Source of the DNA: Caryophanales bacterium
Lineage (GTDB): Bacteria > Bacillota_I > Bacilli_A > RFN20 > CAG-826
Length of the DNA stretch: 48,300 bases
Direction: 5' to 3'
Assembly (NCBI GenBank): GCA_016290145.1
Contig: JAEESX010000004.1
Span: forward strand, 1 to 48,300
Part shown: piece by piece, positions 1 through 48,300 of the stretch
Numbering within the stretch: position 1 is the first letter of the stretch
Layout: each line of letters opens with the position of its first letter
Position numbers and translations under genes: made by a program
The notes under the pieces: model-generated
What the model was told of the DNA's origin: nothing
The model's database searches: none
Seen by the model: only the letters and a program-made list of their open reading frames with translations

Positions 1-1531
1 TACTATAGTTGTAGGCTAAGCCAAGGACACGTAAGGCATCCACTGCCATCGCATCACTTGCGGCCATAATATTCTTTTTATCTTCTTCGGTGATTTTTCT
101 CACTTTACCACCGATTTCAATTCTATCGGCAACCTTTAAAATGGAGTCGATTGCACCTTTGGTAAAGATGAGTTTCTTACCTTGGTACATGTGTTGAGTG
201 GACATCATTTTTCTCACTGAATCAAATGGATATTCATCAATACGTGGGGCAACACTTTCCAAATCACCTTTGTGTTGATTCATCTTGTTTGCATATTCCA
301 CTAATGCAATTTCAGTTGGGTCACCATAGACACCATTATCTACAGAAGCATTGCTACAAAGGGATAAGCCCATAGATAAGAATTTACATTTATCATTTGT
401 GATATCATCTGGACCAACCATTTTGCCATCGATGTAGGCGCGGACTACTGTCATCTTATTTTGTGTTAATGTACCGGTCTTATCGGAACAAACAACACTA
501 ACAGCGCCTAATGTTTCAACAGATGGAAGTTTTCTAACAATTGTGTTAGCTCTAACCATCTTTTGCATACCTAAGGCTAAGACGATTGTAACAACTGCTG
601 GTAAGCCTTCTGGAATAGCGGCAACGCCTAAACTAATTGCAAACATAAAGTTTTCAATTAATTCATCAATCCAACCTTGTCCTGTGGTTGGTGTATGAAG
701 AAAGATTAAACCCGCTAATTGGACAACGAATAACACTGCAACAATTGCGATAGTTAAAATACCTAAGAATTTAGATAATTTGGCTAGTTGTTTTTGAAGT
801 GGGGTTGGGTCTTCTTCGCCTTCGGATAATAACTTAGCAATCTTACCAGTTTCGGTTTTCATACCAGTTAAGACAACAACGCCTTCACCACGACCATAGA
901 CAACAGGTGTGGACATATAAGCCATATTAACTCTATCACCAACACCAACTTCATCAGAAAAGACCATATTTGCATCTTTCTCTACTGGTAAAGATTCACC
1001 GGTTAATGATGATTCATCAGTCTTTAAATTAATTGATTCAATTAAACGTAAGTCAGCAGGAACTGTTCTGCCTTCTTCTAAGACAACAATGTCACCAGGA
1101 ACAAGTTCTTCTGCTTTTAGTTCTACTAAAGCACCATCTCTTCTCACGATACATGTTGGAGAAGACATTTTCTTTAAGGCTTCGAGTGATTTCTCGGCCT
1201 TGCTTTCTTGGATTGTGCCGATAATTGCGTTTAAAACAACAACGCCCATGATAATAACAGGATCGGCAAAATCAAATCCTTCAGATGGGTCACGAACATA
1301 TGTGTAAATAGAAATTGCTAAACTTAATAATGCAGCGGCAATCAAAATAAAGATCATTGGATCATTAAAGTTGCCTAAGAAGACTAAGATAAGCGGTTTC
1401 TTTTTCTTTTCTGCGAGTTTATTGAGGCCATATTTAGCCATTCTTTGACCCGCTTCTTCTGTCGATAACCCCGTCTCAGGATTCACTTCAAATTCTTGAA
1501 GCGTTTCTTTAGCGTTTTTGGTTTCGTACAT
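1..1531 (-). CDS. Cation-transporting P-type ATPase (Ca2+/Mn2+-type), C-terminus runs off the left edge
   Basis: Reverse-strand translation begins MYETKNAKETLQEFEVNPETGLSTEEAGQRMAKYGLNKLAEKKKK and contains TGES and the phosphorylation motif CSDKTGTLTQNKMTV. Absent from the ORF track because it is truncated. Confidence 0.95.
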   Translation of the reverse strand, partial: MYETKNAKETLQEFEVNPETGLSTEEAGQRMAKYGLNKLAEKKKKPLILVFLGNFNDPMIFILIAAALLSLAISIYTYVRDPSEGFDFADPVIIMGVVVLNAIIGTIQESKAEKSLEALKKMSSPTCIVRRDGALVELKAEELVPGDIVVLEEGRTVPADLRLIESINLKTDESSLTGESLPVEKDANMVFSDEVGVGDRVNMAYMSTPVVYGRGEGVVVLTGMKTETGKIAKLLSEGEEDPTPLQKQLAKLSKFLGILTIAIVAVLFVVQLAGLIFLHTPTTGQGWIDELIENFMFAISLGVAAIPEGLPAVVTIVLALGMQKMVRANTIVRKLPSVETLGAVSVVCSDKTGTLTQNKMTVVRAYIDGKMVGPDDITNDKCKFLSMGLSLCSNASVDNGVYGDPTEIALVEYANKMNQHKGDLESVAPRIDEYPFDSVRKMMSTQHMYQGKKLIFTKGAIDSILKVADRIEIGGKVRKITEEDKKNIMAASDAMAVDALRVLGLAYNYS

Positions 1532-1549
1532 AAAAATTACTCCTTTTGG

Positions 1550-1632
1550 AAGCAATCGTCTCGCGCATTTTCATGGTCATAATCCGGATATATTATCGTG
1601 TTGACGAATTTATGACTTAGCTACTCCCGCTT
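1550..1632 (-). ncRNA. yybP-ykoY-like (manganese) riboswitch in the P-type ATPase leader
   Basis: Reverse complement AAGCGGGAGTAGCTAAGTCATAAATTCGTCAACACGATAATATATCCGGATTATGACCATGAAAATGCGCGAGACGATTGCTT. It has the family-like motifs GGGAGUAGC, CGUCAACACG, CCGG and GCGAGAC, a P1 pairing AAGCGG/UUGCUU and an internal GUCAUAA/UUAUGAC stem. Confidence 0.82.
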
Positions 1633-1642
1633 ACTATTTCCG

Positions 1643-1659
1643 TTAAATATTATATTTAA
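1643..1659 (-). promoter_or_regulatory. Perfect 17-nt palindrome containing a TATAAT -10 candidate for the riboswitch/ATPase transcript
   Basis: TTAAATATTATATTTAA; the reverse strand contains TATAAT just upstream of the riboswitch. Confidence 0.45.
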
Positions 1660-1687
1660 TATCTTTCTTTTATAAAAGAAGAAAAAA

Positions 1688-1716
1688 AGCCCATGTCAGT
1701 TTTTATGACATAGGCT
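1688..1716 (-). terminator. Rho-independent terminator downstream of the lipoprotein gene
   Basis: agcccatgtca/tgacataggct hairpin (one mismatch) followed on the minus strand by a T-run. Confidence 0.75.
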
Positions 1717-1737
1717 CTTATTTTAGTTTTCTATCGT

Positions 1738-4029
1738 TTATAGACTGATAAGATATTCGTTTGCGTTAGTACTTTCTGCGCCATACATTTCGATGATGAT
1801 GTATCCGCCTGGAATACCAGTAACTGTTTGTTCATAGTTTGGCGCAGCAACTTCTTGAATAACGGTAAGGTCTGATTGCATTAATGTGACCTTGTTATTC
1901 GCATAAGCAGCGACATAAAGACTATATGTTTCAGTTTCGCTATATGGGAAGGAATAAACGAATGCGATTGTGTCTTCACCACTTGAACCACCGACAGTAC
2001 CTGTAACTGGAATTGCATTTTCACCATGATAGAAGTCTTCTTCTGATAATTCATAGACGATTTTAGCGTCACCGTTCCAATTTGCATCCCATCCTGTAGG
2101 AGCGGTTTGGTTATTCTTAATGAAACGGTTCCATTGATAAGCTTCTTTATATTCAAGATTTGTGTAGTTAACGACAACGCCATATAAATCTCCGCAGCCA
2201 TCAAATGCTTTTTCGCCAATAACGGAAGCTCCTTTAGCGGCAGTAAAGACGCCTGTTAAACCGGTATTAGCAAAGGCATAATCACCAATTTCAGTAATAG
2301 AACCGCAGTATAAAGTTGATAATTCTTCACAACCATCAAATGCGTGGGCACCAATTCTGCTGATACCAGCAGCGTTAACACCAACTGTCGCAACATTTGT
2401 GTGAGCAAAAGCGTAATCACCAACTACTGAATTACCATTCAAGGTAAGACTTGTTAAATTAGCGTTACCAAGGTTGAATAAACCATCTTCATTACCGACA
2501 GCGACGTTTGCACCATAGATATACATTGTTTTTGAAGGTGCTGGAGCTTTGGTAACTTTGAATGCCATTTCAATTGTTTGTTTTGCGCCGGATGTGAAAT
2601 AGAAACCTACATGGCTACTATCAGTGAGATAGACAATCATTGGATTACTGCTAGTAAACCCTTGCATATCGAATTTGACAGTTTTGGCATCATTAAATGT
2701 CATAATTGTTGGAGAGCCTGCGTTGTTATAGAATGGGACTGTTAATGTCATGTCGTCTAATACGACTTCACTATAATTCATAAGTTCGCCATTTTCTTTT
2801 GCGAGTGAACTACCATAGATAGTCATTCCTTCGGCTGTTGGCATTGTAAATGTGCTCATAACGTTACCTAAGTAACTACCGACATTAGCGGTCACTGTTT
2901 TTGATGTAGAACCATCAGCCCAAACACCAACACCAGAAAGGATTGTTAATTGAACTGTGGCAATGTCTTTTGAATAAGAGAATGTCAAATTGTAAAGACG
3001 TGTTGAACCAAATGTTGAACAGTTACCAAATGTAGTATCTTTGACGCTTGTTGGTAAGCCATTATTATTCCACACCATGATTCTTTCGATAACTGAATCA
3101 CCAGATGCCATATTCATAATAGCCATTAAAGAATCTAAAGATTCTGAGTAATAGAGATAATAGTAATCATAATCTGGGACATAAGAAGCACGATTGTGGA
3201 AGAGCTCAATTAAATCATATTTGTGCTTTGCACTTTCGAATCTTTCACTACCTCTAATAAGAAGATCATTTTCTAATGTAATAATTTCTTCAGAGTTGCA
3301 ATAACCAATTGTTCCATTTGCATGGCCAGATTGATAATCAAGCGTTGCGCCTTCAAAGGCTTCTGCTTTTTCGATGAAAGCATTTCTTGAAATTCTTTCG
3401 TAAGAATCAACAGTATCTTTTTCTTGCCATGTGAATGTTAAATCTTTTAAAGGTCTGATATCTAGTGCGTAATGAACTAATGGATCAGGAGAAACATCAG
3501 CAACTGCACTTTTAACACTAACGGTTAAACCATCTGCGTTAAAGACATATGTAATTGTGGCGAAAACATCTTCAGCAACAGGTTCTTGATACTTCACCAT
3601 ATATGGTGTTTCTTTATTGCCTTTGTTTAAATAATAGACATTCTCATCTTCTTCTGAGAAATAAGAAGCAAAGCCCATTACATAATTCATTGCATATGAG
3701 TTAACTCCATAGCCTTGTGGTCTAGTACGTGGTCTAGACATGCCATCATCAAATCTCACTGGTTCATCAGTGAAGCTTGCTAATACAGATGATTCAGCAT
3801 AGTCCTTCACGGTACCATTAATGAGACATTTCTTATATGAAGCATCATTGAAGGATTTTCCTTGAAGAGCGGCCATATAAGTTTCATAAGTTACCTCTTT
3901 AAATTCATCAGGTTCTACTGGATCTGGAGGAGTGACTGGATCATCTTTTCCCTTGTCACCACCACAGCCACCGAGTAAACCGATGACCATACTCAAAGCG
4001 GCAATAGTTAATATGTTAAATTTCTTCAT
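1738..4029 (-). CDS. Large lipoprotein with BspA-like leucine-rich repeats near the C-terminus
   Basis: Signal peptide plus lipobox (LLGGC-GGDKG); repeats such as VGDYAFAHTNV, IGAHAFDGCEELSTLYCGSI, IGDYAFANTGL, IGEKAFDGCGDL. Confidence 0.8.
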   Translation of the reverse strand: MKKFNILTIAALSMVIGLLGGCGGDKGKDDPVTPPDPVEPDEFKEVTYETYMAALQGKSFNDASYKKCLINGTVKDYAESSVLASFTDEPVRFDDGMSRPRTRPQGYGVNSYAMNYVMGFASYFSEEDENVYYLNKGNKETPYMVKYQEPVAEDVFATITYVFNADGLTVSVKSAVADVSPDPLVHYALDIRPLKDLTFTWQEKDTVDSYERISRNAFIEKAEAFEGATLDYQSGHANGTIGYCNSEEIITLENDLLIRGSERFESAKHKYDLIELFHNRASYVPDYDYYYLYYSESLDSLMAIMNMASGDSVIERIMVWNNNGLPTSVKDTTFGNCSTFGSTRLYNLTFSYSKDIATVQLTILSGVGVWADGSTSKTVTANVGSYLGNVMSTFTMPTAEGMTIYGSSLAKENGELMNYSEVVLDDMTLTVPFYNNAGSPTIMTFNDAKTVKFDMQGFTSSNPMIVYLTDSSHVGFYFTSGAKQTIEMAFKVTKAPAPSKTMYIYGANVAVGNEDGLFNLGNANLTSLTLNGNSVVGDYAFAHTNVATVGVNAAGISRIGAHAFDGCEELSTLYCGSITEIGDYAFANTGLTGVFTAAKGASVIGEKAFDGCGDLYGVVVNYTNLEYKEAYQWNRFIKNNQTAPTGWDANWNGDAKIVYELSEEDFYHGENAIPVTGTVGGSSGEDTIAFVYSFPYSETETYSLYVAAYANNKVTLMQSDLTVIQEVAAPNYEQTVTGIPGGYIIIEMYGAESTNANEYLISL

Positions 4030-4084
4030 ATAACATTTTCCTCTCTTTTAACGTATTCATTGTCGCATACGCGTATAAAAAAAT

Positions 4085-4104
4085 AATGTGCCGTGAAGCA
4101 CATT
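4085..4104 (-). terminator. Terminator hairpin downstream of the response regulator
   Basis: aatgtgc...gcacatt flanked by A/T tracts. Confidence 0.65.
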
Positions 4105-4122
4105 TTTCTTATAAAGAAGAAT

Positions 4123-4752
4123 TTATTTTTTCTCGTTAATAACAATTCCAAGTCTAACCGCTTCTGCGACGAGTTCGGTTCTTGTATGGAATCCGGTTTT
4201 AAATAATAAGTTTTCAACGTGTCTTTTAACTGTACCGGGAGATAAGAAAAGTCTTTCCGCAATCTCTTGGTTAGAGTCGCCCGTTAGCATCTCTTTTAAG
4301 ATTTCTAGCTCTCTATCTGTTAAGTCGTGATTTGTGACTTGTCCGAACTTCACCATAGGTGTTTCATCTGGATAGATGCGTTCACCCTTCATAGTTCTAT
4401 CAATAATCTCGATGATGTTTTCTTTGTTTTCGTCTTTATACCAGAAAGAATCAACACCGATTTCTTTGGCTTTTTTAATCCAAGAATATTCTGGTAAGGA
4501 TGTGACGATAATAATCTTAATTTCTGGGAATTGTTTTTTAATCTCTTCCGCGGCGAGAAGACCACTATTACCTTGGAAGGTATAAACATCCATTAAGATG
4601 AGATCCACTTCCTTATTTTGGCAGTACGCTAAAGCTAAAGAAGCGTCGTTTAAAGAAGCCTGGTGTACATAATCCTTATTTGAAGAAATAAAGATTTCTA
4701 GTAACTGCCTGGGCATTTGTTGGTCTTCAACGATTAATACTTTATAGGGCAT
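4123..4752 (-). CDS. NarL/LuxR-family response regulator
   Basis: Receiver start MPYKVLIVEDQQMPRQLLEIF, VDLILMDVYTF; C-terminal HTH LTDRELEILKEMLTGDSNQEIAERLFLSPGTVKRHVENLLFKTG. Confidence 0.95.
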   Translation of the reverse strand: MPYKVLIVEDQQMPRQLLEIFISSNKDYVHQASLNDASLALAYCQNKEVDLILMDVYTFQGNSGLLAAEEIKKQFPEIKIIIVTSLPEYSWIKKAKEIGVDSFWYKDENKENIIEIIDRTMKGERIYPDETPMVKFGQVTNHDLTDRELEILKEMLTGDSNQEIAERLFLSPGTVKRHVENLLFKTGFHTRTELVAEAVRLGIVINEKK

Positions 4753-5995
4753 CTTTGACCTCGATTCTTAAGATAAAGCGTTCTTCATTAATGATAGTCA
4801 TCTTACCATTGAGTTCTTCTACACTCTTTTCAATATTAGTGAATCCACCACCTTTAATAATTGGTTTGGTGTTCACGTTATTCTCATTAATGAAAGACAT
4901 AGTAATGACGTCTTTATCATGCTTAATATCTATTATAATCTTTTTATTTTTCGTATGTTTAGCAACATTGAGCAAGGACTCTTTCGTCGCTTTGATAAAT
5001 AAACTCGTTATCTTTTCATTAGATAAGATAGGTGAGAAATCTTTGCATTCCATTTCAATGCCAATCGCATCAGCGAGAGTCTTTAAGTCATTGATGAAAT
5101 CTTCATTATTACTTTCCGCTTCTTTACAAAGTAACAAAGCATTATTTTCCCACTTAGAAAGAATATTGTTTCTCTCTTCTTTGTTGTCATTACTTAATAA
5201 GTAACTGCTTTGTAACACTAATGTGTTCATCTCGTTATGGATGTTAATCTTCGCAGATAAGATTTCTCTATGTCTAATAAATTCAAGCATCTTTTCATTA
5301 TATGAAGCGAGTTCTTTATTCATTTGTTCTAACTTCTCATTATCTTCTTTAATGAGTTCATTTTTCTTCACTAGTTCTGTGACATCTAAAGCGATTAATT
5401 CATTGATGGTTTGAGAGTCATTAGAATTAACAAATGGAAGTCCACTGCTAACGGTGATTTCTTTATTGATGAACTTATAAGTTGAACCATCTTCTAAAGT
5501 AATTGTTTGATCCTTAACAAGTTTTAAGAATGTATTACCGTTTTGGATAAAGTTCTTAGTTAAGGAAGAAGCAATCTTGGCCATTGTCTTATTAATTAAT
5601 AAGCAAGCACCGTCTTTATCAAAATATAAGAAGCCTTCTTTAGAGGCGTTAAATCCTTTAATAATAGAGTTAGAGGAAACGTGCGTTCTTGTGTACCTAT
5701 ATAAATAGAAACTTAAGACAGGCACGATTAATGTGATTAAAGATAAAACAATGATGTAGGCATATAGAGGCAAGCTAGCAAACCAATTGCTTAATGGATC
5801 CGAGCCACCTTTGATGAACATAGTCATTACTTGTGGGATGAACGCCATAACAAGTGCAAAGAATAATGAAATACCTGATTGAACATATTTCTTAATGATG
5901 AAATAGCGGATTCCAAAGAACACAAAAGCCATGTTCAATAAAACAATCCAAGAGAAGATAAGGGCAATCACTATTTGAGGACAATTAATTATCAT
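4742..5995 (-). CDS. Membrane sensor histidine kinase
   Basis: N-terminal TM segments, H-box-like KINIHNEMNTLVLQSS, HATPase-like ATKESLLNVAKHTKNKKIIIDIKH...GGGFTNIEKSVEELNGKMTI; overlaps the response regulator gene. Confidence 0.85.
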   Translation of the reverse strand: MIINCPQIVIALIFSWIVLLNMAFVFFGIRYFIIKKYVQSGISLFFALVMAFIPQVMTMFIKGGSDPLSNWFASLPLYAYIIVLSLITLIVPVLSFYLYRYTRTHVSSNSIIKGFNASKEGFLYFDKDGACLLINKTMAKIASSLTKNFIQNGNTFLKLVKDQTITLEDGSTYKFINKEITVSSGLPFVNSNDSQTINELIALDVTELVKKNELIKEDNEKLEQMNKELASYNEKMLEFIRHREILSAKINIHNEMNTLVLQSSYLLSNDNKEERNNILSKWENNALLLCKEAESNNEDFINDLKTLADAIGIEMECKDFSPILSNEKITSLFIKATKESLLNVAKHTKNKKIIIDIKHDKDVITMSFINENNVNTKPIIKGGGFTNIEKSVEELNGKMTIINEERFILRIEVKDAL

Positions 5996-7602
5996 TTTGT
6001 GTCCTCCTTTTTAATAACGATATAAGTCACATCATCTTCAGTAGAAATAGATGTATAACTGAATTCGTTAATCTTTAAATCTTTGCCTTCAATATTTATT
6101 TTTAATAAATATGCATCGTTAAATAAGACAGTCACACCAGAGATATTATCTAGGTTATTAATGATAGTTTTTCCAATAAATGTATAAGCTTCAGAAATCT
6201 TCGTGGAAGAGTATGATTCTTTACATTCACCCACTAATGCGGTTTTGATGCCAATCTTCTCTAAATAACGAAGTGTTTCATTAATGGATAAATATAATTC
6301 ATTGAGTTCAACTTCTTGCTTCTCTTCGGATAGTAATTTTAAGTTAGCAAATCTCTTAATATAGATACTTAAAAGCAATATGATTGGCATGTTCTTATCG
6401 AATAAGGACATATCCTTTTTAATCTCTCTAGATAATTCCATAATCTTTGAAGATTCATCAAAGACATCTTTAGCGATTCCGTCATAGAGTTTGTCTTTTT
6501 CTAAGATGGCTAATTGTTCTTCTTTTAAGTTACTTGTAAGAAGGTTTAATTGTTCTTCTTCTTTAAGTCTATCGTTAAGTTCACTGAGTTCTTGATAGAT
6601 AGCGTTTAAGTCAGAAATATCACTAATCCAAGTAATTTTTCCACCAGGAATTGCGGTGTTTTGATATAAATAGTTATCCACTACGACTTGTTCTTCTTTA
6701 ACGTCTTTAATGAGTTCACTATCGGTGTTTTGATAGACGACTTTATTAGAACGATCAGTAATAAACGCCGGCAAAGACATATTCAAGAACATGTTTCCAT
6801 AGTTTCTATTTGAAGGAATGATTCTAAGGCTAATTAAACTGAAGATGTATCCACCGATCATGAAACATAATGTTTCAGGGAATTCACACAAAATGGAATA
6901 TCCTTTGTACTTAGGTGTGAGGTTGAAAATATATAACAACATATAGGCCAAACCTAAGATCAAAGGAATAAGTGAAATATAGGAATATCGTCTGCCTTTA
7001 GCAATTTGACATTGACGGAAGAAGACGACGAATGAAGCGATATATTGAAGCGCAACATAAACAAGAACAATGTAATAAGTGATACCATGACTATAATCGC
7101 TATCCCAGTTAACAAATCCTTCATTAAATTTAAATGTGGTTTGATGGAAATCATTAAGGGCAATAAAGACCGCTAATATCAAAGATATTGCACCCGTAAT
7201 AGCACAAGCGATTAGAACACCTTTCTTATGTGTTTCATAATAGTTAGACAACGATGTTACAAGCAAGAAATATGGGATAAATAAAACAGGTAAATAATAT
7301 AAATACCAAAGGTGTCTAGAGACTATATCAATTTGTGAGAAACCACCATATTTGAGAACTCTTAAAACCATTAAAGTAATCATTAATGAGGCAATGGTAA
7401 TAAGGCACACTTTCTGTTTGAAATATGAGATGTGAATTACAAAGTAAAGTAACAATATAATAGATAAGAAAATGAAAATAAATGCGGACACAATAAGTTT
7501 GCTATTCACAAGGTCGATAGCAAATTGAGATACACCCACTATTAAGTAGATAAACAATATAACTAAATTGATAACGATAACGTTAAGCAAAGTCTTTTTC
7601 AT
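5992..7602 (-). CDS. Polytopic membrane sensor protein with a degenerate histidine-kinase-like C-terminus (putative pseudokinase)
   Basis: Multiple TM helices, coiled coil, C-terminus SEAYTFIGKTIINNLDNISGVTVLFNDAYLLKINIEG without N/G boxes; ATGA overlap with the downstream kinase gene. Confidence 0.6.
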   Translation of the reverse strand: MKKTLLNVIVINLVILFIYLIVGVSQFAIDLVNSKLIVSAFIFIFLSIILLLYFVIHISYFKQKVCLITIASLMITLMVLRVLKYGGFSQIDIVSRHLWYLYYLPVLFIPYFLLVTSLSNYYETHKKGVLIACAITGAISLILAVFIALNDFHQTTFKFNEGFVNWDSDYSHGITYYIVLVYVALQYIASFVVFFRQCQIAKGRRYSYISLIPLILGLAYMLLYIFNLTPKYKGYSILCEFPETLCFMIGGYIFSLISLRIIPSNRNYGNMFLNMSLPAFITDRSNKVVYQNTDSELIKDVKEEQVVVDNYLYQNTAIPGGKITWISDISDLNAIYQELSELNDRLKEEEQLNLLTSNLKEEQLAILEKDKLYDGIAKDVFDESSKIMELSREIKKDMSLFDKNMPIILLLSIYIKRFANLKLLSEEKQEVELNELYLSINETLRYLEKIGIKTALVGECKESYSSTKISEAYTFIGKTIINNLDNISGVTVLFNDAYLLKINIEGKDLKINEFSYTSISTEDDVTYIVIKKEDTK

Positions 7603-7630
7603 CTTTATTTATTATATGCTGATAAAAGAA

Positions 7631-7655
7631 AAAGCACATCTTTATGATGTACTTT
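7631..7655 (-). terminator. Terminator hairpin downstream of the XRE regulator
   Basis: aaagcacatc/gatgtacttt hairpin. Confidence 0.55.
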
Positions 7656-7669
7656 ATGAATGATTTGAA

Positions 7670-8554
7670 TCAATTCAATCTGTTGGTCAAAACGTAATAA
7701 TCCAAATCATATTCAGTTTCGCCAATCTTTATCACTTTCCCTGTGATGCTGTTTTTAAAACTTGATTTAGTGTATCTTCTCCACACCAGTGTCTCAAGAT
7801 TTTGATTCAAGAATGATTCAAAGTATACTTTTTTGCTGTCTCCACTTCCTTCTGAATCAAAGTATGATATTTTTATAACTTTTTGCTTCTTACCATCATA
7901 CTCAAGAAGATAATCCTCAGCTTTTTGGTATTCCGTCTTTTGATAGATGAGTTTTCCATCTATTCCCCAGTTATCTAAGAAATCTTGATCTATATAGGTT
8001 TTGATTATTTTTTTACCATCCACAAAAGAAGATTCCCCGATCCACGCTACCCCATCATCTTTTAAAGAAATAAATTGACTATAAACTCTTGAAAGGGATA
8101 ATGATTCATCGTATTCTTTGACTTCTATTTCGATACCGTCAAGATTATGAATGAAGACATTACCTTTTGTGCAAACATGGTAAGAATAATCTTTAACTAG
8201 TTCGCTCCCTTTTAAATCATAAATTGCCCAACACACTTCTTCTTCTGGTTTTAATTTTATGAACCAGTTTGGCAACTCTTCGTAATTCACTACTCCGTCA
8301 TGTTCTTTAACATACGTTAATTTCAAATCTTTCACAATTCTTGGAAGACTATTGACTTCAAAACCATGTAAAAGATCATCTGTTGTTACTCCTAATATAT
8401 CCGCTAATTTCTTTAGCATAACGATGTTTGGATAATTAAGGCCTGCTTCCCAAGAATAAATTGTTTGCCTAGTAACACCAACGGCAAAAGCTAATTCTTC
8501 TTGAGACAGATTATTTTTCTTTCTTAATAAAACTAAATTTCTTTCAAATTGCAT
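7670..8554 (-). CDS. XRE-family transcriptional regulator with a large C-terminal domain
   Basis: HTH: NLVLLRKKNNLSQEELAFAVGVTRQTIYSWEAGLNYPNIVMLKKLADILGVTTDDLL. Confidence 0.9.
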   Translation of the reverse strand: MQFERNLVLLRKKNNLSQEELAFAVGVTRQTIYSWEAGLNYPNIVMLKKLADILGVTTDDLLHGFEVNSLPRIVKDLKLTYVKEHDGVVNYEELPNWFIKLKPEEEVCWAIYDLKGSELVKDYSYHVCTKGNVFIHNLDGIEIEVKEYDESLSLSRVYSQFISLKDDGVAWIGESSFVDGKKIIKTYIDQDFLDNWGIDGKLIYQKTEYQKAEDYLLEYDGKKQKVIKISYFDSEGSGDSKKVYFESFLNQNLETLVWRRYTKSSFKNSITGKVIKIGETEYDLDYYVLTNRLN

Positions 8555-8690
8555 AATAGGTTCCTCACTTTCTGCTATTATCGTAGAAAATTTGTGGGCT
8601 TATATCTACCAACTAAGTATAACTAATTTTGTAAGAAAAATCTTACATTTTACTTTTATTCATTAATCTATATTTGAAAGAAATGTAAAA

Positions 8691-8714
8691 AATCCCCGAT
8701 TTGTATCAGGGATT
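8691..8714 (-). terminator. Terminator following tRNA-Leu(CAA)
   Basis: aatccccgat/atcagggatt hairpin with a minus-strand T-run. Confidence 0.75.
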
Positions 8715-8725
8715 ATTTACGATTA

Positions 8726-8812
8726 TGGTGCCCAAGGTCGGACTTGAACCGACACGGTATCGCTACCGCTGGATTTTGAGTCCAGTGCGTCTACCAGTTT
8801 CACCACTCGGGC
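8726..8812 (-). tRNA. tRNA-Leu(CAA)
   Basis: GCCCGAG...CTTGGGC acceptor, anticodon arm CTGGA-CTCAAAA-TCCAG, long variable arm, encoded CCA. Confidence 0.95.
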
Positions 8813-8860
8813 AGCGTGCTAATTATAAATTAAATTTTGTGATTACTGCAATAATAAGTT

Positions 8861-8937
8861 TGGAGCGCCTGGTACGAGTTGAACGTACGACTTCAACCTT
8901 CGGGGGGTTGCACTCTAATCCACTGAGTTACAGGCGC
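8861..8937 (-). tRNA. tRNA-Arg(CCG), with atypical C33 and U73
   Basis: Acceptor GCGCCTG/CAGGCGC, D-arm ACTC/GAGT, anticodon arm CAACC-CCCCGAA-GGTTG, T-arm GTACG-TTCAACT-CGTAC, encoded CCA. Confidence 0.85.
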
Positions 8938-8956
8938 GTCTTTATCTTATTATAAA

Positions 8957-10258
8957 TTACTCTTCTTCTATCTCTCCGGCTTTCTTTAAAGCGAACTTGC
9001 TAACCATTGGTCCGATAAGTTCATAAATAAGAGTAGAAGTTAATATAATCGCAATGATTAATGATCCCGCTAAACGGGTGACTTCATCTTCACTAGAACC
9101 GAACAAAGCGGATGCTGTTGTTGCTAAACCAATTGCCACACCAGCTTGTGGAATTAATGCAAAACCCAAGTATTTTTTGATTTTAGGTTCGCATTTTGCA
9201 ATATTTGCGCCAGTAAATGCACCGAGCCATTTACCAACTACACGGAAGACAAGATAGATACCTGCAATCGCTAAAACGATTAAGCCAGACTTATTGAAGA
9301 AGATTGTTAAGTCAAGGGAAGCACCAGAGATAACAAAGAACATCAAATAGATAGGAGAAGTAAATCTATCCATAACATCAAGTGTGCGTCCACTATCCTT
9401 GCACATGTTGGTGTATACCGCGCCAATCATCATACACATAAGTAATGAAGATAATTCAAATCCACCTAGTTGAGGCATCTTAAACAAGAAATATAAACCA
9501 CAGGCAAGGAAGATAGAGAATATAGCAATGATTAATCTGTTATTTCTAGATTTAAACCATCTGTTCATTAATGAAATTAAGAAACCTAATGCCGCACCAA
9601 TAGATAAGGAAATTAGAATTTCAATTATTGGTTTAACAAGCATCTTATAAATGTCAAACGTTCCTGTTCCAGCAGCAAGCGTGGTTGCTACTTGGAATAA
9701 AATAGCGAACAAAATAAGGGCTGCCGCATCATCTAAAGCAACAACTGGTAATAATGTGTCCACCATTGGTCCGCGCGCTTTATATTGCTTAATAATCATT
9801 AAAGTAGCCGCAGGTGCGGTCGCACTTGCGATTGCGCCAAGAGTGAATACTAATTCCCAAGTCACTTGGGTTGGGAAAATAAAGTGGGCCACTACTAAAG
9901 CGGCAATAACTAAAATAGAGGCAAATAATGCTTCAAAGATAGTAATAATAATTACTTTCTTGCCAACTGCTTTAATCGTGGAAATTTTAAATGATGTACC
10001 AATAGAAAAAGCAATGAATCCTAAGGCAATTGTACTGACCCATTTAATTTTATCAACGAATCCATAAATGACGCTTTCTCTAATGCCATCATAAGTAAAG
10101 TTATTAAATAATAAACCGAATACAAAAGGACCCATAATGATACCGGTTAAAATATAACCAGTAACATTAGGTAATTTAAGAACCTTCATTAATCTTGTGG
10201 ACAATAAAGCCGCAAGCAAAAGAAGGGCAATGTAAATAAAAATATGAACGTATTCCAT
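8957..10258 (-). CDS. Cation:proton antiporter (CPA2/Kef-type membrane domain)
   Basis: About 12 TM helices; LPNVTGYILTGIIMGPFVFG, ATAPAATLMIIKQYKARGPMVDTLLPVVALDDAAALILFA. Confidence 0.9.
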   Translation of the reverse strand: MEYVHIFIYIALLLLAALLSTRLMKVLKLPNVTGYILTGIIMGPFVFGLLFNNFTYDGIRESVIYGFVDKIKWVSTIALGFIAFSIGTSFKISTIKAVGKKVIIITIFEALFASILVIAALVVAHFIFPTQVTWELVFTLGAIASATAPAATLMIIKQYKARGPMVDTLLPVVALDDAAALILFAILFQVATTLAAGTGTFDIYKMLVKPIIEILISLSIGAALGFLISLMNRWFKSRNNRLIIAIFSIFLACGLYFLFKMPQLGGFELSSLLMCMMIGAVYTNMCKDSGRTLDVMDRFTSPIYLMFFVISGASLDLTIFFNKSGLIVLAIAGIYLVFRVVGKWLGAFTGANIAKCEPKIKKYLGFALIPQAGVAIGLATTASALFGSSEDEVTRLAGSLIIAIILTSTLIYELIGPMVSKFALKKAGEIEEE

Positions 10259-10264
10259 GACTAA

Positions 10265-10594
10265 TTAGATTGATCCTTCGTAATCAGCAATATCACGGGA
10301 GTACATAAAACCTTTAATGTCTTTAAAGTTATTTGTGTATTGGCGGATAATCTCTTTAATGTGTTCGAGTTTGTTATCTTCGACAACAAATAAGCAGAGA
10401 ACGCTTTCTAACATTTCCACTTTTTCATATTGCCGTAAGGAGAAGAAATGATGATCACCTGGGTAGTCATCAATAGCGTGTCTTAAAGATTCAGTGCTTA
10501 CCACTGTTGCATTGTAACCTTCCGCTTTTAATTGCTCTAATGCAGCAACTGCTTTTTCGGAACTTTTAAGAACTAAATACAATTCCTTTTTCAT
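10265..10594 (-). CDS. Small protein (about 109 aa) upstream of the antiporter; PII/ferredoxin-fold-like regulator is speculative
   Basis: RBS-preceded start at MKKELYLVLKSSEKAVAALEQLKAEGYNATVVSTESL; ends 6 nt before the antiporter start. Confidence 0.7.
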   Translation of the reverse strand: MKKELYLVLKSSEKAVAALEQLKAEGYNATVVSTESLRHAIDDYPGDHHFFSLRQYEKVEMLESVLCLFVVEDNKLEHIKEIIRQYTNNFKDIKGFMYSRDIADYEGSI

Positions 10595-10621
10595 ATAATC
10601 ACCTTCGTTTGTAATCATTTA

Positions 10622-10705
10622 TGGTGCGGCCAAGAAGACTTGAACTCCCACGGGTTGCCCCACTAGCGTCTGAAACTAGCGCGTCTACCATTCCGCCATG
10701 GCCGC
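10622..10705 (-). tRNA. tRNA-Leu(CAG)
   Basis: GCGGCCA...TGGCCGC acceptor, anticodon arm CTAGT-TTCAGAC-GCTAG, variable arm, encoded CCA. Confidence 0.95.
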
Positions 10706-10716
10706 AAAGAAACGGG

Positions 10717-12366
10717 TTATCTTACGACACCACGTTTTTCGTCTTCTTGCTTTTGCAGGACCTTAAAGTCAATCTTGCCTAATAAGGTTTTTGGAAGTTC
10801 ATTGACGAATTCTATTTCTTTTGGCACAGACCATCTAATGAGATATTTTCTACAAGTATCCATAATGGCGTTTCTCATACCTTCTTCATCGAAGAACTTC
10901 GCCACAACGAATATCTTAATAGCGCTTTGTAATCTTGGATCTGGGATTTCGATTGCACAGCAAGCTTCAACACCTGGAACGCTTTCCACAAGTCTTTCAA
11001 TTTCGGTTGGGAAAACACCAACACCTGAGACTTTGACAACTCTCTTTTTTCTTTGCTTGAAGAAAACAAAGTTATCTTCATCCATATATCCTAAGTCACC
11101 AGTATATAGCCAGCCATCTTTGACTGCTTCTTTGGTGGCTTTTTCATCGTTATAGTAGCCATTCATAATAGCAGGACTCTTAAGAATGATTTCACCAATC
11201 TCACCACGTGGTAATTCTTTACCATTTTCATCGACGATTCTAAATTCCGCACCGGACATTGGATAGCCGATACTCCCTTCTCTGTTGTGATCATATGTAT
11301 TAACAATGTTGACGCAAACTGCTTCTGTCAAACCATATCCTTCAAATAATTGGCAATGAGAGCCGTTGTTTTTCATAACTTCATTCCATTCTTTTTGGAG
11401 GTTGCTATTTAATGAATCACCACCGCAGAAAACAACGTGTAAGTTTTTAAGTCCTCTATTATGGGTGAATTCTGGACATTTTAATAAGCTTTCATACATT
11501 GTTGGGACACCAGTAATGCATGTAACTTTAGTCTTCTTCATAATCTTTGCTGTCTCTTTTGCGGAGAATTTAGGCACTAAGATACATGAGAATCTAGTAA
11601 TTAATGGAGCGTGCATTGTGATGCCTAAACCGAATCCATGGAATGATGGTAATACAGCAAGCATACCTCCACCACGAACTTGTTCTGGTGTTAAAGATAA
11701 GAATTCGCAAGCGTGTTCCGCGACACAGTTAATGTTGTTATCAGATAAACAAATGGTCTTTGGATCACCGGTTGTAGAACCACTATGTAAGAGGATAGAA
11801 GTTTCACTAGCTTTACCAGTAACTGTTTCAGGAATATGACCAGTTGGTTTTAAATCTTTTAAATATTTGAAGCCTTTGAAAGAACCTCTCCATTTACCGA
11901 GTTTCTTTCTAATAGCTCTATTCATAAAGTTGTGATAGATAAACTTTTTACCTAAAGGTAAGAAATCTTCAATACGAGTCACAATGACCATATCGGAAAT
12001 TTCTCTATATCTTTCAACTTCCTTAGCGACACGTTGTTCAAACAAGAAAGCGTATTTGGTATTTGTTTGATTGATAATGGATTTAATTTGGTTAAATGGA
12101 GTGAATGGATGGACGAAGTTACAAATCGCACCAATCTTATTCGCGGCATAGAACAAAATTAAAACTTCAGGAATGTTTGGTTGGGCGATTAATAAGACAT
12201 CACCTTTTTTAACATTTAAGCGATTGGTTAAAATATCCGCTGTACGGTCAACTAATTTGCCGAGCTTTTTAAAGCGGATTCTTTTACCTTGATAATAAAT
12301 GGCTAAGCCGTGAGGATAATCCAAAACAGCTTCGTGTAATTTTTCATAAATAGTTGGATTTTGCAT
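10717..12366 (-). CDS. AMP-dependent acyl-CoA synthetase/ligase
   Basis: AMP-binding motif LLHSGSTTGDPKTICLS, EGYGLTEAVCVN, GWLYTGDLGYMDEDNFVFFKQRKKRVVKVSGVGVFPTEIE. Confidence 0.93.
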   Translation of the reverse strand: MQNPTIYEKLHEAVLDYPHGLAIYYQGKRIRFKKLGKLVDRTADILTNRLNVKKGDVLLIAQPNIPEVLILFYAANKIGAICNFVHPFTPFNQIKSIINQTNTKYAFLFEQRVAKEVERYREISDMVIVTRIEDFLPLGKKFIYHNFMNRAIRKKLGKWRGSFKGFKYLKDLKPTGHIPETVTGKASETSILLHSGSTTGDPKTICLSDNNINCVAEHACEFLSLTPEQVRGGGMLAVLPSFHGFGLGITMHAPLITRFSCILVPKFSAKETAKIMKKTKVTCITGVPTMYESLLKCPEFTHNRGLKNLHVVFCGGDSLNSNLQKEWNEVMKNNGSHCQLFEGYGLTEAVCVNIVNTYDHNREGSIGYPMSGAEFRIVDENGKELPRGEIGEIILKSPAIMNGYYNDEKATKEAVKDGWLYTGDLGYMDEDNFVFFKQRKKRVVKVSGVGVFPTEIERLVESVPGVEACCAIEIPDPRLQSAIKIFVVAKFFDEEGMRNAIMDTCRKYLIRWSVPKEIEFVNELPKTLLGKIDFKVLQKQEDEKRGVVR

Positions 12367-12368
12367 AA

Positions 12369-13184
12369 TTATTTACCTAAAAATACGTTTAATAACGATA
12401 AAATACCGATAATCACAACGATGTGTGAAATATAGATGATAAGGGAATGGCGACCCATAAAGCATAAAGGTCTTTCCCAATTGTAGCGGTTTTTCACTAA
12501 TGACTTCTTTCCTGGTAAATAGAAGACTGAAGCAAATAATGCACCAGCAAAGAAGAAGAATATGAATGGGAAGATTGGCAACCAGTCAGCGTTTCCAGTT
12601 GGTCTCACAAGAGGAGCACAGTGAACGAAAATATTTTCTCTATCCACATATTCAAGGAAGTGTTGATAACTAAACCAGCTTAAGAAGAACATCACTAGTG
12701 TTCCAATTAATACTGTTTTCCATCCACCCTTCTGGAAGAAACAATAAAACAATGTCGACCACGCTAATACAGCGATGACATTAAAATCGATTCTTAATGT
12801 GGATAAATTAAGAGGTTTAGATAATAATGCATCTGCAACTGTTGAACCAATTGTAAGGATTGCGGCAAATGCAAGCATTTGACCTGCTCTAATCCAGTTG
12901 TTCTTAGAGAATGCTGTAGACGCACCTGAGACTAAGCAGAAGCCAGCAAGAGCAAAGAATCTCACGATGCCACGAGCATCATGGTTCCAATAAAAAGAAC
13001 AAACACGATGTAAACCTTCACAGCCTTTCCATCCACCACTGAAGATCATTAAGAAACAAAAGATGTGGTCAATAACGACTAAACCAATAAGAAATCCACG
13101 AATAAAATCTATTTCGTGGATACGTTTCTCGAATGCACCAGGTTTTCTAGTAATATTCTCTTTTTCTAATACGGCTTCGCTCAT
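12369..13184 (-). CDS. DUF1624/heparan-alpha-glucosaminide N-acetyltransferase-like membrane protein
   Basis: RIHEIDFIRGFLIGLVVIDHIFCFLMIF start, several TM helices, C-terminal FMGRHSLIIYISHIVVIIGIL. Confidence 0.85.
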   Translation of the reverse strand: MSEAVLEKENITRKPGAFEKRIHEIDFIRGFLIGLVVIDHIFCFLMIFSGGWKGCEGLHRVCSFYWNHDARGIVRFFALAGFCLVSGASTAFSKNNWIRAGQMLAFAAILTIGSTVADALLSKPLNLSTLRIDFNVIAVLAWSTLFYCFFQKGGWKTVLIGTLVMFFLSWFSYQHFLEYVDRENIFVHCAPLVRPTGNADWLPIFPFIFFFFAGALFASVFYLPGKKSLVKNRYNWERPLCFMGRHSLIIYISHIVVIIGILSLLNVFLGK

Positions 13185-13258
13185 ACGACACAAAGTATAT
13201 ACCATTTCATATTTTTATAAAATATTTAACTGTTATATGAACTAGAAAATAATAAAAA

Positions 13259-13280
13259 ATGATAATCTTAAGATTATCAT
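13259..13280 (-). terminator. Terminator downstream of the CPBP protease gene
   Basis: Perfect palindrome atgataatcttaagattatcat followed on the minus strand by TTTTTTATT. Confidence 0.75.
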
Positions 13281-14165
13281 CTATTGTTGTTCTTCCACTA
13301 CTTGGTTTTGTTGTTTTTTATTCTTGAAATAAACAATTAGGAACCAAATAAGAACTGCGGTAAAGGATACAGATTGTGCAATTGTGATTCGAATAGTCAT
13401 TAAATGATCAGCTTCTTCTTTATCTAAAACGTGAAGGATATTCACAATTGTGTTATTCACAAAATGGTCACCCATTGCCATATATAGGTTTCCAGTTAGT
13501 TTACCCATCGTAGCAAATTTGAATCCCACTAAAGCAGAAGTTCCGACTAGCATACAAGTTTGTCCAATAAATCCACCTATAGTCATATTTCCATCAGCGA
13601 AGCTTCTTATTGGTGACATGATATGCCAAACACCAAATAACGCTGAGGAAATAAGCGCAGCCACTACCCATTTATATTTATCGGAAAGCATCTTTTGGAA
13701 TAGTCCTCTAAAGACACCTTCTTCCATAAGAACGTTTATAACGTTACCGATGATGCAGATTAAGAAAAAGATAAAGTCAGTTCTATTGCCGAAGTTGCCA
13801 TTTACTGAATAAGCAGAAACATATAATGCTAAACCATTAAAATTGTTAGAAGCTGCTAAGATAATGACTTCTACACCATAGGCGAGAATGAATACTCCGA
13901 TGCCAAACGCTAATCCTTTTAAGATATCAAGGAATGCCTTACCAGTTTTTAATCCAATATCTTTAAACTTATAGCGGAATAAAAATACACAGCCAATAAG
14001 GATGCCAATTCCGATTAGTTTGTGAATAAATGCTTCACCAAAGAATGTTTGATCTGTTCGAATAAGGAAATACTCTAATGCTCTAAATCCAAAGCATAAG
14101 AAATAGATAATAAGGACTGCGAGTATTGTTTTAGTTTTAGTATTAATAAGTTTTGATTCTTCCAT
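13281..14165 (-). CDS. CPBP-family intramembrane metalloprotease
   Basis: EEGVFRGLFQKML, FGVWHI and later H-containing motif; polytopic. Confidence 0.88.
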   Translation of the reverse strand: MEESKLINTKTKTILAVLIIYFLCFGFRALEYFLIRTDQTFFGEAFIHKLIGIGILIGCVFLFRYKFKDIGLKTGKAFLDILKGLAFGIGVFILAYGVEVIILAASNNFNGLALYVSAYSVNGNFGNRTDFIFFLICIIGNVINVLMEEGVFRGLFQKMLSDKYKWVVAALISSALFGVWHIMSPIRSFADGNMTIGGFIGQTCMLVGTSALVGFKFATMGKLTGNLYMAMGDHFVNNTIVNILHVLDKEEADHLMTIRITIAQSVSFTAVLIWFLIVYFKNKKQQNQVVEEQQ

Positions 14166-14203
14166 AACAAAATTATTATATAACCACTACATAAAAATAA
14201 AAA

Positions 14204-14226
14204 GAATTGACGCAAAGCATCAATTC
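14204..14226 (-). terminator. Terminator following tRNA-Pro
   Basis: gaattga/tcaattc hairpin with a downstream minus-strand T-rich tract. Confidence 0.65.
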
Positions 14227-14238
14227 ATAATTTGTAAG

Positions 14239-14315
14239 TGGTCGGAAAGATGGGATTTGAACCCATGACTTCTTGCTCCCGAAGCAAGCGCGCTACCAAA
14301 CTGCGCTACTTCCCG
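14239..14315 (-). tRNA. tRNA-Pro(CGG)
   Basis: CGGGAAG/CTTTCCG acceptor, anticodon arm CTTGC-TTCGGGA-GCAAG, T-arm ATGGG-TTCAAAT-CCCAT, encoded CCA. Confidence 0.95.
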
Positions 14316-14328
14316 ATTTCCCTTTCTT

Positions 14329-17300
14329 TTAGAAAAGGGTTAATTGGTCGGATTCATCGAGGTCATCGAGAACGCCCATTTTTGTAAGATCTTCGACATT
14401 TGTAGAAGATAACTTAGTACGACGTAATAATTCTTCCTTGGAATGGAACACTCCATCTTTTCTTGCTTCCACGACTGTTTGAGCGTTGTTTGCGCCTAAA
14501 CCATCAATAGTAATAAACGGTGGAATCAAAGCTTTATTTTCTTTATCAACGATGAAGTTCACAGAATCACTCTTTTCAATAGAGATGTTCTCGAACTTAT
14601 ATCCACGTTGCACCATTTCTAAAGCCATAGACAAAGTTTTAATTAAGTCATTTTCTTTCGGTGATAACTTCTCTGTCTTACTACGAGACTTGAGTTTAAG
14701 TTCATCAAGTTTATCGATAATGGCTTGTTCGCCTTTAATCATTGCTTGAATATCATAATGGTCACATCTAACACTGAAGAATGTGGCGTAGAATTCTAAT
14801 GGATAGTAAATCTTATAATAACCCACACGGACTGCTTGAGTAACATAAGCAACAGCGTGTCCTTTAGGGAACATGTACTTAATTAAATTACAGGAATCTA
14901 AATACCATTGTGGAATCTTGTGAGCCTTCATAATTTCCACATATTCAGGCTTTAATCCTCTACCTTTTCTAACATCTTCCATGATGGCGAAGGAAATGTT
15001 TGGAGGTAAACCTTTACCAATTAAGAAAGTCATAATATCGTCACGACATCCGATAACTTCTCTTAAGGTTGCTTTGCCTTCTTGAATGAGTTTTTCAGCG
15101 TTACCTGCCCAGACGTCAGTACCATGTGATAGACCAGAAATAATAACTAAATCTGAGAACTTATTTGGTAATGTCATTTCCAAAATACGACGTGAGTTTT
15201 CAGTACCGAATTCTGGAATACCCATCGCGCCTGTTTTATTCGCTAAATAGTCATGCTTCATATTCAATGCTTTTGAAGAATTGAACAAGCTTAAAACAGC
15301 AGGATCGTTCATTGGAATATCATGAATATCAACACCTGAAAGTTGACTCATCATCTTTAACGCCATTGGGTCAACGTGACCTAAAAGGTCAAGTTTAAGA
15401 ATTGTATCGTGAATAGAATGGAAATCGAAGTGTGTTGTTTTCCATGCAGCATCGATATCATCAGCAGGATATTGAACTGGGGTGAAATCATAAACTTCAA
15501 ATTCATCAGGAACAACAACGATACCACCTGGGTGTTGACCAGTTGTACGTTTGACGCCGACACATCCAGATGCTAAATAGGCAATCTTTGGACGTGGGTA
15601 TTCATCTGGGTTCATACCTAAACGTTCAATATAACCACGAGCAAAACCAAATGCGGTCTTTTCTTCAACACCGGATATGGTTCCCGCTCTAAAGACGTTA
15701 TTCTCACCTAATAAGACTTTTGTATAAGCATGTGCTTGAGCTTGGTAGTCTGGTGGAAAGTTAAGGTCAATATCAGGAGTCTTTTCTGCGTTAAATCCTA
15801 AGAATGTTTGGAATGGAATATTTTGTCCATCATGAATCATCTCTTCACCACAGATTGGACATTTCTTATCAGGAAGATCATCACCACTTCTAATATCTGG
15901 GTCAGTTTCGTTAACCCACTCTAAATGGTGACAGTGTGTGCAAATATAATGTGGAGGAAGAGGATTAACTTCCGTAATATTTGCCATTGTCGCAACTAAA
16001 GATGAACCGACAGATCCACGGGAACCAACGATAAATCCATCTTCATGTGCCTTCTTAATAATCTTGTGAGCAATGTAATAAATAACAGAATAACCATTAG
16101 AGATAATACCGTTTAATTCAGTCTCTAATCTCTTTTGGATAAGTTCTGGTAATGGGTCGCCATAAATTCTATGGGCTTTCTCAAATACCATATCGGTTAA
16201 CTCTTGTTCACATCCTTCGATATGAGGTGTGTAAAGTTTATCATTAGGAACTGGTCTTAATGATTCAATTTGGTCCGCAATCTTATTAGTGTTAGTGACA
16301 GTTATTTCATAAGCTTTTTCTTCGCCTAAGAATTTCATGCATTCAAGCATTTCATCTGTGCTTCTAAAGTGTTGATCTGGATTCTCAAATTGAGGAATAC
16401 GGCTACGTTTATATGGATTAAGTGGGTGAGATACACCACCTAAACCTTTCGCAGAAATATAGACATCACGATATCTCTTATCGCTCTTCTTCACATAGTG
16501 GCAGTCACCTGTAGCGACAACCATTTTGCCGATATCATCCGCGGCTTTAACAATATCTTTTACGTATTTTTCAATATCTTCCGCATCTCTTTCACCCATA
16601 TTGACTAACCATGAGTAGTTTTCTAATGGTTGGATTTCAATATAGTCATAGAACTTCATCACTTCTTTAAGTGTTTCTTCATTTCTTGTGGAGGCAGTAT
16701 CAAATACTTCACCATTGAAACATGCTGAACCAATTAATAAGTGATCTCTTAAATTATTTAATTCACGTCTTGGAACTTTTGGAACACCAGCAAGGTATTC
16801 AACGTGAGATAGGGAAACTAATTTAAATAATTGTTTTAAACCTGCTTTGTCTTTTGCTAAAGCAGTAACATGGACAGGTCTAAAGTTAGTTAAGTGCTCT
16901 TGTGTGACTTTTAAATCCGCTAAACCGGCATGGGTAATACCAGGAATTTCTTTATTAAGAAGAACGATCATTGGTTGCCAGGCTTCGTTTAAAACAGCAG
17001 CATCGTAGTCAGCACGGTGGGCTACTTCTGGATCATAATCAACATCGAAGTTACGACATAAAGCACCTAAGTTATGGGCTCTTTGTTTAGGGAAGAGGTA
17101 CCACGCTAAGGCTAATGTATCGATAACTGGGTTAGTTAATAATGGTCTACCACAGTTCTTTAATTCTTCTTGTAAGAACGAAAAGTCGAAGTCTGCGTTA
17201 TGTGTGACTAAAATTGCGTCACCCATAAATTCTAGGATTTTATCAAAGGCTTCATTGATGGTTGGTTTATTCTTCACCATCGCATCATCAATATGTGTGA

Positions 17301-18747
17301 GGGTAGCAATCTTTTTAGGAATTGGTCTACCTGGATTTATAAGTAAATCTAATCTACCGGTTTCTATACCGTTTTCAATACGGACTGCACCGAACTCGAT
17401 AATCTTGTCATAACGGCAACTTAAACCGGTTGTTTCTAAGTCGAGAACAACGTATTTTGCATTACTTAGCTTGGTATTTACAGGGTTTTTGATAGCATTT
17501 AACTCATCTTCGACCATGTAGAACTCGCAGCCATATAAAACCTTAATACCAGTCTTTTTGGCGGCTGCTTGAGCATCTGGATAGCCTTGAACAACAGCGT
17601 GGTCAGTAATCGCTAATGCGGTATGACCTAATGCTTTTGCGTAGTTACAATAATCTTCCATTGTGCCCACACCATCCATAGATGACATTGTGCTATGAAG
17701 GTGTAATTCAACACGGTGTTCTTCTCTTTCTTCTGGTTTAACTTCATCAGGAGGAAGGATATCAATATAGTGTCCTTTAACTTGTAATGTCTTTGTGTAG
17801 TCATCGATATGAGCAACACCTCTAATACGGACATTTGTGTTTCTCACTAAGTTCTTAATGACTTCATCGTTGACTTGGCTGTTTTCATACATGTTAACGT
17901 AGATGGCACCGCCAGCCTCATCACCGACACCAACATTAAGTCTTTTTCTTCCACCGAATTCTTTAATCTCGATAGAGAAAATCTTTCCGTTGAAGTCAAC
18001 GCTTCCAGAATTGCCATTAATGGAATCGATGTTATCGATAGGTTGATAGTTACCACGTTTATTTAATCTGGCTCTCTTTCTTTCGGCTTGCATAGCTTCG
18101 TAGTTACGCTTTGCTTGTTCTAAGAAAGCATCACCAGCATTTTTAACTAATTCTTCTCTATCTCTTTCAATGAGTTCTTCAGCAACACTTGCGTCGTTAG
18201 CTTCTACTTCATCCACTGTCGAGATAGTTTCTTCCGCAGCAACATCAGCCTCTTTAACGAGTTTCTTCATTTTGCGGTCACTAATAGTGATTTCATCTTC
18301 TTTTGGTTTAACTGTTTCAGTAATCACAAAATCGTAGTTAATGAAGTCTAAAAACGCACGGAAATCTTCGATTTGTAATTTATATTGTTCTTGTTCCGCT
18401 TCATCTTGATATTCAATCTTCATATAGCCATCATCAGAACCTGTTACTTCAAGGTTATGTGGTAAGCGATATAAAGTTTGATACCAATCTTCAAAGAGAG
18501 TTTCGACATCTCTGAAGTTTGGTCTTACTAAGTAAGAGAAACGTAATAAGTATTTATATTCAATGTTTTGTAAGCAATCTTGGAATTCTCTTAACAATGA
18601 ATACTTCCATGGTGTTTGCTTAACGATCACCATATCTAATCTTTTCTTATCAAAACGGTTATATCCGACCATTTCAAAATCCATGTCAAAATCATCGACA
18701 TTGCTGACGTGGATACTATTTAAAAAGCGGATCATTTTGTCGGTCAT
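14329..18747 (-). CDS. polC: DNA polymerase III alpha subunit, PolC type
   Basis: PHP motif HLHSTMSSMDGVG, embedded DEDD exonuclease YVVLDLETTGLS, FPPDYQ, VRKGRG, Zn cysteines. Confidence 0.98.
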   Translation of the reverse strand: MTDKMIRFLNSIHVSNVDDFDMDFEMVGYNRFDKKRLDMVIVKQTPWKYSLLREFQDCLQNIEYKYLLRFSYLVRPNFRDVETLFEDWYQTLYRLPHNLEVTGSDDGYMKIEYQDEAEQEQYKLQIEDFRAFLDFINYDFVITETVKPKEDEITISDRKMKKLVKEADVAAEETISTVDEVEANDASVAEELIERDREELVKNAGDAFLEQAKRNYEAMQAERKRARLNKRGNYQPIDNIDSINGNSGSVDFNGKIFSIEIKEFGGRKRLNVGVGDEAGGAIYVNMYENSQVNDEVIKNLVRNTNVRIRGVAHIDDYTKTLQVKGHYIDILPPDEVKPEEREEHRVELHLHSTMSSMDGVGTMEDYCNYAKALGHTALAITDHAVVQGYPDAQAAAKKTGIKVLYGCEFYMVEDELNAIKNPVNTKLSNAKYVVLDLETTGLSCRYDKIIEFGAVRIENGIETGRLDLLINPGRPIPKKIATLTHIDDAMVKNKPTINEAFDKILEFMGDAILVTHNADFDFSFLQEELKNCGRPLLTNPVIDTLALAWYLFPKQRAHNLGALCRNFDVDYDPEVAHRADYDAAVLNEAWQPMIVLLNKEIPGITHAGLADLKVTQEHLTNFRPVHVTALAKDKAGLKQLFKLVSLSHVEYLAGVPKVPRRELNNLRDHLLIGSACFNGEVFDTASTRNEETLKEVMKFYDYIEIQPLENYSWLVNMGERDAEDIEKYVKDIVKAADDIGKMVVATGDCHYVKKSDKRYRDVYISAKGLGGVSHPLNPYKRSRIPQFENPDQHFRSTDEMLECMKFLGEEKAYEITVTNTNKIADQIESLRPVPNDKLYTPHIEGCEQELTDMVFEKAHRIYGDPLPELIQKRLETELNGIISNGYSVIYYIAHKIIKKAHEDGFIVGSRGSVGSSLVATMANITEVNPLPPHYICTHCHHLEWVNETDPDIRSGDDLPDKKCPICGEEMIHDGQNIPFQTFLGFNAEKTPDIDLNFPPDYQAQAHAYTKVLLGENNVFRAGTISGVEEKTAFGFARGYIERLGMNPDEYPRPKIAYLASGCVGVKRTTGQHPGGIVVVPDEFEVYDFTPVQYPADDIDAAWKTTHFDFHSIHDTILKLDLLGHVDPMALKMMSQLSGVDIHDIPMNDPAVLSLFNSSKALNMKHDYLANKTGAMGIPEFGTENSRRILEMTLPNKFSDLVIISGLSHGTDVWAGNAEKLIQEGKATLREVIGCRDDIMTFLIGKGLPPNISFAIMEDVRKGRGLKPEYVEIMKAHKIPQWYLDSCNLIKYMFPKGHAVAYVTQAVRVGYYKIYYPLEFYATFFSVRCDHYDIQAMIKGEQAIIDKLDELKLKSRSKTEKLSPKENDLIKTLSMALEMVQRGYKFENISIEKSDSVNFIVDKENKALIPPFITIDGLGANNAQTVVEARKDGVFHSKEELLRRTKLSSTNVEDLTKMGVLDDLDESDQLTLF

Positions 18748-18749
18748 AA

Positions 18750-20042
18750 TTAGAATAGGTAAGTAATAATATCCTTTACTACTAATACAATCATAAAGGT
18801 GAATAGGAGTCCAAGTCCAACAATTGAAACAATTGTTTTGACTTTGTTTGGAATTTTCTTCTTTGTGATAGATTCTATCGCTAAAACTACGAGTTGATAT
18901 CCATCTAAACCAGGGAATGGAAGAAGATTAATTATTGCTAAGTTAACGGATAAAGCACCCCACAAATAGATGTACTTCCCAATACCGAAGTTTTGAAGAA
19001 CACTTGTGGATTGGAATCCGATTGCGATAATGCCGCCTAAGGAATTCCAAGTATCCTTAGTGAATAATGTGCCAAGGGCTCTAAAGATTAATAGTGAAGA
19101 TTCTCCAAAGTCCACGAAGGATTGTCCAATGGCTTTAAAGAATGGAAGAGGTTTATTGACTTGTAGATACAAACTATAGCCAAAGTCTTCTAGTGCACCT
19201 TCACTATTCATAATCTCAATTGGGTGAGAAGCAAACTCCACGCCTTTCTCTCCCTTGTCATCCCATTTAGTAACTGTCTTAAAGTCGATGGTTACTGAAA
19301 CGAATGTTGCGTTATATGGAACTTGCTTACCAAAATCCACTTTAAGTTTATTGTCCGCAGTCGCTTCTTTTGTGGAGAATAAAACGATAAAGCGATTTAT
19401 TTGGATATCAGTAAAGTTCTTAATATCTTTTGTATCAATAAATGCATAAACTGTTTCAGTTGTTGAATCAGTATATTTAATAGTGGCAGCGTTATCTAAA
19501 AGATAATAAGTTGTGTTTTCTTTGACATACCACTCTTCGGTGTTTTCATCGATTTCAGTATCGATAGCGATAACATCTTTAGTGACTAATCCAGCCGCTT
19601 CCGCTTTACTACCTTCAGCGATAGTCATGTTGCGGAGATAGAGTTGCTTATTAGAGCAAGCGACGTTATAGATGAAGAAAAGGTTGAGCGCTAAGACAGC
19701 GTTCATAGTAACACCAGCCGCTAAGATGATTGCACGTTTCCATGCCTTAGCTTTTTCTAAGGAACGGCTTTCTTCAATGACTTGTCCTTCTGGAAGTTCC
19801 ACACCTTCTCCATACATAGAGACATATCCGCCGAAAGGAATAACTCTAAGTGAGAAATAGGTTTCGCCAGTTTTTCTTTTCTTGTGGATCAACGCTGGAC
19901 CAAAGCCAATGGAATATTCCATGACATAAACTTTGAATATTTTAGCAGCGGTAAAGTGTCCTAATTCGTGAATCATAATTAGGATTGATAAACAGAGGAT
20001 AAATAATAAAACGTAAAGTATTGTGCTTAATACTTGTGGCAT
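18750..20042 (-). CDS. rseP: Site-2 (intramembrane) protease RseP
   Basis: HELGHFTAAK motif and C-terminal NLLPFPGLDG; start overlaps the dxr stop (TAATG). Confidence 0.93.
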   Translation of the reverse strand: MPQVLSTILYVLLFILCLSILIMIHELGHFTAAKIFKVYVMEYSIGFGPALIHKKRKTGETYFSLRVIPFGGYVSMYGEGVELPEGQVIEESRSLEKAKAWKRAIILAAGVTMNAVLALNLFFIYNVACSNKQLYLRNMTIAEGSKAEAAGLVTKDVIAIDTEIDENTEEWYVKENTTYYLLDNAATIKYTDSTTETVYAFIDTKDIKNFTDIQINRFIVLFSTKEATADNKLKVDFGKQVPYNATFVSVTIDFKTVTKWDDKGEKGVEFASHPIEIMNSEGALEDFGYSLYLQVNKPLPFFKAIGQSFVDFGESSLLIFRALGTLFTKDTWNSLGGIIAIGFQSTSVLQNFGIGKYIYLWGALSVNLAIINLLPFPGLDGYQLVVLAIESITKKKIPNKVKTIVSIVGLGLLFTFMIVLVVKDIITYLF

Positions 20043-21196
20043 TACTTCTTCCTCCATTTCTTTACTAATTCGTTCGCATTTTGACGTGTTTTTGCGTCGA
20101 TTTCTGCGATTTGTTCATATGTTGGGTGAATTATATTCTCGTGTTCTTTCATTAACTTATTCACGATATCTTCAATCGCTAAGAAAGGAATTTGATCCTT
20201 TAAGAAAGCGTTCACCGCAACTTCGTTAGATGCATTAAATACTGCACCATAAGTTCCTTTATCTTCAATGACGTATTTAGCAAGTTTTACGATTGGATAT
20301 CTCTTGCTATCAAAGTCATGGAAATGTAAGTCTTTAAATTGTTCTAAAGAGTTAGCTTTCACTGTTTTGAAATCAGTGACAAATTCATATAAAGCTAACT
20401 TGATTGGATTTCTCATATCTGGTTTAGAGATATCTAATCTCATAGAGCCATCCTTATAAACGATATAAGAATGAATCATACTCTCATCGTGTAACTTAAT
20501 ACCAATTTGACTATATGGGCATCCAAATAAATAATGCGCTTCGATAACTTCAAAAGCTTTATTAATCATTGTTGCGCAGTCGATGGTAATTTTATTACCC
20601 ATCTTCCAAGTTGGATGCTTTAAGGCATCTTCCGCTTTGACGTCTTTAAGTTGGTCACGATTAAGTTTTCTAAACGCACCACCAGAAGCTGTAAGCATAA
20701 TCTTAGATATGTTATGATCATCCACCATTAAGCATTTCTTAATCGCGGAATGTTCACTATCGATAGGATATAACTTGCCATGTCCCTTTTTTAGGAGGTC
20801 ATTAACAAGTTCACCACCCACAACTAAAGCTTCCTTATTTGCGAGGCAGACAATTTTATCTTTTTCTAATGCATAGAGAGTTGGTTTTAATCCAACAAAA
20901 CCCACTAAAGCATTAACGACCATATCAGCGTCAGTATCGATGAGTTTTAATAATCCTTCATCACCACTATAAACGGAGATGTTTGGATATTTACTTTGGT
21001 AGTAATTAACTTTGTTTTTATCCTTAATGCAAATCGCTTTGACATCAGGATACATATTTATAATATGAGCAATTTTTCTTGTCTTAGAGCCGACTGAAAA
21101 CGCCACTAATGTAAAATCAGTGGGATTCTTTCTCATGACATCAAGTGTTTGAGTGCCAATCGAACCAGAAGCTCCAAGTAAACAAATCTTTCTCAT
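20042..21196 (-). CDS. dxr: 1-deoxy-D-xylulose 5-phosphate reductoisomerase
   Basis: LLGASGSIGTQTLDVMRK, LANKEALVVGGELV, PIDSEHSAIKKCL, ASGGAFR. Confidence 0.97.
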   Translation of the reverse strand: MRKICLLGASGSIGTQTLDVMRKNPTDFTLVAFSVGSKTRKIAHIINMYPDVKAICIKDKNKVNYYQSKYPNISVYSGDEGLLKLIDTDADMVVNALVGFVGLKPTLYALEKDKIVCLANKEALVVGGELVNDLLKKGHGKLYPIDSEHSAIKKCLMVDDHNISKIMLTASGGAFRKLNRDQLKDVKAEDALKHPTWKMGNKITIDCATMINKAFEVIEAHYLFGCPYSQIGIKLHDESMIHSYIVYKDGSMRLDISKPDMRNPIKLALYEFVTDFKTVKANSLEQFKDLHFHDFDSKRYPIVKLAKYVIEDKGTYGAVFNASNEVAVNAFLKDQIPFLAIEDIVNKLMKEHENIIHPTYEQIAEIDAKTRQNANELVKKWRKK

Positions 21197-21200
21197 AAAA

Positions 21201-22229
21201 TTAGTGAGTTACAAATTCACTCCAGTATTCAAATAAAGAGATAAATGCGGCGGTAGTTAATAATGAGAAGATAGCGCTATCAAGTCTATCTAAGACACCA
21301 CCGTGGCCTGGAATAATATTTCCGAAGTCTTTAATTTCAAAGTGACGTTTCGCCGCGGAGAAGACGAAGTCACCTAAAACGCTAGAAATAGGAATAATCG
21401 CGGATAAGACCAAGATTAAATACCAGTGATCTTTGTCTAAGCAGCCATACACTAATGGATGGCCTGTCATCGAGAAGATAAAACCAAAAGCAAATGAGCT
21501 AAGAAGTGAAATAACCACACCACCGACAAATCCTTCCCAAGTCTTCTTAGGAGAGATACGTGGAGCCATCTTGTGTTTGCCAAAGAAGACACCCACGAAG
21601 TAGGCACCTGTATCAGTCATAAATGTACCAATTAAGACATAGACCAATAACAAGCATGATTCTAAGTTGTCATACGTATTCATAAACTGCGTTGTGGCTT
21701 CAGGGAAGACCTTATGGTAAATGAGAGATGGATAATATCTCACGATAAGTGCGCTTTGGAAACCAACAGTGATAATAAGCATCATTGTGAAAATGAAACA
21801 AGCGTCTCTCACAGTGAAACCTTTATCTATGATAACCATGACGAATAAACCGAATACACTTAATACAAGTATTAAGATGGAGATGTATAATTCATCAAAC
21901 ATCGTATACATATGCCAGTTAAATGTGGCTTGGCCAGTTACAAAGTTAGGAATATTTCTAATGATTGGCCAATAGGTCATAAGGATTGCCAAGATCCAAG
22001 CGACAATGTATAAAGCGATGTTGTATTTCTTTTTCGCACAGTGAATGATTTCATATGTGCCTACGATAAGGGCAAATGTGATAAAAGCGAAAAAGAAAAA
22101 GTCACCTAAAACCACTAATGGAACGCATACCACAAGTCCGATAACCGCGGATATGATACGAGTTCTCATACTGACTTTAGTTTCTTCACTTAATTGATTA
22201 GGTTGGAGTTCTGGATTATGATTGCTCAT
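21201..22229 (-). CDS. cdsA: Phosphatidate cytidylyltransferase
   Basis: FGKHKMAPRISPKKTWEGFVGG, DRLDSAIFSLL, polytopic. Confidence 0.95.
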   Translation of the reverse strand: MSNHNPELQPNQLSEETKVSMRTRIISAVIGLVVCVPLVVLGDFFFFAFITFALIVGTYEIIHCAKKKYNIALYIVAWILAILMTYWPIIRNIPNFVTGQATFNWHMYTMFDELYISILILVLSVFGLFVMVIIDKGFTVRDACFIFTMMLIITVGFQSALIVRYYPSLIYHKVFPEATTQFMNTYDNLESCLLLVYVLIGTFMTDTGAYFVGVFFGKHKMAPRISPKKTWEGFVGGVVISLLSSFAFGFIFSMTGHPLVYGCLDKDHWYLILVLSAIIPISSVLGDFVFSAAKRHFEIKDFGNIIPGHGGVLDRLDSAIFSLLTTAAFISLFEYWSEFVTH

Positions 22230-22939
22230 TCTTTAATACCTCCGAATCTTCTATTTCTGTTATTAAATTCATCTATACATTTATGTAATTCTTCTTTTGT
22301 AAAATCTGGCCAGGCTGTTGGTGTGAATATAAATTCCGCATATGCAAGTTGCCATGGCATATAGTTAGATAATCTTTGTTCACCACTTGTTCTAATAAGT
22401 AAGTCGACAGGTGGTAAATCTTTTGTATATAAGTAATCTTCAAAGTTATTAACGTCTAAAGAGTCGATATCTCTTTTGCCACTTTTAACATCTTCCGCGA
22501 ATAACTTTGCGGCTCTCACGATTTCCGCTTTGCCACCATAGTTTAAACAGATGTTAAATGTGAAGTTCTTACCATCTTTAGTTCTTTCAATCGCATCCTT
22601 AACAACTTTTTGTGTTTTTTCGGGAAGTTTACTTAAATCACCAGAAGCGATAATACGGCATCCATCTTTAAGCATGCGGTTAATTTCTTTTTTAAAGAAG
22701 ATTTCTAAATAAGAGAATAAATGGTTAATCTCCGCTTTTGGACGATTCCAGTTTTCCGTAGAAAAAGCATATAAAGACATTGCCTTTACACCGATCGCGT
22801 AGCACTCTTCATAAATATCAGTCACTCTTTCACAACCCTCTTTATGTCCGAGGTGTCTTGGAAGGTGTCTTTTTTTCGCCCAACGGCCATTGCCATCCAT
22901 AATGAAGGCAATATGTTTTAATTCGTTTTGATTATCCAT
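22226..22939 (-). CDS. uppS: Isoprenyl (undecaprenyl diphosphate) synthase
   Basis: HIAFIMDGNGRWAKKRHLPRHLGHKEG, YAFSTENWNRP, DLLIRTSGEQRLSNYMPWQLAYAE. Confidence 0.97.
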   Translation of the reverse strand: MDNQNELKHIAFIMDGNGRWAKKRHLPRHLGHKEGCERVTDIYEECYAIGVKAMSLYAFSTENWNRPKAEINHLFSYLEIFFKKEINRMLKDGCRIIASGDLSKLPEKTQKVVKDAIERTKDGKNFTFNICLNYGGKAEIVRAAKLFAEDVKSGKRDIDSLDVNNFEDYLYTKDLPPVDLLIRTSGEQRLSNYMPWQLAYAEFIFTPTAWPDFTKEELHKCIDEFNNRNRRFGGIKE

Positions 22940-23001
22940 AATAATACTCTCGGTTATTATACAATAAAAACGATGTATTAAAAATATAATAGAAATAAAA
23001 A

Positions 23002-23029
23002 AAGACCATTGCTAATAAACAACGGTCTT
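23002..23029 (-). terminator. Terminator downstream of the DUF2188 gene
   Basis: aagaccattg/caacggtctt hairpin with a minus-strand T-run. Confidence 0.75.
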
Positions 23030-23045
23030 AATCTACAAATAATTA

Positions 23046-23270
23046 TTATTTGCCTTTTGTGACTTTAGCAGAACCAGCTTTACCTTTGTTGGCGCCTTTT
23101 GAGTTATGAACCATCAATGTAGCGCCTTGGTTTTTAGCCATCTGTGTGCAGTACTCTTCGGCTTCAACTTTTGTGTTGAAGAGTTTGATTACTTTGTCGC
23201 TACCTCTGATGAAAACTTGCCATTTGCCATCAGAAGCACGCTTGGACACGTGATAAACTTTTCCAGCCAT
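23046..23270 (-). CDS. Small free-standing DUF2188-like protein with a K/G-rich tail
   Basis: MAGKVYHVSKRASDGKWQVFIRGSDKVIKLFNTKVEAEEYCTQMAKNQGATLMVHNSKG; start supported by a GGGGAGG RBS. Confidence 0.85.
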   Translation of the reverse strand: MAGKVYHVSKRASDGKWQVFIRGSDKVIKLFNTKVEAEEYCTQMAKNQGATLMVHNSKGANKGKAGSAKVTKGK

Positions 23271-23283
23271 AAGCATCCTCCCC

Positions 23284-23829
23284 TTAAATTGTCATGATTT
23301 CTTTTTCTTTTTCACTCACGACGTTGTCGATATTCTTAATAGCTTCATCGGTGACCTTTTGGATATCATCGGTCACTCTCTTTTGGTAATCTTCGCTCAT
23401 ACTATCATCTTCTTTAACAAGATCCATGTAATCGCGACGGATATTTCTAATTGCCACTTTGGCTTCTTCGCCATATTTCTTGGCTTGTTTTGTAATTTCA
23501 ATACGTCTGTCTTGTGTTAAGGCAGGGATAATTAAACGAACAACTGTACCTTCGTTAATTGGATTTAAGCCGAGATTTGAGGCGTTAATCGCGGAAACGA
23601 TTGGTTTCACATCATTCTTATCATAAGGCTTAATAAGTAATTGTCTTGGTTCAGGAATTGTAATGGAAGAGATTTGGCTAATTGGAGTCATTGAACCATA
23701 GTAGTCAATCTCGACACCAGCGACAATTGCAGGTGATGCACGACCAGTTCTTAAAGTGGATAAGTTACTACGTAATGCATCGATAGTTTTGTTCATTCTA
23801 CCTTGTGCTTCTAATGCGATTTCATCCAT
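23284..23829 (-). CDS. frr: Ribosome recycling factor
   Basis: NKTIDALRSNLSTLRTGRASPAIVAGVEIDYYGSMTPISQIS. Confidence 0.97.
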   Translation of the reverse strand: MDEIALEAQGRMNKTIDALRSNLSTLRTGRASPAIVAGVEIDYYGSMTPISQISSITIPEPRQLLIKPYDKNDVKPIVSAINASNLGLNPINEGTVVRLIIPALTQDRRIEITKQAKKYGEEAKVAIRNIRRDYMDLVKEDDSMSEDYQKRVTDDIQKVTDEAIKNIDNVVSEKEKEIMTI

Positions 23830-23833
23830 AAAA

Positions 23834-24553
23834 TTATTCTCCTTTTTTAACTGTGGTACCGAGGGTTTCACCCATGGCCACTTTGATGAAATTTTGTGGG
23901 TCAGACATTGAGAAGATTCTCACTTCAACATCTTGTTCTTTAATTAATTCTACAGCAGAAAGGTCCATAATTTGAAGTTTCTTATCAATAATTTCTTGGA
24001 AAGTGATGTTTGAGAAGAACTTTGCATCAGGATATTTTGTTGGGTCTTTGTCATAGACACCTTCTACACCATTCTTGCCCATGAAGATAGCTTCACACTT
24101 GGTTTCTAACGCTCTTAAGGTTGCCGCAGTATCGGTAGTAAAGAATGGTCTACCAGTACCACCCGCTAAGAAGACAATATAACCATGTGCCATGGCATCC
24201 ATAGCTTTTTCTGGTGTGTAGGTAGTTGTGACTGTATCAATTTCAGGAAGCGCAGAGAAGACTACGGAGCGGACCCCGATTTCTTTTAATGCACTGGACA
24301 TAGCCACTGCGTTAATAACAGTGCCAAGCATACCCATATAATCGGCTGGTGCGCGTTCAATTCCGATGTCATCGGCTAATTTACCACGCCAGATATTTCC
24401 CGCGCCAATAACGACGGCAATTTCTACACCTTTGTCGTGTAGTTCCTTCATCATACTAGCCATTCTTTTCACGCAATCGACGTTAAGAATTTGCATCGCG
24501 GATTCATCTTTTAATGCTTCACCACTAAGTTTTAATAACACTCTTTTGTACAT
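23834..24553 (-). CDS. pyrH: UMP kinase
   Basis: RVLLKLSGEALKDE, VIGAGNIWRG, DYMGMLGTVINA. Confidence 0.97.
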   Translation of the reverse strand: MYKRVLLKLSGEALKDESAMQILNVDCVKRMASMMKELHDKGVEIAVVIGAGNIWRGKLADDIGIERAPADYMGMLGTVINAVAMSSALKEIGVRSVVFSALPEIDTVTTTYTPEKAMDAMAHGYIVFLAGGTGRPFFTTDTAATLRALETKCEAIFMGKNGVEGVYDKDPTKYPDAKFFSNITFQEIIDKKLQIMDLSAVELIKEQDVEVRIFSMSDPQNFIKVAMGETLGTTVKKGE

Positions 24554-24581
24554 ATGAGGCCTCCTAAACTTTTTTGAAAAA

Positions 24582-24606
24582 AAGAAACACCAAAACGGTG
24601 TTTCTT
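24582..24606 (-). terminator. Terminator/attenuator between tsf and pyrH
   Basis: Perfect stem aagaaacacc/ggtgtttctt. Confidence 0.75.
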
Positions 24607-24610
24607 AGAA

Positions 24611-25486
24611 TTATTTCATTTGAGACATGACTTCACTAGCGAAATCGTCTTGACGTTTTTCAATACCTTCACCAACTTGGTAACGGACAAATTTTAAAAC
24701 GTTAACGCCTTTTTCTTTAAGGACTTGAGCGACTGTTTTGCTATCATCCATTAAGAATGCTTGGCTACCTAAGACCATTTCGGAATAGTATTTTGTCACT
24801 TTTGCATCGATGATCTTTGCTAACATTTCGGCTGGTTTGCCAGCGAGTTTTGGATCGTTCTTTGCGGCTTCTAATTGAACTTGTTTTTCGTGTTCAACAT
24901 CACCAGCAGCAACATCATTCAATGATAAATATTGTGGGTTGTTAGCAGCGATGTGCATTGCTAAACCCTTACCGAGTTCGGCATCTTCTTTATCAAGAGC
25001 GACGGCAACGGCAATCTTACCACCCATATGGATGTAGTTTGCAACGTATGCATATTTTTCACCATCGAGGATTTCGAATCTACGAAGATCGAATTTTTCA
25101 CCCATCTTAACGGTGGCATCGGTGAATAAGTCTTTTGTTAATTCTTTAGCAGCTTCTAAGTTTGCTGGTCTGTTCTTAAGAATTAATTCAGCACAGCCTT
25201 CCACTAAAGCACGGAATGCGTCACCTTTCGCAACGAAGTCTGTTTCACAGTTAACTTCGATAACGATAACGGAACCACATTTTTCACAAACCTTTGTAAT
25301 TGCTAAACCTTCAGCAGCAATACGGTCTGCTTTCTTTGCGGCTTTTGCTAAGCCTTTTTCTCTTAACCAGTCTGTGGCTTTATCTAAATCGCAATCATTG
25401 GCTAATAATGCGCCTTTGCAATCCATTAAACCGGCACCGGTTCTATCACGTAAAACTTTGATTAAATCAATTAAACTTTCAGCCAT
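24611..25486 (-). CDS. tsf: Elongation factor Ts
   Basis: VLRDRTGAGLMDCKGALLANDCDLDKATDWLREKGLAKAAKKADR, CETDFVAK. Confidence 0.98.
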   Translation of the reverse strand: MAESLIDLIKVLRDRTGAGLMDCKGALLANDCDLDKATDWLREKGLAKAAKKADRIAAEGLAITKVCEKCGSVIVIEVNCETDFVAKGDAFRALVEGCAELILKNRPANLEAAKELTKDLFTDATVKMGEKFDLRRFEILDGEKYAYVANYIHMGGKIAVAVALDKEDAELGKGLAMHIAANNPQYLSLNDVAAGDVEHEKQVQLEAAKNDPKLAGKPAEMLAKIIDAKVTKYYSEMVLGSQAFLMDDSKTVAQVLKEKGVNVLKFVRYQVGEGIEKRQDDFASEVMSQMK

Positions 25487-26535
25487 TATTTGTTTTCTCC
25501 TTCAGCTTCTGCTTTTGGGGCTTCTGCTTTTGGTTCTGCTTTCTTTCTTGGGGCTGGTTTTCTGGCAGGTTTTTTGCCTTCTTCACCATTAGCGGCGTTT
25601 CTAGCAGCTTCACGTTCCGCTTGTTCTTTTTCCCAAGCTTCTTGACGGGCTTGTCTTTCAGCTCTGATTCTTGCTAATTTTTCAGCGTTTTCTTTTTCTG
25701 TTTGATGAATGACATCTTTCATGGTGATGGATTCGCCTTCATCTTTAACGTATGCGACGACTGGTAAACCACCCTTGGATTCGACGATAGCATCAGCGAT
25801 AACCGCTAAGATTAAGCTAACGGAACGAATTGCATCATCGTTTGCTGGAATGACATAGTCAACGACATCTGGATCGCTGTTTGTGTCAATGATACCGAAC
25901 ACTGGGATATTTAATTTACGAGCTTCGGCAACAGCATTGTGTTCAACGCGTGGGTCAACGACGAATAACGCGTTTGGAACTTTTCTCATTTCCTTGATAC
26001 CTTCGAGGTTCTTGGATAATTTTTCTTTTTCTTTTCTAAGTTGAGCAGCTTCTTGTTTTGGTAAGAGGTCTAATTCGCCTTCTTCTTCTCTTCTTTCGAG
26101 TTCTTTCAAGAATCTGATTCTGGATTGGATGGTTTTGAAGTTTGTTAATGTACCACCTAACCAACGGTTGTTGATGTAGAAGGAGCCAGAACGTAATGCT
26201 TCAGCTTGGACTGCTTCTTGGCATTGTCTCTTTGTACCGACAAATAAGACTTTACCACCATTATCAACGATTTCTTTCATTGCCTTGTAAGCAACGCTAA
26301 CTAGATCGACTGTTTGTTGTAAGTCGAGAATGTAAACACCATTACGAGCACCATAGATGTATTTCTTCATCTTTGGGTTCCATCTGCGTGTTTGATGACC
26401 GAAATGGGAACCAGCTTCTAACAATTTTTTCATTGTAATGACTGGTGCATCAGGATCATGCATGACTGCTGCCATTTCATTAGCTGCAGGTGCCGCTTCT
26501 TCTTGAGCGACTACTTTCTTTTCTTCTTCACTCAT
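25486..26535 (-). CDS. rpsB: 30S ribosomal protein S2 with a long low-complexity C-terminal extension
   Basis: [41 protein letters not shown]; tail [32 protein letters not shown]. Confidence 0.98.
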
Positions 26536-26563
26536 TTTGTGAGCCTCCTTATGTTTTGTCCTC

Positions 26564-26658
26564 CACTGTTTCTAGGAACTCAACCACCTCAAGCAATCTT
26601 TAGCGAGGCACAACGGGAGTTCAATCCGCAGTGTGTGTAGTCTGTGATTTATTCACAG
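26564..26658 (-). promoter_or_regulatory. Structured 5' leader of rpsB (candidate S2 autoregulatory RNA)
   Basis: Minus-strand nested pairings CACTG/CAGTG, GAACTC/GAGTTC, CCTC/GAGG plus an upstream hairpin CTGTGA-ATAAA-TCACAG. Confidence 0.55.
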
Positions 26659-26678
26659 CGTTTAATATATTAGCAAAA

Positions 26679-26698
26679 GCCTTTGTCTAAGACAAGGC
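26679..26698 (-). terminator. Terminator-like hairpin downstream of the xer gene
   Basis: gcctttgtc/gacaaggc hairpin with a short minus-strand T-run. Confidence 0.5.
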
Positions 26699-26699
26699 A

Positions 26700-27638
26700 T
26701 TATTTATTTTCGTCCTTCTTTCGTGCACGAGGAAATGCGTCTATGTATGCTTGTTTCATCGCTTCAGCGGATATGTGGGTATAGACCTGTGTTGTATTGA
26801 GGGATGAATGACCCAAAAGTTCTTGAATAACCCGCAAATCTGCACCGTTTTCTAATAAATGGGTTGCAAAGCTGTGTCTAAGCAAGTGTGGATGTAAACC
26901 AACAAAAGTACCGGTTTTCTTCTCTATTTCATCGAGGATATATTCGAGTCCACGAGTAGTCATTTTTGGTTCTTTTAATTTTGTTGGATTATGAGGATAG
27001 TCGCTTAAGAAAAGCAATGAAGTGGTTACATTTTTCTGCATCAAAAGTTTTGGTCTAGACTCATTGATATAGCGTTGCACTATATCTCTACATTCATCAG
27101 TAAATGGGACCAAACGTTCCTTGTTTCCTTTACCTAAGACTCTCACGATTCTGGTTCTAAAGTTAATATCTTGAAGTGTCAAATCCACTAGTTCACTCGC
27201 ACGGAGACCACAGTAATAAAGCAAAGATAAAATGGCCTGATCTCTAAGTGCGAGTTCATCAGTTCTCTTTGCATTCTCATTTAAGATTTCTTGAATTTGG
27301 TCTCTATATAAAGCGTGTGGATATTTCTTATCAGTCTTTGGAGAATCAACGAGCAAGAATGGATTTTCTTGAACGATTTTATGGTCCACTAAGTAGTAAT
27401 AGAAATGTCTTAAAGAAGACAATCTTCTTTTGCATGACCTTTTTGAAATGCCAGCATTAAGTTCGTCAGTCAAAAAATTACGGATGGTGATTTGGTCCAC
27501 TTCATCCATTAATGTTCCTTCTTTTAATAAAAAGTCAAAGAACTTTTCGATATCGAATTTATAACTATCTACTGTCTTTTGAGAGTATTTTCTTTCGTTT
27601 AATAAATAGTCCAAAAAATCATGCGTTTGTTTATTCAT
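26700..27638 (-). CDS. xerC: Tyrosine recombinase XerC/XerD family
   Basis: YYCGLRASELVDL, HLLRHSFATHLLENGADLRVIQELLGHSSLNTTQVYTH. Confidence 0.9.
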   Translation of the reverse strand: MNKQTHDFLDYLLNERKYSQKTVDSYKFDIEKFFDFLLKEGTLMDEVDQITIRNFLTDELNAGISKRSCKRRLSSLRHFYYYLVDHKIVQENPFLLVDSPKTDKKYPHALYRDQIQEILNENAKRTDELALRDQAILSLLYYCGLRASELVDLTLQDINFRTRIVRVLGKGNKERLVPFTDECRDIVQRYINESRPKLLMQKNVTTSLLFLSDYPHNPTKLKEPKMTTRGLEYILDEIEKKTGTFVGLHPHLLRHSFATHLLENGADLRVIQELLGHSSLNTTQVYTHISAEAMKQAYIDAFPRARKKDENK

Positions 27639-27665
27639 AACGTTATTTTAATTTATTAAAAGAAA

Positions 27666-27686
27666 AAACGGAAATTATTTCCGTTT
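27666..27686 (-). terminator. Terminator overlapping the topA stop codon
   Basis: aaacggaaa/tttccgttt stem followed by a minus-strand T-run. Confidence 0.6.
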
Positions 27687-29774
27687 CTTTTTATACATTT
27701 TTTCCATGTAGTTACAAGTTGGATAGTTGGTACATCCAAGGAAGTAACCATATTTGCCTCTCTTTTTAATGAGGTGTCCATCACATTGTGGGCACTTCTT
27801 AATATATTGAGATTCATCAATCACCACTTTTTCTTCTTTGACGTAGTGGCAGGTTGGGAATCCAGAACAGGCAACGAATCTCTTACCCTTCTTATCTTTA
27901 CGTTCCACAAGTGGCTTACCACAGATTGGGCATGTCTCACCAGTATAAACGACTTCTTTCTTTTCCTTTTGAACATACTTACAGGATGGGTAATTACTAC
28001 ATCCGATAAAGCGTCCGTTAGCGCCTTCTTTATAGACAAGTGGAGATCCACAAACTGGACATAAGTCACCAGTTGGTTCTTCTCTATCCTTGTACATGAT
28101 AACGTAAGCGTTATCAATTTGTTTAATGAAGGTGTTATAGAAACTAGATAAAGCTTGTACACGTGATTCAACTGCGGATTGTACGTTATCTAATTGTTCT
28201 TCCATCTTCGCGGTATATTTCGCGTTGATGATTTCTGGGAAATATTTGTTTAAGACATAAGCAGTCTTCTTACCTTGTTCGGTTGATGTAAGGATGCCAC
28301 CGACATCATCGACATACTTTCTATCTTTTAAAATCTTAATTGTGGATGCGTAGGTAGATGGTCTACCAATACCGACATCTTCCATTAATTTAACAAGCTT
28401 TGCTTCAGAATATTTTGCAGGTGCTTGTGTGAATTTTTGTTCACCACTCTTGCTGGTCACTAAAACGCTTGTGCCGACTTCAAGATTTGGGAAGTTGCCA
28501 CTGTAATCTTTTGGTTCTTCTGGATCATAATAAACGACTTCATAACCTTTGAAGACTGTGTGTGCGAGTTCAACTTTGAACTTCAAACCATTGCCTTCTA
28601 ATGTAATGGTCATCACTTCTTCTTTCTTTGGTTTCATCATGCTGGCTAAAGCACGATTATAAATCAATTTATAAAGACGATATTGATCGTTTGTTAAATA
28701 CTTCTTAATGGACTCTGGTGTTCTATGGTTAGATGTTGGACGAATAGCTTCGTGTGCATCTTGCATTAATTCGGTTTTCTTTTCTTTTTTAACGCGACCC
28801 AAATATTCTTTACCAAAGTTTTCTAAGATATAAGCGGTTGCTCTTTGCACGTATGTTTCACTTAAACGTGTAGAGTCAGTACGCATATAGGTAATTAAAC
28901 CGACGTGTTCGCCATCGACTTCGATACCTTCATATAACTTTTGGGCTTCTCTTTGTGTTTTATCAGTTTTGAACTTCAATCTCGCAAATGCTTCTTGTTG
29001 CATTGTGGATGTAGTAAATGGTTCTTTACTCTCTTTAGTTCTGAACTCTTTTTTAATTTCACTAATGGTTAAGTTTTCTGGGATTTGAGCGAGGATTTTG
29101 TTCGCTTCCTCTTCGTTATGAATCTTAACTTCTTCACCATTGACACTTACTAAAGTAAGTGGGAAATCCTTATATGTTAACTTGGCAGTGCTTAAAATAT
29201 TCCAATATTCTTCAGGAACAAAGGCTTCGATTTCTAAGTCGTGATCCGCGATTAATTTAAGTGTTGCGGATTGAACACGACCCGCACTACGAGAGTGAAT
29301 TTTCTTATATAAAAGAGTAGATAATTTAAATCCGATAATTCTATCTAAGATACGTCTAGTTTCTTGAGATGCAACGAGGTTTAGGTCAATGGTTCTTGGA
29401 GTCTTCATTGCTTCTGTAATGGAGTCTCTAGTAATTTCATGGAACTCTAATCTTTTGGTCTTATTTACATCTAAACCAAGCACTGTCGCTAAGTGCCAAG
29501 CAATGGATTCACCTTCTCTATCAGGGTCGGTTGCCAAAATAACTTCATCAGCATCACGTGCAGCTGCTCTTAATTTGCTCACTACACCTTCTTTATCTTT
29601 ATTAATAATATACGTAGGCGCGAAGCCGTTATCGACATCAACACCGAGTCCACCTTTGCCTTTTGTGGCTAGGTCACGGATGTGCCCTAGAGAGGCTTCG
29701 ACACGGTAGTCATCACCTAAGTAACGCTTAATTGTCGTACACTTGGCTGGAGATTCAACGATAACTAATTTCAT
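27675..29774 (-). CDS. topA: DNA topoisomerase I with three C4 zinc-finger repeats
   Basis: MKLVIVESPAKCTTIKRYLGDDY, DPDREGESIAWHL, YMRTDSTRLS, three CPxC...C(5)C repeats. Confidence 0.98.
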   Translation of the reverse strand: MKLVIVESPAKCTTIKRYLGDDYRVEASLGHIRDLATKGKGGLGVDVDNGFAPTYIINKDKEGVVSKLRAAARDADEVILATDPDREGESIAWHLATVLGLDVNKTKRLEFHEITRDSITEAMKTPRTIDLNLVASQETRRILDRIIGFKLSTLLYKKIHSRSAGRVQSATLKLIADHDLEIEAFVPEEYWNILSTAKLTYKDFPLTLVSVNGEEVKIHNEEEANKILAQIPENLTISEIKKEFRTKESKEPFTTSTMQQEAFARLKFKTDKTQREAQKLYEGIEVDGEHVGLITYMRTDSTRLSETYVQRATAYILENFGKEYLGRVKKEKKTELMQDAHEAIRPTSNHRTPESIKKYLTNDQYRLYKLIYNRALASMMKPKKEEVMTITLEGNGLKFKVELAHTVFKGYEVVYYDPEEPKDYSGNFPNLEVGTSVLVTSKSGEQKFTQAPAKYSEAKLVKLMEDVGIGRPSTYASTIKILKDRKYVDDVGGILTSTEQGKKTAYVLNKYFPEIINAKYTAKMEEQLDNVQSAVESRVQALSSFYNTFIKQIDNAYVIMYKDREEPTGDLCPVCGSPLVYKEGANGRFIGCSNYPSCKYVQKEKKEVVYTGETCPICGKPLVERKDKKGKRFVACSGFPTCHYVKEEKVVIDESQYIKKCPQCDGHLIKKRGKYGYFLGCTNYPTCNYMEKMYKKKRK

Positions 29775-29887
29775 TCATTCGCTCCTTTACCGCTCTAAAT
29801 TATGGACATGTCGGAAGTACTTGTCAACTGCTTTGAAATCGATTTCCTATATTAAATAAAAGAGAACTTTATTTAAGATTTTTTTAT

Positions 29888-30661
29888 CTAATAATCGGAC
29901 ATCTCTTTTATCACATCATCGGCACTTTCAATGAGTATCGCACCATTGCTGATGAGACGATTACATTCCGATTTTTGACCTGCTGGATATGGCACGCACA
30001 TGACGTCCGCGTTTCCATTTAATGCTAATAAAGCGGTAGTCAAAGAACCCGAATTATACTTCGCTTCTGTGACCACTAAAGTCTTACTTAAACCAGCGAT
30101 TATTCGATTTCTAATCGGGAAATTTTCTGGACTTGGTTCATCATTTCCAGGATATTCACTTATTAATAAGTGTTTTTCTTTTATAGTTTCATACAAACTT
30201 AAATTTCTTTTTGGATAGCAATAATCAATTCCGCATCCTAAAATTGCGACAGTCTTGCCGCCTCTATCAATCGCTGCGGTATGCGCAATAGAATCAATCC
30301 CTATTGCCATACCCGAAACAATAACATAACCTTTCTCCGCTAAATCACCCGCTATCTCTGTGGTCATTCTTGTTCCATATTCTGAACAATCTCTTGAACC
30401 CACTACTGAAACGTTTTTGTAGTAGTCACAGATGATGCTTAAGTCTCCGTAATAGAACAATACAAAAGGTGGCTTCACTACTGATCGTAATGTCTGTGGA
30501 TACTCAGCATCTAACAATGTCACAGTCTTGCACTTCAAGTTTTGTGCTTTAGCGATAAATTCATCTTCGGGATGTTCTCTTAAACTAACTGCGTTCATGA
30601 CATCATCCCATTTTCCTTTGTATTTAATGACTAGGGCAATTAATGCTTCTCTAGAATTCAT
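29888..30661 (-). CDS. dprA: DNA processing protein A (Rossmann core)
   Basis: VVGSRDCSEYGTRMTTEIAGDLAEKGYVIVSGMAIGIDSIAHTAAI, ENFPIRNRIIAGLS, SGSLTTALLAL. Confidence 0.95.
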   Translation of the reverse strand: MNSREALIALVIKYKGKWDDVMNAVSLREHPEDEFIAKAQNLKCKTVTLLDAEYPQTLRSVVKPPFVLFYYGDLSIICDYYKNVSVVGSRDCSEYGTRMTTEIAGDLAEKGYVIVSGMAIGIDSIAHTAAIDRGGKTVAILGCGIDYCYPKRNLSLYETIKEKHLLISEYPGNDEPSPENFPIRNRIIAGLSKTLVVTEAKYNSGSLTTALLALNGNADVMCVPYPAGQKSECNRLISNGAILIESADDVIKEMSDY

Positions 30662-30709
30662 AAAAAATACCTCCTACTTAAGTAATAGGGGGCATTTCTT
30701 AATATTTTC

Positions 30710-31333
30710 TCAGAAAAGTTTTATTTCTTTTATTAATCTCTTTTTTATAGGAGCGTAGGTGAATCTATGAAGTCCTTTTTTAGGACCATATTTATCTAAG
30801 GCTTCTAGATGTATCTTTGTGCCATAACCTTTATGCTTTGCGATTTGGTATTCAGGATACTCTTTATCTAATTCTAAGCAGTAATGATCTCTACTGACTT
30901 TAGCGATAATTGATGCTGCCGCAACGCATAACGCTAAAGCGTCACCATGAATCAATGCTTCTCTTGGACAATCAAATTTATTCATTTTCACTGCGTCAGT
31001 GATAATCATGTCAAACTTATGATTCATATTCTCAATCGCACGTTCCATAGCAAGACGTGAAGCATTAAGAATATTTATTTTATCTATTTCTTCTGCGGTG
31101 CATCTACCTACACCATAGGCTATCGCGTTTTCCTTAATAATATTAAAGGCTTCTTCTCTTTGCTTTTCAGTCATTTGTTTAGAGTCATTAATAAGATCGC
31201 ATTTAAAATCTTTAGGAAGTATGACCGCACCCGCAAAAACGTCACCTAAAAGGCAACCTCTTCCGGCTTCGTCACAACCGACTATTAATTTAATATCCTT
31301 ACTATAATATTGTTGTTCGTAGTCTAGAGCCAC
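30710..31333 (-). CDS. rnhB: Ribonuclease HII
   Basis: VGCDEAGRGCLLGDVFAGAVILP, ASIIAKVSRDHY, HKGYGTKIHLEAL. Confidence 0.96.
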   Translation of the reverse strand: MALDYEQQYYSKDIKLIVGCDEAGRGCLLGDVFAGAVILPKDFKCDLINDSKQMTEKQREEAFNIIKENAIAYGVGRCTAEEIDKINILNASRLAMERAIENMNHKFDMIITDAVKMNKFDCPREALIHGDALALCVAAASIIAKVSRDHYCLELDKEYPEYQIAKHKGYGTKIHLEALDKYGPKKGLHRFTYAPIKKRLIKEIKLF

Positions 31334-32166
31334 TCTAAAGATATCCTTCCTAAAAGACCATCTTTAAATTCTTTTAATAAAAGTGATTCAGCTTTTAATA
31401 TATCTAAACGTCCACTACCAGCGAGTAGTCCACGCTTATTTGCAATCTCTTCAAGTATTGGTTTTGGTTCTGTGATTTCTTCAATACCAAAACGTTCTTT
31501 TAAAGCGTTTGGATAATGCTCTTTTAAGAACTTTAATAATATAGCCACAAGTTCATTATTTGGCAAAATATCTTCTCTAATTGAGCCCACTAATGCAAGA
31601 TTTGCGGCTTTTTCTTGGTTTTCATAACTCATTGGTAAAATACCTGGAGTATCTAAAAGCAAGAAGTCTTTATTAACTTTAATCCATTGTTCGCCACGTG
31701 TATAACCTGGCTTATTTTGGACACCTGCCGCTTTTCTTTTTGCTAATAAATTAATGAGGGATGACTTGCCAACATTAGGGATACCAATAATCATGGTTCT
31801 GATTGGTTGTGGTTTCATACCTCTCGCCATTTCCTTGGCCCATTTAGATTTGCCTAAACGGATAACAGCGTTAGAAATGGAATTATAAGAATTCTTATCA
31901 TTAACATTAACAACAAGAACTTCACTATCTTCAGTGCGGAAGTGTTTTTGCCATTTTGCAGTTTGTTTTGGATCCGCTAAATCAGCCTTTGTGAAAACAT
32001 ATAATTTCTTTTTGTGTTGAATGACTTTCTCCAAGTGCTCGTTAATTGATGATTTTGGAGCGCGTGCATCAAAAAGTTCGATGACGACATCAATCACCTT
32101 AACTTTCTCTTCTACTTCGTGGAGAGCCTTATTCATATGTCCAGGAAACCAATGAATGTTATTCAT
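31324..32166 (-). CDS. rbgA: Ribosome biogenesis GTPase RbgA/YlqF (circularly permuted)
   Basis: INNIHWFPGHMNKALHEV, TKADL, IGIPNVGKSSLINLL, LLDTPGIL. Confidence 0.96.
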   Translation of the reverse strand: MNNIHWFPGHMNKALHEVEEKVKVIDVVIELFDARAPKSSINEHLEKVIQHKKKLYVFTKADLADPKQTAKWQKHFRTEDSEVLVVNVNDKNSYNSISNAVIRLGKSKWAKEMARGMKPQPIRTMIIGIPNVGKSSLINLLAKRKAAGVQNKPGYTRGEQWIKVNKDFLLLDTPGILPMSYENQEKAANLALVGSIREDILPNNELVAILLKFLKEHYPNALKERFGIEEITEPKPILEEIANKRGLLAGSGRLDILKAESLLLKEFKDGLLGRISLEWL

Positions 32167-32175
32167 ATAAATCTC

Positions 32176-32970
32176 CTAGTAGTATTTTGGGAAATGTCTC
32201 TTTCTTTGCTTACATTGATAAGAGATCTTTGTGCCATCAACTGTGGAATCTGGATCGATATGAGCATCGATAACACATGTACCTTCAATAGCCACTAAAA
32301 CACCAACGATATTATCTTTATAGATTGGTTTATTTTTAGAATAGCAATCAGAAGATGCTGAATAGTTATCACCCATCACCCAATATTCATCTTTTAATAA
32401 GTCATATTGAAAACCATCGTAATCAGGAATCTTTGCGATATCGATACGACGTTTAAATTTGAGTTTTTGTTCGACAAAATCTTCAGAACCGACTTTACGG
32501 ATTTCCACTTTAAGTGCTCTTTGAGCAAAGTCTTGTGCTTCAGCACCCCAAGCATCACCAGCAGCCTTTTTCTTTTGAGCTTCTACAAGCATTTCAGGGT
32601 CAACGCTAAATCTAACAGATTCGCCAGGAAGAGCATAGACTCTTTTAATCTTGTAGGATGCTTCATTTTCATTAAGGACATTTTCGCCGCCTGGAACGTA
32701 TTCGCCAACATAATCAGAAGTCCAAGGATAATAAGTTGTAATAATCTGGAAACGTTTAATACGGCTAATCGCACTATTGTGGTCATCAATAATACCGTAG
32801 TCAACGCGTTGTCCAACTTGTCCATGAAGTGTTGGTTCCATAGAAGAACCAGACACGAAAATGGAACGGAAATAATAGGAACGGAAAACCAAAGCAAAAG
32901 ATATGCACACGTTAATAATGAGCACTAAGTAAATGATTGGCCAAATGACGAGTTTAAACTTTTTCTTCAT
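32176..32970 (-). CDS. lepB: Signal peptidase I (S26)
   Basis: VSGSSMEPTL, YKIKRVYALPGESV, DEYWVMGDNYSASSDC. Confidence 0.93.
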   Translation of the reverse strand: MKKKFKLVIWPIIYLVLIINVCISFALVFRSYYFRSIFVSGSSMEPTLHGQVGQRVDYGIIDDHNSAISRIKRFQIITTYYPWTSDYVGEYVPGGENVLNENEASYKIKRVYALPGESVRFSVDPEMLVEAQKKKAAGDAWGAEAQDFAQRALKVEIRKVGSEDFVEQKLKFKRRIDIAKIPDYDGFQYDLLKDEYWVMGDNYSASSDCYSKNKPIYKDNIVGVLVAIEGTCVIDAHIDPDSTVDGTKISYQCKQRKRHFPKYY

Positions 32971-33038
32971 GCTTTGTCCTATTTTTCTTTCTCATTATAT
33001 GAGTTTTAGCCAATAGTTGCAACCGCGTAGCGTACAAA

Positions 33039-33066
33039 AAAAGAGCTCATTAATTTGAGCTCTTTT
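33039..33066 (-). terminator. Terminator downstream of rplS
   Basis: Perfect stem aaaagagctca/tgagctctttt. Confidence 0.8.
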
Positions 33067-33078
33067 AATGTGTTGTGA

Positions 33079-33426
33079 TTAAAGAATTTCTTTAATACGA
33101 GCGGATTTACCGGAAAGCTTACGAATGTAAGTAATCTTGTTTCTTCTGACTTTACCGCGACGGACAACTGTAATGCCGGCGATAACAGGAGAATTGATTG
33201 GGAATGTTCTTTCCACACCGATGCCACTGGACATCTTACGAACGGTAAAGGTTTCGCTCACACCACCACCACGACGGCAAATAACGACGCCTTGGAAGTT
33301 TTGAATACGGGATTTGTTACCTTCGATAATTCTAACGGAAACTTTAATCTCGTCACCAGAAGAGAATTCTGGTAAATCTTTTCTGATTTGGCTGGCGGTG
33401 ACTTCATTTACTAAATTGTTATTCAT
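33079..33426 (-). CDS. rplS: 50S ribosomal protein L19
   Basis: [60 protein letters not shown]. Confidence 0.98.
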
Positions 33427-33456
33427 TTAGTAGACCTCCTTGTAACGATTTCTCTT

Positions 33457-33511
33457 GGTGTTCATTCTCAAGTTTGACAGCGGAGCACCCGTATCATGTT
33501 CAAAAAACATG
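33457..33511 (-). promoter_or_regulatory. Structured rplS leader (candidate L19-leader element)
   Basis: Minus strand: hairpin CATGTTTTTTGAACATG followed by GGTG...CACC closing stem immediately before the rplS RBS. Confidence 0.5.
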
Positions 33512-33565
33512 CTTTAATATATTAACAACCTGCAATTTTATTTTCAATCACTTTATTTATTTACA

Positions 33566-33574
33566 TGCTATAAT
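33566..33574 (+). promoter_or_regulatory. Extended -10 promoter (TGCTATAAT) 7 nt before ATG at 33582
   Basis: TGC-TATAAT, with ATG starting at 33582 within the expected transcription start position. Confidence 0.6.
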
Positions 33575-33581
33575 GCTATCT

Positions 33582-34718
33582 ATGATAGAACTAAAAGGCG
33601 GATTAATTCTCGGAAAAAGCTCACCTAAGAAAGAAGTTTCATTTATTTATGAAAAGGGTGAGATTAACTATATCGACTATTCATCTTTTTATATTTATAA
33701 ATTTTTAAAACTCAAAGACATCGCTTTAGATAAGGGCGAGTTCTTTGTGGATAACATCAAAATTTATCCAACGGAAGATGAAGAAAAGACATTATTTTTC
33801 CTTGCGGTTAATTCCATCATTAAAGTGGACCTCTGCTTTGTCGTGGACAAGAAAGATAAAAAAGAAAAAGTTCAATTTGTCCAAGAACAATTACTCGAAT
33901 TAAAGAACTTCCCAGTTAATACAGAAAATGATAAAAACCTTAAAATTGCAGCGATTTTTGACAAAATTGCCGCTATTTCGCCATCTTATTTACTTGTTGA
34001 CTTAAATGACGAGGCTAACGGAACAAGCATCGAATTGATGAACCAACTCAACAAATATAAGGATGTTTTGACTATTGTTGTTTTGAGTCAAAAACCTAAA
34101 GTAGTTAAAGAAGAAAAACCAATCGTAGAAGATGAAGAAATTGAAGTTATCGATTTAGAAATTGGTGAAGAACGTCCAATGCTTTATGAATCAGATTATA
34201 GAGATAGCAAAGATGAAAACTTAGTGGTCTATGGTCTAAAGAAAAATGGATTCTTCAAAGCGCTTGGTGAAACACTTAAAACAAATATTATGGTTTTCCT
34301 TGCATTCATCATTCCTGCAATTGGTGTTATCGCATTCAGTTTGTTATCACCACTATATGCAAAAACAAGTAACGCTATCTTATTAATTCCATTTATTATC
34401 ACTATCATTGTTTGCTTTGGATTATATATGCTCATGACATATAAATGCGCTAACTTCGGTAGTTATAAATCTAAAGAAGAGAATAGAAAAAGAATTATAT
34501 TCTTTATCATTAACTGTGTAACCACTGCTATTGGTTATGGATTAGGTTTCTTAATCTATTTCCTATTTAAGAAGTTCGATGTTGATATTAAAGGAATGCC
34601 CGGAAACAATGTAGGCATTATTTTATCTATCGTTATGTCGGTAGTTTTAGTGACTGCAAACCTATATATTTATCCAGTCATTCATCCTTTAATTAATAGA
34701 ATTAAAAGAAATAGATAA
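33582..34718 (+). CDS. Membrane protein with an N-terminal degenerate ABC-ATPase-like domain and about four C-terminal TM helices
   Basis: EVSFIYEKGEI...FLKLKDIALDKGEFFVDNIKI and SPSYLLVDLNDEANGTSIELMNQLNKYKDVLTIVVLSQKP resemble ABC NBD segments; Walker A absent. The ORF-track start at 33474 lies upstream of the predicted promoter. Confidence 0.75.
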   Translation: MIELKGGLILGKSSPKKEVSFIYEKGEINYIDYSSFYIYKFLKLKDIALDKGEFFVDNIKIYPTEDEEKTLFFLAVNSIIKVDLCFVVDKKDKKEKVQFVQEQLLELKNFPVNTENDKNLKIAAIFDKIAAISPSYLLVDLNDEANGTSIELMNQLNKYKDVLTIVVLSQKPKVVKEEKPIVEDEEIEVIDLEIGEERPMLYESDYRDSKDENLVVYGLKKNGFFKALGETLKTNIMVFLAFIIPAIGVIAFSLLSPLYAKTSNAILLIPFIITIIVCFGLYMLMTYKCANFGSYKSKEENRKRIIFFIINCVTTAIGYGLGFLIYFLFKKFDVDIKGMPGNNVGIILSIVMSVVLVTANLYIYPVIHPLINRIKRNR

Positions 34719-34736
34719 TGTGTAAAGCATTTTTGC

Positions 34737-34765
34737 TTGACACCTATATATCTTATAAATAAAAT
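34737..34765 (+). promoter_or_regulatory. Sigma-A-type promoter for the rpsP operon
   Basis: TTGACA (34737-34742), 17-nt spacer, TAAAAT (34760-34765). Confidence 0.75.
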
Positions 34766-34793
34766 ATAAGATGGTAAAAAAGGAGTTACTATT

Positions 34794-35144
34794 ATGTCTG
34801 TCAAAATTAGATTAACAAAAATTGGTCGTCATAAGGACCCATTCTTCAGAATCGTTGCTATCGATTCCCGTACAGCCAGAGATGGCAAACCAGTTGAACA
34901 AATTGGCTACCTCGATCCAGCCAAAGGTATTGAAAGCGCAGTCATCAATGAAGAATTAGCACTCAAATGGTTAAACTTAGGTGCTATCCCATCTGACACA
35001 GTTAAAGCTGTCTTCAGCAAAAAAGGCTTAATGGCCAAATATGCTGAAAGCAAAAAACCAGCTGCTAAAGCAGAAAAGAAAGAAAAAGCTGCTAAAAAAC
35101 CAGCTGCTAAAAAAACAACCGCAAAAGCAAAGAAAGCAGAATAA
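34794..35144 (+). CDS. rpsP: 30S ribosomal protein S16 with a K/A-rich tail
   Basis: VKIRLTKIGRHKDPFFRIVAIDSRTARDGKPVEQIGYLDP. Confidence 0.98.
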   Translation: MSVKIRLTKIGRHKDPFFRIVAIDSRTARDGKPVEQIGYLDPAKGIESAVINEELALKWLNLGAIPSDTVKAVFSKKGLMAKYAESKKPAAKAEKKEKAAKKPAAKKTTAKAKKAE

Positions 35145-35147
35145 CCT

Positions 35148-35411
35148 ATGGATTACGAGAAGATTATTCGTACTCTCATTGATCCAATAGTCGAAGAACC
35201 AAAATCCGTTTTAATTAGAATTGATGAAGATTCAAACGGAAAAGACGTTAACATTCTCGTTGCTGCGGAAAAAGAAGATACCGCTCGTCTTATCGGTAGA
35301 TATGGCGTCGTGGCCAACTCCCTCAGAGAAATTATTTCTGTCGCAGGTAGAAGTGAAGACCGTCGCATCTTCTTAAGATTTGAATCATTTGATGATGAAA
35401 AAGAGGACTAG
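35148..35411 (+). CDS. khpA: KH-domain RNA-binding protein KhpA/YlqC
   Basis: Small KH protein located between rpsP and rimM; EDTARLIGRYGVVANSLREIISVAG. Confidence 0.9.
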   Translation: MDYEKIIRTLIDPIVEEPKSVLIRIDEDSNGKDVNILVAAEKEDTARLIGRYGVVANSLREIISVAGRSEDRRIFLRFESFDDEKED

Positions 35412-35431
35412 TCCTCTTTTTTGGTAAAAGT

Positions 35432-35941
35432 ATGAGCTATTTAAAGATTGGTAAAATTATTGATTCATATGGACTTGATGGAACATTCAAGGTTTTTAAC
35501 ACTACCGATAGTCCTAAAAAGAGATATGCAAAAGGAAACAAAGTATATCTTTATAACGAAACCACAGACGAAAGATTAGAGATGACTGTAGAAGCATTTC
35601 GTATGTCTGGACAATTGGTGTTCGTAAAGTTAAGTGGCATCGATAATCCAGAATCCGCGAAGGAATTTAAGGGTTTTGAAATCCACACTATCAAAGATAG
35701 AAAAGATTTAGAAGTAGGTTATTACTTTTACGAAGATTTAGTTGGTTGTTCTATTATTGATCAATCAAAAAATGAACTCGGAATTGTCAGTAAAGTTGAA
35801 GAATTCCCTGCTCAAATTACATTAAGAGTCAAACGCCAAAATGGTAAAGATTTCTTCGTTCCATTCGTGAAACAATTCATCAAAAAAGTTGATATTGATG
35901 CTAAGAAAATATATATAGAAGTTATCGAGGGCATGCTATGA
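35432..35941 (+). CDS. rimM: 16S rRNA processing protein RimM
   Basis: YLKIGKIIDSYGLDGTFKVF, YYFYEDLVGCSII, PFVKQFIKKVDIDAKKIYIE. Confidence 0.94.
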   Translation: MSYLKIGKIIDSYGLDGTFKVFNTTDSPKKRYAKGNKVYLYNETTDERLEMTVEAFRMSGQLVFVKLSGIDNPESAKEFKGFEIHTIKDRKDLEVGYYFYEDLVGCSIIDQSKNELGIVSKVEEFPAQITLRVKRQNGKDFFVPFVKQFIKKVDIDAKKIYIEVIEGML

Positions 35942-36711
35942 AAATAACAATACTCACATTGTTTCCAGAAATGTTTGATGGCTTTCTAACTAATTCAATT
36001 ATTAAACGCGCAATCGCTAAAAACTTAGTAGAAATTTCAGTTGTAAACATCCGTGACTACACCAAAGATAAATATGGTCGCGTTGATAGCGCACCAGTCG
36101 GAGGCGGAGCTGGTTTGATTATGAAGTGTCAACCAATCATTGACTGCATTAATGATGTAAAAGACAGCAATTCTAAAGTCATTATGTTATCCCCAAAAGG
36201 ACAGCAATATGACCAGAAATTAGCGCATAAGTTACAGAATTCACAGCAAAACCTGATTCTTTTATGTGGACATTATGAAGGAATTGATGAACGCGTAAAT
36301 AAATATGTGGATGAACAAATTTCAATCGGTGATTACATTCTAACCGGTGGAGAAATAGGTGCTATGGCAATCGCTGATTCTATCATACGTTTGATTGATG
36401 GAGCAATCAGTGAAGATAGCATTGTGGAAGAATCATTCGAGGATGGTTTATTAGAATATCCACAATACACAGAACCATTCGATTATAACGGAGATAAGAT
36501 TCCAGATATCCTTTATAGCGGGAATCACACCGCCATAAACAAATGGAGAAAGAAACAAGCTCTTAAGATCACAAAAGAGTTACGTCCTGAACTATTAGAA
36601 AAGAGAAACTTGAGTAAAGAAGAAATCAAATTACTCAAGGAACTCGAAACTAACGAAACCCCTAAATGGGAAACTGATGCAATAGAAAAAGGACACAAAT
36701 TTATCAAATAA
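35938..36711 (+). CDS. trmD: tRNA (guanine-N1)-methyltransferase
   Basis: MKITILTLFPEMFDGFLTNSIIKRA, LLCGHYEGIDERV, SIGDYILTGGE. Confidence 0.98.
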   Translation: MKITILTLFPEMFDGFLTNSIIKRAIAKNLVEISVVNIRDYTKDKYGRVDSAPVGGGAGLIMKCQPIIDCINDVKDSNSKVIMLSPKGQQYDQKLAHKLQNSQQNLILLCGHYEGIDERVNKYVDEQISIGDYILTGGEIGAMAIADSIIRLIDGAISEDSIVEESFEDGLLEYPQYTEPFDYNGDKIPDILYSGNHTAINKWRKKQALKITKELRPELLEKRNLSKEEIKLLKELETNETPKWETDAIEKGHKFIK

Positions 36712-36744
36712 AAAAAGAGGTTAACCACAACCTCTTCTTTTTTT
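36711..36744. terminator. Bidirectional terminator shared by convergent trmD and ffh
   Basis: aagaggtt/aacctctt stem flanked by A-run on the left and T-run on the right. Confidence 0.85.
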
Positions 36745-38107
36745 ACATTGGGAAGCCGCCCATTCCCCCTAGGCCACCAAGGCCACCTGGAGGTAATCTT
36801 CCGCTCTTTTTATAGGATTCCATTTGCTTCATGGTTTCCTTCATTTGTTCATATTTCTTTAAGACACGATTAACATCCGCAACTGTTTTGCCAGATCCTT
36901 CAGCAACTCTTTGTTTTCTAGAATATTTGAAAACAGCAGGGTTACTTCTTTCATATGGAGTCATAGAGTTAATAACGACTTCAAAGTTCTTCATCTCTTT
37001 TTCTGCGAGAGCTTGTTGTTCAGGTGTAATCTTTGGCATGCCTGGAATTAATTTCATGAGGCCACCTAAAGAACCCATTTTTTGAACTTTCTTCATATTA
37101 TCTAACATATCGTTTAAATCGAATTTGCCAGACATCATCTTGCTAGCGGTTTTTCTCGCTTCTTTTTCATCCATTTCTTGTTGGACTTTTTCCGCTAAGG
37201 TGACTATGTCACCCATACCTAAGATACGGTCCGCCATTCTATCTGGATGGAAGATATCTAAATCAGTAACTTTTTCACCAATACCACTAAATTTGATTGG
37301 GACACCAGTCATATGTCTAATTGATAAGGCAGCACCACCACGGGCATCGCCATCTAACTTAGACATAATTGCACCAGTTAAAGTTAATTGTTTATTGAAT
37401 GAATCAGCAACGTTAACGGCATCTTGACCTGCCATAGCATCAATTAAGAGCAAGATTTCATCAGGATTCACTGCATCCTTAATATCATTAAGCTCTTTCA
37501 TTAATTGTTCATCGATTTGTAAACGACCAGCAGTATCGATGATTAAAACATCGTAATGCTCGTTAAATGCCTTATCACGGGCTTGTTTTGATATTTCTAC
37601 AGGAGAAACACCAGTACCAAGATTAACGAGGTCTACACCAATTGATTTAGCAATTTGTGCTAATTGGTCAATAGCAGCTGGACGATAGACGTCGCCTGCG
37701 GCTAATAAGACCTTTTTGTTTAACTTATTCTTCATTAAATAAGCTAACTTACCAGCACTTGTTGTTTTACCAGAACCTTGAAGACCAACCATCATAATGA
37801 TTGTAGGTCTATTATTTTGATAATGAAGTTCACTATCATCACTACCTAATAAAACGATTAATTCATCGTGAACAATCTTAACAAGCATTTGGGAAGGATT
37901 GAGTTTGCCCAAAACATCTTGGCCGATGGCTTTTTCACGAACATTATTTGTGAATTCTTTGACAACTTTATAGTTAACGTCTGCTTCTAACAAAGCAACG
38001 CGAATTTCTTTAAGCATGTCTTCCATGTTCTTCTCGGTTAAACGAGCTTGACCACGGATCTTTTTAAATATATTCGAGAGTTTATCACTTAAAGACTCAA
38101 ATGCCAT
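36743..38107 (-). CDS. ffh: Signal recognition particle protein Ffh
   Basis: GLQGSGKTTSAGKLAYLM, DTAGRLQIDEQLMKEL, TKLDGDARGG-type motif, Met-rich C-terminus. Confidence 0.98.
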   Translation of the reverse strand: MAFESLSDKLSNIFKKIRGQARLTEKNMEDMLKEIRVALLEADVNYKVVKEFTNNVREKAIGQDVLGKLNPSQMLVKIVHDELIVLLGSDDSELHYQNNRPTIIMMVGLQGSGKTTSAGKLAYLMKNKLNKKVLLAAGDVYRPAAIDQLAQIAKSIGVDLVNLGTGVSPVEISKQARDKAFNEHYDVLIIDTAGRLQIDEQLMKELNDIKDAVNPDEILLLIDAMAGQDAVNVADSFNKQLTLTGAIMSKLDGDARGGAALSIRHMTGVPIKFSGIGEKVTDLDIFHPDRMADRILGMGDIVTLAEKVQQEMDEKEARKTASKMMSGKFDLNDMLDNMKKVQKMGSLGGLMKLIPGMPKITPEQQALAEKEMKNFEVVINSMTPYERSNPAVFKYSRKQRVAEGSGKTVADVNRVLKKYEQMKETMKQMESYKKSGRLPPGGLGGLGGMGGFPM

Positions 38108-38420
38108 GTTTCATCATCCTTTCCATCTCTTGTAATTGAGCAGCTAATTCTGGATTATCTGTATTCTCAATTGCAGATCTAATTTGTTGTAGTACTTTTA
38201 AACTACCAAGTTTATTTTCCATGTCTTCTAATTTGTTTTTTCCTTTTTTAATTGCGTCTTCCACCGCTGCTCTGGAGATTTTGCGGTTTTCAGCAATTTC
38301 AGAAATCGATAAATTATATGAGAAGTAATCTTCTAAGACTTCTTTTTGTGTTTTGCTAAGCATATTTGCATAGAGGCTTAATAGATCGACATAGCGAATT
38401 GTTTCATCAAAATTTGCCAT
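38097..38420 (-). CDS. ylxM: YlxM-family SRP-associated HTH protein
   Basis: YVDLLSLYANMLSKTQKEVLEDYFSYNLSISEIAENRKISRAAVEDAIKKGKNKLEDME; between ftsY and ffh. Confidence 0.93.
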   Translation of the reverse strand: MANFDETIRYVDLLSLYANMLSKTQKEVLEDYFSYNLSISEIAENRKISRAAVEDAIKKGKNKLEDMENKLGSLKVLQQIRSAIENTDNPELAAQLQEMERMMKHGI

Positions 38421-38421
38421 T

Positions 38422-39393
38422 CTATTCTTCCTCCACACATAAGCCATAGAGGTATTTATCTAAATCAAATTCCTGCAAATCTTCCATTTTTTCACCTAAA
38501 CCGATGAATCTGACAGGAACTCCGAGTTCATCACGAATCGCTAAGATAATGCCGCCTTTGCTGGTTCCGTCCATCTTTGTGATAACGACACCAGTTAGAT
38601 TTGTAACTTCTGCAAACGCTTTGGCTTGGATAACACCGTTTTGTCCTGTTGTGGCATCGATAATTAAGAATGTATCTTGTGGAGCACCCTCGACTTCTTT
38701 ACCGATGACGCGTTTAATCTTCGCTAACTCGGACATAAGGTTAACTTTTGTCTGTAACCTACCAGCGGTATCAACAATTACAAGGTCGCAACCCGCTTCT
38801 TTCGCGCGTTTTACACCATCGTATGCGACGGATGCAGGATCGGCTTCAGGTTTACCTGTGGCAATTTCAATCTTTAAACGCTCTGCCCAAATTGTTAATT
38901 GCTCAGTCGCGCCCGCTCTAAATGTATCCGCGGCAACAAGCATAACTTTCTTGCCTTGGTTAATATAGCGATAGGCTAATTTAGCAATGGTTGTGGTTTT
39001 ACCAACGCCGTTTACGCCCACTACTAACAATACTGTTGGCGTACCAGGTGTGAATGATAATTCGTTTTGGATATCACCTTTAGAGGCATAGCCAACGAAC
39101 ATACGGTCAACAAGGATTTCATTGATAGTTTGAGGATCGGTAATGCCTTCTTCTCTACTTCTATCAAGGACTTCTTCGATGATATTTAAAGCAAAATTGA
39201 TACCAACATCGGACTCAATTAAGATTTGTTCTAATTCATCAAAATAATCTTGGTTGACTGTTTTATATCTTTCAGAAAGATTCTTTAACTTAGACGAAAA
39301 GTTCTTTCTCGACCTTTCCATACCTTTGGAGTATTGTTCAGTGGTCTTATCTTTCTTTTTAAACTTCTCTTTTAGAAATGATAGTAATCCCAT
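38422..39393 (-). CDS. ftsY: SRP receptor FtsY
   Basis: GVNGVGKTTTIAKLAYRY, DTFRAGATEQL, DTAGRLQTK, TKMDGTSKGG. Confidence 0.98.
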   Translation of the reverse strand: MGLLSFLKEKFKKKDKTTEQYSKGMERSRKNFSSKLKNLSERYKTVNQDYFDELEQILIESDVGINFALNIIEEVLDRSREEGITDPQTINEILVDRMFVGYASKGDIQNELSFTPGTPTVLLVVGVNGVGKTTTIAKLAYRYINQGKKVMLVAADTFRAGATEQLTIWAERLKIEIATGKPEADPASVAYDGVKRAKEAGCDLVIVDTAGRLQTKVNLMSELAKIKRVIGKEVEGAPQDTFLIIDATTGQNGVIQAKAFAEVTNLTGVVITKMDGTSKGGIILAIRDELGVPVRFIGLGEKMEDLQEFDLDKYLYGLCVEEE

Positions 39394-40076
39394 TAGACAC
39401 TCCTTTTCTTTAATGCATTCTTCGCAGCATCTTGTTCTGCGCTTTTTTTACTTTTTCCTGTACCGGAAGCTAGAACGATTTCGTTAAACATCGCGTTCAC
39501 GGTGTATACGCGGTCATGCGCTGGTCCGGACATGCTTATAACGACATAATGCACGCTCTCGCGATGCTCTGCTTGCATCTCTTCTTGAAGCATACTCTTA
39601 TAGTCTGTTAAGTCTTCTTGACCAAAGGTCAATAAGTCATCACGAATGATGTTTTTAATAAAATTAAATGTGAATTCTATACCTTGATCGATATAGATTG
39701 CGCCAACTAAAGCTTCAAAGCAATCTTCTAAAATCTTATCGCTTTGATTAACTTGCTTTTGGCTAATTGAATGTCCAGTTTTAATGAAATCTGCTAATTC
39801 GATTTTTCTCGCATATTTAGATAACGATTTTGTATTCACTAAGAAACTTCTTAGTTTAGACATATTTCCAGGTTCCATTTCACCGAATTCATTGAATATT
39901 AAATCCGCTGAAACATAATCTAAAACGGCGTCTCCCATATATTCGAGACGTTCATTATCGTTATGCTTTGTATTAGCATCCGCATTAAAGGAAGAATGTG
40001 TTAATGCTAATTCATAAATAGTCACATCCTTTGGCTGAACATTAATAGATTTTAATAGTTCATTAATGTTACGCAT
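39393..40076 (-). CDS. rnc: Ribonuclease III
   Basis: NERLEYMGDAVLDYV, EDCFEALVGAIYID, dsRBD at C-terminus. Confidence 0.97.
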   Translation of the reverse strand: MRNINELLKSINVQPKDVTIYELALTHSSFNADANTKHNDNERLEYMGDAVLDYVSADLIFNEFGEMEPGNMSKLRSFLVNTKSLSKYARKIELADFIKTGHSISQKQVNQSDKILEDCFEALVGAIYIDQGIEFTFNFIKNIIRDDLLTFGQEDLTDYKSMLQEEMQAEHRESVHYVVISMSGPAHDRVYTVNAMFNEIVLASGTGKSKKSAEQDAAKNALKKRSV

Positions 40077-41049
40077 TTTCTATTCCTTTCTTGATGGCGT
40101 TTACTACGTCTTTTTCCGCTAATAATTTAGCAACACGCAAAGCGTGATAGAATGCTCTAGCATCGCTACTGCCATGCGCTTTAACTACGTTACCATTGAT
40201 ACCTAATAACATCGCACCACCGGTGTTTTTATAGTCCATTGTGTCAGCCATTTCTTTCATGCCTTTTCTAACATGTAAATAGCCTAACTTAGACCATAAG
40301 TTTCTCTTAAAGGCTTTCTTAATCATTCCAGACATCATCTTAGCGATACCTTCGCTGGACTTAAGAAAGATGTTACCAGTAAAGCCATCTGCGACGACAA
40401 CATCAGCGTCACCATTAAGTGCGTATCTTGCTTCAATGTTTCCAGAGAATCCTTCAAAGTTAGATTCTTTAAGTAACTTATAAGCTTCTTTAACTTCTGG
40501 AGCACCTTTGCCTTCTTCAGCACCATTACTTAATAAGTAAGTCTTTGGTTGTTCAATGCCGTAGATGCTTTGAGCATAGAGCTTACCCATTAAAGCGAAT
40601 TGCACTAATTCTTCTGGTGAGTTTTCGTTATTCGCACCGATATCTAATATAGTTACGTATTTGCCTTTAATTGATGTTGGGAAAGGAGCCACTAAAGCTG
40701 CTCTTTTAACACCAGGAATCATTTTTAGATTAATTGTTGCTGCGCTTAAAAAGCCACCTGTTGATCCGCAAGAAACAATGGCATCAAGACCTTCATCCTT
40801 CATGGTTTTAATAGCCACCATCATAGATGAGTTCTTAAGTCTCATTACTTCGAGTGCGCCCGCTTCCATAGGCACGACATCGCGAGCATCAAGGATTCTA
40901 ACTTTTCCTTCGAGAGATTCTAATTCTTCTTTTTTACCAACAACTGTGAGTTCAACATCACTGTAGTCTTTTAAGAAGTTATTAATCGCTTCAACGACAA
41001 TCGCGGAACCATTATCTCCGCCCATAGCATCAACAACAATTTTAACCAT
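40069..41049 (-). CDS. plsX: Phosphate acyltransferase PlsX
   Basis: IVVDAMGGDNGSAIVVEA, SCGSTGGFLSAATINL, GANNENSPEELVQFA. Confidence 0.96.
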   Translation of the reverse strand: MVKIVVDAMGGDNGSAIVVEAINNFLKDYSDVELTVVGKKEELESLEGKVRILDARDVVPMEAGALEVMRLKNSSMMVAIKTMKDEGLDAIVSCGSTGGFLSAATINLKMIPGVKRAALVAPFPTSIKGKYVTILDIGANNENSPEELVQFALMGKLYAQSIYGIEQPKTYLLSNGAEEGKGAPEVKEAYKLLKESNFEGFSGNIEARYALNGDADVVVADGFTGNIFLKSSEGIAKMMSGMIKKAFKRNLWSKLGYLHVRKGMKEMADTMDYKNTGGAMLLGINGNVVKAHGSSDARAFYHALRVAKLLAEKDVVNAIKKGIENA

Positions 41050-41062
41050 AGTAAATACCTCG

Positions 41063-41080
41063 ACATGTATTCTAACATGT
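41063..41080 (-). promoter_or_regulatory. Inverted repeat over a plsX promoter candidate
   Basis: ACATGTATTCTAACATGT; minus strand TTGTTT-18 nt-TAGAAT with ACATGT on both sides of the -10. Confidence 0.4.
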
Positions 41081-41091
41081 TAAGCCTCTAT

Positions 41092-41111
41092 AAAACAATT
41101 TTTATTGTTTT
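41092..41111 (-). terminator. Weak terminator-like hairpin after recG
   Basis: aaaacaat/attgtttt stem. Confidence 0.35.
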
Positions 41112-41112
41112 T

Positions 41113-43119
41113 CTAACCCTTTAAGATAGGAGCAATATTAACTTCTCTTTCCGCACGTTTGAGGATATATTGATATTCCTCTTTCTTACGGTTTTTCATT
41201 ATTTGTTTCGCGTCATCTCTAGCGCAAACAAAGATCTTATAATCATTAACAACATTTAAGAATGAGAAGTTAGGCATACCAGATTGTTTAAATCCCGCTA
41301 ATTCACCAGGACCTCTCATCTTCATATCTTCTTCAGCTATAACAAAGCCATCTTCACTCTTAACTAAAACATTGAGTCTTTCTTTTGCTTCTTCATCTTG
41401 TTCATCATCAAGAGTTAATAAACATGTGGCTTTACTACCATCTCTGCCGATACGTCCTCTCAATTGGTGAAGGGATGCTAAACCAAAATTAGAAGCATCG
41501 TAAATCACCATGAGGTTAGCACCCTTAACATCAATACCAACTTCAATGACTGGAGTGGACACTAAGATAGGTGTTTCACCAGAATAGAACTTCTCTAAAG
41601 CAGCGTTCTTTTCATCTGGTTTTTGATGTCCGTGCAATAAACCTACTTTTTCTTTATATCTTAATGCAAATCTAGCATATAATTTCTCAACTGAATATCT
41701 CTCATCTTCTCTATAATCAATAAGAGGTGCGACAATATAAATTTGATGTCCTTCTTCTAGTGATTTATCGACTTGTTTGAATATTTCTTCATCATCAGAA
41801 TTCACTACTTTTGTGGTCACATCTCTCTTCTTGCTTGGGAAAGTAGTTAAAGTCGAAATATCTAAGTCTCCATATAGCGATAAAGCTAGTGAACGAGGGA
41901 TAGGAGTTGCAGACATCATAAGTAAATCAGCATGCTCACCTTTACTAGCTAACATAAGTCTTTGGTTAACACCGAATCTATGTTGTTCATCAATGATTGC
42001 AAGACCTAATGAGCTGTAAATTGCAGCTTTTGTGAATAAAGCATGGGTTCCAATGACGATATCGATTGAGCCATCTTCTAGGTCTGCATATATTTCCTTT
42101 TTCTTACTTGCAGGAGTTGATCCAATAAGTAATTCGATTCTTAATTTTGTTCCTGCAAATACGTTCTTAGCATTTTCAAAATGTTGCCTTGCTAAAGCAT
42201 CTGTCGGTGCCATCAAAGCGCCTTGATCTCCACGAACATAATTCGCGTAAAGCGCTGCAAAACAGACAAGAGTTTTACCTGTTCCAACATCGCCTTGAAG
42301 TAAGCGATACATTAAGCCACTTTGGTTCATATCTTCAATGATTTCTTCAGCGGCTTTTTGCTGGTCATCAGTTAACCTATATGGTAATGTTTTTAACCAT
42401 GGTTCACATAATGATAAATCGATTGGTTCTTTTCTGATTTTTGCAAGAGATTTATTCTCTTCTCTAATAATCTGATTCTTTAAAGAAAACATTAATGCTT
42501 CTTCGTATTTTAAATGTCTTAATGCTTGTCTAACTTGTTCTAAATTCTCTGGGAAGTGAGCCCATTTCAAAGCTTGAGATTTATAAGTTAAACGATACTT
42601 ATTAATGAACTCGTAAGGCACTAAGGATGAGACGTGTCCGTCTACTTCTTTTAACGATTTCTTCACTAATGCAGAGAATAAATGATTCTCATAATCCGCA
42701 GGTAAAGAATAGATTGGTTTGATTCTTTCATTCTCTGGGATTTCTCCCTTATACATATTAAGGAAATCTATTTCATTTCTTTTGCGGTTATAGATGCCCA
42801 CTAAAGTGAAATTATCTTCAAGATTGATATTCTTTGCTAAATAAGGACGATTAAAGGCCACAACACGGAAAAACGTTTTGTTAACCGTCATAAAGTCAAA
42901 TGTCGTTACATCAACCCGTTTCGCCTTATTAACACGAGGAATAGATAATACTTTACCAAGTAGCACCACTCTCTCTTTATCTTCTAAACCCTTTTCATGA
43001 GTATAGTTAAAATTCTCATATCTTCTAGGCAAGTGATTAATCACATCGTAGTAATTAAAAATACCCATTTGATAAAGGAGTTTATTGAGTCTTGGAGATT
43101 TGGTTAATTTTTCACTCAT
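41113..43119 (-). CDS. recG: ATP-dependent DNA helicase RecG
   Basis: LLQGDVGTGKTLVCFAAL, IDEQHRFGVNQR, MSATPIPRSLAL, QLRGRIGRDGSKATCLLT. Confidence 0.97.
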   Translation of the reverse strand: MSEKLTKSPRLNKLLYQMGIFNYYDVINHLPRRYENFNYTHEKGLEDKERVVLLGKVLSIPRVNKAKRVDVTTFDFMTVNKTFFRVVAFNRPYLAKNINLEDNFTLVGIYNRKRNEIDFLNMYKGEIPENERIKPIYSLPADYENHLFSALVKKSLKEVDGHVSSLVPYEFINKYRLTYKSQALKWAHFPENLEQVRQALRHLKYEEALMFSLKNQIIREENKSLAKIRKEPIDLSLCEPWLKTLPYRLTDDQQKAAEEIIEDMNQSGLMYRLLQGDVGTGKTLVCFAALYANYVRGDQGALMAPTDALARQHFENAKNVFAGTKLRIELLIGSTPASKKKEIYADLEDGSIDIVIGTHALFTKAAIYSSLGLAIIDEQHRFGVNQRLMLASKGEHADLLMMSATPIPRSLALSLYGDLDISTLTTFPSKKRDVTTKVVNSDDEEIFKQVDKSLEEGHQIYIVAPLIDYREDERYSVEKLYARFALRYKEKVGLLHGHQKPDEKNAALEKFYSGETPILVSTPVIEVGIDVKGANLMVIYDASNFGLASLHQLRGRIGRDGSKATCLLTLDDEQDEEAKERLNVLVKSEDGFVIAEEDMKMRGPGELAGFKQSGMPNFSFLNVVNDYKIFVCARDDAKQIMKNRKKEEYQYILKRAEREVNIAPILKG

Positions 43120-43146
43120 TACCTAAATTATTATTTAATAATAAAA

Positions 43147-43174
43147 AAATAGCAAACCATTTGATTTGCTATAT
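43147..43174 (-). terminator. Terminator downstream of the Pr6Pr-DUF2188 gene
   Basis: atagcaaa/tttgctat stem flanked by A- and T-rich tracts. Confidence 0.7.
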
Positions 43175-43180
43175 TTTAAT

Positions 43181-44158
43181 TTAGATTGTTTTTCTAATTC
43201 TTCCTTTTAAGGAATGGATACGAATACTGCCAACTTGGCTCTTCGCTAACTTCTTTGCGAACACGATTGCTTCGGCTTGTGTGTTGAAGATTTTGATCGC
43301 TCTTTTACCTTTAGCGAATTTGACTTGCCACATCTTATCTTCTCTACGAGAGATATGATAGATTCTTGGACCGATATTTCTATTCTTAAGAATCTCACCG
43401 ACTGCGGCTTCATCTGCTTCAGTAACTTGTACCTTGGCTTCAATGGCTTTTTCTTCCGCGGTTTCTTCAGCATCTTCTTTAATTTCATCACCGATGAATA
43501 AGAGATAACTGATACGGTTTAAGAACCAAATCAAGAAGCTAATTCCAAGACCACCAATGAGGAATGCCGGAATAATGAGGAGAGCCCATAAGCCAACTTC
43601 ATTAAATTGCATAAAGATATATGGCGCTTGTCTTGGTTCGGTTCCCCACCAACTTCCACAGGCTGGAATATTTGAAATTGGTAATGCATAGGCTGTATAG
43701 AGTAAAAGAACAGCAATGCCTGTAAAGAATATCTTCCAGTTATATTTCTTATCAAGGTCAAGAATAATAAATCCAAGAGTGAATGATAAAGGCGCTAAGT
43801 AATGATGCATTACATTATTCGCATGCATAGTCGCACTTACACTTGGATCTGTGTACACGGAATGTTGCAAATAACAAGCAACTGTTAAGAATGTGATTAA
43901 AGCACATGTAGAAGTTATTAACTTCAAGATATAGAGATAATCAGGTTGAAGAATTTGTCTATCTCTATGAACTAGAAATTCCACATTGTATCCAATGGAT
44001 ACAGTGCTTGTCACGATAATTAACAAGTTAGTGACTAACGTGAAATATTTCACATACGCCACTGCAGGTGTACTTTTCGCGATTAAAAGGAATCCAATCA
44101 TCGAAACGAGGATTGAAAATAAACTAACTGCTAATGAGATAATCTTTCTTCTTTTCAT
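43181..44158 (-). CDS. Six-TM Pr6Pr/AIG1-like membrane protein with a C-terminal DUF2188-like domain
   Basis: YVKYFTLVTNLLIIV, MHHYLAPLSFTLGFIILD; C-terminus RIYHISRREDKMWQVKFAKGKRAIKIFNTQAEAIVFAKKLAKSQVGSIRIHSLKGRI. Confidence 0.75.
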   Translation of the reverse strand: MKRRKIISLAVSLFSILVSMIGFLLIAKSTPAVAYVKYFTLVTNLLIIVTSTVSIGYNVEFLVHRDRQILQPDYLYILKLITSTCALITFLTVACYLQHSVYTDPSVSATMHANNVMHHYLAPLSFTLGFIILDLDKKYNWKIFFTGIAVLLLYTAYALPISNIPACGSWWGTEPRQAPYIFMQFNEVGLWALLIIPAFLIGGLGISFLIWFLNRISYLLFIGDEIKEDAEETAEEKAIEAKVQVTEADEAAVGEILKNRNIGPRIYHISRREDKMWQVKFAKGKRAIKIFNTQAEAIVFAKKLAKSQVGSIRIHSLKGRIRKTI

Positions 44159-44162
44159 AATC

Positions 44163-45848
44163 TTATTCGACGCCGATTAAGAATGAATAAACTGGTTGGT
44201 TGCCCATATGGAGATCTAAATCTAGATCACTATATTTTTCTTCGATGTAAGATCTGACTTCTTCAACTTCTTTTTCGCTGACATCTTCACCAACGATTAA
44301 TGTAATTAAAGAACTATCTTCATCAATCATTTTTTCTAATAAAGCCTTTAAGACTTCGAGTTTGTTTTTGTTATCGGAAATGATTTCTTTTTCCATAATA
44401 CCGATGTAGTCATCTTTCTTGACTTTAACGCCGTTAATTTCACTATCTCTAATAGCGAAAGTAACTTCACCGGATTTGACATTGCTTAAAGCAGATTTCA
44501 TTTCTTCGAAGTTTTCTTCTGGGTCTGCTTCGCAGTTAAACATAATGGAAGCACTGATACCTTGGAGAATTGTCTTAGAAGGAATAACAAAGACATTTGT
44601 ATCTTTATCTTCCACCATTTCAGCGGCTTGAGATGCTGCCATTAAGATGTTGGAGTTATTTGGGAAGATATAAACATTCTTTGCGTTTGCGTGTTTAATA
44701 GCGGCTAAGAAATCTTGGCTAGATGGGTTCATGGTTTGACCGCCCTTAACGATTTCTGTAACACCGATATCTCTAAAGAATTGTTCAATACCACTGCCAG
44801 AAGAAACAGCGATCATTGCGTAATCGGTCTTTTCTTTTGGTGCTTCTTCTTTTTCTGGTTCAGGAATTAAATCTGTATGAACATCTTCTGCACCCATAGC
44901 ACCTGTTGCTAAAGCATGGTGTTGTTCGGTCATGTTTTCAATCTTAAGTTTTAAGAATTCACCGAATTGTTGAGCGTAGTTAAGAATGTTACCAGGAGTT
45001 AAAGTGTGAACGTGAACTTTAACGATATCTTCATCTCTAACCACAACTAATGAATTACCATGGCTATTTAAGATATTGGTAAATCTCTTTTCATTGAATG
45101 GTTTCTTCACGGAATCTGGTCCTAAGGACATGATGAATTCTGTGCAATAGCCAAATTCTTCTTCTTCCATCGCTGCACCAGCGGCAATAATTGGATTGTC
45201 GGCATCAGTTGCAGTGGCTTGACTTCTTTCAACAAAGTTGCCATTGATGGCTTCTCTCATACCTTCAAAGATGTAAATTAAACCAGCACCGCCGGAGTCG
45301 ACGACACCAACTTCTTTAAGAATTGGTAAAAGTTCTGGAGTTCTCTTTAAAGATTCATGAGCTTCTTTAATTAATAACTCAATAGCCTTATCAATAGTGT
45401 GATTTGGCTTAATGTTGTCATGTAAATATTGTGAGGATTCTCTAACGACGGTAAGAATTGTACCTTCGACTGGACGGATAACCGCTTTATAAGCGACTTC
45501 CACACCTTTTTGCCAAGCATCCGCAAATTCAACTGCGTTGATTTCGCTTTTGCCTTCTAATCCTTGGCTAAAGCCACGGAAGATTTGGCTGGTGATAACA
45601 CCAGAGTTTCCTCTAGCACCCATTAATAATCCACGAGAGAATGCTTTAGCGATTTCATAGACATCGCCATCACCTCTGTTTTGGATTTCTTTTGCACCAC
45701 TTGTCATGGTGAGATTCATGTTCATACCAGTATCGCCATCTGGGACTGGGAACACGTTAAGAGCATCAACTTCTGGGTAGTGATTAAATAAGTTGTTGCC
45801 GCCTGAAATAAGCATTTGTTTCAGGGCTTGTCCATTGATAGTTTTCAT
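44163..45848 (-). CDS. DAK2-domain fatty acid kinase-like protein (YloV/FakA)
   Basis: NVFPVPDGDTGMNMNLTMTSG, LMGARGNSGVITSQIFRGF, GVVDSGGAGLIYIFEGM. Confidence 0.93.
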   Translation of the reverse strand: MKTINGQALKQMLISGGNNLFNHYPEVDALNVFPVPDGDTGMNMNLTMTSGAKEIQNRGDGDVYEIAKAFSRGLLMGARGNSGVITSQIFRGFSQGLEGKSEINAVEFADAWQKGVEVAYKAVIRPVEGTILTVVRESSQYLHDNIKPNHTIDKAIELLIKEAHESLKRTPELLPILKEVGVVDSGGAGLIYIFEGMREAINGNFVERSQATATDADNPIIAAGAAMEEEEFGYCTEFIMSLGPDSVKKPFNEKRFTNILNSHGNSLVVVRDEDIVKVHVHTLTPGNILNYAQQFGEFLKLKIENMTEQHHALATGAMGAEDVHTDLIPEPEKEEAPKEKTDYAMIAVSSGSGIEQFFRDIGVTEIVKGGQTMNPSSQDFLAAIKHANAKNVYIFPNNSNILMAASQAAEMVEDKDTNVFVIPSKTILQGISASIMFNCEADPEENFEEMKSALSNVKSGEVTFAIRDSEINGVKVKKDDYIGIMEKEIISDNKNKLEVLKALLEKMIDEDSSLITLIVGEDVSEKEVEEVRSYIEEKYSDLDLDLHMGNQPVYSFLIGVE

Positions 45849-45856
45849 AATTTCCT

Positions 45857-46201
45857 TTAGCGGAGTTCGATAACGTAAACGTTAACTTCACGGCACATTT
45901 TCGGATACTTCTTATCGAGAACGAATCTAATAGATTTCTGACATTCTCTTAAAGCTTCGGTAATCTTGATTTCCTGCGCCAATACTAAGTAAATGCTTAC
46001 AGCAAAGGTATTGTCGGAGCGTTTGGTCACGAAAACACCTTCCTCCATTTTTCCTTTCTTGGTTATTTTGGAGATGAGATCAACTTCATCTTTACTAGCA
46101 ATTGCGATGACACCATAAGAATTCCTTGCTGTTCGACTAACAAGGGCAACGATTTCTTTAGTGTTTATATTTAAACTTTTGCTATTTTTAACTTCTTTCA
46201 T
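45857..46201 (-). CDS. Asp23/Gls24 (YloU) family protein
   Basis: INTKEIVALVSRTARNSYGVIAIAS...DLISKITKKGKMEEGVFVTKRSDNTFAVSIYLVL; adjacent to the DAK gene; RBS AAAGGA before MKEV. Confidence 0.9.
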   Translation of the reverse strand: MKEVKNSKSLNINTKEIVALVSRTARNSYGVIAIASKDEVDLISKITKKGKMEEGVFVTKRSDNTFAVSIYLVLAQEIKITEALRECQKSIRFVLDKKYPKMCREVNVYVIELR

Positions 46202-46224
46202 AATTTGTCCTTTAGGACTTATGT

Positions 46225-46253
46225 ATATTATACACAATTTATTGAGGTGTCAA
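46225..46253 (-). promoter_or_regulatory. Promoter of the asp23-like/DAK operon
   Basis: Minus strand TTGACA (46248-46253) with TATAAT/TAATAT at 46225-46232 (15- or 17-nt spacing). Confidence 0.65.
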
Positions 46254-46304
46254 GCGTACGCCTATATATGCGTGACTTAAGTAGAAAAGTGTATATAAGA
46301 AAAA

Positions 46305-46321
46305 AACAGGCATTGCCTGTT
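46305..46321 (-). terminator. Terminator downstream of the DUF2798-like gene
   Basis: aacaggcattgcctgtt with minus-strand T-run. Confidence 0.65.
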
Positions 46322-46799
46322 AGAATTCTGGATCAATCTTATGTGCAGCCTTATATGCAGGGATATCAAATAGCAATGAGGCAACGAAACCGACTCCCAC
46401 CATTACAGGGATGGTCTTTAAACAATCGAGTGCGTATTGACCAATAGGATATGATGGATCATATATTAATCTATTGATTAAATAGGATAAAGGAGACAAT
46501 AAACAAGAATAGATTAATGATGAGAAGAATGTCGCTAGTAAACGATAAGCTGGATTATGGGTATAGGTATCATTTCTCACGCCGAACAAGTGAGTGAACC
46601 ATCTACCTAACCAGACAAGAGGTATTACAAGTCCAATGAACATCGCGATTGGGAATGAAATTGCGAAGTTGATAAAGAAATCTGGAGCATAAACGTAAAA
46701 GCCCTTATTGTTCATAAATTGAGCAGTAAGAGTGAGAATGCAACACACTGGGATGTTGAGTAATAAGTTGTAGACTAGTTTAGATTTCGTGACGAACAT
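46320..46799 (-). CDS. Small polytopic membrane protein (DUF2798-like)
   Basis: Four hydrophobic helices; FINFAISFPIAMFIGLVIPLVWLGRWF. Confidence 0.65.
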   Translation of the reverse strand: MFVTKSKLVYNLLLNIPVCCILTLTAQFMNNKGFYVYAPDFFINFAISFPIAMFIGLVIPLVWLGRWFTHLFGVRNDTYTHNPAYRLLATFFSSLIYSCLLSPLSYLINRLIYDPSYPIGQYALDCLKTIPVMVGVGFVASLLFDIPAYKAAHKIDPEF

Positions 46800-46849
46800 A
46801 ATTTCACCAACGGAGGTTTATTATACATTTATTTCAATAAATAACAATA

Positions 46850-48100
46850 TTATTTATCTTTTTTCTTCTCATCCTTGTGTAAATTGTCGTAACGAGAATC
46901 AAATAAATTGATTAACGTTAAGAATGGTCCGACACAATCAGCGTAGGTAATGATTAAGTGGTTGCCGAAGTTATCTTTAAAAATAGAGAAGATACCATTT
47001 TCATCTGGTTCCACTTCGATCTGTGTACGGCAGTAGTTTTTAAGTGATAAATTCTTCTTAATTGTGCCGTTAAAAGCCACTGATTCATCACTTTTAAGTG
47101 ATGGTGCTAACTTAAGAACACTGATTTTACCTAAAGGCATTTCGCCTTTAATACCGATTCCTAAGCCACTTTCAAAGTGACTTGTAAGGCTATAAGAAGA
47201 GGTCATATTTAATGGTAATGTACAGTGCGCAAATAGGATGGTATTTTCTTTGAAATTGATATAGCTAGGATTGGATTGGAATGCTGGCATGCCAGATAAT
47301 ACTTTTACAAAATGCATGGTTAATAAACTTGGAACATCGCCTTCACATGCTGCGGTAATTCCTTCTTCGTTTAAGATACCAAAGGCTAAACAAGCTGTAT
47401 TCTTATAAGGACCAAGTAAATCAAAACATCTTAAAGTAAAGCCAGATAGGTTATATCTTTCCACGATTCTTTTAAGCGCGCTATAGAAATATAATGCTCC
47501 ATCAAGAGTCTCCTTATTCTTAAATTTCTTTTTGAATTGTTCTAGATGTGGAACATCACCGATGATTTGTTTTTTGACTTCCACTTCTAATTCAAGCATT
47601 GGAATATCGATGAGATTAATGCCATATTTTTCTCTCACCATCTCATAATCTACTTGAGAAGCGATTAACCAATCACTTGGTTTACCGATAACACCGAGAT
47701 TTGTGCCTTTTAGGCCCTTTATGGCGCCGAAAACACTAGAGGCGTTACGAATACCTTCCGCAATCTGTTCTTCGTCTCCAGTGAGCAATAATGAGGTTTT
47801 ATCGTGTTGGTTAATGTAGGTTTTAATTTCTAAAGAAGCTGGTAAAGAGTTATTCTTGCCATTAGATAATAAAATGATCGGATCTTCAAGTTCATCAAAG
47901 CGTTTCACAAACTCTGCTTCTGAACCACCGGATTCCACAAAGACAATGCTAAAGACGGCATCTTTATCATTCTCAACGAGCAATAAGTCATCGTTCATTA
48001 ATTCATTATTTAATTCATCGATGAAATTATCGTTCTCTTTGATCATTTCTTTGTTTTGATCATGAAGCTGACTTCTTAATCTAATAACATTTATTTTCAT
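46850..48100 (-). CDS. L-fucose/D-arabinose isomerase-like protein
   Basis: NLGVIGKPSDWLIAS, TACLAFGILNEEGITAACEGDVPSLLTM, FAHCTLPLNM. Confidence 0.8.
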   Translation of the reverse strand: MKINVIRLRSQLHDQNKEMIKENDNFIDELNNELMNDDLLLVENDKDAVFSIVFVESGGSEAEFVKRFDELEDPIILLSNGKNNSLPASLEIKTYINQHDKTSLLLTGDEEQIAEGIRNASSVFGAIKGLKGTNLGVIGKPSDWLIASQVDYEMVREKYGINLIDIPMLELEVEVKKQIIGDVPHLEQFKKKFKNKETLDGALYFYSALKRIVERYNLSGFTLRCFDLLGPYKNTACLAFGILNEEGITAACEGDVPSLLTMHFVKVLSGMPAFQSNPSYINFKENTILFAHCTLPLNMTSSYSLTSHFESGLGIGIKGEMPLGKISVLKLAPSLKSDESVAFNGTIKKNLSLKNYCRTQIEVEPDENGIFSIFKDNFGNHLIITYADCVGPFLTLINLFDSRYDNLHKDEKKKDK

Positions 48101-48147
48101 AGTTAAAACTCCTTTAGTGAAATCATTATATCAAATCGTCAATTTAT

Positions 48148-48300
48148 TATTGAGTAATATTATTAATATTATTGCTACTCTTATGGAAATAATCTTTTGT
48201 GGATACTTCTTTTAATTTTTCCCACATCTTATTTTCAAAAGAATAATAGGAAAAATGTCTACCAAATAATAAGAAATGAGTAAATGGTAAGAAGTAAGTG
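48148..48300 (-). CDS. C-terminal fragment of an unidentified protein running off the right edge
   Basis: Open frame ending TYFLPFTHFLLFGRHFSYYSFENKMWEKLKEVSTKDYFHKSSNNINNITQ*. Confidence 0.4.

What the first reader, a model, noticed from the sequence alone, without database searches (positions are those of the whole stretch)
33582..34718. Pseudo-ABC ATPase domain fused to a four-helix membrane domain
Seen: the N-terminus (MIELKGG...EVSFIYEKGEINYIDYSSFYIYKFLKLKDIALDKGEFFVDNIKI) follows the usual order of an ABC NBD opening (vSF-x-EKGEI ... LL-x-L-x-pdsGEi-vDg-x-I), but the Walker A GxxGxGKS/T is replaced by YIDYSSFYIYK. Further on, SPSYLLVDLNDEANGTSIELMNQLNKYKDVLTIVVLSQKP matches the Walker B/D-loop/H-loop stretch with the catalytic Glu position Leu and the H-loop His position Gln. 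No LSGGQ is visible. About four TM helices follow. Knowledge: ABC NBDs need Walker A, Walker B, signature and H-loop. Inference: a catalytically dead NBD repurposed as a scaffold or regulatory domain of a membrane protein; I do not recognise this architecture.
Basis: partly seen in the sequence, partly recalled or inferred. Interest (0 to 1): 0.7.

Follow-up and report, generated by a model that had tools for sequence, protein, structure and literature searches.

The report
Dead ABC-ATPase domain on membrane anchor
In a poorly known family of rumen and gut Bacilli, a conserved protein carries what looks like an ABC-transporter motor domain that has lost its ATP-binding loop, fused to four membrane helices, and its genes often lie among genes that build the cell's surface sugars, so it is probably a motor part re-used as a scaffold.

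Summary
In detail: window 33582-34718 (+) encodes 378 aa, a cytosolic alpha/beta domain (1-172), an acidic linker and four TM helices. The ABC reading is supported indirectly. HMMER finds no ABC hit in Pfam or PDB for the window's protein. But AlphaFold2 of residues 1-173 (pLDDT 78.5, pTM 0.77) matches ABC NBDs in ranks 1-31 of a PDB fold search (best E 0.0037). A diverged subfamily of the same family aligns with NBDs at 86-88% probability, keeping 'aL..hPxYvlLDlS' where NBDs have 'aL..nPklLllDEPTs'. The P-loop is shortened by about four residues; signature, catalytic Glu and H-loop are gone. Loss and TM fusion are conserved in about 80 of 224 genomes of this taxonomic family; nothing full-length was found outside it. 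Strong purifying selection (N-domain dN/dS about 0.05) excludes a decaying pseudogene. The order NBD-4TM is that of MacB without its extracellular domain; TM ancestry is unresolved. Outside the window's genus the gene often sits among surface-polysaccharide genes (25 of 40 loci; 3 of 33 control windows), and carriers lack Wzz (0/80 versus 16/80). Best guess: an ATP-independent membrane scaffold, probably of surface-polysaccharide assembly; function untested. New variant of a known kind.

The parts
33582..34718 (+). gene for the 378-aa pseudo-NBD / 4-TM protein
   Evidence: open frame, ATG start; 77% identical homolog with dN/dS 0.12 overall (0.170/1.43), 0.05 in the N-domain
33582..34097 (+). 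residues 1-172: degenerate ABC-type nucleotide-binding domain, predicted cytosolic
   Evidence: AF2 pLDDT 78.5, pTM 0.77; PDB fold search ranks 1-31 are ABC NBDs; profile comparisons
33663..33701 (+). residues 28-40 (INYIDYSSFYIYK): place of the Walker A loop, shortened by about 4 residues, no G or K pattern
   Evidence: gap in alignment to own-genome NBDs; strand 28-32 joins helix 33-43 directly in the model; no Walker A in 48 homologs
33924..33977 (+). residues 115-132: helix in the place of the signature (LSGGQ) helix; holds K121, the most conserved residue of the family (96% of 48)
   Evidence: DSSP of the model; conservation
33981..34025 (+). residues 134-148 (PSYLLVDLNDEANGT): Walker B / D-loop equivalent; D140 kept, catalytic Glu replaced by Leu
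   Evidence: collinear alignment to NBDs and to MacB-type proteins; g18 relatives read like 'LxxxPxYvlLDlS'
34098..34271 (+). residues 173-230: acidic, fast-evolving linker
   Evidence: dN/dS about 0.39 against 0.05 for the N-domain
34272..34715 (+). residues 231-378: four transmembrane helices, predicted N-in/C-in with a K/R-rich loop after TM2
   Evidence: hydropathy and loop charges; helices of the model
33566..33574 (+). extended -10 promoter-like element TGCTATAAT placed so that transcription would start at or just before the ATG (leaderless or nearly so)
   Evidence: TATAAT kept upstream of the 77% homolog and the full TGCTATAAT upstream of the 38% homolog; sequence inspection only, no transcript data
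33079..33426 (-). rplS, divergent neighbour; with rpsP it brackets the gene in five of the six genomes of this genus
34794..35144 (+). rpsP, downstream neighbour

Best explanation
The protein is a membrane-anchored pseudo-ATPase. Its N-terminal domain descends from an ABC-transporter nucleotide-binding domain (likelihood about 0.8) whose P-loop was shortened and whose signature, catalytic Glu and H-loop His were lost, so it can hardly bind or hydrolyse ATP in the usual way. The order N-terminal NBD then four TM helices is that of a MacB-type half-transporter without its extracellular domain; descent from such a protein is a lead (about 0.4). What is kept under selection is the core of the domain and residues on the signature-helix / Walker-B / D-loop side (K121, Y136, D140, N146), the side through which NBDs touch each other and their membrane domains. 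The most likely mechanism, inferred: the domain is a fixed protein-protein interface that dimerises and/or docks a cytosolic partner to the membrane, as a scaffold or regulator of surface-polysaccharide assembly (about 0.45), possibly filling the place of a Wzz-type co-polymerase, which carriers lack. Shown here: family, fold resemblance, motif loss, selection, gene neighbourhood. Not shown: loss of ATP binding, oligomerisation, any partner, any polysaccharide phenotype.
For: AF2 N-domain model pLDDT 78.5; PDB fold search ranks 1-31 are all ABC NBDs, probability up to 0.99, and the top hit of the low-confidence full-length model is the LmrA NBD. N-domain profile versus NBD profile global 22-25 in most comparisons against <=9.7 (15 controls) and <=12.4 (30 controls); g18 subfamily versus NBD local 43-44, 86-88%, reversed 11-12; g18 to window subgroup 94.6%. 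Architecture: full-length family profile versus ECD-less MacB 96.6%, score 53.7, against 18.4 reversed and 23.4 in swapped order; unrelated soluble domains on MacB TMs give <=20.5 global. MacB topology: PMC5985334. Selection: dN/dS 0.05 N-domain, 0.14 TM. Context: 68 polysaccharide-gene hits among 301 neighbouring ORFs in 25/40 loci versus 3 of 294 in 3/33 control windows; Pfam confirms UDP-sugar dehydrogenase, CapF-like, WecB, GT2, sugar transferase; CapD/CapF or Wzy/WecB directly beside the gene in further loci. Wzz above cut-off in 0/80 carriers and 16/80 non-carriers. Precedent for a dead P-loop scaffold in Wzx/Wzy pathways: EcpK (PMC12004946).
Against: No ABC hit by HMMER in Pfam or PDB. 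Fold-search E-values stay above 0.001, TM-scores 0.41-0.54, and the alignment behind the model held only four sequences. The window subgroup alone scored 7.7 globally against one diverse NBD set and 8.2 against MacB-type NBDs, and g18 only 1.3 globally / 18.9 locally against MacB-type NBDs. The TM domain matches GtrA about as well as MacB TMs. In five of six genomes of the window's genus the gene sits between rplS and rpsP, not in a polysaccharide cluster. Polysaccharide seeds for the neighbourhood test were taken from the loci themselves, the 'Wzy' and 'Wzx' labels rest on likeness (Pfam gave nothing for the Wzy-like protein), and both the neighbourhood and Wzz counts ignore relatedness of genomes.
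Confidence: 0.5

Rival explanations
1. The N-terminal domain is an alpha/beta fold that is not homologous to ABC NBDs; AlphaFold2 produced an NBD-like layout from a shallow alignment and the motif-like stretches are chance.
For: No HMMER hit to ABC families in Pfam or PDB; fold-search E-values above 0.001; borderline profile scores for the window subgroup alone.
Against: 31 consecutive NBDs at the top of the PDB fold search; the g18 subfamily links to NBDs at 86-88% with the Walker B / D-loop in register; control families score far lower.
Confidence: 0.15
2. It is the silent half of a heteromeric ABC system: the degenerate NBD pairs with the NBD of a separate, active ABC protein and the complex still transports something.
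For: ABC exporters with one degenerate site are common knowledge; intact ABC genes abound in the genome, including a fused NBD-FtsX protein in most relatives.
Against: Even degenerate NBDs of heterodimeric exporters usually keep a Walker A (general knowledge); here it is lacking in all homologs read. Among recurrent neighbours an ABC gene appears in only 7 of 40 loci, directly adjacent in one. The four TM helices lack a Pfam transport-domain match.
Confidence: 0.13
3. It is a Csn2-like pseudo-ATPase domain (CRISPR adaptation protein, also without Walker A) attached to a membrane anchor.
For: Profile against Csn2 global 17-21, controls <=4.5, with a strand-helix layout in place of the P-loop alike.
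Against: g18 relatives do not match Csn2 (4.6 global); combined profile 6% against Csn2 and 70% against NBDs; Csn2 is at best rank 15 in the fold search and absent from the top 50 with the better model; no CRISPR genes noticed in the neighbourhood.
Confidence: 0.05
4. It is a general membrane housekeeping protein; the neighbourhood of polysaccharide genes reflects variable islands where fast-evolving genes collect, and the Wzz exclusion is phylogenetic.
For: In the window's genus the gene is fixed between rplS and rpsP; several other genera show unrelated neighbours; Wzz-positive genomes cluster in certain genera.
Against: Polysaccharide genes recur as neighbours in about ten genera with different gene orders and sit directly beside the gene in several loci (Wzy-like/gene/WecB, hydrolase/gene/CapD/CapF); inside genus g25 the Wzz carriers G218, G220 and G231 lack a strong family match while the strong carriers of that genus lack Wzz.
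Confidence: 0.25

Closest known systems
ABC transporter nucleotide-binding domain (Pfam PF00005)
   Same: Order of strands and helices, Walker-B-like 'PSYLLVD', 'GEFFVDNIKI' stretch; fold search and g18 profile comparison
   Different: P-loop shortened, no signature, no catalytic Glu, no H-loop His; below every family cut-off
MacB / FtsX type VII ABC half-transporter
   Same: N-terminal NBD followed by four TM helices in one chain (topology from PMC5985334); collinear full-length profile match after removing the MacB extracellular domain
   Different: No extracellular domain, NBD dead; TM match not clearly better than to GtrA
EcpK, bacterial tyrosine pseudokinase of Myxococcus xanthus (PMC12004946)
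   Same: Proposed role: P-loop-type domain without catalytic residues acting as scaffold in Wzx/Wzy polysaccharide assembly
   Different: BY-kinase fold, not an ABC fold; works with a PCP, whereas carriers here lack a detectable Wzz
Csn2 (Pfam PF09711)
   Same: Weak profile similarity; no Walker A in the sequences read here; strand runs into helix where the P-loop would be
   Different: Not matched by the NBD-nearest subfamily; soluble DNA-end-binding tetramer (PMC6620040)
GtrA (Pfam PF04138)
   Same: Four TM helices with a charged loop after TM2; profile score 29.8 against <=17.9 for other TM families
   Different: Window genus alone does not match (18.5 local); circularly permuted GtrA scores as high locally

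Membership tests
ABC NBD (PF00005) | Walker A GxxGxGK[ST] | tested here: not met
   absent in the window protein and in 48 homologs; loop about 4 residues short
ABC NBD (PF00005) | signature LSGGQ | tested here: not met
   absent in the homologs read
ABC NBD (PF00005) | Walker B Asp followed by catalytic Glu | tested here: not met
   Asp kept in most, Glu replaced in the window protein and not conserved
ABC NBD (PF00005) | H-loop His | tested here: not met
   Gln in the window protein; no conserved His
ABC NBD (PF00005) | score above Pfam cut-off | tested here: not met
   no ABC hit at E<=10
ABC NBD (PF00005) | NBD fold | tested here: inconclusive
   fold search ranks 1-31 are NBDs, but E >= 0.0037 and TM 0.41-0.54
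ABC NBD (PF00005) | profile homology through intermediates | tested here: met
   g18 subfamily to NBD 86-88%, to window subgroup 94.6%
ABC NBD (PF00005) | ATP binding and hydrolysis | not testable with these tools
   needs a biochemical assay
MacB-type half-transporter | N-terminal NBD-like domain plus four TM helices | tested here: met
MacB-type half-transporter | large extracellular domain between TM1 and TM2 | tested here: not met
   loop of about 10 residues
MacB-type half-transporter | TM helices homologous to FtsX | tested here: inconclusive
   scores 23-27 against reversed 8-17, GtrA similar
Csn2 (PF09711) | profile homology | tested here: inconclusive
   above controls for the window subgroup, absent for g18
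Wzz polysaccharide co-polymerase (PF02706) | Wzz domain, two TM helices | tested here: not met
   no PF02706 match in the window protein nor in its genome; four TM helices
GtrA (PF04138) | profile match of the 4-TM domain | tested here: inconclusive

The most novel reading that the evidence does not exclude
A MacB-like ABC half-transporter has lost its P-loop and its extracellular domain and has become the polysaccharide co-polymerase (chain-length or assembly scaffold) of a Bacilli lineage, replacing Wzz and the BY-kinase switch: an ATP-independent ABC relic in Wzx/Wzy pathways.
Probability: 0.15. Interest if true: 0.8.

Novelty: new variant of a known kind. Interest (0 to 1): 0.55.

Why it matters
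Pseudo-kinases and pseudo-GTPases are well known, but lineages in which an entire ABC NBD has lost even its P-loop while staying under strong selection, fused to a membrane domain, seem hardly described; none was found in the held literature by the searches made. The family offers a graded series (g18 members nearer to ABC, the window subgroup further) for studying how a motor domain is turned into a scaffold. If the polysaccharide link is real, it would fill the gap left by the missing Wzz in many of these gut Bacilli and make their surface-glycan assembly testable.

Tried and rejected
Pfam, NCBIfam, PHROGs and PADLOC scans of the protein: nothing credible. Rfam over the locus: nothing. Viral contigs: no relative. 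Literature searches for degenerate ABC domains gave no such case. Csn2 as origin: weighed and put low. GtrA as origin of the TM domain: suggestive, not separable from MacB. HMMER hits of the family profile on intact NBD-FtsX proteins (E 1.7e-7 per genome; 26.5 bits) looked decisive, but similar bit scores come from unrelated proteins with charged linkers and TM helices, so I do not rely on them. Closest NBD subclass: MacB-type NBDs alone match worse than mixed NBDs, so descent from MacB specifically stays open.

Full report
Observation. The frame at 33582-34718 (+) is real and reads as quoted. It lies between divergent rplS and rpsP. Against the homolog at 77% identity, dN is 0.10 and dS 1.9 in the N-domain, dN 0.18 and dS 1.28 in the TM part, dN 0.39 and dS 0.99 in the linker (dS is near saturation, so the ratios are rough).

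Family. Full-length relatives were found in 8 of 58 relatives, 37 of 224 genomes of the same taxonomic family with the first profile, and about 80 with the enlarged profile A6 when only strong matches (E below 1e-15) are counted; 121 have some match at E<=0.001, many of them TM-only. Outside this taxonomic family only short matches appear, mostly in the TM region. Three named loci are rumen or omasum Bacilli MAGs. No homolog that was read has a Walker A or LSGGQ.

Fold. A model of the full protein with a four-sequence alignment is poor (pLDDT 53.8), yet its top PDB match is the LmrA NBD. The N-domain alone gives pLDDT 78.5, pTM 0.77, with the order b-b-b-a-b-b-b-a-a-b-a-b. In the PDB fold search ranks 1-31 are ABC NBDs, probability up to 0.99, E from 0.0037, TM-score (query) 0.41-0.54. 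The strand before the P-loop runs directly into the next helix; the alignment to NBDs opens a four-residue gap there.

Profile evidence. By HMMER nothing links the window protein to ABC families. By hhalign, the N-domain aligns collinearly over its whole length with NBDs from its own genome and a relative: global score 22-25, while 15 control families reach at most 9.7. With a more diverse NBD set the enlarged profiles give 21-31 and the 21-sequence profile only 7.7; 30 controls reach at most 12.4. The link becomes firm through a subfamily in genus g18 (L225-L228, L239): it matches the window subgroup at 94.6% and NBDs at 86-88% locally, reversed profile 11-12. Its members read 'LARPLFTILDLS', 'LKSHPCYLLLDLSES', 'LESNPDYVLVDLSKA', 'LAHPDYVVLDFSKLD', 'LCARPKYVLLHLGGAD', the NBD pattern of proline, hydrophobic strand and (in four of five) Walker B Asp, with the catalytic Glu gone. 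The window subgroup keeps 'SPSYLLVDLND'.

Architecture. N-terminal NBD and four TM helices is MacB's order; MacB has a large extracellular domain between TM1 and TM2 (PMC5985334). Against a set of 30 intact NBD-FtsX proteins from the same taxonomic family with that domain cut out of the alignment, the full-length family profile scores 53.7 (96.6%), against 18.4 reversed and 23.4 with the order swapped. Chimeric profiles show that both halves contribute: unrelated soluble domains on the MacB TM part give at most 20.5 global, other ABC proteins on it 64.4, MacB NBD plus GtrA 47.9, MacB NBD plus other TM stretches up to 38.0. So NBD-plus-4TM is supported, while MacB and GtrA cannot be told apart as the source of the TM helices. 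The HMMER hits on intact NBD-FtsX proteins are not used as proof because charged-linker-plus-TM proteins score similarly.

Context. In five of six genomes of the window's genus the gene sits between rplS and rpsP. In G002 of the same genus, and in other genera, it lies elsewhere. Of 40 loci from the family, 25 contain surface-polysaccharide genes within about 5 kb, against 3 of 33 control windows from the same genomes (Fisher p 2e-6, without correction for relatedness; the seed proteins came from the loci themselves). Recurrent neighbours across genera are UDP-sugar dehydrogenase (six genera), SDR epimerases (six), WecB (four), a VanZ/Big_2 protein (four), GT2 and sugar transferases (three each). 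In further loci the gene sits directly between a Wzy-like protein and WecB or between an alpha/beta hydrolase and CapD-CapF. Wzz (PF02706) is above cut-off in none of 80 carriers and in 16 of 80 non-carriers (Fisher p 1.3e-5, again uncorrected); in genus g25 the Wzz carriers G218, G220 and G231 lack a strong family match.

Mechanism. With no P-loop, signature, Glu or His, ATP-driven work is very unlikely (from established knowledge of ABC NBDs). The best-conserved residue is K121 (96% of 48 sequences), in the helix that replaces the signature helix; Y136, D140 and N146 lie on the Walker-B/D-loop strand and turn. That is the side by which NBDs pair and meet their membrane domains, so I infer a retained protein-protein interface: a membrane-tethered scaffold or regulator. 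The neighbourhood points to surface-polysaccharide assembly, and EcpK (PMC12004946) is a precedent, suggested by its authors, for a catalytically dead protein acting as a scaffold in such a pathway. Shown: family, fold resemblance, motif loss, constraint, neighbourhood. Inferred: no ATP binding, oligomerisation, partner, pathway.

Verdict. The family has no Pfam or NCBIfam model; I rate it a new variant of a known kind (pseudo-ATPase derived from an ABC half-transporter).

Noticed in passing
window 33566-33581: Extended -10 element TGCTATAAT directly before the ATG; TATAAT kept in the 77% homolog and TGCTATAAT in the 38% homolog: the mRNA may be leaderless or nearly so.
   Followed up: partly
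L093:5190-6596 (-), also L118:3415-4740 and L237:3892-5235: UDP-sugar dehydrogenases with an N-terminal helix-turn-helix domain (Pfam HTH_3 plus UDPG_MGDP_dh, for L093; the other two by sequence likeness), directly beside the family gene.
   Followed up: partly
L232:982-2745 (+), L233:1099-2829 (+): Family members of about 580 aa with a long repetitive, K/W/F-rich, possibly amphipathic insert (for example 'LGKWLGRFFVWLGKKLKKFF') between the pseudo-NBD and the TM helices.
   Followed up: no
L114, L132, L231: Genus g25 members carry an extra N-terminal domain of about 100-200 aa before the pseudo-NBD.
   Followed up: no
L083:4960-5655 (+): A family member in G068 that ends after the N-domain and linker, without TM helices: a possibly soluble version.
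   Followed up: no
L075:3167-4843, L082:2788-4431, L128:1063-2754: Recurrent neighbour with Big_2 repeats and a weak VanZ match below the Pfam cut-off (L128); L074 has a short relative, and L236:3901-4407 a short protein of similar look.
   Followed up: partly
L038:5666-5995 (+): Extra 109-aa K/G-rich, possibly amphipathic protein gene between rplS and the family gene in one relative of the window's genus.
   Followed up: no
G090 contig C4, 6281-7117 (-): Decayed second copy of the family gene with five stops.
   Followed up: no
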